From: Deltaproteobacteria bacterium
GTDB lineage: Bacteria > Desulfobacterota > Binatia > UBA12015
Reading direction: 5' to 3'
DNA length: 41,361 nucleotides
Assembly (NCBI GenBank): GCA_016874795.1
Contig: VGTG01000039.1
Location: forward strand, 1 to 41,361
Shown: positions 1-41,361 of the stretch, in pieces
How positions within the stretch are numbered: the stretch's first letter is position 1
How the letters are laid out: each line of letters starts with the position of its first letter
Notes under the pieces: generated by a model
What the model saw: the letters and a program-made list of their open reading frames with translations, nothing else
Databases searched by the model: none
What the model was told of the DNA's origin: nothing
Position numbers and translations under genes: made by a program

Positions 1-126
1 GCTTCTCCCTCCGGGCTCCTCGACGTACTGTTCAAGTACGCCTGCGTCGCCCTCCGGTCCGAGGCTCGCGAATCTTCGGCACTCTCGACCGCCTCGCGAC
101 GTGATCTGGTGAGAAATGCAGGCTAG
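1..126 (-). repeat. 186-bp inverted-repeat element, copy 1 (cut by window edge)
   Basis: These bases are the reverse complement of the first 126 bases of the two full copies at 4166-4351 and 17851-18036, with no mismatch that I could find. The intact end lies at 103-126 and carries the terminal repeat (ending TGCAGGCTAG). The other end lies outside the window. The element carries no transposase, and short open frames inside it are not genes. It sits 25 bp beyond the 3' end of the hydrolase gene. Identity among copies implies recent spread or strong constraint. Confidence 0.9.
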
Positions 127-150
127 ACCGCGGCGCGTCCTCGGCTCAGC

Positions 151-981
151 TCAGCGCCGCCAGTCCGCGAGCGCTTCGCGCACGGCCGGGATCACCTGCT
201 CCGGCGCCTCGAGCACGCTCTGGTGCGAGGACCGCTCGACGACGACGAAGCGACAGCGCGGGATTCGCGAAGCCTCCGCACGCGCCTGCGCGACCGGGAG
301 GAGCGAGTCCTCGGCGCCCGCGAAGTACAGCGTCGGGACTCGCACCTCCGATAGGAGCGGCGTCACGTCGCCGCGCTCGAACATCGCGGAGCGCGCCGCG
401 AGGAGGAAGGCGCGCTTCTCGCAGCGCCGGAGCCGGTCCGCCACCGTCGCGACGAGCTGCGGGCGGTCGCTCGCGTTCTGCGCGATCATCGCGCCCGCGA
501 TCACCGGAGCCAGGAACGAGCACGGCCCGAAGACGGTGAGAAGAGCGTACGTCAGCCGCGTCAGCACGAGCCGCGAGCCGCTCCAGGGCGCCATCGGCGC
601 ATTGAGGATCACGAGTCCCGTCAGGCGCTCCGGGTGTCGTCGAGCCGCCGCGACGCCGATCTGACCACCCCACGCGGCGCCGATCCAGACGGCGTCGCGA
701 ATCCCGAGGACGTCGAGAACCGAGAGCGCGGCGAAGGCGCAGTCGTCCAGCGAGAAGAGGCCCGGGCTCGATCCGCTGCCTCCGTGCCCGGGGCCGTTCA
801 CGACGACGACGCGATGATCCACGGCGAGCGCCTCCACCAGCGGATCGAGAGCGCGCGCGTCGCAGTAGAGGCTCGGCCAGCACAGGACCGCCGGCCCCGT
901 ACCGCGCACCTCCACCCGAAGGTTTCCGACCTTCGTCGGCACGTCGCGACTCTCGATCACCGGCTCGGCACTCCCGCTCAT
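151..981 (-). CDS. Alpha/beta-hydrolase fold protein with nucleophile Ser replaced by Ala
   Basis: The 276-residue product has the usual layout of a soluble alpha/beta hydrolase: a beta-strand near residue 30 (VLCWPSLYCDAR), a VVVVNGPGHGGSG strand-turn, the nucleophile-elbow region IGAAWGGQIG, an acid turn (AGAEDSLLP) and a C-terminal histidine (SSHQSV). The elbow normally reads G-x-S-x-G; here the nucleophile position, residue 103, is encoded by GCG and is Ala. The protein may therefore be non-hydrolytic or use another chemistry; I cannot name a substrate. I chose the ATG at 981 because GGAGGT lies seven bases upstream; a TTG start eight codons earlier is possible but has no such site. The gene reads toward the copy-1 repeat. 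Confidence 0.85.
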   Translation of the reverse strand: MSGSAEPVIESRDVPTKVGNLRVEVRGTGPAVLCWPSLYCDARALDPLVEALAVDHRVVVVNGPGHGGSGSSPGLFSLDDCAFAALSVLDVLGIRDAVWIGAAWGGQIGVAAARRHPERLTGLVILNAPMAPWSGSRLVLTRLTYALLTVFGPCSFLAPVIAGAMIAQNASDRPQLVATVADRLRRCEKRAFLLAARSAMFERGDVTPLLSEVRVPTLYFAGAEDSLLPVAQARAEASRIPRCRFVVVERSSHQSVLEAPEQVIPAVREALADWRR

Positions 982-1012
982 GGGCGGACCTCCGCAGACC
1001 TCCAAGGCAGCG

Positions 1013-1415
1013 TTAACAAGATCGACCGCTCACCGGCACGTCAGCGTGGTGTGCCCTCCGTTGTACGTGCAGCCCGGCGGCGTTCTTGTTCGTCGCGAAG
1101 ATGTCGACGCCGCGGCCCTTCATCATCGCGACGTCGTCGAGGCACGTGAGCGCGGCGGCGATCGTGCCGTAGCCGTCGCCGTCGAAGACCACGCTCGGCT
1201 CCTTCGCGGAACCGGACCAGGATCTCGTCCGGGATGTCCCCCGCGGGCTCGGGCCCGGCGAAGCCCGGCTGCGCGAACGCGAGCGCGAGCAGAAGAGCCA
1301 GCGTGCGCGTCGCGACCTTCGCGTGAGCCATCGTCCGGATGACGCCGGCCGCCGCCCGCGCGGCGGAGCGAAGCAGCGCCCATGGGCGCCACGATCTCCT
1401 GTTCTTCGTCTGCAT
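1013..1415 (-). pseudogene. Decayed subtilase (peptidase S8) fragment
   Basis: The ATG at 1415 follows AAAGGAGG and opens a frame with a signal-peptide-like stretch (LALLLALAFA...FAGP) and then IPDEILVRFREGA, typical of the start of a subtilase prodomain. Around 1190-1200 the family-like reading jumps by one frame to VFDGDGYGTIAAALTCLDDVAMMKGRGVDIFATN, which resembles the segment before the ATNNSWGG motif of S8 peptidases. The reading then ends at TAA 1013-1015. The prodomain, catalytic Asp and catalytic His regions between these two pieces are missing, as is the Ser region, so this is a remnant with an internal deletion, a frameshift and a truncation. Family assignment is by recalled motifs. 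Confidence 0.6.
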
Positions 1416-1471
1416 CGCCGTCCCTCCTTTGGCTTCCTGCATGGTGGCGGCAGAGGTACTGAGGGAGCGGC

Positions 1472-1523
1472 GCGGAGTCCTTGCGGAGTCCTGGCGGAAT
1501 CCGGGGATTACCCAGGGGATTCC
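1472..1523. promoter_or_regulatory. Three 11-bp-spaced direct repeats plus inverted repeat upstream of the SnoaL/membrane operon
   Basis: The nonamer GCGGAGTCC occurs at 1472-1480 and 1483-1491 and again as GCGGAATCC at 1494-1502, exactly 11 bp apart, about one helical turn. The third copy overlaps the left arm of a 7-bp inverted repeat, GGAATCC (1496-1502) and GGATTCC (1517-1523). The array lies 70-120 bp before the start at 1591 and between divergent genes. It could bind a regulator or RNA polymerase accessory factor; this is inference from spacing only. Confidence 0.35.
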
Positions 1524-1590
1524 CGGGGGTCGGGAAGGCCATGAAGAGGACTGGGAAAAGAGTGAACGCAGAGCGTACCGGGAGGTCGAG

Positions 1591-2100
1591 ATGGACGACG
1601 TGAGCCGCCTCGTCGCGCGCGACGAGATCCGCCAGCTCGCCTACCGCTACGCCCTGGCGATCGACACGCGGAACATCGACACGCTCGTCGGCCTCTTCGT
1701 CGACGACGTTCGGGTCGGCGCCGCCGCCGGGCACGCGGCGCTCCGCGAGAGCTTCGAGGCGCAGCTTCGTGCGACCGGCATCACGATCCTCTTCGTCGCG
1801 AACCACCTGATCGACTTCGACGACGACGAGCACGCGCGCGGCGTCGTGTACTGCAAGTGCGAGGCGCAGAACGGCGACCGCTGGATCCACCAGGCGATCC
1901 AGTACCGCGACACGTACGAGCGCCGCGCGGGACGCTGGCTTTTCGTCCGGCGCCGGCACCTCCTCTGGTACGGCAGCGAGGTCGGCCAGAACCCGCTCGC
2001 TCTCCCGCCCGCGAACTGGCCGGAGAGCCAGACGGGACGCGGCACGCTTCCAGAGAGCGAGCCGACCTGGCAGGAGTTCTGGCGGCGGCGCCGCTCGTGA
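1591..2100 (+). CDS. SnoaL-like (NTF2-fold) protein
   Basis: The 169-residue product starts with the helix typical of SnoaL_4-type proteins (VSRLVARDEIRQLAYRYALAIDTRNIDTLVGLFVDDV) and continues as the alpha+beta cone fold, with a late strand RAGRWLFVRRRHLLWYG. Members include polyketide cyclases, dehydratases and ring-hydroxylating dioxygenase small-subunit relatives; the substrate cannot be told. I chose the ATG at 1591 because GGGAGG lies five bases upstream; the open frame extends upstream but without similarity. Its stop overlaps the GTG of the next gene (GTGA), so the two are probably translationally coupled. The extreme C-terminus is Arg-rich (RRRRS). Confidence 0.85.
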   Translation: MDDVSRLVARDEIRQLAYRYALAIDTRNIDTLVGLFVDDVRVGAAAGHAALRESFEAQLRATGITILFVANHLIDFDDDEHARGVVYCKCEAQNGDRWIHQAIQYRDTYERRAGRWLFVRRRHLLWYGSEVGQNPLALPPANWPESQTGRGTLPESEPTWQEFWRRRRS

Positions 2101-3650
2101 CCTCGACGACGGTTCACACCCTGCGCGCGCGCAGCGCGAGCGGCGCGACCGCCGCGACCCTCGCGGCCGTCGCCGGCTTCGCGGCGACACTCTACCTCTA
2201 CTACCCGGGCTTCATGACCTGGGACTCGACGTTCCAGTTCGCGCAGGTCGTCTCGGGTCAAGTCGAGAATTCCCATCCGCCGTTGATGGTCTACGTCTGG
2301 ATGCTCGCGAATGCGGTCGTCTATGGGCCGGGCGGGATGCTGATCCTTCAGGCGGCCGCGTACTGGACCGGCCTCGCGCTCATCGCGGCCGCGCTCGGTC
2401 GCTCGGCTGCGATCGCGGCGGCGCTGGTGCTCCTTCTCGGCTTCTTTCCGCCGCTCTTCGCGACGATCGCGATGATCTGGAAGGACACCGGCTGCCTCGC
2501 CTTCCTGCTCCTCGCGACCGGGCTCGCTCTCCAGGCGCGGATGAGCGCGGCGCCACGCAGCCGCGCGACCCTCGTCGTGTGCGGCCTCGCCGCGACGTTC
2601 TACGCGAGCGCGCTTCGCTCGCCGAACCTGCCGAGCGCCCTCCCCCTCCTCTGGCTTCTGTGCGGCGCTCTTCCCGCGCTCTCGCGTCCCGCCTCGAAGC
2701 GGCTCGCGGCGGTCGCAGTGATCGCCGTGGTCTTCGCCGGCGGAATCTTCCTCCTCGACAACGTCGGCGTGAAGCGTCTCCCCTATCGCGCCGCAGTTCC
2801 GCTCTGGGACCTCGCGCGCATTTCGATCGCGCGAAACGAGCTCCTCCTGCCGCCGTACGCGATCCACGATCCCTCGCTCGACCTGCCTCGCCTGCGGGAG
2901 ATCTCCCGAGACTTCCGCTGCGACGTCTACGATCCCGCCGACGGCAAGAAGCCGACGACGGACGTGAGCTTCCGCACGCTCTCGGAGGCCGACGCGGACC
3001 GCCTGATGCGCGACTGGGCGAGCGCGATCGCCGCGCACCCGGGCGCGTATCTCGAACACCGCGGCCACGTGACGAGCCTCCTCTTCACGGATCCGATGAT
3101 GAAGGTCTGGCACGCGATGGAGTCGATCGACGGCTTCACGCTCGACATCGCGTTCGAGCCGCGCCCGCCGTACCGACAGGTGCGAAAGGCGCTCCTCTGG
3201 GCCTCGATGCACGGCTTCTTCACGCCGTGGATCTACGTCGTGCTCGCGACAGGAGTGCTCGCCGCTTCGTACCGCGTGCGGACCGCGACCGCTTCCGAAG
3301 CGAGAGCGGTCGCGCTGAGTGCCCTTCTCTACGTCGCCCCTCTCCCCGTGATCGCGCCGTCGACCGACTTTCGATACACGATCTGGCTCGTCGCCGGATC
3401 GCTCGTCTCGCTCGTGCTCCTCGCCGCCGGGCTCGGGAACGCGATCCAGCCGAGCGCCAGCGCCGCATGGGCGGCCATCGCGACGAGCGCGCGCGCGGCT
3501 CTCGCCGTGCTCCGGAGGAGCACGGGCAAGAGCGGGAGCAGCAGTAGAACTGCACCTTCGTCGAGAGGCTCCACGGCTTGCCGGGCTCGACGCTCTGCAG
3601 CCGGACGACGGCCGTCCACCCGGCCCTCGCGAAGTCGGGACGTCCGATAG
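2097..3650 (+). CDS. Multi-pass membrane protein, GT-C glycosyltransferase-like
   Basis: The 517-residue product begins at GTG 2097, overlapping the previous stop. It has about nine to ten hydrophobic segments. Near residue 40 it reads YYPGFMTWDSTFQFAQV, followed by a SHPPLMVYVWML motif; an Asp-Ser in the first periplasmic loop followed by an HPP motif is the pattern of GT-C-like membrane proteins such as the DUF6020/PMT-related families. A soluble stretch around residues 235-370 separates the first membrane block from the last. The probable role is transfer of a lipid-linked sugar at the cytoplasmic membrane. The last 60 residues are low-complexity, rich in Ser and Arg, and may be a read-through tail. 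Function is inferred only at fold level. Confidence 0.75.
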   Translation: MTSTTVHTLRARSASGATAATLAAVAGFAATLYLYYPGFMTWDSTFQFAQVVSGQVENSHPPLMVYVWMLANAVVYGPGGMLILQAAAYWTGLALIAAALGRSAAIAAALVLLLGFFPPLFATIAMIWKDTGCLAFLLLATGLALQARMSAAPRSRATLVVCGLAATFYASALRSPNLPSALPLLWLLCGALPALSRPASKRLAAVAVIAVVFAGGIFLLDNVGVKRLPYRAAVPLWDLARISIARNELLLPPYAIHDPSLDLPRLREISRDFRCDVYDPADGKKPTTDVSFRTLSEADADRLMRDWASAIAAHPGAYLEHRGHVTSLLFTDPMMKVWHAMESIDGFTLDIAFEPRPPYRQVRKALLWASMHGFFTPWIYVVLATGVLAASYRVRTATASEARAVALSALLYVAPLPVIAPSTDFRYTIWLVAGSLVSLVLLAAGLGNAIQPSASAAWAAIATSARAALAVLRRSTGKSGSSSRTAPSSRGSTACRARRSAAGRRPSTRPSRSRDVR

Positions 3651-3692
3651 CCTTGGCGGCGTCCTCACGCGGAACGTCCAGGCTGCGCTCGC

Positions 3693-4025
3693 TCAACCAT
3701 CCTCATCATCGATGATCGCATGGTCGCAGAGGTCCTCGACGACGGAATGAAGCTCGATCGAGAACCACTTTCGAAACGTCGCGAGATCGCGCCGTGGCGG
3801 CCACGCCGATTCATCCGTGTGCCAACCCCAGAGCTCTCTCTCGAAGACCTCGGCGTGGAGCTGTGCGAGGATCCCCTGCGCTTCGTCGTCGGACTCGAAC
3901 TGCGGGATGAGGTAGACGGTCTGCTCACCCTCGACGCTCGGAAGAATGCCTGAATCATCGAGCCCTGCGGCCCACTCGAGGAAAGGCCCTTTTGGCCGGA
4001 CGATCAGAACACCCCTGTTGATCAT
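3693..4025 (-). CDS. Conserved small acidic protein of unknown function
   Basis: The 110-residue product (MINRGVLIVRPKGPFLEWA ... GEQTVYLIPQF ... ERELWGWHTDESAWP ... FRKWFSIELHSVVEDL) is soluble and acidic with several conserved-looking Trp residues. I recall similar unnamed proteins in many bacteria with the same VRPK, TVYLIP and LWGWHTDE blocks, but no function is known to me. I chose the ATG at 4025 because GAGGGGAA precedes it; a start at 4061 is possible. It lies 32 bp downstream of the methyltransferase relic on the same strand and may once have been co-transcribed with it. Confidence 0.75.
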   Translation of the reverse strand: MINRGVLIVRPKGPFLEWAAGLDDSGILPSVEGEQTVYLIPQFESDDEAQGILAQLHAEVFERELWGWHTDESAWPPRRDLATFRKWFSIELHSVVEDLCDHAIIDDEDG

Positions 4026-4057
4026 GTTCTTCCCCTCGCTGCCTCGTGACTCCGCCG

Positions 4058-4412
4058 TCACGTCGCACGACCGAACGTATGATACGCGAAGACGAAGTTC
4101 GCCTCGCCGTACACGTATCCACCGGGCTTCAGCACCTCGTGGATCTGCGCTGCCACCTCGAACGACTAGCCTGCATTTCTCACCAGATCACGTCGCGAGG
4201 CGGTCGAGAGTGCCGAAGATTCGCGAGCCTCGGACCGGAGGGCGACGCAGGCGTACTTGAACAGTACGTCGAGGAGCCCGGAGGGAGAAGCTCGCGAAGA
4301 TTCGGTGCTATCGGCCGCCGCAGTAGGGATCTGGTGAGAAATGCAGGCTAGCGCAGGTGCTCGAGCACCGCGAGCGCGAAGAAGAAGTCGACGGTACCGC
4401 CCGCAGACGAGC
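4058..4412 (-). pseudogene. SAM-dependent methyltransferase remnant split by the 186-bp element
   Basis: Read on the minus strand, about 4409-4352 encodes AGGTVDFFFALAVLEHLR, the motif-II/III region of a class I (Methyltransf_11-like) enzyme. The 186-bp element follows. Then 4165-4058 encodes SFEVAAQIHEVLKPGGYVYGEANFVFAYHTFGRAT and a stop, which is the expected continuation (EIHRVLKPGG block). If the element and one copy of CTAG are removed, the two halves stay in the same frame, with only the TAG of the target as an in-frame stop, at the place where relatives carry one residue. The N-terminal SAM-binding part cannot be found between here and 4530. The gene is therefore both interrupted and truncated. 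Confidence 0.7.
4166..4351 (+). repeat. 186-bp inverted-repeat element, copy 2 (MITE-like)
   Basis: The copy is complete and identical to 17851-18036. The first 24 bases (CTAGCCTGCATTTCTCACCA plus GATC) are the exact reverse complement of the last 24. A second, imperfect inverted pair lies inside (element positions 35-63 against 125-153, about 23 of 29 matching), and a small hairpin (CGTACT/AGTACG around TGAAC) marks the centre. The decamer CGAAGATTCG occurs twice in direct orientation. CTAG at both ends suggests a duplicated four-base target, as with IS5-type YTAR targets. It lies inside a methyltransferase relic. Confidence 0.93.
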
Positions 4413-4530
4413 CGGATTCCCCACTCCGAGGAGCAAGCGGTCCGTCCCGTGCACGGGGAAAAGTACGACGGCGAGGCGCCTTGTCGGTCGGCCCATGCGA
4501 AGAGCTCGCAGTGAGAAGCAAGCGGAAGAT

Positions 4531-6018
4531 TCACGCGCCGCCGAGGCTTCGCAGCGAGAGCGCGACGAAGAAGCCGTAGAACACGGCCGTCGCGACGAGC
4601 ATCGCGCGCCGCCAGAGCGGCGGACGCACGTGCTCCGGCAGGAGCCGGGTGTTCACGTGCAGCAGGTGCAGGGACGCGACGATCAGCACCACGGCGCCGA
4701 GGTTCGCGCTCAGCTTCAAGAGGAAAATCGGCGGCGCGAGCCGTAGCGCGACGATGCCCCACAGGACGACCGCGCCGAGCACCGCGTAGTACACCGCGCG
4801 CACGTCGCCGCCGCGCCAGGAGCGCACGCGGCGGCTCCCCGTCCACAGGATGTCCGTGATCGACCGCACCATCCCCTCGAGCAGGTCGAGCTGCGTCTTG
4901 AAGAGGATCCAGACGCCGAGGAACGCGATCACGCCCCCGAGGAGCGGTCCCGCCTTCGCGGCGAATCCCTGTGCGAGCGCGGATCCGATCCCGAGGCCCT
5001 GGATGTCGGTGCCGCGCGGAAAGAGCGTCACGTAGAGCAGCGCCGGGAGGAGCATCCCGAGGAGCGCGCCCGCGAAGAAGACGCCCCATTGATCGGCGCG
5101 CACGACGCGCCACCAGCCGCGCCAGCGGCGCATCGCCTCCGCGTCCGGCGCGAAGACGAAGCCGGTGTCCGCGAGGTGGACCTTGCGGCCGCCGATCGCG
5201 GCGGGGATGAATCCTGCGCGCTCGCCCATCCCGTAGCCGCGGTCGCGTGCCCAGTTCGAGAGCGTGAGATTGACGACGCCGCCTGCGCCCGAGTAGGCGA
5301 CGAGCGCGCCGAGCAGGAAGAAGTCCATCCCGTCGGGCAGAAGAGCGAGCTCTCTCGCCTCGGCGTCCCAGCCTCCGAGCCCGGCGATGGCCGCGAGCCA
5401 CGTTCCCGCGGGAACGAAGGCCACGGCGAGGACGACGAATCCGCCGAGGATGCACACGACCAGGATCCAGTTGAGCACCTCGAGCGTCCGCTCGATGCGG
5501 CGCCCGAACGAGAGCACCAGGACGCAGGCGAGGAACGTCGCGACGCCGATCGCGTAGAGCGTCTCCGCGTCCGCGGGACCGGCGACGCGTCGCGCGAACA
5601 GGAAGAAGATCGCCGCCGCCGCGGTCCCCGCCCACGCCGGCCAGCCGATCTGCAGGAAGTAGAGTCCCGCGTAGACCAAGGCCCAGAGCCGCGAAGAGGG
5701 ACGCGTGCGCATGAAGCCCGTGAACACGGGCTCGCCCGTCGCGAGCGTGTAGCGCATCACCTCGGTGTTGAAGAGCGTCTGCAGGAAGACTGCGACCGTC
5801 GTCACCCAGAGGAGCGAGAGGCCGTGGCGCACGAACACGGCGGGGCCGAGGAGGAACTCGCCGCTGCCGATCGAGGCTCCGAGCACGATCACGCCCGGGC
5901 CGACGACGGAGACCCAGCCGAGCCCGCGCGGCGCGGGCGGTACCGGCAGCTCCGCGCGCGTCCACGGGTCGAGCCCCGAGCGCGCCTCCGTGGCGCCGTC
6001 GTTCGTTCCCGCTGCCAA
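4531..6018 (-). CDS. NRAMP-family-like membrane transporter lacking the DPGN and MPH motifs
   Basis: The product, about 495 residues, is a multi-pass inner-membrane protein of the LeuT/APC fold with around 11-12 helices. It resembles the NRAMP-related group: helix 1 reads VGPGVIVLGASIGSGEFLLGP and helix 6 reads GALVAYSGAGGVVNLTLSNWARDRGYG. Canonical NRAMP metal-site motifs (DPGN in helix 1, MPH in helix 6) are absent, so manganese or iron transport cannot be assumed; the substrate could be another cation or organic solute. The start is uncertain: TTG at 6018 is the only start codon close to the conserved region and has no clear ribosome site. The gene follows the beta-helix gene on the same strand after about 70 bp. 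Confidence 0.8.
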   Translation of the reverse strand: MAAGTNDGATEARSGLDPWTRAELPVPPAPRGLGWVSVVGPGVIVLGASIGSGEFLLGPAVFVRHGLSLLWVTTVAVFLQTLFNTEVMRYTLATGEPVFTGFMRTRPSSRLWALVYAGLYFLQIGWPAWAGTAAAAIFFLFARRVAGPADAETLYAIGVATFLACVLVLSFGRRIERTLEVLNWILVVCILGGFVVLAVAFVPAGTWLAAIAGLGGWDAEARELALLPDGMDFFLLGALVAYSGAGGVVNLTLSNWARDRGYGMGERAGFIPAAIGGRKVHLADTGFVFAPDAEAMRRWRGWWRVVRADQWGVFFAGALLGMLLPALLYVTLFPRGTDIQGLGIGSALAQGFAAKAGPLLGGVIAFLGVWILFKTQLDLLEGMVRSITDILWTGSRRVRSWRGGDVRAVYYAVLGAVVLWGIVALRLAPPIFLLKLSANLGAVVLIVASLHLLHVNTRLLPEHVRPPLWRRAMLVATAVFYGFFVALSLRSLGGA

Positions 6019-6089
6019 CCGGGCAGCCGGTATCAGGTGCGTCCCGTGCTCGACAAGAAGAAGCGCGTCGCTTCGCCTCCGCGCCTCGA

Positions 6090-8792
6090 TCAGCGCTCGA
6101 TGCCGCCGAGGCCGAGGAGCTCGAAGGCGCGCGGCACCGATGCGTCGAGCAGGTTCCCGACGCGGCAGCGATGATCGCGCACGAGGCACTCCGCGACGTC
6201 GCTCGACGAGGCGAGAGCGGGCACGCCGAGAGCCTCGCAGTAGGTCGCGACGGCGCCGTGCCCGAGACCGTTCTCGTCGAGCAGGTCGGCGGGATCGCCC
6301 GTGCACGCCGCGGCGATCGCGGCGATCCCCTTCGCGGCGGGACCCTTCGGCCCCTCGAGCTTCTCCTCGAGCTTCGCGCACTTCGCTTCGGCCTTCGGGA
6401 GGCACTTCGGGTCCGCCGGCTTCTGCTGGACGCACTTCGTGACCGCGGCGATGCAGCCGTTCAGCGCGACGAGGTCCTGCTGCACGAGGCTCGCGGCGGC
6501 CTTGTCGATCGCCTTCTCGCACTTGCCGAGCGTCTTGCCGTCCGCGGGGTCGCCGAGGCCTTGGCCGCCACCGTCCGCACCCGCGATCGCACACGCGTAC
6601 GCCGAAGGGTCGACGCCCGCGAGCTCGAGAAGCTCTCGCCCACGCGTCGCCGGCACTCCGAGGAGGAGGTCCGCTTCACAGGCTTGACGGCGGAGGAGAC
6701 ACGTCGTCACGTCCGCGATCGAGTCGAGCTCCTCGACGCCGACGGCGGCGCAGGCCGACGCCTCCGCGACGAAGCCGAGACCGGCGACGGCCGTCAAGTC
6801 TTCAGGCGTGGAGTCGAAGACGGCGCAGGACTTCGCGACGTCGCTCGTCACCTTCGCTTCGAGACCGGCGATCGCGCCGGCGGCCTTCGCGCACTTCGTG
6901 CTCGCACCCTCGAGGCACGACGCCTTCCCGGGCGAGAGCTGCAGGCACTTCTGCACGCCGGCGATGCAGCCGAGGAGGAGCTTCTGCTTCTTCCCGGCGA
7001 AGGACGCAGCAGCCTTGCCGAGCTTCTGCTGGCAGGTGACGAGCGCCTTCCCACGATTTGGGTCCGCGAGGCCCGCGCCCGCGCCGTCCGCGCGTGCCGG
7101 GCAGTCCGGGTCGTCGCGGTCGACGGGGGTGTCGCCGTCGTCGTCGATGCAGTTGCCGCAAACCTCCCCGGGGCCCGGCGTCGGAGTCGGGGTCGGGGTC
7201 GCCGTGGGTGTGGCTGTAGGAGTAGGAGTGGGAGTCGGTGTCGGAGTGGGAGTCGGTGTCGGAGTGGGAGTCGGTGTCGGAGTGGGAGTCGGTGTCGGAG
7301 TGGGAGTCGGTGTCGGAGTGGGAGTGGGTGTGGGAGTCGGCGTCGGTGTCGCGGTCGGCGTCGGTGTCGCGGTCGGCGTGGGCGTCGGTGTGGCCGGCAC
7401 GCCGCAGGTCGCGTTCACGAGATCCGACCCGAGGAGCCACGGGCTGAACGTCACGTTCGTTCCGACGGAATCACCGCTCCCCGGTCCCTGCCCCGAGGGG
7501 CCGCTCGCGCTGCCCCACCAGTTGCACGTCGCATCGGCGAGCGTCGCGGCGCGGTTCGTCAATCCCGTCGTGTTGCCGGCGATCGAGTTCCGCCGGATCT
7601 GCGTGCTCGCCGATCCCGCCTGCGGAGCGATGTCGATGCCGACGTTCGCGCCGCTGACCGTGTTGCCGGTCACGGTCGAGCCGGTGCTCGCGCGGCGGAG
7701 ATAGATGCCGGTCGTGTTCGCGCCGCCGACGCTCGTCACGACGTTGTCGGTGATCTGCGATCCGGGATCGCTCGCGATGCCCGCCTCGCGGGCGCCGATG
7801 ATCGTGTTCCGCCGGATGATCGCCCCCGTCGCCAGCCCGACGTAGATGCCGTAGTTCGCGGCGCGGGTCGGGTTCTCGATCGTGTTGTCCTCGATCGTCG
7901 AACCGACGGAGGGACCGAAGCTCCCGATCAGCGAGATCGCGTCGAAGGAAGCGGCCCCCTTGATGCAGTTTCCGCTGATCAGGCACCCGTCGCAGCCGCC
8001 GACCAGGATCGGGTCGGAGGATCCGGTGTGGCCGTCCCAGGAGTTGTCCGTGATCATCGCACCGGTCCAGACGAGGATCGACAAGCCGGCCCCCGTCGTG
8101 TTCCGGTACGTGTTCGAGTCGAGAGTGAAGGTTGCGGACCCGCGATCGCCCTGCATCTGCACGCCGGTCTTCCCACCTTTGAAGAAGTTGCCGACGACGG
8201 CGAAGCTCGAAGCGTTCGCGCCGGTGCTCGACGCGACCGCGATGTTCATGGCGGAGAAGATGTTGTTCTCGACCGTGACGTCCGCGGCGATGCCCGTCAC
8301 GGTCGATCCGTTGACGATCACGCCGGTCGAGACCGCGATCGACATGCCGACGGTCTTCTCGATGAAGGTGAAGCCGTCGACGACGACCTCCGACTCGATC
8401 CCCGTGATGAAGAACCCCGTGTTCGACTGCACGATCGACTCGGTCGTCGAATCCGTCGGATCGCGCAGGAGCGGATCCATGCCGGCCTGCGCGCCGAGGA
8501 GCGTCATGCTCTTCTTCACCTCGGTGAAGTTCGGGTTGTAGAGCCCCGGCGCGACGCGGACGGTGCCCCCGGTCGTGACCGTGTCGGCGGCCTTCTGCAG
8601 CGTCTTGAACGCGTCGGCGGCGGAGGTGCCGTGGTTCACCGCGTCGTCGCCATTGACGGCGTCGACGAAGCACTCGGTGGTGCAATCGCCCGGGGCGGCG
8701 TCGGCGCGCGTCGCGGCCGTCGCGCTGGCCAGCGCCAAGACCGCGCAAGCCGTGACGAACACGAGCGGGAAGGAAGACCGGAGTTGCTGCAC
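6090..8792 (-). CDS. Exported parallel beta-helix protein with Thr-Pro linker and two Cys-rich domains
   Basis: The 900-residue product starts at GTG 8792 (GGAGGG about ten bases upstream) with a signal peptide (residues 1-33, ending TRADA). Residues 35-440 are right-handed beta-helix (NosD/pectate-lyase-like) with repeated turns such as VTVENNIFSA, STIEDNTIEN and AIIRRNTIIG. Residues about 465-540 are almost pure Thr-Pro. A short acidic segment (CIDDDGDTPVDRDDPDCP) follows. The C-terminus holds two copies, about residues 575-725 and 726-895, of a Cys-rich helical domain, each starting GL(A/G)DP and containing KC..(K/A)...C(I)A.V.KC. It is probably an adhesive or surface carbohydrate-associated protein; no catalytic residues can be assigned. 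Confidence 0.85.
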   Translation of the reverse strand: MQQLRSSFPLVFVTACAVLALASATAATRADAAPGDCTTECFVDAVNGDDAVNHGTSAADAFKTLQKAADTVTTGGTVRVAPGLYNPNFTEVKKSMTLLGAQAGMDPLLRDPTDSTTESIVQSNTGFFITGIESEVVVDGFTFIEKTVGMSIAVSTGVIVNGSTVTGIAADVTVENNIFSAMNIAVASSTGANASSFAVVGNFFKGGKTGVQMQGDRGSATFTLDSNTYRNTTGAGLSILVWTGAMITDNSWDGHTGSSDPILVGGCDGCLISGNCIKGAASFDAISLIGSFGPSVGSTIEDNTIENPTRAANYGIYVGLATGAIIRRNTIIGAREAGIASDPGSQITDNVVTSVGGANTTGIYLRRASTGSTVTGNTVSGANVGIDIAPQAGSASTQIRRNSIAGNTTGLTNRAATLADATCNWWGSASGPSGQGPGSGDSVGTNVTFSPWLLGSDLVNATCGVPATPTPTPTATPTPTATPTPTPTPTPTPTPTPTPTPTPTPTPTPTPTPTPTPTPTPTPTPTATPTATPTPTPTPGPGEVCGNCIDDDGDTPVDRDDPDCPARADGAGAGLADPNRGKALVTCQQKLGKAAASFAGKKQKLLLGCIAGVQKCLQLSPGKASCLEGASTKCAKAAGAIAGLEAKVTSDVAKSCAVFDSTPEDLTAVAGLGFVAEASACAAVGVEELDSIADVTTCLLRRQACEADLLLGVPATRGRELLELAGVDPSAYACAIAGADGGGQGLGDPADGKTLGKCEKAIDKAAASLVQQDLVALNGCIAAVTKCVQQKPADPKCLPKAEAKCAKLEEKLEGPKGPAAKGIAAIAAACTGDPADLLDENGLGHGAVATYCEALGVPALASSSDVAECLVRDHRCRVGNLLDASVPRAFELLGLGGIER
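7225..7314. repeat. Five perfect 18-bp tandem repeats coding for the Thr-Pro linker
   Basis: The plus-strand unit GGAGTGGGAGTCGGTGTC occurs five times without change at 7225, 7243, 7261, 7279 and 7297, inside a wider degenerate Thr-Pro coding stretch of about 7180-7400. Each unit encodes six residues (three Thr-Pro pairs), so changes in copy number keep the frame and only alter linker length. Exact identity, including third bases, points to recent slippage or recombination. Confidence 0.9.
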
Positions 8793-9091
8793 GGAGATGA
8801 CCCTCCAGCGGATTTCGCTATCAACGCGGTCGCTGGACGGGCCATCCCATGCTTTTGGGATTCCAGCTCGAGCTCAGGCTCACCTGAGCCACGGCCCCGT
8901 CCACGTCGCGAGCGTGCCGGTGAAGAGCCGATCTCGAAGAGGTTCCGCGAGGGGAGCCGCGGCTGGTCGGACCCGGCTTATCGTTCCAGCGCAAGGCGTC
9001 GATACCCCGGAGGCGGAAACGACGGAGGATGCTGCGGATTGGCCGGGACATCCGTTCCGGGCGTGGGACAGAACGCGGTGGCGGAGGGCTT
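8793..9091. promoter_or_regulatory. Divergent promoter region between beta-helix gene and molybdenum-hydroxylase operon
   Basis: These 299 bp separate two divergent gene starts and hold no supported gene. A palindrome ATCCCA-N6-TGGGAT lies at 8844-8861, within about 70 bp of the beta-helix start, and a second small one around CTCAGG-N4-CCTGAG lies about 20 bp further on. These are operator candidates; no convincing -35/-10 pair stands out. The stretch before 9092 contains several GGAGG-like strings, which makes the operon's first start codon ambiguous. Confidence 0.45.
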
Positions 9092-11797
9092 GTGGCACAG
9101 AGTCGACGGGACTTCCTCAAGACGGCGGCCGCGAGCGGCGTCGCGATCGTCGTGTCGCGCATCAGCTTCCTCGACTCGCCGCAGGCGCAGGCCGCGACGA
9201 TGGATCCTCCGGGCGGCTGGATGGGCTCGCCCGGTCACGCACGCTACCGCATCGACGGGCTCGCCAAGGTCACCGGCCAGAAGATCTACGCTCGCGACTT
9301 CCAGGCGCGCGATCTGAACGGCTGGCCGGTTCCCGAGGAGCACGTCTTCGTCCTCTGCTCGACGTTCGCGGACCGCATCTTCACCGGCATCGATCTCGAC
9401 TTCCTGCCGCCGGACCTCCGTCCGAAGCGCGTCGTCACCGCGGCCGATCTGCAGCGCGACGGCGTCGGCATCGCGAACACCGACTTCCCCGAAGGCCGCT
9501 ATCTCCTCCCGACCGGAATGCGCCCCGACTATCTCGGGCAGCCCGTCGCCCTCCTCTTCTACGACGACTACTACACGTTGCAGCGGGCTCGACCGCGTCT
9601 TCTGTACGCGCCGCAAGCGGTCGAGACGGGCGAGGCCGCCCCTCTCCTCGTGCCGATTCCCTTCGAGCCCGAGACGAGCATCATCCACGTCGTCAAGGAC
9701 GGGAACGCGCCGTTCGCGGAGCGCGAGAAGTTCGCGCAGACGATCGGCGGGCCCGTGCGTCCGACCGAGCCGGGGAAGCGCAACGCCGACGCGATGAAGT
9801 ACGTCGACATGATCGGCGACAAGCTCGAGAGCTCCGGCTGGGAGGTCCACGAGCAGACGTACGAGACGCAGATCACCGATCCGATGTTCATGGAGCCCGA
9901 GTCTGGGCTCGCGTGGCTCGATCGCGACGACAAGACGCTGCATCTGCTGATCGGCAGCCAGTCGCCGGAGTACGACGCGCGCGCGGCGAGCGAGATCTAC
10001 GCGCCGAAGGACTGCAAGATCGACGTGGAGAAGGTGAGCTTCACCGCCTGCTATCCGGGCGGCGGCTTCGGCGGCCGGGACACGTCGATCTTCGGCGTCT
10101 ACCTGGCGCTCGCGGCGGCGTACTCCAACTCGACCATCCGCATCGCGTACGACCGGTACCAGCAGTTCATGACCGGCATCAAACGTCACTCGTCGCACAT
10201 CGAGCTGACGATGGGGATCGACAAGGCCGGGCGTTTCCAGGCGGTGCGCAATCACACGATCCTGAACGGCGGCGGCCGCATCAACGTGAGCGCGTACGTC
10301 GCGCAGGTCGCCGGCATCATGGGCGCCGGCTGCTACGACTTCCCGCTCGCCGACATCTGGTCGCGCGCCGAGCACACGCGCGCGATGGTGTCCGGCTCCG
10401 TGCGCGCCTTTGGTTCCGAGAACTCGTCGTTCGCGATCGAGTCGATGATCGACGAGATCGCCGAGGCCCGGAAGACCGACGCGATCGAGCTCCGCCGGAA
10501 GAACCTCCTGCAGCCGGGCTGGTCGATCGTCACGGGCGCACCGAAGGCGCCGCCCGCCCTGCACGAGATCTGCCGCAAGGCGCACGCGCACCCGATGTGG
10601 CGCGACCGCGCGAAGAAGCACGCCGCGCACGCGAAGGACCGGATTGCATACGGCGTCGGGTTCGCGCTCTCCATGAAGAACTACGGCACCGGCGCCGACG
10701 GCGTCTTCCAGGCGGTGGAGGTCGACGAGAAGGGCAGGCTCACGGTGACCACGCACGGCGTGGACATGGGCACCGGCACCGCCACGACGCTCGCGATCAC
10801 TCCCGCGCGCTCGCTCGGTGCCAACGCCCACGAGGTCAAGACCGGCGAGATTGCGATCTTCGAGAACCTCGAGATGATCGAGTCGTTCGACGACCTGAAG
10901 GAGAATCCGCGCTGGACGCCGATCGCCTTCATGTCGCACAAGGCCGCGACGACGTCGGGCCGCTGGGTGCACGGCGTCGACGCGACGAGCCAAGTCCTGT
11001 TCGAGGTCGGCCTGCTGCCCGCGGCACGTTCGCTCTGGGGGTCCAGGGCGAGCAAGCTCGCGCCGAAAGACGTCCACTGGAAGGACGGGAAGCTCCAAGC
11101 GCGCGGCTTCAAGCCGCTCTCGCTCGCGGAGATCGCGGCCAAGGCGCACGCCGACGGCCACGTCGTCTCGGCGATGACGCACGCGTTCTTCAGCGCCGAG
11201 TGGGCGACGGCGGACTACACCGTCGACGGCTTGACGAAGCGCTGGCCGATCGACGCGCTCGCCGTGCGTCGGGGTGGCGCCGCCAACTACGAGATCGTCG
11301 ATCGCAAGAACGCGAAGCTCTTCACGGTCGAATCGATGTGGGAGGGCAACGGCCAGACCTTCGGCGCCGCCGCCTGTATCGTCGGCGTCGAGATCGACCG
11401 GCACTCGGGAGAAGCGAAGGTCGTCGAAGGCGTCCACTTCCTCGCGCCCGGACGGATCCTCGTGCGCGAGCTCGTCGAGGGACAGATGGAGGGCTGCTTC
11501 TCGCAGGGCGTGGGCTACGCGCTGCTCGAGGAGCTGCCTCCGTACGAGAAGGGCGCGATCGACGGCAAGTGGAACCTGAACCGGTACCACGTGCCTCTCT
11601 CGGCCGACTGCGCGATCCACAGCGTCGAGAAGGTCATCCTGCCGCCGGAGTCGCCGGACGCACCTGCGCGCGGCGTCGCCGAGGTCGCGTTCTGCCCGGT
11701 GGCACCGGCGATCGCGAACGCCGTCGCGCACGCTACGGGCCATCGCTTCCGTTCGATTCCCATCACCCCGGAGAAGATCCGGGCGGTCTGGGCCTGA
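9092..11797 (+). CDS. Exported molybdopterin-binding subunit of a xanthine-dehydrogenase-family hydroxylase
   Basis: The 901-residue product opens with a Tat signal (SRRDFLKTAAASGVAIVVS, residues 4-22), so the folded cofactor-bearing enzyme is exported. The aldehyde oxidase/xanthine dehydrogenase domains follow (ARYRIDGLAKVTGQKIYARDF, YLGQPVALLFYDD). The molybdopterin motif GGGFGGR is near residue 323, and GVAEVAFCPVAPAIANA contains the expected catalytic Glu at residue 864. I chose GTG 9092 because GGAGGG is just upstream and it puts the twin arginine near the N-terminus; ATG 9029 is the alternative. No FAD subunit is nearby, so electrons probably pass through the Fe-S subunit to the cytochrome encoded downstream, as in periplasmic IorAB-type or aldehyde dehydrogenases. 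The substrate is unknown. Confidence 0.9.
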   Translation: MAQSRRDFLKTAAASGVAIVVSRISFLDSPQAQAATMDPPGGWMGSPGHARYRIDGLAKVTGQKIYARDFQARDLNGWPVPEEHVFVLCSTFADRIFTGIDLDFLPPDLRPKRVVTAADLQRDGVGIANTDFPEGRYLLPTGMRPDYLGQPVALLFYDDYYTLQRARPRLLYAPQAVETGEAAPLLVPIPFEPETSIIHVVKDGNAPFAEREKFAQTIGGPVRPTEPGKRNADAMKYVDMIGDKLESSGWEVHEQTYETQITDPMFMEPESGLAWLDRDDKTLHLLIGSQSPEYDARAASEIYAPKDCKIDVEKVSFTACYPGGGFGGRDTSIFGVYLALAAAYSNSTIRIAYDRYQQFMTGIKRHSSHIELTMGIDKAGRFQAVRNHTILNGGGRINVSAYVAQVAGIMGAGCYDFPLADIWSRAEHTRAMVSGSVRAFGSENSSFAIESMIDEIAEARKTDAIELRRKNLLQPGWSIVTGAPKAPPALHEICRKAHAHPMWRDRAKKHAAHAKDRIAYGVGFALSMKNYGTGADGVFQAVEVDEKGRLTVTTHGVDMGTGTATTLAITPARSLGANAHEVKTGEIAIFENLEMIESFDDLKENPRWTPIAFMSHKAATTSGRWVHGVDATSQVLFEVGLLPAARSLWGSRASKLAPKDVHWKDGKLQARGFKPLSLAEIAAKAHADGHVVSAMTHAFFSAEWATADYTVDGLTKRWPIDALAVRRGGAANYEIVDRKNAKLFTVESMWEGNGQTFGAAACIVGVEIDRHSGEAKVVEGVHFLAPGRILVRELVEGQMEGCFSQGVGYALLEELPPYEKGAIDGKWNLNRYHVPLSADCAIHSVEKVILPPESPDAPARGVAEVAFCPVAPAIANAVAHATGHRFRSIPITPEKIRAVWA

Positions 11798-11811
11798 GTC
11801 AGGAGATTCGC

Positions 11812-12336
11812 GTGGCGACCATCGATCTGGATCTGACCATCAACGACGAGAAGTATCGCCGCGGCGACATCGACGGCGATCTGAAGCTCGTCGATTTCCT
11901 GCGCCAGGAAGTCGGTCTCACGGGGACGAAGTTCTGCTGCGGCATCGCCGTCTGTCGCGTCTGCACGGTCGCCGTGCAGCGTGTCCCGGGCGGACATCAG
12001 GAGGCGATGCGCGCCTGCACGACGCCGGTCTCCGACCTGAACGGCAAGATCGTCACGACCGTCGAGGGCCTCGCGAAGGACGGGGAGCTGCATCCGCTGC
12101 AGACGGCCTTCCTCGAGAACTTCTCGTTCCAGTGCGGCTACTCGGCGCCGGGGTTCCTGATGGCGTCGTACTGCCTGCTCGATCGTTTGAAGCGGAGCCC
12201 GATTCCCACGGCGGACGTCGACGACGCGATCCAGGACGCCGTCGGGCAGCACGTCTGCCGGTGCACCGGGTACGTGCGCTACCACCGCGCGATTCGTCAA
12301 GTCATTCTTTCGACGCCCGGCCTCGTCACGGCCTGA
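11812..12336 (+). CDS. [2Fe-2S] subunit of the molybdenum hydroxylase, with one cluster Cys replaced by Ser
   Basis: The 174-residue product matches the small Fe-S subunit of the xanthine dehydrogenase family. The plant-ferredoxin-like cluster ligands are C43, C48, C51 and C69 (CCGIAVCRVC ... RACT). The helical domain normally carries CGxC and CRC ligands; here it reads CGYSAPGF, so the second ligand position is Ser111 (codon TCG at 12142-12144), while C108, C149 and C151 (VCRCTGY) remain. The start GTG 11812 follows AGGAGA with six bases between. The gene lies 14 bp after the large subunit, an order opposite to the more usual small-then-large. No export signal is seen, so it probably travels with the Tat-bearing subunit. 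Confidence 0.9.
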   Translation: MATIDLDLTINDEKYRRGDIDGDLKLVDFLRQEVGLTGTKFCCGIAVCRVCTVAVQRVPGGHQEAMRACTTPVSDLNGKIVTTVEGLAKDGELHPLQTAFLENFSFQCGYSAPGFLMASYCLLDRLKRSPIPTADVDDAIQDAVGQHVCRCTGYVRYHRAIRQVILSTPGLVTA

Positions 12337-12347
12337 GGGGATCGACG

Positions 12348-13466
12348 ATGCACGAGTCGACCAGGCGTTGGGTGCTCGCGGCAGGGCTGCTGCTCGTGAC
12401 GGCTGCGGCTCCGGCCTTCGCAGCGGAGAAGAGCAAGGGCGAGTACGACATCATCGCGTACGGCAAGGAATGCGCGGAGCTGATCGCGGAGGCCCCCCCG
12501 TACAACTGCCTCGACGGCGACATCGTTCCGATCACCGTCGATGGAAAGACGCCGACCGAATACACCCGCCACATGACGTGCGACCGGCCGGCGTACCTGC
12601 CCTATCCGGAGAAGACGGATGGCCAGTGCACGCCCTACTCGCGCGTCCGTACCGTGCGCGACGACGACATCCAGATGCTGCTCTTCTGCCGGCGGATGTA
12701 CATCCGCCCCATCGACGACCCGCGCTTCGATTCGATGGAGATCATCATGCACAACGTCGTCACCGGCAGCACCTGCTTCTTCATCTCGAAGAACTTCGGC
12801 GACAAGCCGGAAGGCGACGACGGACGACGCGTGCCGCCGCCGACCGAGGAGACGCCGCCGGAAGGCAACATCGCGGCGCGCGACCTCTGGGGCACGCCCG
12901 ATGAGATCGCCGAGCACAAGTGCATCATGTGCCACGACAGCGATCCGTGGATGCGAACGCCGTGGATCGCGCAGACCGAGCAGCTCCCCGCCGACCCGTT
13001 CGGGTACCATTCGGTCGACGCGGGCGGACCCTTCCAGTCGTGGCCGAAGCCGATGAGCATCAAGACGCGCGGCAACAGCTGCACGGGCTGTCACCGCATC
13101 GGGTCGCTGAACACCTGCGGCTCGCAGGTCGTCGGCACCTTCGGGCAGCAGCCGGCGAAGATGCTGCAGTCGATCGGCCGCGCGCCGCACGGCATCCTCG
13201 GAAACCCGCCGGGCGCTTCGGTCACCGAGGGCCCGAAAACCACGAGCGCGTGGGCGAACACGTTCCCGCACGACTTCTGGATGCCGGTCGGCAACGAGCT
13301 GACGCTCGAGGAATGGAACGTGATCTACGAGCAGGACGTCGCGGACCTCGAGCGGTGCTGCGCGGACCACGATGCGCCGGGGTGCATCGTCGAGCCGATC
13401 GTCAACAAGGAAGCGTGGCTCCGGCAGGAGATGTCGGCGCACGGGACCAAGGTGGCGAAGAGGTAG
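12348..13466 (+). CDS. Exported di-haem c-type cytochrome, electron acceptor of the hydroxylase
   Basis: The 372-residue product has a Sec signal peptide (RRWVLAAGLLLVTAAAPAFAA) and two haem-attachment motifs, CIMCH at residues 192-196 and CTGCH at 245-249. The first 180 residues carry six or more further Cys and do not look like a known cytochrome; they may form a disulphide-bonded recognition domain. The gene starts 11 bp after the Fe-S subunit gene (GAGGGG before ATG) and so belongs to the same operon. Its probable role is to take electrons from the periplasmic hydroxylase. The last 40 residues contain a CC pair and another Cys (LERCCADHDAPGC). Confidence 0.85.
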   Translation: MHESTRRWVLAAGLLLVTAAAPAFAAEKSKGEYDIIAYGKECAELIAEAPPYNCLDGDIVPITVDGKTPTEYTRHMTCDRPAYLPYPEKTDGQCTPYSRVRTVRDDDIQMLLFCRRMYIRPIDDPRFDSMEIIMHNVVTGSTCFFISKNFGDKPEGDDGRRVPPPTEETPPEGNIAARDLWGTPDEIAEHKCIMCHDSDPWMRTPWIAQTEQLPADPFGYHSVDAGGPFQSWPKPMSIKTRGNSCTGCHRIGSLNTCGSQVVGTFGQQPAKMLQSIGRAPHGILGNPPGASVTEGPKTTSAWANTFPHDFWMPVGNELTLEEWNVIYEQDVADLERCCADHDAPGCIVEPIVNKEAWLRQEMSAHGTKVAKR

Positions 13467-13470
13467 AGTC

Positions 13471-13576
13471 TCCGCGGATTCGCCTCGATCGAGATCACCT
13501 CGCGAGCTCCGGCGCGCTCGAGCATGTAGGAGTGACCACCCTCGAGCGGTCCGAGCTCGAGCACGCACGCGCGTGC
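13471..13576 (-). pseudogene. Short methyltransferase relic between convergent genes
   Basis: On the minus strand this gap encodes VLELGPLEGGHSYMLERAGAREVISIEANPRRLY, which matches motif I of a class I SAM-dependent methyltransferase family (LELGPLEGGHTYMLE...GA..V.AIEAN). The similarity stops after about 35 residues, and the frame then runs antisense into the cytochrome gene; the start would overlap the oxidoreductase gene. No catalytic remainder exists, so this is a fragment left by deletion. It is unrelated in sequence to the relic at 4058-4412. Family assignment is by recalled motif. Confidence 0.5.
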
Positions 13577-14410
13577 TCAGACATGACGAGCGTACTCGTC
13601 GAGCACCGGCATCACGAGGTCGCGCGGCGCCGAAGGCAGTCGCAAGACGACCTCGGTGCAGCCGACCTCGCGGTAGTACGCCATCTTGCCGTCGTCCGGG
13701 AACACGCCCATCGGCACGATGTGCAGCGAGCGCGGATCGCGCCCGCGCTCCTCGACCGCGCGGTGCAGCTCGGGGAGACTCGCGCGAATCCCGGAGCCCC
13801 CGATCGGCAGCCACCCGTCCGCGTACTCCGCGACGTGCGCGAACATCTTCGGTCCCGCGGCACCGCCGATCAGCACGATCGGCCGCGGGCGCTGGATCGG
13901 CTTCGGCCACTGCCAGCTCGGCTCGAAGCCGAGGAGCTCGCCCTCGAAGCTCGCGACCTCGTCCTTCCAGAGTGCCTGCATCGCGAGCATCTTCTCGCGC
14001 ACGAGCTCGCGCCGGCGGCGGAAGTCGATGCCGTGGTTCTCCATCTCCTCCCGGTTCCAGCCGAAGCCGATGCCGAGGACGAGGCGGCCGTTCGAGAGAT
14101 GGTCGAGCGTCGCGAGCTCCTTCGCGAACGTGATCGCGTCGTGCTGCGCGACGAGAGCGACGCCCGTTCCCAGGCGAATCGAACGAGTCACCGCGGCCGC
14201 ACCGGCGAGCGCGATGTACGGGTCGAGGCTCCGCTTGTACTCCTCGCCGAGCTCCGCGTCGCCGGTCGGCGCCGGCGTGCGCCGGCTCGTCGGGATGTGC
14301 GTGTGCTCGGGCAGATAGACCGAGTGGAAGCCGCGCGCTTCGGCCTCGCGCGCGAGCTCGATCGGATTCATCGACAGGTCGGTCGAGTGGATCGTGACGC
14401 CGACCTTCAT
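13577..14410 (-). CDS. LLM-class flavin/F420-dependent oxidoreductase
   Basis: The 277-residue product is a luciferase-like TIM-barrel enzyme. Typical blocks are SVYLPEHTHIP near residue 30, RSIRLGTGVALVAQHDAITFAKELATLDHLSNGRLVLGIGFGWNREEMENHG at about 78-130, and PIVLIGGAAGPKMFAHVAEYADGWLPI near 180. This pattern is that of the F420-dependent (Rv2161c-like) subgroup rather than FMN-dependent alkanal monooxygenases; the cofactor is inferred. The ATG at 14410 overlaps the stop of the upstream SnoaL-like gene (ATGA), so the two are coupled. The family oxidises or reduces alcohols, acyl-CoAs and terpenoid or aromatic substrates; the specific substrate is unknown. Confidence 0.88.
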   Translation of the reverse strand: MKVGVTIHSTDLSMNPIELAREAEARGFHSVYLPEHTHIPTSRRTPAPTGDAELGEEYKRSLDPYIALAGAAAVTRSIRLGTGVALVAQHDAITFAKELATLDHLSNGRLVLGIGFGWNREEMENHGIDFRRRRELVREKMLAMQALWKDEVASFEGELLGFEPSWQWPKPIQRPRPIVLIGGAAGPKMFAHVAEYADGWLPIGGSGIRASLPELHRAVEERGRDPRSLHIVPMGVFPDDGKMAYYREVGCTEVVLRLPSAPRDLVMPVLDEYARHV

Positions 14411-14919
14411 GCCCAACCCTTCTCGTACGGCGCGTGGAACACGACGCGAAGACGCATCGCGCTGTGTAGCCAGACACCGTCGACCCGCTCGTACTCGTCG
14501 GTCTCGACCCCGGTCATCCAGAACGCGCGTCCGTCCGGGACCGTGCAGGGCGCGAAGATGTCCCACGTCCCGTGCGCCCTGGAGCCGTCCACCCGGATCT
14601 GTGGCTTGACGAAGAAGTGCCACGAGAAGAGGAGCGTCGGCGCGAGGAAGCGCTCGCGGATCGCTTCTCGGCCGCGGCAGAGTCCGAGCGCGGGGCCGCC
14701 GTCCCACACCGCGTCCGTCGTGAAGAGCGCCGCGATCCGGTCCGCCAGCTCTGCCAGCTTCGTCGCCTCGACGACGCCCTTCCGATCGTAGCGCTGGTCG
14801 ACGAGCTCGCCGTAGTGCGCCTTCAAGCGCTCGATCGCCTGCACGCTCAGGGCGGCATCGAGGCGCGCCTCCAGAACTTCGATCCGGCGCTCCAGATCGG
14901 GTCGATCCGCATCTCCCAC
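14407..14919 (-). CDS. SnoaL-like (NTF2-fold) protein
   Basis: The 170-residue product begins with a helical coiled segment (LERRIEVLEARLDAALSVQAIERLKAHYGELVDQRYD) and continues with the cone-fold pattern (LADRIAALFTTDAVWDGGPALGLCRGREAIRERF ... WHFFVKPQIRVDGSRAHGTWDIFAPCTV). This is the nuclear-transport-factor-2-like family found beside monooxygenases and in steroid or aromatic catabolism. The start GTG 14919 is chosen because the family helix begins soon after; no strong ribosome site is visible. The gene is coupled by a four-base overlap to the oxidoreductase, suggesting the two act on the same substrate. Confidence 0.8.
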   Translation of the reverse strand: MGDADRPDLERRIEVLEARLDAALSVQAIERLKAHYGELVDQRYDRKGVVEATKLAELADRIAALFTTDAVWDGGPALGLCRGREAIRERFLAPTLLFSWHFFVKPQIRVDGSRAHGTWDIFAPCTVPDGRAFWMTGVETDEYERVDGVWLHSAMRLRVVFHAPYEKGWA

Positions 14920-15018
14920 GACACGGCTCTTACCACGCGCCGGTCGCGGATCGCTTGCGGTTGCTGGGCTCCATGGCGATATACCGAAGGAGCGGGCGGA
15001 AGGGATCCGGGTGGGGGA

Positions 15019-15789
15019 ATGCTGAGCCGTAGGAGCTTCTTCGAGAAGATTCTGAGGAACCCGGAGGCGCGCGAGCTCCTGATGAACTCCCTCGCCGTCG
15101 GCGAAGCGGACAGCGCGATCGGCCTCGACCGAGCCTCCGAGCACGTCGAGGATCCCGTCCTCTCGCGCAAGATCTACCGGCACTACGCCGAGGAGAAGAA
15201 GCACGCGCGCCTCTTCGGACGCCGGCTCGAAGCGCTCGGCGTCGAGGCGAAGCCTCTGCCGCCCGAGCTCGACTACGAAGGTCTCGTGCGACGCTTCGAG
15301 ATGGGGACGCCGCAGGAGCGCTACGACGATCCGCGTCCCTTCGACCAGGCCGACCTGATCCGCTTCCTCGTCGGCTGCAAGGCAGGCGAGGAGCGCGCTT
15401 GCGCCGAGATGCACGGCCTGATCCAGGACTTCAAGGCGGTCGGCATCGACGCGGAGACGATCGCGGTGCTCGAGGAGATCTACGGCGACGAGATCCGCCA
15501 CGTCTCGTATGCGACCGAGGAGCTGAACCGCATCGCCGCGAAGGGTCCCGCGGATCGCGAGGAGGTCGTGACCGCGCTCCGCCGCGGCCGGCGCGCCGAG
15601 GCACGCGCGCACCGCATCGTCAGCCGGACGTTCCTCGCGCGTCTGATGACGCTCGCGGGCGTCCCGGGCTGGATCCGATTCTTCGCGGGGATCGCGATCG
15701 ACGTACAGTGTACGGTGCGCTTCCTGTTTCCCGGCGGGCTCGACCAGCCACTCGTCGCGGATGCGATGCCCGTTCCGCCGCCGCGCTGA
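15019..15789 (+). CDS. Ferritin-like di-iron domain protein
   Basis: The 256-residue product is helical and contains ferritin-like metal-ligand patterns: a Glu in EADSAIGLDRASEHVED, EEKKHARLFGRRLEALG (E-x-x-H), CKAGEERACAEMHGLI, and EEIYGDEIRHVSYATEEL (E-x-x-x-x-x-H type). This layout suits a two-metal carboxylate four-helix bundle, possibly an oxidase or oxygenase rather than iron storage. A hydrophobic helix near the C-terminus (RFFAGIAIDVQCTVRFLF) may touch the membrane. GGGGGA precedes the ATG. It is divergent from the SnoaL/oxidoreductase pair across 99 bp and followed by two catabolic-looking genes. Confidence 0.75.
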   Translation: MLSRRSFFEKILRNPEARELLMNSLAVGEADSAIGLDRASEHVEDPVLSRKIYRHYAEEKKHARLFGRRLEALGVEAKPLPPELDYEGLVRRFEMGTPQERYDDPRPFDQADLIRFLVGCKAGEERACAEMHGLIQDFKAVGIDAETIAVLEEIYGDEIRHVSYATEELNRIAAKGPADREEVVTALRRGRRAEARAHRIVSRTFLARLMTLAGVPGWIRFFAGIAIDVQCTVRFLFPGGLDQPLVADAMPVPPPR

Positions 15790-15865
15790 GCCGCTCGCTA
15801 CCCGCCTCGCGCACCCTCTCGACGCGCCCGCTCGCATTTGATCCTCTCTCGGTCGGGAGGGATCG

Positions 15866-16351
15866 ATGCAGGACCATCGCTACTCGTTCGAGGTCGAGGC
15901 GACTCCGGAAGAGATCTGGTCCATCTTCTGGACGCGCCGGAACGTCGAGCACAAAGACGTACGCATCGAGATCCTGCACCGCGGCGACGAGGTCGGGAAC
16001 GGCCTCGTGCGCCGCACGTGGTTCAAGGTGCCGCGCTACCTCCTCTCGCGCGGGCGGGCGCGCTCGTGGGAGTGGCTGACCGAGGTGAAGCTGCACGAGA
16101 GCTGGCGCTACGATGCGATCGGGAAGCCGCTCTGGTCGGAGGCTTCGGGATGGACGCGCCTCGAGCCGCTCGGAGACGGGCGGACGCGCGTGCACTTCCG
16201 CGAGACGTATCACGTGTTCAACCCGATCCTGCGGTTCTTCCTCGAGCGTCGCGTGCATCACGCGATCTCCAAGGACAACGACCGGCTGATCAAGGAAGCG
16301 ATCGAGCGCGGCGTCGCGGCGCTGCGGCGCCACCGCGCGAAGGCGAGCTGA
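15866..16351 (+). CDS. SRPBCC (START-like) family protein
   Basis: The 161-residue product matches the polyketide-cyclase/START-like helix-grip fold: HRYSFEVEATPEEIWSIFWT at the N-terminus, the middle strands GNGLVRRTWFK and VKLHESWRYDAIGKPLW, then GDGRTRVHFRETYHVFNP, and a C-terminal helix HHAISKDNDRLIKEAIERGVAALRR. Such proteins bind hydrophobic small molecules. GGGAGG lies ahead of the ATG. It lies between the ferritin-like gene and the DapB-like gene, all on the same strand with short gaps, and is probably part of one operon. Confidence 0.82.
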   Translation: MQDHRYSFEVEATPEEIWSIFWTRRNVEHKDVRIEILHRGDEVGNGLVRRTWFKVPRYLLSRGRARSWEWLTEVKLHESWRYDAIGKPLWSEASGWTRLEPLGDGRTRVHFRETYHVFNPILRFFLERRVHHAISKDNDRLIKEAIERGVAALRRHRAKAS

Positions 16352-16395
16352 AGAAGAGCGGAAGGCGAGACCGAAGGGGAACCGAAGGAGAAGGG

Positions 16396-17451
16396 ATGCC
16401 GTATCGAGTCATCCAGTGGAGCACAGGAAACGTCGGGCGCTACGCGCTCCGCGCGATCCTCGGCCACCCCGAGCTCGAGCTCGCGGGCGTGTGGGTGAGC
16501 GGTGAGAGCAAGGTCGGCCGCGACGCCGGCGAGCTCGCAGGCGTCGCGCCCTGCGGCGTCAAGGCGACGAACGACGCGGACACACTCCTCGCCTCGAACG
16601 CGGACTGCGTCTCCTACACCGCGACCGCGGACCTGCGGCCGTTCGAGGCGCTCGCCGACATCTGCCGCATCCTCGAAGCCGGCAAGAACGTCGTTTCGAG
16701 CTCGATCGTCGGTCTCGTGCATCCGCGCGCGGTTCCGGAGATGACGGGTAAGCTCGAGGAGGCGTGCAAGCGCGGCAACAGCTCGTTCCTGACGAGCGGC
16801 ATCGACCCCGGCTTCGCGAACGACGCGCTGCCGCTTCTCCTCTCCGGCCTCTGCGAGCGCTGGGACGAGATCCGCATCCAGGAGATCGTCAACTACGCGA
16901 CGTACGACCAGCCCCAGGTGCTCTTCGAGACGATGGGCTTCGGGAAGCCGATGGACAGTGTCCCGCTGCTGCTGCTTCCCGGCTCGCTCTCGTTCGCGTG
17001 GGGCGGGACGCTGCGCGTCCTCGCGGAGGGGCTCGGCGTCACGCTCGAGAAGATCGAGGAGGTGCACGAGAAGCGCGCTGCCGAGAAGCCGATCCAGATC
17101 GGCGCGCACACGGTCGAGCCTGGGACGATGGGTGCCCTCCGCTTCGAGGTGCAGGGCTTCGTGCACGGACGTCCCGCGATCGTCGTCGAGCACGTCACGC
17201 GCCTCGACGACGATCTCGCGCCCGATTGGCCGCAGGGCGAAGGCGGCTACCGCATCAAGATCTCGGGCGTGCCGCAGATCGAGTGCCGTCTCGACATGGC
17301 GGACGAGCACGGCGACCACGCGGTCGGCGGCGTGATCTTGACGGCGACGCGGATCGTCAATGCGATTCCGGCGGTGTGCGAGGCGCCGGCAGGGCTTCTC
17401 TCGGCGCTCGATCTGCCGCTGATCACCGGCAAGGGGCTCGAGCGGCGCTGA
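16396..17451 (+). CDS. DapB-like NAD(P)-dependent reductase (amine-dehydrogenase-like family)
   Basis: The 351-residue product opens with a Rossmann nucleotide-binding motif (VIQWSTGNVGRYALRAIL, residues 4-21) followed by GVWVSGESKVGRDAGEL. These features are typical of the dihydrodipicolinate-reductase-like family often labelled NAD(P)H-dependent amine dehydrogenase. The second half carries LTSGIDPGFANDALPLLLSGL. The family is common in mycobacteria and other degraders and is not the lysine-pathway DapB, which is shorter. AAGGAGAAGGG precedes the ATG at 16396. It ends eight bases before the stop of the convergent protease gene. Confidence 0.85.
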   Translation: MPYRVIQWSTGNVGRYALRAILGHPELELAGVWVSGESKVGRDAGELAGVAPCGVKATNDADTLLASNADCVSYTATADLRPFEALADICRILEAGKNVVSSSIVGLVHPRAVPEMTGKLEEACKRGNSSFLTSGIDPGFANDALPLLLSGLCERWDEIRIQEIVNYATYDQPQVLFETMGFGKPMDSVPLLLLPGSLSFAWGGTLRVLAEGLGVTLEKIEEVHEKRAAEKPIQIGAHTVEPGTMGALRFEVQGFVHGRPAIVVEHVTRLDDDLAPDWPQGEGGYRIKISGVPQIECRLDMADEHGDHAVGGVILTATRIVNAIPAVCEAPAGLLSALDLPLITGKGLERR

Positions 17452-17458
17452 AGAAGCG

Positions 17459-17818
17459 TCAAACGAGCAGCATCGGAAGCGGCCGGAGCTGCCGCTTCAA
17501 CGGGTCCACCATCAGACCGAGCGCCTCGAGCGTGACGGAGCCGAGAAGAATCGCGTCGTCGCTCTCGCCGAAGATCACCGGCGACGGTCCCCGCCGACCG
17601 TCGATCTCGAAGACGGCGCCACCGATCCTTCGCTTCGTGTGACTACCGTCCGCGAGCGTGAACTCCTCCGTCCGATCGGGCTTGATGCCGAGTCGCCGAA
17701 GGACTCGGCCCGGCACGACCGAGTAGATGGCACCCGTGTCGACGAGGAATTCCAGCTCCTCGCCGGTCCGCAGACGCGCCGGATTGACGACGCGCAGCTT
17801 TAGAAACGTGATTCCCAT
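17459..17818 (-). CDS. Small retropepsin-like aspartic protease domain protein (clan AA)
   Basis: The 119-residue product has a single catalytic triplet DTG at residues 27-29 within ELEFLVDTGAIYSVVPGRVLRRLGI, followed by flap and psi-loop regions (FTLADGSHTKRRIGGAVFEI ... PVIFGESDDAILLGSVTLEALGLMVD). This is a single-domain aspartic protease of the bacterial retropepsin-like group, which must dimerise to form an active site. There is no signal peptide, so it is cytoplasmic. I chose ATG 17818 (MGITFLKLRVVNP) since the family starts there. The 186-bp element begins 33 bp upstream. Confidence 0.85.
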   Translation of the reverse strand: MGITFLKLRVVNPARLRTGEELEFLVDTGAIYSVVPGRVLRRLGIKPDRTEEFTLADGSHTKRRIGGAVFEIDGRRGPSPVIFGESDDAILLGSVTLEALGLMVDPLKRQLRPLPMLLV

Positions 17819-17850
17819 TCGAGCTCCGCGACCGGCCACCGGGGTCGATC

Positions 17851-18036
17851 CTAGCCTGCATTTCTCACCAGATCACGTCGCGAGGCGGTCGAGAGTGCCG
17901 AAGATTCGCGAGCCTCGGACCGGAGGGCGACGCAGGCGTACTTGAACAGTACGTCGAGGAGCCCGGAGGGAGAAGCTCGCGAAGATTCGGTGCTATCGGC
18001 CGCCGCAGTAGGGATCTGGTGAGAAATGCAGGCTAG
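17851..18036 (+). repeat. 186-bp inverted-repeat element, copy 3 (MITE-like)
   Basis: The copy is full length and identical over its 186 bp to 4166-4351, in the same orientation. It is bounded by CTAG on both sides and has exact 24-bp terminal inverted repeats. It sits between the divergent protease and hexosaminidase genes, in the upstream region of both. It could bring a promoter, a terminator or a processed RNA structure to either gene. The remaining 109 bp to the hexosaminidase start holds nothing I recognise. Confidence 0.93.
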
Positions 18037-18145
18037 AGCATGCCGAGCACCTGCGCATCAGGCCATGGCAGAGGCGTCAAGACAGGGGGCCCGGCAAATC
18101 CTGGCTTTCCGGCTCCGAGGCGCGTGATAAACAAGTCCGCTCGCC

Positions 18146-20002
18146 ATGACGTGCACCAAGCGGATTGCCCTCGTCGGAGCGACCCTCGCGATCGCGCTTG
18201 CGATCACTCCTTCCCCTGCGCGTCCCGAGGTCGCGGTGATCCCGCGGCCGCTCGAGGTCCACGAGGGGACGGGGACCTTCACGCTCACCGGCGAGACGCC
18301 GATCGTCGCGAGCCCGGGAGCGATCGGAGAAGCGCGGAAGCTCGCGGCACTCCTCGCGCGCGCGTTGGGAAGCGAGCTCCGCGTGATCGCGAACGCGCCA
18401 CCTCGTCTCGCCTCCCGCGGCGCGCTCCTCGGAACGAGCACGCAAGCGACCGCGGCGTCGTCGGCTTCGTCATCGTCGGCATCCGCCTCGCGCTCGAGCG
18501 CGATCCATCTCCGCCTCGATCACGACCTCGGCGGCCTCGGCGGTCTCGGCGGTCTCGGCGGGCTCGGCGGCCTCGGCGGGCTCGGCGGCCTCGGCGGTCT
18601 CGGCGGTCTCGGCGGCGAAGGCTACCGCCTGCACGTCGACGCGGACGGCATCGAGATCCGCGCCGCGAAGACTGCCGGCTTGTTCTACGGCATCCAGACG
18701 CTGCGCCAGCTCCTCCCTCCGGCGACGTTCGCGGGGACCGCAGCACCGTCCACTTCCCTCGATGTCCCCGCCGTCGACATCCTCGACCGTCCGCGCTTCG
18801 CGTGGCGCGGTGCGATGCTCGACGTCGCGCGTCACTTCCGTCCGGCCGAGGACGTCAAGCGCTTCCTCGATCTCCTCGCGCTGCACAAGCTGAACCGCTT
18901 CCACTGGCACCTCTCCGACGACCAGGGCTGGCGCGTCGAGATCCGGAAGTATCCGCGCTTGACGGACATCGGCGCTTGGCGCGCGGAGAGCCCCGTCCCG
19001 TTCCTGCGCGAGATCGGTCTCCTGAACGCGCTCGTCGACTTCATCGTGCCGCCGACGTTCGACGGGACGCCGCACGGCGGCTTCTACACGCAAGCCGAGA
19101 TCCGCGACGTCGTCGCGCACGCGCGTGCGCTGCACATCGAGATCGTCCCCGAGATCGACGTCCCCGGCCACAGCAGCGCCGCGATCGCTTCGTACCCGGA
19201 GCTCGGCAACACCGGCGTGCCGATCCCGGTCGCGACGACGTACGGCATCCACGAGAACATCCTGAACGTCGAGGAGTCGACGATCGCTTTCTACGAGAAC
19301 GTCCTCGCAGAGCTCGCGCGCCTCTTTCCGGGTCGCTTCCTCCACCTCGGCGGCGACGAGGTCCCGACGAAGCAGTGGGAGGAGAGCCCGGCCGCGCAGG
19401 CGCGCCTGTTGGAGCTCGGTCTCGAATCGGCGGACGACCTGCACGGCTGGTTCATCAGCCGCCTCGCGCGGACCGTCAAGCAGCTCGGACGCCGTCCGAT
19501 CGGCTGGAACGAGGTACTGGACGACGAGCTCGATCCGGACGTCGCGATCATGTCGTGGACGGGACAGCAGCCGGGCGTGCAGGCGGCGCGCGAGGGACGC
19601 GACGTCGTCATGGCGCCGCTCGACTTCACCTACTTCGATCATCCCGCGACGATCTCGCCCGAGGCGCAGGCGGCGCTCGACGAGCTCACCGGCACGCCGT
19701 TCCTCACCGCGCCGTTCGTGACGCCGATCGAGCAGGTGTACGCGTTCGAGCCCGTACCGCCCGAGCTCTCGCGTGCCGAATCGCGACGCATTCTCGGCGC
19801 GCAGGCACAGCACTGGTCCGAGTCGATCCTCGACCGCGACGAGCTCGACGCGCGAGCCTTCCCGCGTCTCTCGGCTTTCGCGGAGGTGGTGTGGAGCGAC
19901 GCTTCGCGCCGCGACTGGAACTCCTTCCGCGCGCGATTCCCCGAGCACGTGCAGCGCCTCGACGCGCTCGGCGTGCGCTACTCGAGCGCGGCTCTTCCGT
20001 GA
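18146..20002 (+). CDS. GH20 beta-N-acetylhexosaminidase with a (Leu-Gly-Gly)10 insert
   Basis: The 618-residue product has a signal peptide (KRIALVGATLAIALAITPSPA), so it acts outside the cytoplasm. An N-terminal GH20b-like domain (VAVIPRPLEVHEGTGTFTL) is interrupted by a Ser/Ala-rich stretch and ten Leu-Gly-Gly repeats (residues 128-157) before resuming at GEGYRLHVDADGIEIRA. The GH20 barrel follows: RFAWRGAMLDVARHF, HKLNRFHWHLSDDQGWR, EIVPEIDVPGHS, and the catalytic Asp-Glu pair D404-E405 in LHLGGDEVP. It removes terminal GlcNAc or GalNAc from chitin-like, peptidoglycan or glycoprotein substrates. There is only a weak ribosome site at the start. The stop overlaps the next gene. Confidence 0.92.
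   Translation: MTCTKRIALVGATLAIALAITPSPARPEVAVIPRPLEVHEGTGTFTLTGETPIVASPGAIGEARKLAALLARALGSELRVIANAPPRLASRGALLGTSTQATAASSASSSSASASRSSAIHLRLDHDLGGLGGLGGLGGLGGLGGLGGLGGLGGLGGEGYRLHVDADGIEIRAAKTAGLFYGIQTLRQLLPPATFAGTAAPSTSLDVPAVDILDRPRFAWRGAMLDVARHFRPAEDVKRFLDLLALHKLNRFHWHLSDDQGWRVEIRKYPRLTDIGAWRAESPVPFLREIGLLNALVDFIVPPTFDGTPHGGFYTQAEIRDVVAHARALHIEIVPEIDVPGHSSAAIASYPELGNTGVPIPVATTYGIHENILNVEESTIAFYENVLAELARLFPGRFLHLGGDEVPTKQWEESPAAQARLLELGLESADDLHGWFISRLARTVKQLGRRPIGWNEVLDDELDPDVAIMSWTGQQPGVQAAREGRDVVMAPLDFTYFDHPATISPEAQAALDELTGTPFLTAPFVTPIEQVYAFEPVPPELSRAESRRILGAQAQHWSESILDRDELDARAFPRLSAFAEVVWSDASRRDWNSFRARFPEHVQRLDALGVRYSSAALP
18527..18616 (+). repeat. Ten 9-bp tandem units inside the hexosaminidase gene
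   Basis: CTCGGCGGN occurs ten times in a row without interruption, the last base varying between C, T and G, each unit encoding Leu-Gly-Gly. The varied third base shows that the repeat is not freshly slipped throughout, yet the amino acids are kept. It lies in a loop of the non-catalytic N-terminal domain. Confidence 0.92.
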
Positions 20003-20640
20003 GCCTCCTCACCGCCGCCGACCTCGTCTTCTCCGAGTCGCTCCGCGCGCGCGTCCGCCGCAACCTCGAAGGGTTCCGGCGCGAGGAATGTCCTCTCGAC
20101 GGCCGGCGCGCCGCGGCCGTCGCGCTGACGCTCGTCGCGGGTGCGGACCACACCGGGTGCTTCGTCCTGACCCGGCGCGCGTCGCGGCTGCGCGATCACG
20201 CCGGGCAGTGGGCTTTGCCCGGCGGACGACTCGATGCGAACGAGACGCCCGACGAAGCGGCCTTGCGCGAGCTGCACGAGGAAGTCGGACTCTCGCTCGC
20301 TCCGAACGCGGTGCTCGGACGACTCGACGACTACCCGACGCGCTCGGGCTTCGTGATCACGCCGGTCGTCGTGTGGGGCGGCGCCGGAGCCGTGCTCGTC
20401 CCGGATCCGACGGAGGTCGCCGAGGTGCATCGCGTTCCGCTCGAGCACCTCGAGCGCGAGGACCTGCCTCACTTGCGCACGATCCCCGAAAGCGACCGTC
20501 CCGTGATCTCGATCCCCCTCGTCGACGATCACATCCACGCGCCGACGGCGGCAATGATCTACCAGCTTCGCGAGGTCGCGCTGCACGGCCGATCGACGCG
20601 CGTCGCGCACTTCGAGCAACCGGTGTGGGCGTGGCGCTGA
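19999..20640 (+). CDS. CoA-pyrophosphatase-type Nudix hydrolase
   Basis: The 213-residue product carries the Nudix box G76-x5-E-x7-REL-x-EE-x-G (GRLDANETPDEAALRELHEEVGL). Just before it comes VLTRRASRLRDHAGQWALPGG, the UPF0035-like signature of CoA/acyl-CoA diphosphatases (LLTxR...HxGQxxxPGG), so hydrolysis of coenzyme A or derivatives is the likely reaction, needing Mg or Mn. It starts at GTG 19999, overlapping the stop of the GH20 gene by GTGA, so the two are translationally coupled despite unrelated jobs. It is cytoplasmic, with no signal or membrane segment. Confidence 0.88.
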   Translation: MSLLTAADLVFSESLRARVRRNLEGFRREECPLDGRRAAAVALTLVAGADHTGCFVLTRRASRLRDHAGQWALPGGRLDANETPDEAALRELHEEVGLSLAPNAVLGRLDDYPTRSGFVITPVVVWGGAGAVLVPDPTEVAEVHRVPLEHLEREDLPHLRTIPESDRPVISIPLVDDHIHAPTAAMIYQLREVALHGRSTRVAHFEQPVWAWR

Positions 20641-20662
20641 GCGCGCTCCCGAGGAGACGCAC

Positions 20663-21766
20663 ATGGATCTCGGTCCCGGCAGCCTCGCGAACCTCGCACG
20701 GCTTCGCGACTACGAGAGCCGCCGCCTGTCCTCCTGGGACCGGAAGGGCGGAAACCGCGACTTCACGGCGATCCGGCCCGGCGAAACGGCGATCCTCGGC
20801 GAGATCGCCGGCGCGGGCATCGTCAAGCACATCTGGATGACGGTGATGTCCTGGCCGGCCGAGCCGCACGAGCTGCGCCAGACCGTCCTCCGCATGTTCT
20901 GGGACGGCCACGCGAGACCGAGCGTCGAGGTGCCGCTCGGCGACTTCTTCGGCATCGGATTCGGCCTCCGTCGGAGCTTCACCTCCTTGCCCCTGCAGAT
21001 GAGCCCACAGGAGGGACGCGGCTTCAACTGCTGGTTCCCGATGCCGTTCGCGTCCGGCGCTCGCTTCGAGGTGGAGAACCAGGGGAGCGAGACCCGCATC
21101 TTCTACTTCTACGTCGACTGGGAGGAGCACCGCGCGATCGATCCGGACCTCGGCCGCTTCCACGCGTGGTGGAACCGCGTCCCGCGGACGGCCGGGACCG
21201 CGGCGGAGCACGGCTACGGACGCGCCGACTACGGCTACACCGAGGAGCGCCCGTCCGGCCCCGGCCTCGCGCTGGCGGGGCCCTGGAAGCGTCCGAACCT
21301 CTCCGGCGAGCGCAACTACCCGATCCTCGACGTGCGCGGCGACGGGCACTACGTCGGCTGCAATCTGAACGTCGACGTCTTCGAGCGCCAGGTGAACGAC
21401 TGGTACGGCGAAGGCGACGACATGATCTTCGTCGACGACGATCCGTGGCCGCCGCGCCTGCACGGCACCGGCACGGAGGACTACTTCAACACCGCCTTCT
21501 GCCCGAAGGAAGAGTTCAGCGCGCCGTATCATGGCTTGACGGTGTACTCGGGCACCGAGGACTGGCCGTGGGGCGGGAAGAACTCGATGTATCGCTTCCA
21601 CGTCGAGGACCCGATCCGCTTCCGGCGCTCGATTCGGGTCACGATCGAGACGGGACACGACAACGCGCTCGCGAACGACTACTCGAGCACGGCGTACTGG
21701 TACCAGCGCGGCGTGAACGAGGCGCTGCCGCCGTTGCCGCCGGTCGAGGCGCGGATTCCGCGCTGA
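20663..21766 (+). CDS. GH172 / DUF2961 family glycoside hydrolase
   Basis: The 367-residue product shows the hallmark DUF2961 pattern: SLANLARLRDYESRRLSSWDRKGGNRDF near the start, GEIAGAGIVKHIWMTV, PLGDFFGIGFG, FNCWFPMPFASGARFEVEN and HGTGTEDYFNTAF around residue 270. The family is GH172, whose studied members act on fructofuranosyl or arabinofuranosyl bonds. The Glu of GTEDYF fits the family's active-site acid. There is no signal peptide, so the substrate is likely handled inside the cell. GAGGAG precedes the ATG, and the gene lies 22 bp behind the Nudix gene. The following 181 bp to the convergent amidohydrolase gene hold no clear gene or strong terminator. Confidence 0.88.
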   Translation: MDLGPGSLANLARLRDYESRRLSSWDRKGGNRDFTAIRPGETAILGEIAGAGIVKHIWMTVMSWPAEPHELRQTVLRMFWDGHARPSVEVPLGDFFGIGFGLRRSFTSLPLQMSPQEGRGFNCWFPMPFASGARFEVENQGSETRIFYFYVDWEEHRAIDPDLGRFHAWWNRVPRTAGTAAEHGYGRADYGYTEERPSGPGLALAGPWKRPNLSGERNYPILDVRGDGHYVGCNLNVDVFERQVNDWYGEGDDMIFVDDDPWPPRLHGTGTEDYFNTAFCPKEEFSAPYHGLTVYSGTEDWPWGGKNSMYRFHVEDPIRFRRSIRVTIETGHDNALANDYSSTAYWYQRGVNEALPPLPPVEARIPR

Positions 21767-21947
21767 GCGCGGCGACGGCCTCGTTCACCAGCCGCCGCGG
21801 ACGGCCCGGACCGCGTGGGATCCGCCATTCGTTCCATTGACTCCGACGGACCCCTTCCCCTTCGGGAGCGGAACGAGCGGCGGTTGAATCAGGCGGTCTT
21901 CTGCCGATGCGGCTGATGCTCGCCGCGGCGCTTCGCGCGCGAGACGC

Positions 21948-23096
21948 TCAGGAGCGGCGCAGCAGGAAGTCGACGTTTTCGCCGAAGAGCCTCGCCGCCG
22001 CTGCGGAATCCGGCTGCAGCCCCTGCGCCGCGTAATCCGCAACCGGCGTTCGCGTTCCCTCGGAGTGTGGATAGTCGCTGCAGCACATCAGGATGTCCGC
22101 TCCGCCGATCTGCTTCGCGAGACGCACCGGTCCTTCGTACGCGAACGAAGAAACGCGCACCTGACGGCGGAAGTAGTCGCTCGGGCGAAGAGGCAACCGG
22201 CCCGGATCCTGGCCGTTCAGCTTGCTCGTGAACGCGTAGCCGCCGTCGAGCATCATCAGGTACATCGGCACCCACACCGCCGAGAGCTCGACGATGCCGA
22301 TGCGGAGCTCCGGGAAGCGCTCGAGCGTGCCGTTCAGGATCAGGTCGGTGCACGCGAGCGCCGCGGCGACGTGCAGAAAGACCGTCTCGACGACCGGAAC
22401 GAACGCCTCCTTCTCGTCGGTGTACCAGGCGTCGTCGAAAACGCGCGGCTGATCGGCGACGTGGAACACGGGCGTGATGCCGTGCGAGCAGAACGCCGCC
22501 CAGATCCGGTCGTGGTCCCGATGCGACAAGGGCCGACCGTCGACGATCGCCGGCGCGATCATCGCGAGCCGCACGCCGCCGCGGGAGAGCGAGCGCAGCT
22601 CCGCCTCGAGCCAGTCCGGATCGCGCAGCGTCAAGTGGCCGACCGGATGCAGACGCCCACGGCCCTCCTGTGCGACGCTCGTGCACCATCGGTTCCACGC
22701 CCTCATGTTCGCGCGGAGCGCCGTCAACGACGAGCCGAGCCTCCGCTCCCAGAGAAGACCGTAGTTCGGGAACAGGACGGCCTCGTCGACGCCGAGGTCG
22801 GACAGCTTCGCGAGACGCGCTGCGGGATCCCAGTAGTCGCGCGGCAGGACGTCGTCGTAGCGCTCGAGCGGCGGCAGGCCTTGCAGATGACGGCGATGGC
22901 GCAAGCCGATCTCCTCCGTCTCGCCGGGGTTCTGCACCTCCGCGATGCCGAGCGACTCGCCGCGCCAGCGGATGCGCGGCGCTCCGACGGCGTCGTCCTC
23001 GATGCGCAGAGCCTCGTCGCGGAGCGTCGGGTCGACGTGGTCCAGCCAGAGCGTCCGCGATTCGAAGAGGTGTTGATCGGAATCGATGATCGCCAT
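21948..23096 (-). CDS. Amidohydrolase-2 family metal-dependent hydrolase
   Basis: The 382-residue product begins MAIIDSDQHLFE, equivalent to the metal-binding D-x-H of amidohydrolase-2 (ACMSD-like) enzymes. It continues with DEAVLFPNYGL, HPVGHLTLRDPDWLEAEL, the metal-site His in TPVFHVADQP, and ends with CCSDYPHSEGT, which holds the conserved final Asp and His. The group includes decarboxylases and hydrolases of aromatic or lactone substrates. The ATG at 23096 follows GGGAGG with six bases between. The gene is monocistronic between convergent and divergent neighbours. The substrate is unknown. Confidence 0.87.
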   Translation of the reverse strand: MAIIDSDQHLFESRTLWLDHVDPTLRDEALRIEDDAVGAPRIRWRGESLGIAEVQNPGETEEIGLRHRRHLQGLPPLERYDDVLPRDYWDPAARLAKLSDLGVDEAVLFPNYGLLWERRLGSSLTALRANMRAWNRWCTSVAQEGRGRLHPVGHLTLRDPDWLEAELRSLSRGGVRLAMIAPAIVDGRPLSHRDHDRIWAAFCSHGITPVFHVADQPRVFDDAWYTDEKEAFVPVVETVFLHVAAALACTDLILNGTLERFPELRIGIVELSAVWVPMYLMMLDGGYAFTSKLNGQDPGRLPLRPSDYFRRQVRVSSFAYEGPVRLAKQIGGADILMCCSDYPHSEGTRTPVADYAAQGLQPDSAAAARLFGENVDFLLRRS

Positions 23097-23224
23097 CGGC
23101 GCCTCCCGCGCTCGGCTCGCAGACGAGCCTCCGGCGAGCCTAGCAAGGATGGCCGGCGGGGAATATCCTCGAAGCCGGTAACCCATCGACGGCCTCCGGC
23201 TTCGAAGGCGCACGAGGCGATCCC

Positions 23225-23851
23225 ATGAGCGAATCGAGCGAATCGAGCGAATCGAACGTGTCGAACCGATCGAGTGGATCGAGCGGCTCGAGCGGCTGGC
23301 CCCGGCGCCGCCTGCTGGGCACTCTCGCGGCGATCGTTGCCGCCGCGGCAGCCTACCTTGGCCGCGCGACGAGCGTCCTGCGCGCCGCCGAGGCTCCCGA
23401 ACCGTCTCCCGGAGGAGCCGGCAAGGATTTCACGCCGCTCGAGCTGCCGGACTCTGCCTGGAAGCAGCTCCTTCCCGCGGCGTCCTACGACGTCCTCTTC
23501 GAGGAGGCGACCGAGAAGCCTTTCTCGAGCCCGCTGAACGACGAGAAGCGCGCCGGCACCTTCATCTGTGCAGCCTGCTACCTGCCGCTGTTCAGCTCGA
23601 AGACGAAGTTCGACAGCGGCACCGGGTGGCCGAGCTTTTGGGATCACCTGCCGGGACGCCTCGGGGAGAAGACGGACTTCAAGCTCCTCCTCCCGCGCAC
23701 CGAGTACCACTGCGCCCGCTGCACGGGTCATCAGGGCCACGTCTTCGACGACGGGCCGGAGCCGACGGGCCTGCGTTACTGCAACAACGGCGTCGCCCTC
23801 CAGTTCGTCCCGGACGGCGAGCCCCTCCCCGCGCTTCGCCAGGCGACGTAG
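23225..23851 (+). CDS. msrB: Exported peptide methionine-R-sulfoxide reductase (MsrB)
   Basis: The 208-residue product has a Ser-rich N-terminus from a 9-bp repeat, then a twin-arginine-like, hydrophobic segment (PRRRLLGTLAAIVAAAAAYLG, residues 26-46) that suggests export or membrane anchoring. The SelR domain covers about residues 68-200. The zinc Cys pairs are CAAC and CARC, and GTGWPSFWD and HCARCTGHQGHVFDDGP are the family motifs. The catalytic Cys is C186 in RYCNNGVALQF. It reduces methionine-R-sulfoxide in proteins, here probably outside the cytoplasm. The gene stands alone, divergent from the amidohydrolase across 128 bp. Confidence 0.9.
   Translation: MSESSESSESNVSNRSSGSSGSSGWPRRRLLGTLAAIVAAAAAYLGRATSVLRAAEAPEPSPGGAGKDFTPLELPDSAWKQLLPAASYDVLFEEATEKPFSSPLNDEKRAGTFICAACYLPLFSSKTKFDSGTGWPSFWDHLPGRLGEKTDFKLLLPRTEYHCARCTGHQGHVFDDGPEPTGLRYCNNGVALQFVPDGEPLPALRQAT
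23228..23299 (+). repeat. Eight degenerate 9-bp units at the start of msrB
   Basis: AGCGAATCG occurs three times exactly (23228, 23237, 23246) and is followed by five variants of the same frame (AACGTGTCG, AACCGATCG, AGTGGATCG, AGCGGCTCG, AGCGGCTGG). Together they encode a Ser/Glu/Asn/Gly-rich lead of 24 residues ahead of the export signal. The repeat begins right after the start codon, which is unusual for a signal-bearing protein. Confidence 0.85.
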
Positions 23852-23916
23852 TCCGTCTCTTTCCCAAAGATCCGGCTGCGTGTATTTGCCCGTAGAGGCA
23901 GCCAAGGAGATTTGCG

Positions 23917-24435
23917 ATGACGCGCGGCAAGGGTTGGTCCCACATCAGCTTGGCGACGCTCGACATGAACGCGACGCGCGCGTTCTACGAGGGCATCCTC
24001 GGCTTCAAGGCGGTGCGCTGCGACCAGATCAAGGTCAAGGAAGGCGGCGAGATCCGTCACGTCTTCTTCGACACGGGCGCGGGCCAGCTCCTCGCCTTCA
24101 TGGAGCCGCGCATCACCGGCGGCCCGACGGAGTTCGATGGGAGCCTGAACCGCCCGCTCGGCATGCCCGACGGCGTCTATCACTTCGCGTTCGAGGCGGG
24201 AGACGAGGCCGAGCTGAACGCGCGCCGCGCCGATCTGATCGCGAAGGGCGTCAAGGTGACGCCGGTCGTTGATCACGAGTGGGCGAAGTCGATCTACTTC
24301 AAGGACCCAAACGGCCTGATGATCGAGTTCAGCTACATCACCCGCGACTTCACCGAGGACGACGGGCGGATGCAGCCGCGCTTCGAGATGAGCCTGTTCG
24401 ACCACTCCCCGATCACCGACTTCCGCGACCACTAG
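23917..24435 (+). CDS. Glyoxalase/VOC-fold protein
   Basis: The 172-residue product has two beta-alpha-beta-beta-beta modules of the vicinal-oxygen-chelate fold: WSHISLATLDMNATRAFYEGILGFKAVRCDQI with a metal-site-like His8, and VYHFAFEAGDEAELNARRADLIAKGVKVTPVVDHEWAKSIYFKDPNGLMIEFSY with the second His and terminal Glu. Such enzymes include glyoxalases, dioxygenases and epimerases; the specific one is not told by sequence. AAGGAG precedes the ATG. The stop codon is followed at once by the 38-bp hairpin. Confidence 0.85.
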   Translation: MTRGKGWSHISLATLDMNATRAFYEGILGFKAVRCDQIKVKEGGEIRHVFFDTGAGQLLAFMEPRITGGPTEFDGSLNRPLGMPDGVYHFAFEAGDEAELNARRADLIAKGVKVTPVVDHEWAKSIYFKDPNGLMIEFSYITRDFTEDDGRMQPRFEMSLFDHSPITDFRDH

Positions 24436-24518
24436 GGGGTCCGGTTCGATAGGGCGCATCTGCACCCAGGCTCGGCGAAGGAGCCTGGGTGCAGATGCGC
24501 CCTATCGAACCGGACCCC
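24436..24518. terminator. Perfect 38-bp inverted repeat, probable bidirectional terminator
   Basis: Bases 24436-24473 (GGGGTCCGGTTCGATAGGGC ...) and 24481-24518 are exact reverse complements, with a seven-base loop GGCGAAG. The stem begins one base after the stop of the glyoxalase-like gene, and its right arm contains the last codons and stop of the convergent glycosyltransferase gene. The right arm is followed by only TT, and the stem is far longer than usual for intrinsic terminators, so another role such as a structured repeat cannot be excluded. Confidence 0.8.
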
Positions 24519-25308
24519 TTGTCATTCCGAAGGGCGTCCAGGCGGCGTCGGGGTGCGAGAACGTGCGCCAGGCGGCGGCGTCGTGCGGCATCGGGCCGGA
24601 GCGATGGAAGAGGTGGTACTGGATCGCCTCCGACGAGATCGCGGCCGCGCGGATGCCCGCCTTCTGCAGCCGCGCGTCGAGGTTCGAGTCCTCGAGACCG
24701 CGCCCGAGGATGCGCTCGTCGTAGCCGTTCACCGCGAGGAAGTCCTCGCGCGGCAGCGAGAAGTTCGACCCGAGAACCGAGTAGCCCGCGCGGATCGCGC
24801 GGTTCAACCCGAACATCCACGGCATGTAGAGGCCGCGCCGACGCGAGCTCGGGAGGCTCTTCGCCCACCAGAAGACGGGAGACTCGAGGCGGCGCGAAGC
24901 GACGTCCGCTGGCGTGAGCGTGCGCGTGATCTCGGCGTCGAGCATCACGCGTCGTCCGGAGAGAAGCTGCCCGCGACGGCTCCGCCGCCAGTGACGCTCG
25001 AGGAAGCGACGGTGCAGGATGCAGTCTCCGTCGATGAACACCAGGATCTCGCCTGCGGAGCTCGCGACCGCACGGTTGACGATCACCGTCTTCCGGAAGC
25101 CCTCGTCCGGATGCCAGACGTGGCCGATCGGCTGCGCGAGCCGCGACCGATGGGCTTCGATCACGTCTCGCACCGCGGGCCCCGAGCCGTCGTCGGCGAT
25201 GACGACCTCGAAGTCCTCCAAGGTCTGCCCCGCGAGGCTCGTCAACACCAGCTCGAGGAACCTGGGCTGATCGTAGACGGCCACCACGAGCGATACCCGC
25301 GGCGCCAT
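24502..25308 (-). CDS. Family 2 glycosyltransferase
   Basis: The 268-residue product begins with the GT-A fold (VSLVVAVYDQPRFLELVLTSLAGQTLEDFEVVIADDGSG), has a nucleotide-sugar/metal motif near residue 95 (VFIDGDCILHRRFLE) and a C-terminal GLNRAIRAGYSVLGSNFSLPREDFLAVNGYDERILGRGLEDSNLDARL, where GLEDSN holds the likely catalytic Asp/Glu. It resembles the galactosyltransferase-C group acting on cell-surface glycans. Its stop and last codons lie inside the 38-bp hairpin. It starts 31 bp after the stop of the large fused membrane gene, so the two may be one operon. Confidence 0.88.
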   Translation of the reverse strand: MAPRVSLVVAVYDQPRFLELVLTSLAGQTLEDFEVVIADDGSGPAVRDVIEAHRSRLAQPIGHVWHPDEGFRKTVIVNRAVASSAGEILVFIDGDCILHRRFLERHWRRSRRGQLLSGRRVMLDAEITRTLTPADVASRRLESPVFWWAKSLPSSRRRGLYMPWMFGLNRAIRAGYSVLGSNFSLPREDFLAVNGYDERILGRGLEDSNLDARLQKAGIRAAAISSEAIQYHLFHRSGPMPHDAAAWRTFSHPDAAWTPFGMTRGPVR

Positions 25309-25339
25309 GGGTCGCTCCTATCAGAGAAGGAGGGCGCGA

Positions 25340-28300
25340 TCAGCTTCGACGCGCCTGGCGGGAGCCGCGAATCGACTCGAGGTCGCGCCGGGCGCCCTCG
25401 TTGTCGGGTTCCTCGGCGAGCACGGCTTCCAGGAGCTGCGCCGCCGACTCCCGATCGCCCGACCAGAGCGCGAGCCTCGCGTTTCGATGCGCGAGGATCG
25501 CGTAGTTCCGGCGCGTGTTCTCGGCGTTCCGAGCGAAGACCGCTGCCGCCTCCGGGTTGCCGCGCCCGACTTCGAGTCGCGCGAGGAGATCCCAGCCCGA
25601 GTTCTCGCGGTAGAGGTAGGTCTCCAGGATCTCGCGTGCCGGCTCGGAACGGCCGGCGCGGACGTTGAGTCGAACCGCGAGCTCCCACACGCTCGGGTCG
25701 TACTGCGCATACTCGCTCGCAAGAAGCGGTGCGATCACGTCGAGCGCCGCCTCGAGCCGGCCGAGCCGGGCGAGCGCCTGCGCGCGAAGATGTGCCGCGC
25801 GGCCGTCCGCGGGAGCGACCACCAGCGCCGCCTCGGCGTCCGCGAGCGCGGCTTCCGCGCGACCCGCTTCGAGGAGGAGCTCCGCCCGAAAGAGGAGCGG
25901 CTCGACCGCTTCTGCGCCCGCGGCGTCCGAGCCGTCCGAGGCGACGCGGATTGCCTCCCCGAGCGTCGCGATCTGCATCTCGATCGGGTACGCGGCGGCG
26001 TCACTCGCCTGCCGTGTCAGGAAGACCGCGGCGGCCGTCGCCTGACCCGAACCGCCCTTCCGCGTCGCCTCCATGGCGAGAAGCGCCGCCAACTTGGGCG
26101 CCTGACGGCGCGTCGCGTATGAGTACGCGAGGCCGCCGAGCACCTCCGGCCCGATCGGCTCGCCGAGCGCTTCGAGAAGGGGCGCGATCCCACGTTCGTT
26201 TCGTGCGAAGGACTGCCAGTTCGGATCGGCAGTCTCCTCGTAGAGTGCCCACGGGCTTCCGAGCTCGATGCGGAGGTTGTCGTCCGTGTTCGGCCCCGGC
26301 GCCTCGGCGGCGAGCGCCGCGACGTCCTCGGGGAGAAGCCGGAGCGTGCTCCAGAGATCCGCGCTCGAGTACGCGCCGATCCGCGCGAGGTCCGACTGCA
26401 CGGAAGCAGGCAGCTCCTCCCAGCGCGGCAGGTCGTCACGTCTTAGCGGCTCCTTCGCCGCGAGCAGGAAGAGATCGGCGTCGCCCTCCGCGTACGCAAA
26501 GCCGTAGACGTGCGGGAAAACCCGCTGCATCGCGAGCAGAATCGAGCGAAACGCCTCCGGCTCGAGCGCGTAGAGGTGGACCCACTGCATCAGCCGCCCA
26601 TCGGACGCGAGCGCGCCGTGCGCCGCTTGGAAGAACTCCTGCGTGAAGAGGTTCGCGACGCCGCTCATCCACGGATTCGAGGGCTCGGAAACGATCAGGT
26701 CGTATCGCTCGTCGGTTCCCGCGAGGTAGTTGCGGCCGTCGTCGAGGAGGACGCGCACGCGTGGATCCTCGAGCGGAGCGCCGCTCTCGCGATCGAAGAA
26801 GCGCGAAGCCTCGACCATCGCCGGCTCGATCTCGACCGCGTCGATCCGCTCGACGCCGGGATGCCGCGCGACCGAGCCGACGGTCACGCCCGAAGCATAG
26901 CCGATCACGAGCACCTTCTTCGCCGGCGGACCGAAGACGAGCGGCAGCTCCCCGAGAAGGATCTGCGTCGGCATGTCGCCGTGGTTCGAAGCGTCGGGCT
27001 TGCCGTTGACGCGCAGGCTGAGCAGCGCGCCGACCTCGCGATCGATCGAGACCGTGCTGTTGATCCCATCGCGATAGTACTCGAGCTCGACGCGCGGCAC
27101 GCCTTCGATCGGGAGGAACTCGAGATCGAAGTCCATGCCGATGTGCGGCGCTTTGAAGTAGCCACGCGTCAGCGCGAGGTGATCGAACGGGATCCGCAAC
27201 GCGACGAGCAGGGCCGCCGCCGCAAGAGGCGCGAGCGCGACGACGCGCTTCCGTCCCGGGCGACGTACGGCGAGAAGGAGGACGCCCGCGAGCGCGAGAT
27301 CGAGTGCGACGAGCCCGGCGAGCGTGTCACGCAGGCCGAACGCAGGAATCAACCAGAAGCCCGTCGCGAACGCGCCCGTCGCGGAGCCGATCGTGTTCGC
27401 GAAGTAGACCCACCCGACGGCGCTGCCCGCCTCGTTCTCGCTGCGCTCGCCGGAAACGATGCGGCACGCGAGCGGGAACAGGGCTCCGAGGACGAGCGTC
27501 GGAGGCAGCATCGCCGCCATGCAGAGGGCGATCTGGAACACCGTCACGCGCGCCGCCGTCAAACCGAAGTGCTGGATCGCCGCGACGAAGATGCTCGGGA
27601 GATGCGGCATGAGAAGCGTCGTCGCGAGGGCGAGGACGCCGAGCGCGGCGATCCCCCACGCGAAGAGCGGGACGGGATTCCGGATCGCCTCGATCCGCCG
27701 GCGCACGAGCAAGCTGCCGAGCGCGATGCCCGTGAGGAACGTTCCGAGCATCGCTGCGAAGCCGTAGATCGAGGAGCCGATGACGATCGCGAGCGTCCGT
27801 GTCCAGGCGACCTCGTACGCGAGCGCCGAGAAGCCGACGAGGCCGTACGAGACGAGCAGCAGCGCGGCGGAGATCGAAGGCGAGACGAGCGAAGCGGCTG
27901 CGGACGCCGCGGATGGTGCAACGCCGGCTCGCTGGGGATCGGCCGCGACTTCGTCTCGAGCGAGGAAGGCGAGCACCAGGACACCGACGAGGATGTCGAT
28001 CCCCGCTCCGCAGAGGTTGCTCCCAAACAGCCCGAGCGCCGGGAACAGCACGAAGGTCGTCGCGAACACGCCGGCGACCGCGCCGAGCGTGTTCCAGCCG
28101 TAGAGGAGGCTCGTGCTCTCGCCGATCCGCGCATTCGAGCGAACCAGCGCGGACACGAGGATCGGAAGCGTCGCCCCCATCAACGCCGCAGGAATGCACA
28201 GGAGTACGAGAACGATCGCGAAGCGCCACAGCGCCGCCTCCCAGAACTCCATGCCGTGCAGCCAGGAGCGGTTCAGCTCGGGCAGCCGCGCGAGGAGCGC

Positions 28301-28558
28301 CGGCACCGCGAGCGCGCAGATCCCGATCACGATCTCGATCCACGCGTACGCGCGAACGCCCCGGCGGATGCGGCCGGCAAGACGCCCTCCGACGAGCCCA
28401 CCGATGCCGAGACCGAGCATGTAGGCGACGAGAATCGAGCTCGTCGCGAGCGTCGTCGACCCGAAGACGAGGCGCAGCGAGCGCGTCCAGACGACCTCGA
28501 GGATCAAGCTACCGAGCCCGGAAGCGAAGAAGCAGAGGGCCAGAAGCGGCAGCCGCAT
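25340..28558 (-). CDS. Fused transporter-like membrane / spermidine-synthase-like / TPR protein
   Basis: The 1072-residue product has three parts. Residues 1 to about 455 hold about 12-14 membrane helices in two similar halves (LEVVWTRSLRLVFGSTTLATSSILVAYMLGLGIGGLVGG and YEVAWTRTLAIVIGSSIYGFAAMLGTFLTGIALGSLL). Residues about 480-720 form a spermidine-synthase-like Rossmann domain (KKVLVIGYASGVTVGSVARHPGVERIDAVEIEPAMVEASRFF ... YDLIVSEPSNPWMSGVANLFTQEFF). The remainder is rich in TPR-like helices (AEAALADAEAALVVAPADGRAAHLRAQALARLGRLEAALDV). The catalytic Asp of true SpeE (DSSDP) reads SEPS, so polyamine synthesis is unlikely. It starts at ATG 28558. Confidence 0.85.
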   Translation of the reverse strand: MRLPLLALCFFASGLGSLILEVVWTRSLRLVFGSTTLATSSILVAYMLGLGIGGLVGGRLAGRIRRGVRAYAWIEIVIGICALAVPALLARLPELNRSWLHGMEFWEAALWRFAIVLVLLCIPAALMGATLPILVSALVRSNARIGESTSLLYGWNTLGAVAGVFATTFVLFPALGLFGSNLCGAGIDILVGVLVLAFLARDEVAADPQRAGVAPSAASAAASLVSPSISAALLLVSYGLVGFSALAYEVAWTRTLAIVIGSSIYGFAAMLGTFLTGIALGSLLVRRRIEAIRNPVPLFAWGIAALGVLALATTLLMPHLPSIFVAAIQHFGLTAARVTVFQIALCMAAMLPPTLVLGALFPLACRIVSGERSENEAGSAVGWVYFANTIGSATGAFATGFWLIPAFGLRDTLAGLVALDLALAGVLLLAVRRPGRKRVVALAPLAAAALLVALRIPFDHLALTRGYFKAPHIGMDFDLEFLPIEGVPRVELEYYRDGINSTVSIDREVGALLSLRVNGKPDASNHGDMPTQILLGELPLVFGPPAKKVLVIGYASGVTVGSVARHPGVERIDAVEIEPAMVEASRFFDRESGAPLEDPRVRVLLDDGRNYLAGTDERYDLIVSEPSNPWMSGVANLFTQEFFQAAHGALASDGRLMQWVHLYALEPEAFRSILLAMQRVFPHVYGFAYAEGDADLFLLAAKEPLRRDDLPRWEELPASVQSDLARIGAYSSADLWSTLRLLPEDVAALAAEAPGPNTDDNLRIELGSPWALYEETADPNWQSFARNERGIAPLLEALGEPIGPEVLGGLAYSYATRRQAPKLAALLAMEATRKGGSGQATAAAVFLTRQASDAAAYPIEMQIATLGEAIRVASDGSDAAGAEAVEPLLFRAELLLEAGRAEAALADAEAALVVAPADGRAAHLRAQALARLGRLEAALDVIAPLLASEYAQYDPSVWELAVRLNVRAGRSEPAREILETYLYRENSGWDLLARLEVGRGNPEAAAVFARNAENTRRNYAILAHRNARLALWSGDRESAAQLLEAVLAEEPDNEGARRDLESIRGSRQARRS

Positions 28559-28684
28559 CGCCGCGCACCGTATCAGCGCCGCCGTGGGCTCGAAAAGACG
28601 CCGAGATCGCGACGGATGCTTCGACGGGCAAGTGGCCCCCCCGAAAGGCTCCCGCCCGAGCGCGCGTCGGCTATAGGGAATCGC

Positions 28685-30586
28685 GTGACCGCGCCGGTAC
28701 CGGGCCCGCTGGACCTCGAATCCGCCCTGCGCGCGCTCGGCTACGAGTCCTTCCGTCCCGGCCAGCGCGAGGCGATCGAGACGATCCTCGCGGACGGGCG
28801 CCTTCTCCTGGTCGCGCCGACGGGCGGTGGGAAAAGCCTGACCTACCAGCTTCCGGCGAGCCTCCTTCCCGGGACGACGCTCGTCGTCTCCCCGCTGATC
28901 GCGCTGATGAACGACCAGGTGCGCGCCCTCCAGGCCCGCGGCGTCGCGGCGACGTACCTCGCCTCGACGGTCGAGCCGGCGGAGGCGTCCCGTCGCCTCG
29001 CGGCGCTCGCGCGCGGCGAGCTCAAGCTCGTCTACGTCGCACCGGAGAGGCTCGCGTTGGCCGGCTTCCAGGGCCTGCTGCAGAGCCTCTCCTGCCCGCT
29101 CGTCGTCATCGACGAGGCGCACTGCATCAGTGAGTGGGGGCACGACTTCCGTCCCGAGTACCTGCAGATCGGCGACCTCCTCGCGAATCTCCCTGGCGTC
29201 CGCGTGATGGCCTGCACGGCGACGGCGACGCCGCTCGTCCGGGACGAGATCCTCGCGCGCCTCGGTCTTCCACCCGAGACGCCGCAGATCCTGCGCGGCT
29301 TCGCGCGGCCGAACCTGCGCCTTCGCGCTTGCGAGCTGGTCGGACGCGGCCGCGAGCGCGATGCCGCGGTCGACGCCCTCCTCGCCGAGGCGCTCGGCTC
29401 CGCGACGGCACCGCGCGGCGCCGCGATCGTGTACGCGCCGACCCGCCGCGACAGCGAAGCGGAGAGCGATCGGCTCTCGGGCCTCGGCTGGCGCGCCGGC
29501 GCGTATCACGCGGGTCGCAACCGCGACGATCGCGAGCACGTCCAGACCGAGTTCTCCGAGAAGCGCCTCGACGTCGTCGTCGCGACGAACGCGTTCGGCA
29601 TGGGGATCGACCGCGCCGACGTGCGCGCCGTGATCCACCTCGCTCCGCCGGGGTCGATCGAGGCGTACTACCAGGAGGTCGGACGCGCCGGCCGCGATGG
29701 AGAGGAAGCGTTCGGGCTGCTTCTCGTGGCGAGCGACGATCCGCCGCGACGGCGCCGTCTCCTCGAGATGGATCGCGGCGAGGGAGAGCTCCGTCCCGAG
29801 ATCCTGCAGCACAAGTGGAGCCTCTACCTCGAGCTCCTGCAGTGGGCGCAAGGGGGAAGCTGCCGCCACGACGCGATCCTGCGCTACTTCGGCGACGAGG
29901 CGGAGACGCTGCACGGCTGCGGCCGCTGCGACGTCTGCGAGCGGCTCGTCGAGCCCGACGAGCGCGACGAGGCGGAGCGCACCGAGATCGTCCGCAAGGC
30001 GCTCTCCGCGGTCGCGCGCGTCTCCGGCCGCTTCGGCATGCGCGCCGCCGTGAACCTCCTGCGCGGCGTCAAGGACGATCGCTTGAGCCGCTCCGGGCTC
30101 GATCGGACGAAGACGGCCGGGATCCTCGCGGAGCACTCGGACGAGTGGCTGATGCGTCTCCTCGGACGCTTCGTCACCGCAGGCTGGGTCGGGTTCGACG
30201 GCGACGAGCGTCCGCTCGTGCGCTTGACGGCGCTCGGGCGCGAGGTGATGCGCGCGGAGCGGCCGGCGCGGATCCTTCTCCCCCCGCAAACGACGCGCGC
30301 TCGTCCCGCGGGCGGGCGGAGCCGCGCTTCGCGCTCCGCCGAGGTCGCGGCTTCGCTCGACGAGGCGGGCGCGCGCGTCTTCGAGGCGCTCCGCGCGTGG
30401 CGCCAGTCCGCGGCGAGGCGGGAAGGCATCCCGGCGTACGTCGTCGCGCACGATCGCACTCTTCGCGAGATCGCCGAGCTGCGTCCCGTCACGGTCGAGC
30501 AGCTCTCGTTCGTGTGGGGCTTCGGGCCCGCCAAGCGGGAGCGGTTCGGCAGGGAGATCGTCGAGGTCGTCCGCGGCGTTGCTTGA
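28685..30586 (+). CDS. recQ: ATP-dependent DNA helicase RecQ
   Basis: The 633-residue product carries the RecQ core: Q-motif region FRPGQREAIETIL, Walker A LLVAPTGGGKSLTYQ (about 45-60), DEAH at 143-146, TATATPLV, and helicase domain 2 with FGMGIDRADVRAVIHLAPPGSIEAYYQEVGRAGRDG. A zinc-binding segment follows (CRHDAILRYFGDEAETLHGCGRCDVC), then a winged-helix/RQC region and a C-terminal HRDC-like domain (FEALRAWRQSAARREGIPAYVVAHDRTLREIAELRP). It unwinds DNA 3'-5' during recombination repair. I chose GTG 28685. The frame is open far upstream but without similarity, overlapping the divergent gene antisense. Confidence 0.95.
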   Translation: MTAPVPGPLDLESALRALGYESFRPGQREAIETILADGRLLLVAPTGGGKSLTYQLPASLLPGTTLVVSPLIALMNDQVRALQARGVAATYLASTVEPAEASRRLAALARGELKLVYVAPERLALAGFQGLLQSLSCPLVVIDEAHCISEWGHDFRPEYLQIGDLLANLPGVRVMACTATATPLVRDEILARLGLPPETPQILRGFARPNLRLRACELVGRGRERDAAVDALLAEALGSATAPRGAAIVYAPTRRDSEAESDRLSGLGWRAGAYHAGRNRDDREHVQTEFSEKRLDVVVATNAFGMGIDRADVRAVIHLAPPGSIEAYYQEVGRAGRDGEEAFGLLLVASDDPPRRRRLLEMDRGEGELRPEILQHKWSLYLELLQWAQGGSCRHDAILRYFGDEAETLHGCGRCDVCERLVEPDERDEAERTEIVRKALSAVARVSGRFGMRAAVNLLRGVKDDRLSRSGLDRTKTAGILAEHSDEWLMRLLGRFVTAGWVGFDGDERPLVRLTALGREVMRAERPARILLPPQTTRARPAGGRSRASRSAEVAASLDEAGARVFEALRAWRQSAARREGIPAYVVAHDRTLREIAELRPVTVEQLSFVWGFGPAKRERFGREIVEVVRGVA

Positions 30587-30701
30587 CGCCTGCGAGACCC
30601 TTCCCGCCGCGCATCGCGCTACATCGAACGCCTTGTCGCAGAGCACGGCCCGCTCTCCAGCCGCTCCGCAAAGGTCGCCTAGGGCGATCAGACCAAGGTC
30701 G

Positions 30702-30722
30702 TACGTTTCGGGGCGAAGCGTA
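30702..30722. promoter_or_regulatory. Imperfect palindrome upstream of the secreted-protein gene
   Basis: TACGTTTC (30702-30709) and GAAGCGTA (30715-30722) form an inverted repeat with one mismatch and a five-base spacer, about 100 bp before the start at 30823. The 236-bp gap after recQ is less GC-rich than the surroundings (for example TACGTAACCCCGAAAACC near 30750), fitting a promoter. No gene is seen in the gap. Confidence 0.3.
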
Positions 30723-30822
30723 GGAAAACCGTACTACTCTCGGTCTCTACGTAACCCCGAAAACCATCGATCCTCCTTTCATCGTGATCTGCCGAAGGTT
30801 CCAGGTGATGCGAGGAGAGAAG

Positions 30823-31788
30823 ATGACTCGGTTCCGCACGACGGTTCTTTCTCTGGCTTTGATTCTGTCCTGGCTCGGCATCCCCCCGACCGCGAACGCG
30901 GGCTGCGGCTGCGAGAAGCCACCCCCCCCTCCCGCTGCCATCCGGCCCGCGTTCGCCTCCCCCGGGGACGAAGTGACCCTCTTCTCTCCGGTGCTGAAGC
31001 TCGGGAGCTTCTACCGCGTGAAGTTCCTCGGGAAGCACGACGAGACGGTAATGGGCTACACGTCGCTGCGCCGTGACATCGCCGACGGCACCATGAAGCC
31101 GCACCTGGTGGTCCGCGCTCCGGACGACCTCGCGCTCGGTCCGACGAGCATCAAGGTGAAGGACCACCGCGACAAGACGATCCTCGAGATCTCCGAGGAC
31201 GACTTCACGATGCTGCAGGAGCCGATCGAGCTCAGCGAGTCGAACGGCGAGACCAAGGCGACGTGCTACCGCGCCGCGGTCGGCAGCGACGGGACGGTGT
31301 ACCTGCCGCTCGACGTCAGCGACATCTCCGAGCGCATGATCTTCAGCGGTGTCGGCTACGGCTACCCGCTGCTCTTCGGTGCGAGCGACGTCACGATCTA
31401 CAACACCCAGGGCTTCCTGATGCAGCTCCTCGGCCCGGCGCAGGAGTCGATCTACGAGATCACGGACGGCGGGACGGCGGACAGCTTCGAGCTGACGTAC
31501 GACCGTCACGAGTTCGTTTCGTACCAGGAGGCGCACGAGCTGATCCCTGGCCTCGGCGTCGATCCGCTGGACCCCGTGTGGCACCTCGACGGGACGCCGC
31601 ACATCGATCACGACCACCTCGTGCTCGCGCTGCACGGCGAGCTCGAGGGCGGCGGCACGCCGGAACCCGGCAAGACGCCGACCTTCGACTTCAGCATCGT
31701 CACCACGCTCGCCGACGCGCCTTCGAGACGGTCTAAAACGAAGGTCTTCAAGTGGAGCAACGAGTGCTCCAGCAGCCGCTGGCGATAG
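30823..31788 (+). CDS. Secreted protein of unknown function with Cys-Pro-rich mature N-terminus
   Basis: The 321-residue product has a signal peptide (TTVLSLALILSWLGIPPTANA) and then GCGCEKPPPPPAAIRPAFASPGDEVTLFSPVLK; the first Cys might be a lipidation site, but the lipobox is poor. The rest is beta-rich, with acidic blocks (VGSDGTVYLPLDVSDIS, YNTQGFLMQLL) and DGTPHIDHDHLVLAL near residue 265. I recall similar unnamed proteins in Binatia-like genomes with the same GCGC-PPPP start, QGFLMQ and DGTPH-DHDH blocks. The HIDHDH cluster could bind metal. AGGAGAGAAG precedes the ATG at 30823, and a strong terminator follows. Confidence 0.8.
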   Translation: MTRFRTTVLSLALILSWLGIPPTANAGCGCEKPPPPPAAIRPAFASPGDEVTLFSPVLKLGSFYRVKFLGKHDETVMGYTSLRRDIADGTMKPHLVVRAPDDLALGPTSIKVKDHRDKTILEISEDDFTMLQEPIELSESNGETKATCYRAAVGSDGTVYLPLDVSDISERMIFSGVGYGYPLLFGASDVTIYNTQGFLMQLLGPAQESIYEITDGGTADSFELTYDRHEFVSYQEAHELIPGLGVDPLDPVWHLDGTPHIDHDHLVLALHGELEGGGTPEPGKTPTFDFSIVTTLADAPSRRSKTKVFKWSNECSSSRWR

Positions 31789-31802
31789 CGACTCCGTGCT
31801 AG

Positions 31803-31824
31803 CCTGGGGCCTTCGGGCCCCAGG
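31803..31824 (+). terminator. GC-rich hairpin after the secreted-protein gene
   Basis: CCTGGGGCC-TTCG-GGCCCCAGG makes a perfect 9-bp stem with a stable TTCG loop, 15 bp after the stop at 31788. No T-run follows. It also serves as a possible terminator for the convergent small membrane protein gene ending at 31851. Confidence 0.75.
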
Positions 31825-31850
31825 TGATCGCACTGCCACCGGAGCGACCT

Positions 31851-32222
31851 TCACGCTGGACGTGTAGATCGACTCGACGCCGCCATTGCCACGAGCATCG
31901 CGATCGAAGCGAGCCCCATCGCGGTGATCAGCACCGCCGCGACGAGCTTCTCGGACTGGCCCGCAGAAACGGCGAGCCATCCGACGGTCGCGCGCCAGGT
32001 GAAAACGCAGGTCAGGAGGCCGACCGTCGCGAGGGCGCCCCAGCGTGCCCACTCGCGGCCACGCCGCAAGAAGGCGCCCCAGGCGATCGACAGGCTCCCG
32101 AACGTGCCGCCCGACAGGAGCGCCGTCGCCGCCTTCTCAGGGTTCGAGAGGTAGCCGACGACGCCCATCACGATCAGGAACGCGCCGTACTTCGTCATCC
32201 AGTTGCCGAGATTCGGTGTCAT
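31851..32222 (-). CDS. Small four-helix membrane protein, TMEM14-like
   Basis: The 123-residue product has about four hydrophobic segments: YGAFLIVMGVVGYLSNPEKAATALLSGGTFGSLSIAWGAFL (two), WGALATVGLLTCVFTW and AVLITAMGLASIAMLVAMAA. The Gly-rich first pair resembles TMEM14-type proteins, a family of small membrane proteins of unclear role in bacteria. I chose ATG 32222 (GAAGAGG upstream); the longer open frame to 32348 runs across the divergent gene's start. It is divergent from the oxygenase gene across 74 bp. Confidence 0.7.
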   Translation of the reverse strand: MTPNLGNWMTKYGAFLIVMGVVGYLSNPEKAATALLSGGTFGSLSIAWGAFLRRGREWARWGALATVGLLTCVFTWRATVGWLAVSAGQSEKLVAAVLITAMGLASIAMLVAMAASSRSTRPA

Positions 32223-32296
32223 CGGCCTCTTCCCGTAGCTGCTCCGCGGACGACAGTCGATTGCGAGCCGGAGTGCCGATCGCCTAAGAATGGAGC

Positions 32297-33616
32297 ATGT
32301 CCACCGCTCTCGAACAGGTTCGCGCCCGGGTCGCCTCGCAAAGGACACTGCTGCCGTCGCTCTACGGTGCGATCGACTTCGACCGCATGCCGGAGCGCTT
32401 CACCGAGGACGCGTCCAAGGCGATCGTCAAGGACCGCGCGCCGATGGGCGTCGCGATGACCGACTACGAGCTCGAGCTCGTCCGCGCCTACACGATGCTC
32501 GGGGACATCGTCGCCGATGCGTACGCGGCGCTGATCCCGACGTACGGGCATCGGCGCTTGATCGACATGCTCCGCGAGGCCTGCGACCGCGGCGTCGAGA
32601 AGGTCGAGGGGGCGCCACCCGAGCTCATCGCGTTCATTCGCGACATGGAGCGCATCCCGGAGTGGGTCGACATGGACCTCGTGCGCGAAGGCGCGCGGCT
32701 CGACCTGAACGTCACCGCCAACGTCCAGCCGTACGCGATCCGCGGCGCGTTCATCGCGACGTTCCTGAACAAGTACTCGGCGCTGCCGATGGCGCTGACG
32801 GGCACGTTGAGCAACGAGACCGCCGCACGGCGTGTCCGCGAGACGGCGCACTTCTTCGCCTGCACCGTGCTGCCCGGTGCGCTCGATCGCTTCGGCGAGG
32901 GCTTCAAAGCCGCGGCGATGGTCCGGCTCATGCACTCCATGGTGCGCGTGAACGTGCTCGGGTCCGGCCGCTGGGATCCCGCGGTCTACGGCGTGCCGAT
33001 CCCGCAGGTCGACCAGATGCCGGCCGGCCTGATCCCGATCTTCCTCCTCGCCTTCCGGATGCTGGGCGAGGGACGGCGCGAGTTCACGCCGGGCGAGCGC
33101 GCGCAGGTCGAGCTGGCGCGGTACCGCTGCTTCCTGCTCGGCCTGCCCGAGGATCTCCTCGCCGATACGGCCGAGGGCATCGTCCGCATGATGACCGCGC
33201 GGAACACGACGCTCCGCGAGAGCTTCGACGACGAGACGTGCGGCTCGCTGATCCGCGCGACGCTCTCCGCGTACCTGCCGCAGGACAAGAGCCTCTTGAA
33301 TCAGGTCTACGACCAGCTCGAGCGCCGCTTCGCGAAGCTGATCTTCGTCCAGCACTTCCTCGGCGGCGACCGCGACCTCTCGGCGAAGATCGGCATCGAG
33401 ATCGGGACGGACGACGTCGTCGTCGGCTCGCTCGTCGGCGCGGGGATCGCCCTGCAGATGAAGGCCTTCGACCTCGCGGAGTGGATCCCGGGCGTGCGCG
33501 ACGTCGCGACCGCGATCCTGGTGAAGCGCGTCGAGCAGCAGATCGCGAGCTACGGGCGCGCGCGCTTCACGACGGACGCTTCGAAGTACCGGCCGACCTC
33601 CGCGGCCGCGGCCTGA
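32297..33616 (+). CDS. MpaB/Lcp-like haem oxygenase family protein (DUF2236)
   Basis: The 439-residue product is mainly helical and matches the DUF2236 group, which includes latex-clearing protein and fungal MpaB. Useful blocks are PLAN-like ANVQPYAIRGAFIATFLN, RVRETAHFFACTVLPGALDRFGEGFKAAAMVRLMHSMVRVNVL near residue 200 (the R-x-x-H segment that holds the haem ligand region) and LGLPEDLLADTAEGIVRMM. Members bind haem b and cleave or oxidise isoprenoid substrates. There is no signal peptide. The final residues run into the first unit of a tandem repeat, and the P450 gene converges from the other side. Confidence 0.82.
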   Translation: MSTALEQVRARVASQRTLLPSLYGAIDFDRMPERFTEDASKAIVKDRAPMGVAMTDYELELVRAYTMLGDIVADAYAALIPTYGHRRLIDMLREACDRGVEKVEGAPPELIAFIRDMERIPEWVDMDLVREGARLDLNVTANVQPYAIRGAFIATFLNKYSALPMALTGTLSNETAARRVRETAHFFACTVLPGALDRFGEGFKAAAMVRLMHSMVRVNVLGSGRWDPAVYGVPIPQVDQMPAGLIPIFLLAFRMLGEGRREFTPGERAQVELARYRCFLLGLPEDLLADTAEGIVRMMTARNTTLRESFDDETCGSLIRATLSAYLPQDKSLLNQVYDQLERRFAKLIFVQHFLGGDRDLSAKIGIEIGTDDVVVGSLVGAGIALQMKAFDLAEWIPGVRDVATAILVKRVEQQIASYGRARFTTDASKYRPTSAAAA

Positions 33617-33715
33617 GGCGGCTCGAGCCGCTCCGCCGCCGACGCCTGAGGCGACTCGAGCCGCTCCACCGCGGCCGCCGCCTGAGGCGGCTCGAGCGGC
33701 TCCGCCGCCGACGCC
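33611..33715. repeat. Three tandem ~33-36-bp units between convergent oxidoreductase genes
   Basis: Units start with GCCTGAGGCG at 33611, 33644 and 33680. Each contains CTCGAGC(C/G)GCTCC and a GCCGCCG tail, and GGCTCGAGCC is itself palindromic. The first unit contains the stop codon of the MpaB-like gene, and the array ends three bases before the stop of the P450 gene. The folded RNA may act as a two-way terminator. Confidence 0.75.
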
Positions 33716-33717
33716 GC

Positions 33718-34962
33718 TCAGGCCGACGTCAGCCTGTACTTGATCGGCAGCCGCTTGACGCCGCCGACGAGGCTCGAGTGGAGCCGCGCGATCGGCGCCG
33801 CGAGCTCGATCTCCTCGATCCGCGGAAGCAGGTACTTGTAGGCGAACTCGAGCTCGAGCCTCGCCACGTGCGCGCCGAGGCAGAAGTGCTCGCCGACGCC
33901 GTAGCCGAGGTGGCGGTTCGGGTAGCGGTCGACCCGGAACGAGAACGGATCCTCGAAGACGTCCTCGTCGCGGTTCGCCGACGGATAGAAGAGGCCGAGG
34001 TGCTGCCCCTTCTTGATCTTCCGGCCACGCAGCTCGACGTCCTCGCTCGCGGTGCGGCAGAAGTGGATGATCGGGCTCGTCCAGCGGACGACCTCCTCCA
34101 CCGCATGCGGCATCAGCGCCGGGTTCTGCTGGAGCTTCCGCAGCTCCGCCTGGTGCTCGATGAAGGCGAGCATGCCGCCGCTCGTCGCGTTCCGCGTCGT
34201 CTCGTTGCCCGCGATCACGATGATGAGGCACCACGTGAGCACGTCGACCTCGGGGATCGGCTGCCCGTCGGCCTCCATCTGCGCAAAGAAGGTCACGAGG
34301 TCGTCGGACGGATTCTTCCGCTTCTCGGCGACGAGGTTCGCGAAGTAGCCGAAGAGCTCGGTCATCGCGCCGAGCGCCGTCTCGCGCGGATCCTGGCCTT
34401 CGGTCGCGAAGTCGGGATCGCCGGCGCCGATCGTGCGGTTCGTCCAGTCGAAGAGGAGCTTCCAGTCCTCGCGCGGCACGCCGAGCATCCAGGCGATGAC
34501 GGCGATCGGAAGCGGCGCGGAGACCTTCTCGACGAAGTCGCACTCGCCCTCGTTGCCCTGCTCGAGCAGCGAGTCGACGATCTCCTTCGCGATGTTCTCG
34601 ATGTCCTGATGCAACGCACGGAGCTTGCCCGGCGTGAAGCGCTTGCTGGCGAGCTTCCGGTAGGTCGTGTGCTTCGGCGGATCCATCTGGATCAGGGTCT
34701 TCGGGAACCCTGCGTCGCCGCCGTCCGAGAGGTCGAGGACGAGGCGCGGGCCGTTCAGGAAGTGCGTCGGGTTCTTGCCGACGGTGATGATGTCCTCGGC
34801 CTTCGTCACCGCCCAGAACGAGGGGCCCTCCGACGGCTCGTACCAGTGAACGGGGTCGTCCTTCCGGAGCCTCGTCCACACGGGATGCGGATATCCATGC
34901 GCCGCATAATGTGCGGGATCGATCAGGTTGAAGTCCTGAAAGGCGCTCGTGTCCTTCGACAT
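33718..34962 (-). CDS. Cytochrome P450
   Basis: The 414-residue product is a soluble bacterial P450. The I-helix reads IIVIAGNETTRNATSGGM, the E-x-x-R motif is in AVEEVVRWTSP, and the haem loop is YGVGEHFCLGAHVARLE with C361 as the thiolate ligand. The sequence resembles CYP125/142/124-like enzymes of sterol or branched lipid oxidation, but the substrate is inference. I chose ATG 34962 (GGAGAG upstream). No ferredoxin or reductase gene is near, so redox partners must come from elsewhere. The gene is divergent from the GT-C gene across 79 bp and convergent with the MpaB-like gene. Confidence 0.93.
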   Translation of the reverse strand: MSKDTSAFQDFNLIDPAHYAAHGYPHPVWTRLRKDDPVHWYEPSEGPSFWAVTKAEDIITVGKNPTHFLNGPRLVLDLSDGGDAGFPKTLIQMDPPKHTTYRKLASKRFTPGKLRALHQDIENIAKEIVDSLLEQGNEGECDFVEKVSAPLPIAVIAWMLGVPREDWKLLFDWTNRTIGAGDPDFATEGQDPRETALGAMTELFGYFANLVAEKRKNPSDDLVTFFAQMEADGQPIPEVDVLTWCLIIVIAGNETTRNATSGGMLAFIEHQAELRKLQQNPALMPHAVEEVVRWTSPIIHFCRTASEDVELRGRKIKKGQHLGLFYPSANRDEDVFEDPFSFRVDRYPNRHLGYGVGEHFCLGAHVARLELEFAYKYLLPRIEEIELAAPIARLHSSLVGGVKRLPIKYRLTSA

Positions 34963-35041
34963 GTGCTCTCCGTCCCCGCGGTTCCGTGGAATGGCCGCCT
35001 GAGACCCTACTCGACCATACGCCACGGAGCCAGAGCGGCCG

Positions 35042-36757
35042 ATGGACCCACACGGAGGGATCGAGTATCGACGGCTCTGCGGGATGGGGAAGCGCCGGAG
35101 CTGGCTTGCCGACGGGGTCGCTCTCCTCGCGATCGTTGCCGCCGCGTTCCTCGTGCGCGCGTGGCCGCTCGGGAGCACGAGCCTCTGGTGGGACGAGCTC
35201 GTCCACATCCACTCTGCGGAGCGCGAGAGCATCGCGGAGGTCTACGAGACCGTCAAGATAGGAATCCCGCCGGGCGGCGGCAACGCGGGCGCGGTTCCGC
35301 TCGACTACCTCCTGCTCCACCTCTGGCTCCGACTCGCGCCGCGCCCGGGTCCCGAAGCGCTCGAGGTGTACTACCGCGTTCCGGCCCTCCTCTTCAGCGT
35401 CGCGACGGTCGCAGTCGTGTTCCTCCTCTGCCGGCGGTTCTTCGATCGGAGCATCGCGATCGTCGCGAGCACGATCCTCGCCCTCTCGATCTCGCACGCG
35501 CTCTACGCGGCGGAGGCACGCTTCTACGCGCTCTTCGGCTTTCTCACCTCCGTGAACCTCTACGCCTACTTCGCCGTGCTGGCGGACCGGCGAAGCGTCG
35601 GCGCTTGGGTGCGCTTCACGCTGGTGAACCTCCTCTACTTCCTGAGCGGGCTCTTCAGCCTCCTGATGATGGCCGTCGAGTACGTGATCGTCTCGGTTCT
35701 GCTCGTCCGCGAGGGAGCGCCCGGCCGCTCCTTCCGGCAGCGGATCGCCGTTCCGGCCGCGAGCGGCTTCGCGCTCGCGGTCGCCGTCGGCTTCTACTTC
35801 GCGGGCACGTCTCTCGGCGCGAGCTACGGCCGCACCGCCCATCCGACTCTCGAGATCGGCAGCGCCCTCGAGCTGACGCTCCGCTTCTTCGCGCTCGGGA
35901 ACGATCTCCTTCTCTGGGCGCTGCCCGCGGGCTGCGTCCTCGTCCTGGTGTACGGCTGGCGCCGCGGCAGCGAGCACTTCGCGATGAGCCTCTGCCTCGC
36001 CGCTGCAGTCCTTCTGATCCCGGCGATCGTCGAGCTCGCGCGGCTGAAGGAATACTACTTCCACCCCCGGCACGCGCTCTTCCTCTGGCCGCCGTTCGCG
36101 ATGATGACGGCGACGGCGCTGATGGTCGCCGCTCGCTCGCTCGACCCGCTCCTGCGCCGCGGGATCGCCGCGCCGGGAGCGCGCGAAGCAGTCGCGACGG
36201 TCGTCGTGCTGGCCGTGCTCCTCGCGACGCAGCTTCCCGCCGTCGAGCGGCATCTGGCACGCCCCGCGGAGCAGTTCGCGCGCACGAAGGCGCTTCGCGA
36301 CTTCAAGGCCCTCGCCGAGCACCTGCGCGAACGCGTCGACCGGCTCGCGCCGGGACAGCTGTATCTCCTGACCGTCGAGCGGAACGAGCCGGGACACCTC
36401 GGCAACCCGATGCTCTCGCAGTATCTCCAGTGGTACGGCCTCGATCGCGTCCTGCTGCGCGGCACGGACGATCCCAGCGCGACACGAAATGCGATGAAGC
36501 GCTTCTGCCGCGACGGCTGCGTCGGAGACCCGAGCCGGCGGGTGCAGATCGACCTTCTCGTGCGGAACCCGTTCGACACGAAGCGGGAGATCGCGGAGCT
36601 CGTCGACCTGCCGCCGATGCGTCCGGATCCGCGGCCGATCGGAGCGGTCGCGGTGCTGCAGTACGCGCGTCCGCGCGGCGCGCCGCCGCGTCGCGCGAAT
36701 GGCTTCGACACGACGACGTTCCGGGGCTTCACACTCTACGAGAAGACCGCTTCTTGA
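35042..36757 (+). CDS. GT-C membrane glycosyltransferase (PMT/GT39-like)
   Basis: The product, about 571 residues, is a polytopic membrane protein with about 10-11 helices. The first periplasmic loop contains WWDELVHI (residues about 60-66), the acidic motif of GT-C enzymes using polyprenyl-phosphate sugars, and a second loop contains ALYAAEARFYALFGF. A soluble C-terminal portion (about 420-570) follows. Its role is probably transfer of a sugar to lipid or protein on the periplasmic side. The start is uncertain: ATG 35042 or ATG 35084, neither with a strong ribosome site. The next gene starts ten bases after its stop, so the two are an operon. Confidence 0.82.
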   Translation: MDPHGGIEYRRLCGMGKRRSWLADGVALLAIVAAAFLVRAWPLGSTSLWWDELVHIHSAERESIAEVYETVKIGIPPGGGNAGAVPLDYLLLHLWLRLAPRPGPEALEVYYRVPALLFSVATVAVVFLLCRRFFDRSIAIVASTILALSISHALYAAEARFYALFGFLTSVNLYAYFAVLADRRSVGAWVRFTLVNLLYFLSGLFSLLMMAVEYVIVSVLLVREGAPGRSFRQRIAVPAASGFALAVAVGFYFAGTSLGASYGRTAHPTLEIGSALELTLRFFALGNDLLLWALPAGCVLVLVYGWRRGSEHFAMSLCLAAAVLLIPAIVELARLKEYYFHPRHALFLWPPFAMMTATALMVAARSLDPLLRRGIAAPGAREAVATVVVLAVLLATQLPAVERHLARPAEQFARTKALRDFKALAEHLRERVDRLAPGQLYLLTVERNEPGHLGNPMLSQYLQWYGLDRVLLRGTDDPSATRNAMKRFCRDGCVGDPSRRVQIDLLVRNPFDTKREIAELVDLPPMRPDPRPIGAVAVLQYARPRGAPPRRANGFDTTTFRGFTLYEKTAS

Positions 36758-36767
36758 TCGGGAACCG

Positions 36768-37769
36768 GTGAGAACTCGAACGACCGCCGTCCTCGCGATT
36801 CTCGCCGTCCTCGTCGTCGGTCTTCTCGTCCGAGCGATGGAAAGCACGCGGCCGCCGCGCGGGCGTCCGCCGGAGGCCGCGGTGCGGAACGGCTTTGCGC
36901 GCACCCTCGCGAGCCTCGAGGGGAAGGCGACCCCGCTCGTCTGGCTCGGCGACTCGACGCTCGCGGCGATGCCGGAGCTGCCGTCGTACGCCGAGCTCGC
37001 CGGCGAAGAGATCGCGCGTGAAGGGCTCGGACCGCAGGTCGTCCTCGCGACGTTCGGGCTCGACTTCTTCCACTACTACTGCATGATCGGTCCGGTCCTG
37101 GAGCTCCGCCCGCGCGCCGTCGTGCTGGTCGCGAACCTGCGGATGTTCGCGGAGTCGGGTTCGCTCTTCCTCGATCTCTGCACGTTCCTCCCTGCGAGCG
37201 AGCTCCCCGCGGCGATGCAGCTGCCGTTCGAGCGACGCGGCGTCGGACCGGCTCGGCTGCTCTCGTACCAGCTCCTCGGGCTTCCGGGCGGGGAATGGCT
37301 GCTCGGGCGCCTCTACGCGCCGAGCGCGTTCCCCGAGCGCGGCCGCACGCCCGACGAGCGGTTCCGCGAATGGGGCGTCCGGCTCCGCCGCGAGACGCCC
37401 GCCGTGCGGATGATGGTCGCGACGCTCGAGCGCGCGCGCCGTGCGGGCGTGCAGGTCCTCGTGGTCGCGAGCCCGATCCCGTACGCGTCGCTCGAGGAGC
37501 TCGAAGCCTATCGCCCCGAGAGCATCGAGCTGCTCCGTGAGGTCGCGGCGGAAGGCGGCGCACAGCTCCTCGACCTGCACCGCGCGCTCCCACGGGAGGA
37601 GCTGCGCGACGACGACGGCCACTACACGCGCGCGGGTGCGGAGCGTCTCGCGGCGATCGTCGCCGAGCGCCTCCGCGAGATGCTGGCTCCGTCCGGAGCG
37701 CGTGGAAGCGAGGGGGCGCCCCGCCCCCTCGCCGCGGGCGCGGCAAAGCCGCGCGCGTATTCCAGGTAA
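36768..37769 (+). CDS. SGNH/GDSL-like hydrolase, membrane-anchored
   Basis: The 333-residue product starts at GTG 36768 with a single membrane segment (TAVLAILAVLVVGLLV). Block I is VWLGDSTLAAM near residue 63 (GDS nucleophile), and the C-terminal catalytic pair is in DDDGHYTRAGAERLA (D-x-x-H type). This is the arrangement of SGNH esterases/acetylhydrolases such as those modifying surface polysaccharides. It follows the GT-C gene by ten bases, suggesting joint work on a cell-envelope glycan. The last 25 residues are encoded by GC-rich hairpins and are low-complexity. Confidence 0.8.
   Translation: MRTRTTAVLAILAVLVVGLLVRAMESTRPPRGRPPEAAVRNGFARTLASLEGKATPLVWLGDSTLAAMPELPSYAELAGEEIAREGLGPQVVLATFGLDFFHYYCMIGPVLELRPRAVVLVANLRMFAESGSLFLDLCTFLPASELPAAMQLPFERRGVGPARLLSYQLLGLPGGEWLLGRLYAPSAFPERGRTPDERFREWGVRLRRETPAVRMMVATLERARRAGVQVLVVASPIPYASLEELEAYRPESIELLREVAAEGGAQLLDLHRALPREELRDDDGHYTRAGAERLAAIVAERLREMLAPSGARGSEGAPRPLAAGAAKPRAYSR
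37709..37754. terminator. Two GC-rich hairpins at the 3' end of the SGNH gene
   Basis: CGAGGGGGCG-N3-CGCCCCCTCG (37709-37731, 10-bp stem) and GCGCGGC-AAA-GCCGCGC (37738-37754, 7-bp stem) lie inside the last codons. A weaker palindrome CATACG-N6-CGTATG follows at 37798-37815 in the 54-bp gap before the convergent gene. Together they probably end transcription from one or both sides. Confidence 0.55.
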
Positions 37770-37823
37770 ATATACTCCAAGGCGTATTTCCCGGTTTCAT
37801 ACGCGCAACCGTATGCACCAGCG

Positions 37824-38468
37824 TCACGCGCGGGCGCCGCGGGAGCCCTGCTCGAAGACGCTGCGAACGAGGGCCAGGATCGGCTCGGGCGCCTTCGACG
37901 GTGAGCCCGCGTCGCAGGGCGGCTGCGGGTCGTACTCGATCCCGAGCTGCACCGCCTGCGCCGCGTCCTCGCCCATCGTCTTCTGGAGGAGCCGGAGCGC
38001 CATGTCGATGCCCGCGGAGACGCCGGCGCCGGTGACGTACTTCCCGTCCTCGACGACGCGCTCGAGCGTCGGCGTCGCACCGAACTCGCGCAACATCTCC
38101 TGACGGAACCAGTGCGTCGTCGCGCGCCTCCCGCGCAGGAGCCCCGCCGCGCCGAGGATCAGCGAGCCGGTGCAGACGGACGTCGTCCACTGCGTCGTCG
38201 CGTCGATCTTTCGCACCCAATCGAGGATGCGCTCGTTCGCGCGCGCATTCTCGTCGTTGCCGCCGGGGACGACGAGGACGCCCGCGGACGTCACGTCGTC
38301 GATCGAATGGTCGGCAACGAGCCCGAGAGCGCGCGTGTCGGGGCGGATCTCCCCGCGGCGCTCGGCGACGAAGCAGATCTCGTTGCCCGGGAGCGCGGCG
38401 AGAACCTCGTACGGCCCCATGGCGTCGAGGCAGGTCATTCCCTCGTAGAGGAGGATCGCGATCTTCAT
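37824..38468 (-). CDS. DJ-1/PfpI family protein (isonitrile-hydratase-like)
   Basis: The 214-residue product has the DJ-1/PfpI fold: KIAILLYEGMTCLDAMGPYEVL at the start, GVLVVPGGND at about 63-72 and the nucleophile elbow TTSVCTGSLILGAAGLLRGRRATTHW with C99. This is the GATase1 InhA/AraC-amidase-like group; isonitrile hydratase is one studied member, but the actual activity cannot be fixed. GAAAGGAACG precedes the ATG. It lies 65 bp behind the GlxA-type regulator gene on the same strand, a common pairing. Confidence 0.88.
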   Translation of the reverse strand: MKIAILLYEGMTCLDAMGPYEVLAALPGNEICFVAERRGEIRPDTRALGLVADHSIDDVTSAGVLVVPGGNDENARANERILDWVRKIDATTQWTTSVCTGSLILGAAGLLRGRRATTHWFRQEMLREFGATPTLERVVEDGKYVTGAGVSAGIDMALRLLQKTMGEDAAQAVQLGIEYDPQPPCDAGSPSKAPEPILALVRSVFEQGSRGARA

Positions 38469-38533
38469 GACGTCGTTCCTTTCGTCGGTCGTGTCCGTTG
38501 CGTGTGCGTCTCCGCCTTCGGTGGCGGGAAGGA

Positions 38534-39538
38534 TCAGGCCGAGCGCGCCTCGAACCGCTCGCGGTACGACCGCGGCACGACGCGCAGGTGACGCTGGAAC
38601 GTGCGCCGCATGCGCTCGGCGGTTCCGAAGCCGCATTGCTCGGCGATGCTCTCGATCGGGACGCGAGAGTCCTCGAGCGAGCGGCGCGCGCGCTCGACGC
38701 GGGCCCGCTCGACGAACTTCGCGGGCGTGACGCCGATCTCGCGCGTGAACACGCGCGCGAAGTTGCGCGGGCTCATCGCGACGCGCTCGGCGAGGCGCTC
38801 GACGGGAAGGTGCTCGTCGAGGTGCTCGAGGATCCAGCTCGGCAGCTCGCCGAGAGGCCCCTCGGAGCGCGACTGCGCGGCGAGCTCGGCGCTGAACTGC
38901 GACTGTCCGCCGGGCCGCTTCAGGAAGACGACGAGGTGCCGCGCGACCGTCAGCGCGTGCTCGCGGCCGTGGTCCTCCTCGACGAGCGCGAGTGCGAGAT
39001 CCATCCCCGCGGTGACGCCCGCGGACGTGTAGACCTTGCCCTCGCGGATCCAGAGCGCGTCGGGATCGACGCGCACGGCCGGCCGGAAGCGCGCGAGCTG
39101 GTTCGCCCAGCGCCAGTGCGTCGTCGCGCGGCCGCCGTCGAGGAGACCCGCCGCGGCGAGCAGGAAGGCGCCGGTGCAGACCGAGCCGAGCCGCCGCACG
39201 CGGCGATGGCTCGCGCGAAGCCACGCGAGGAGCGCCGCGTCCTCGACGAGCGGCTCGCAGTTGCCGCCCGCGACGAGCAGCGTGTCCGGCGTTTCGGCTT
39301 CGTCGAAGCGACGGTCGCACTGGAGTCGGACGCCGGAGGAGCAGCGCACGAGGCCTCGCTTCGGGCCGAGGACCTCGGTCGCGTACGCGGGCGGACGCCC
39401 CGGCTGGATCTCCGCGAGGAGGCTCGTCGCCGCCGTGAAGACCTCGAGGGGTCCGACCACGTCGACCGTGTTCGCCTCGTCGTAGGCGAGCATCGCGACC
39501 TTCCGGGTCCGAGGGCGACGTCCCGAGGAGTCGGGCAT
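38534..39538 (-). CDS. GlxA-type transcriptional regulator (DJ-1/PfpI domain plus AraC HTH)
   Basis: The 334-residue product combines a DJ-1/PfpI-like sensor domain (residues about 13-190: VAMLAYDEANTVDVVGPLEVF, TLLVAGGN, GSVCTGAFLLAAAGLL with C121) and a C-terminal AraC-family double helix-turn-helix (LAERVAMSPRNFARVFTREIGVTPAKFVERARVERARRSLEDSRVPIESIAEQCGFGTAERMRRTFQRHLRVVPRSYR). Relatives activate catabolic genes in response to small amine-like or other ligands. It is divergent from the haem-oxygenase-fold gene, with a palindrome between them, and in one transcription unit with the DJ-1 gene. Confidence 0.93.
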   Translation of the reverse strand: MPDSSGRRPRTRKVAMLAYDEANTVDVVGPLEVFTAATSLLAEIQPGRPPAYATEVLGPKRGLVRCSSGVRLQCDRRFDEAETPDTLLVAGGNCEPLVEDAALLAWLRASHRRVRRLGSVCTGAFLLAAAGLLDGGRATTHWRWANQLARFRPAVRVDPDALWIREGKVYTSAGVTAGMDLALALVEEDHGREHALTVARHLVVFLKRPGGQSQFSAELAAQSRSEGPLGELPSWILEHLDEHLPVERLAERVAMSPRNFARVFTREIGVTPAKFVERARVERARRSLEDSRVPIESIAEQCGFGTAERMRRTFQRHLRVVPRSYRERFEARSA

Positions 39539-39565
39539 GCGCGGAGCCTACGCCCGGTCGCGTTC

Positions 39566-39599
39566 GGCAGCAATGACAATGTGGCAGCAAATCCTGCCA
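39566..39599. promoter_or_regulatory. Palindrome and direct repeat in the GlxA/haem-oxygenase-like divergent promoter
   Basis: TGGCAG (39582-39587) and CTGCCA (39594-39599) form a perfect inverted repeat with a six-base spacer. GGCAGCAATG (39566) and GGCAGCAAAT (39583) form a direct repeat offset by 17 bp. AraC-type proteins bind direct half-sites, and some GlxA-type regulators bind TGGCA/TGCCA-like sequences. The site lies 38 bp before the start at 39637 and 28 bp before the regulator start, so it could serve both. Confidence 0.5.
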
Positions 39600-39636
39600 T
39601 GCCAGTTCCCCGTTGGGCTCCGCGCACGGCTGTGGC

Positions 39637-40380
39637 ATGAGTGGCCGCATGAGCATGATCGGTGATCGTGTCCTCACGGCCGACGAGTTTCTCGACGAGT
39701 GCATCGCCTTCAAGCGCGCACAGAGCCCGCGCAGCGTGTTTCTGCGCAGCCTGGTGCTCGGCAAGCTGACGCCGGAGCAGCTCCGCGCCTGGGCGATGGA
39801 CTTCTACTGGTACGTCGAGCCGGCCATCCCGAGCATCGCGGCCTGGCTGGCCAACGCACCGACGCTGCCGGGGCGGAACCTCTACAAGCTGATCGCGCGC
39901 AACCTCGCGGGCGAGATGGGCTTCATCAAAGAGGAGGAGCACCACGACCTCTACCTCCGCTTCTGCGCCGGCCTCGACATCTCGCGCGACGATCTGCTCG
40001 CGAGCCTCCCCGGTCCGGGAACGATCGGCGCCGCGTGCGCCGTCGGAAGCTACTGCCGGAGCTCCTTCATCGAAGGGCTCGGCGCCTTCGGTCTCGCGGT
40101 CGAGCTGGAGCTGCCCGAGACGGCCGGCGTCGCCGGCATGTTCGCCGGCGCACTCGACAAGCACTACCACATCGACGCGAAGGCTCTCGAGTTCTGGTGG
40201 GTCCACGTCGAGGCCGAGGACGAGCACGGGAAGAACGCGCGCGACGCTTTGCTCGCGTGCGGGCAGACGCTCGAGCAGCAGGCGTTGATTCGGCGCGCGT
40301 TCCGGCTGAGCGTGCTCGCGCATCGCGGGATGCGCGAGGGGTACGACCGGTTCCTGTCGATGAGCTCCGCCGCGGCGTAA
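39637..40380 (+). CDS. Haem-oxygenase-fold enzyme (TenA/PqqC/HDO-like)
   Basis: The 247-residue product is all-helical with the pattern of the PqqC/TenA/haem-oxygenase-2 superfamily. LAGEMGFIKEEEHHDLYLRFCAGLDI gives an E...H pair. FIEGLGAFGLAVELELPE gives further carboxylates, and EFWWVHVEAEDEHGKNA gives H-x3-E-x2-H. These resemble the ligands of haem-oxygenase-like di-iron oxidases (HDO), though a cofactor-free PqqC-like mode is possible. ATG 39637 is chosen; ATGs at 39649 and 39655 are alternatives. The gene is divergent from and probably controlled by the GlxA-type regulator. The substrate is unknown. Confidence 0.75.
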   Translation: MSGRMSMIGDRVLTADEFLDECIAFKRAQSPRSVFLRSLVLGKLTPEQLRAWAMDFYWYVEPAIPSIAAWLANAPTLPGRNLYKLIARNLAGEMGFIKEEEHHDLYLRFCAGLDISRDDLLASLPGPGTIGAACAVGSYCRSSFIEGLGAFGLAVELELPETAGVAGMFAGALDKHYHIDAKALEFWWVHVEAEDEHGKNARDALLACGQTLEQQALIRRAFRLSVLAHRGMREGYDRFLSMSSAAA

Positions 40381-40446
40381 TCTCCGAGCGGGCGATCCAT
40401 CCGGTCTGGGCCTGAACGGACCCCCCTCCGCAGGCCGGCGACCGCC

Positions 40447-41226
40447 TCAGCCCGTCTTGATCGTCATCCCGCCGTCGACGGGAAGCGCCACGCCGTTGAT
40501 GTACGACGACGCGGGCAGCGCGAGGCTCAGCGTCGCGTGCGCGACCTCCTCGGGATCGCCGTAGCGGCCGAGCGGCACGCGGCGGCGCGCGAACTTCGCC
40601 TTCGCCTCGTCGGGGATCGGGGCGGTCATCCCCGTGCGGATCGGACCCGGGCAGACGCAGTTCACGGTGATGCGCGTGCTCCCGAGCTCGACCGCGAGCG
40701 AGCGCGTGAGGCCGACGACGCCGTGCTTCGCCGCGGTGTACGGGCTCGTGAGCGGCTGCGCGCCGAGCCCTTCCGTCGAAGCGATGTTGACGATCCGGCC
40801 CGCTTCGGCCTGGCGCAGATGCGGGAGGCACGCGCGCACCATCCGGACGTGCGCCGTCAGCATCACCGCCAGAGCGCGGTCCCAGTGCGCTTCGTAATCG
40901 GGCGCATCGACCGTCGTGCCGACGACGATCCCCGCGTTGTTCACCAGGACGTCGATCCCGCCGAAACGCTCGGCGATCTCGCCGACGACACGCACGATCG
41001 CCTCCGCGTCCGCGACGTCGAGCCTCCAGCCGTGCGCCTTCCCTCCCGCTTCGCGGATCTCGCCGACGACGCGCTCGACGTCCTCCTCGCGGAGATCCGT
41101 CACCGCGACCGAAGCGCCCTCGTCCGCGAAGAGATGCGCCGTCGCGCGGCCCATCCCGCTCGCGGCCCCGGTGACGATCACGACCTTTCCTTCGACGGAC
41201 CGGCTGAGCTTCGAGAGACGCGGCAT
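40447..41226 (-). CDS. Short-chain dehydrogenase/reductase (SDR)
   Basis: The 259-residue product is a classical SDR. The nucleotide-binding motif TGAASGMG lies at 19-26, NNAG at 96-99, and the catalytic Ser150, Tyr163 and Lys167 are in NIASTEGLGAQPLTSPYTAAK. PG-motif NCVCPGPIRTGM follows. D44 after the second strand (VTDLRE) suggests NAD rather than NADP preference. The substrate is unknown; relatives oxidise secondary alcohols and steroids or reduce ketoacyl groups. It is convergent with the haem-oxygenase-fold gene, 66 bp apart. Confidence 0.92.
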   Translation of the reverse strand: MPRLSKLSRSVEGKVVIVTGAASGMGRATAHLFADEGASVAVTDLREEDVERVVGEIREAGGKAHGWRLDVADAEAIVRVVGEIAERFGGIDVLVNNAGIVVGTTVDAPDYEAHWDRALAVMLTAHVRMVRACLPHLRQAEAGRIVNIASTEGLGAQPLTSPYTAAKHGVVGLTRSLAVELGSTRITVNCVCPGPIRTGMTAPIPDEAKAKFARRRVPLGRYGDPEEVAHATLSLALPASSYINGVALPVDGGMTIKTG

Positions 41227-41330
41227 CGCAGCACCTAGTGCACCGCCGTCGAGATAGCGTCAACACCTCACCGCCCCTCGACGCCCCTCGCGGCGTCACA
41301 CCTCCTCGAAATATGCCAGATATTCCTTCG

Positions 41331-41356
41331 TCGGCGTTCCTTGCGAGGGACGCCGA
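41331..41356. other. Hairpin at the window end
   Basis: TCGGCGTTCCT and AGGGACGCCGA can pair over 11 positions with one G-T pair and a four-base TGCG loop. It lies about 105 bp upstream of the SDR start in otherwise featureless sequence (41227-41361). It may be a terminator of a gene outside the window or part of a regulatory leader. Confidence 0.35.
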
Positions 41357-41361
41357 TGAAC

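Follow-up and report, generated by a model that had tools for sequence, protein, structure and literature searches.

The 186-bp element at positions 17851–18036 is a genuine MITE that has amplified recently and has ends of IS1380 type; it is one of a wider group in which the folded body seems to predate the ends. Its copy number is high, its ends and its CTAG target can be read from the sequence, it often stands directly behind genes, and its interior has a covarying fold, favours one strand and recurs on ends of two types. The MITE part is ordinary; what is new is the body – conserved, re-ended and strand-biased. We consider it likely that the element is a type II MITE and that its folded body has acquired new ends by passing between the IS1380 and IS5 transposase families. 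A bolder reading, which we put forward tentatively, is that the body is an undescribed strand-specific folded RNA module and itself the replicating lineage, which would have crossed at least four phyla by switching TIRs (IS1380, IS5, perhaps others) with a common CTAG target, its RNA aiding the spread of the element or its tolerance. Going by record titles, the phyla concerned would be Acidobacteriota, Pseudomonadota, Nitrospirota and Eisenbacteria, besides the class of the host genome itself; a function of the folded body is unproven.

The element and its copies

The window, meaning the whole stretch of DNA analysed (41,361 nt), contains three copies. The complete one at 17851–18036, on the forward (core-sense) strand, measures 186 bp including the CTAG at both ends and scores 172.8 bits with the covariance model R1 discussed below; an identical second one lies on the same strand at 4166–4351, inside a gene remnant on the reverse strand that is SAM-methyltransferase-like by motifs picked out by eye rather than by family search. 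The third (1–126, reverse strand) retains 126 of the 186 bp and corresponds, in reverse complement, to bases 1–126 of the other two, the rest being lost at the contig end; because the window is the whole of contig C39, this copy is one cut by the contig end and not a truncated element. These relationships, reported in an earlier note on this DNA, were confirmed by direct comparison. The 24-bp TIRs described there have the right length for the perfect inverted repeat, but the TIR proper is only 20 bp long, the remainder being CTAG, a palindromic target site.

From left to right, the copy at 17851–18036 comprises the first CTAG (17851–17854), with YTAR-like counterparts flanking relatives and IS1380 copies; the left TIR (17855–17874, forward strand); the left box CGTCGCGAG (17876–17884, forward); the core hairpin GCAGGCGTAC...GTACGTCGAG (17932–17958, forward); the right box CGCAGTAG (18004–18011, forward); the right TIR (18013–18032, reverse); and the second CTAG (18033–18036). 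Both boxes are conserved across phyla.

The earlier note had looked to a genome-wide search for further copies, and this finds about 115–120 of them dispersed through the 6.27-Mb genome, many more than chance would give, as judged by end counts: the 24-mer end occurs 115 + 115 times (the reversed pattern 0 + 0) and the inner 15-mer, which excludes CTAG, 119 + 120 times, so that at least 230 of 239 ends bear CTAG. The copies are uniform: 40 of 257 candidates from the host genome were scored, all of them 100% identical over 186 bp, and of 40 distinct copies in the loci read, 30 of which had been picked beforehand for identity, 38 are identical, one has a single difference and one has 16. The exact 15-mer is present in two of 98 genomes searched, the host being one, and absent from three congeners and 10 further family members; R1 picks out a distant 112-bp relative in one congener (G002). 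Plasmid records gave no match to the element, and viral contigs none (0) to its 19-mer end. By its size of 186 bp, lack of coding capacity, perfect 20-bp TIRs and dispersed copies, the element is a MITE, and the proposal that it moves in trans is well supported by its copy number, the absence of its end from congeners, the interrupted repeat described below and the autonomous IS elements found elsewhere.

Two other repeats of the window lie in open frames: tandem 6-, 12- and 18-bp GGAGTCGGTGTC-type repeats within a long one (7165–7410), and a 50-bp direct repeat present three times at a spacing of 33–36 bp (33597–33715).

Target site and ends

Insertion can be read from locus L014, where a MITE copy with CTAG on both sides interrupts an 80–85-bp palindromic repeat, whereas in 13 other copies of that repeat (12 chosen from similarity matches and one from the window) the sequence runs on unbroken with a single site, CCAG or similar; set against these paralogues, L014 shows a target-site duplication. 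The empty site suggested as a check in the earlier note is thereby provided in paralogous form, but not in orthologous form: a comparison of six sites with 15 relatives showed none, its single match past a junction being weak and passing it by a few bases (G006, query 704–762, 59 bp, E 7e-4), and the other matches listed outside the host genome ending short of the junction. The interrupted repeat belongs to a family with ends of about GGGGTCCGGTTCG, conserved arms, variable loops and more than 12 copies in the genome; its member in the window (24436–24518) is a perfect palindrome with 38-bp arms.

Among 69 relatives – elements of 100–320 bp excised by their TIRs from loci outside the host genome – the 4-bp flanks are identical in 26, and CTAG in 23 of those 26; as CTAG is its own complement, these 23 pairs cannot prove duplication, and the informative pairs are CTGG/CTGG, CTAA/CTAA and TTAA/TTAA in three of the 69. 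CTAG is strongly avoided: base composition predicts 118 in the window, which has 10, five of them within element copies. Extrapolating from 128 kb of partly overlapping sequence that mostly flanks copies gives about 1,125 further sites for the genome, and the share of CTAG sites that are occupied would be, very roughly, one in ten.

Many copies sit at the ends of genes. A coding-like frame, defined statistically (by length and GC by codon position) and not by gene annotation, ends exactly on the TAG of a flanking CTAG in 13 of 29 testable copies, compared with 1 of 58 in a phase-shift control; in these cases the insertion rebuilds the stop codon. In none of the 29 does such a frame run through the insertion site. 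A small control of 12 other CTAG sites had a frame ending on TAG in two and one site inside a coding-like frame, so that the distribution of surviving CTAG sites may by itself account for the placement. In six copies a frame ends to the left of the element and in nine to the right (two copies being counted twice), which speaks against a role bound to a single gene strand; the copy at 17851–18036 shows no promoter- or terminator-like pattern. At a further locus (L303, 190–1503), a gene that by eye resembles a group II intron reverse transcriptase ends at the CTAG with which an IS5-type element starts.

From the CTAG flanks, the earlier note had guessed at an IS5-type element with a YTAR target. 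The target was right, and CTAG/YTAR flanks also surround IS1380 copies in other genomes; the family was not, the ends being of IS1380 type. An origin of the MITE ends from IS5 or IS701 was considered and rejected: PF13546 has 0 matches in the genome, the TIR fits IS1380, and the two IS5-type elements with CTAG flanks that were read end in CAGGCTGCTGAAAAA, unlike the MITE TIRs.

The search for an IS with the same ends, also proposed there, found autonomous IS1380 elements with such TIRs in other genomes. Scanning genomes for CTAGCCTGCATTTCTCACC gave at least 82 stretches, which among the matches listed come from MAGs of Acidobacteria (Bryobacterales, Thermoanaerobaculia), Verrucomicrobia, Gammaproteobacteria, Eisenbacteria, Nitrospira, Planctomycetota and others. 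The transposase profile PF13701 matched in only 13 of 31 genomes (30 with CTAGCCTGCATTTCTCACC stretches, plus G051). Eight of its matches are near full length, and four of these eight have MITE-type TIRs at both ends with at most four mismatches (L149, L151, L152 and L162; 489–522 bits), flanked by CTAG/CTAG in L162 and L152, CTAA/CTAA in L151 and CTAG/CTGA in L149. L150, likewise near full length, has a single TIR, and no TIR pair was found for L155, L156 and L164 (108–178 bits). The transposase of L162, from Bryobacterales, is assigned to IS1380 by NF033539 (385 bits; cut-off 180), and the left end of this element matches exactly the first 15 bases of the MITE's left TIR. The MITE thus shares with IS1380 elements (NF033539/PF13701; L149, L151, L152, L162) a TIR of about CCYGSATWTCTCAC and CTAG/YTAR-like flanks, and differs in having no transposase and in a core motif that the IS copies read do not show. 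For an IS1380 element in Paracoccus a direct repeat of 5 bp is reported (PMC3281130), close to the 4 bp seen here.

By PF13701, the host's own assembly, which may miss one, contains no intact IS1380; its sole transposase fragment (L031, 1501–1776; 73.6 bits) has one stop, with no TIR in the locus. Another repeat, whose TIR equals or resembles that of the MITE but whose interior differs (CACCAGGGGTAACG...), occurs at L062 (1–138), at the end of L063 and at L148 (1501–1638). It runs into the ends of contigs C70, C230 and C53, in the last case abutting a MITE copy with a single CTAG between them; as it meets three contig ends, an autonomous partner could be concealed in assembly gaps. What look like further reduced forms are elements of about 73 bp in Verrucomicrobia that have the MITE TIR (L065, L086, L100, L138) and shorter elements of 51–67 bp (L081, L103, L124, L141).

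A folded interior on two types of ends

The lengths of the 69 relatives peak at 176–177 bp (23 of 69). In elements of different phyla, a core of the form GCAGGCRTA-hairpin-TAYGTYGAG starts near position 76, and most aligned elements outside Bryobacterales have, with small changes, the left box CGTMGCGAG and the right box CGCAGTAG. Longer variants of 201, 213 and 223 bp have extra stretches in the arms, including a hairpin in the 213-bp ones.

The 186-bp element itself has a predicted RNA fold of -127.9 kcal/mol, against -67.5 +/- 3.9 for shuffled sequences (z -15.4; equalled by 0 of 200 shuffles). In a MAFFT alignment of 11 standard-length elements chosen for their length and a recognisable core, RNAalifold proposes 60 pairs, for which 89.6% of 657 cells can pair, compared with 33–45% when the partner is slid – a control that favours the structure, as the same alignment supplied both structure and test. 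Across these 11 elements, 36 pairs have changed on both sides, giving a covariation score of 0.483 that was reached by 0 of 500 shuffles. Some elements with this TIR lack a clear core (e.g. L072, L068, L098) and stand outside the alignment. The earlier note had expected folding as RNA or DNA; the data go further, in that the fold is conserved, covarying and strand-biased. A match to a conserved RNA family, there named as grounds for reclassification, was not found: Rfam 15 has 0 matches in the window at the gathering score, and 21 loci searched at relaxed thresholds gave just three matches, each below its cut-off. Twelve unrelated palindromes of the host genome gave no R1 match up to E 10.

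Applied to 148 genomes of the class, R1 finds matches in 36, the host included, many of them partial and confined to model positions 34–153. Fourteen elements aligned by R1 over their whole length end mostly in CCYGCATTTCTCACC-like sequences, with CCCGGATTATTCAYGA- or CCCGGATTATGCATA-like ends in L216, L217, L219 and L220, CAGGCTGCTGAAAAAC in L218 and GGAGTCTGTCCGAGTAAC in L222; nine of the 14 are flanked by CTAG on both sides and 12 on at least one. The partial matches form a second group lacking the IS1380-type TIR. Three of its members (L233, L236, L237) match CAGGCTGCTGAAAAA with at most one mismatch, at one end or at both; the ends of three others (L224, L225, L229) are not of IS5 type.

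The clearest case of a full-length body on IS5-type ends is L218, in which the whole body of about 175 bp (R1 103.3 bits) lies between CAGGCTGCTGAAAAA ends with CTAG on both sides. L316 (148 bp; R1 E 5.3e-8) and L312 (151 bp; 9.4e-5) also have CAGGCTGCTGAAAAA-type ends and CTAG on both sides. By R1, these three elements share the structured module with the MITE, as they do the CTAG flanks, and differ in their TIR and in the transposase family that it implies, the last two also in length; L299 (191 bp) has IS5-type ends and CTAG on both sides with no R1 match. Autonomous elements with CAGGCTGCTGAAAAA-type ends are L303 (CTAG/CTAG) and L292 (CTAG/TTAG), whose second ends agree within three mismatches and which encode IS5-family transposases (NF033581, 244 and 297 bits; cut-off 140).

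Because the second group had itself been found with R1, the kinship was also tested in reverse, with a covariance model (R2) built from nine of its members, all without IS1380-type TIRs. R2 recognises the window copies (56.0 bits, E 7.4e-11), where the module common to elements with other ends spans 17882–18006 on the forward strand, and scores below 1e-3 in eight of 11 other first-group loci, with L096 at 0.0096 and L105 and L120 missed. Profiles that ignore structure point the same way: at E <= 0.005, A2 picks up 14 of the 15 second-group loci (L238 is at 0.15), and A3, an nhmmer profile, finds the window copies at E 2.8e-5, while on reversed sequences A2 gives nothing and A3 one match at E 0.92. 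In an alignment of 124 columns fitted to R2 (20 and 18 rows), both groups conserve the same base at 37 columns, and at two they conserve different ones. Eight viral loci with an IS5-type end gave no R2 match below E 0.19.

The module also has a direction. With orientation set by the core motif and not by energy, the core-sense strand has the more stable predicted fold of the two in 68 of 69 elements: 40 of 40 in the first group (chosen for a recognisable core, and many from two Bryobacterales genomes), 17 of 17 in the second and, among 12 others, all 11 but L219. The bias agrees in 11 other genomes, counting the host. I3 and Correia palindromes differ between strands by 0–10.9 kcal/mol per 100 nt in mixed directions; in one ERIC copy and some core-less elements the difference is as large as in the module, so that it is the constant direction that counts and not the size of the difference. 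In A2, G–U cells outnumber A–C cells by 74 to 14 (56 to 6 in the inner part), with a structure that was fitted to the sense strand. This bias fits selection on one strand, as RNA or as single-stranded DNA; a constant direction would not be expected from a DNA palindrome alone.

Interpretation and known systems

If selection acts on one strand, the molecule concerned could be single-stranded DNA, for example where exposed on the lagging strand. Since G–T wobble is tolerated in DNA too, strand bias alone cannot separate the two; we nonetheless think DNA a possible but unlikely answer, as IS1380 and IS5 are DDE families, which use double-stranded ends. Rather less probable is an ordinary IS1380-derived MITE with neutral filler inside, its hairpin kept as a DNA palindrome by template switching from arm to arm: palindromic MITEs are common, such correction likewise yields paired changes, the core motif is absent from the IS1380 copies read, and some core-less elements and the ERIC copy equal the module in the size of their strand difference. 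Neutral filler sits poorly, however, with asymmetric boxes and a core that are conserved across phyla (the core also across end types), with a fold direction that is constant where that of I3 and Correia palindromes is mixed, and with the excess of G–U over A–C cells, though the fitting of the structure tempers the last point.

Even less credit is due to a host regulatory or structural RNA – terminator, sRNA or mRNA stabiliser – that became repeated and only secondarily mobile. The covarying, strand-biased fold and the frequent placement directly behind stop codons would suit such an RNA; the more than 100 copies, mostly identical where read, the target-site ends and IS-type TIRs, the absence of the exact end from three congeners, the occurrence in both orientations relative to neighbouring frames and the lack of an Rfam match or terminator pattern speak against it. 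That the identical copies are an artefact of a collapsed short-read graph is very improbable, for although several contigs start or stop some 80–130 bp within a copy, as with graph words of about 127, the 30 copies read have different flanks, and variants with one and 16 differences persist among the 40 distinct copies.

The reading that we prefer is a type II MITE with an exchangeable pair of ends. An IS1380-family DDE transposase would recognise the TIR (CCTGCATTTCTCACC...) in trans and insert the element at CTAG, duplicating 4 bp. CTAG being very rare here and often made up of the last base of a sense codon and a TAG stop, many copies would land directly behind genes with the stop codon rebuilt – a near-harmless site at which copy number could rise. 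The body would be a separate, old module of about 120 nt, folding better on one strand and not a remnant of an IS, carried by at least two types of ends that belong to the unrelated transposase families IS1380 and IS5 with their common CTAG/YTAR target. We infer the donor transposase and the order of end exchange; the selected molecule would be the RNA, which probably acts once transcription from outside reads into the element.

The usual view of a bacterial MITE is of what remains of a single IS in decay. In this case it is the ends that look replaceable and the folded middle that looks conserved, the mark of a satellite that switches between helpers; seen so, it becomes testable whether the middle aids transposition or only lowers harm, and how ends are swapped. 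Insertion at a CTAG that rebuilds a stop codon would offer a simple reason for more than 100 copies in a GC-rich genome, and the covariance models provide a handle for annotating a repeat missing from Rfam. In the literature searched, which leaves subscription papers mostly outside, neither the TIR, the core nor one MITE body with the ends of two IS families is described, and searches with the TIR, core and IS5-type end sequences returned no related title among the matches listed.

Among known repeats, Correia/NEMIS and ERIC resemble the element as long-hairpin repeats of 100–160 bp. Kinship with them was tested and gained no support: R1 gave no match up to E 10 on one ERIC copy and eight Correia loci, and R2 none on the ERIC copy and, in four Correia loci, only E 2.2, outside the element. 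RAYT/REP elements are linked to a Y1 transposase. In PMC3733652 they appear as GTAG/CGTC-tagged palindromes of 20–40 bp, which the size and two-sided YTAR ends of the MITE do not fit.

Other parallels come from MITEs. Long-hairpin MITEs in 3' untranslated regions that give small RNAs, or are possibly cut by RNase III, are known (PMC10969869, PMC2229807, PMC5896051). QMITE2 of Coxiella burnetii, by its description, is similar in size (150–190 bp), in its mainly 3' untranslated or intergenic position and in its predicted fold (-113 kcal/mol), and differs in its direct repeats, which are 7–11 nt long and vary in sequence (PMC5896051). The Chunjie MITE of Geobacter uraniireducens, again by its description, is like the present element in size (178–235 bp), TIRs and direct repeats, and might belong to the same group (PMC10969869). 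Type II MITEs in general, as portrayed in the same source (PMC10969869), share with it a TIR as the only part in common with an autonomous IS, a high copy number and a predicted stable hairpin transcript; what sets the present element apart from them is an interior that is conserved across phyla and carried on more than one family of ends.
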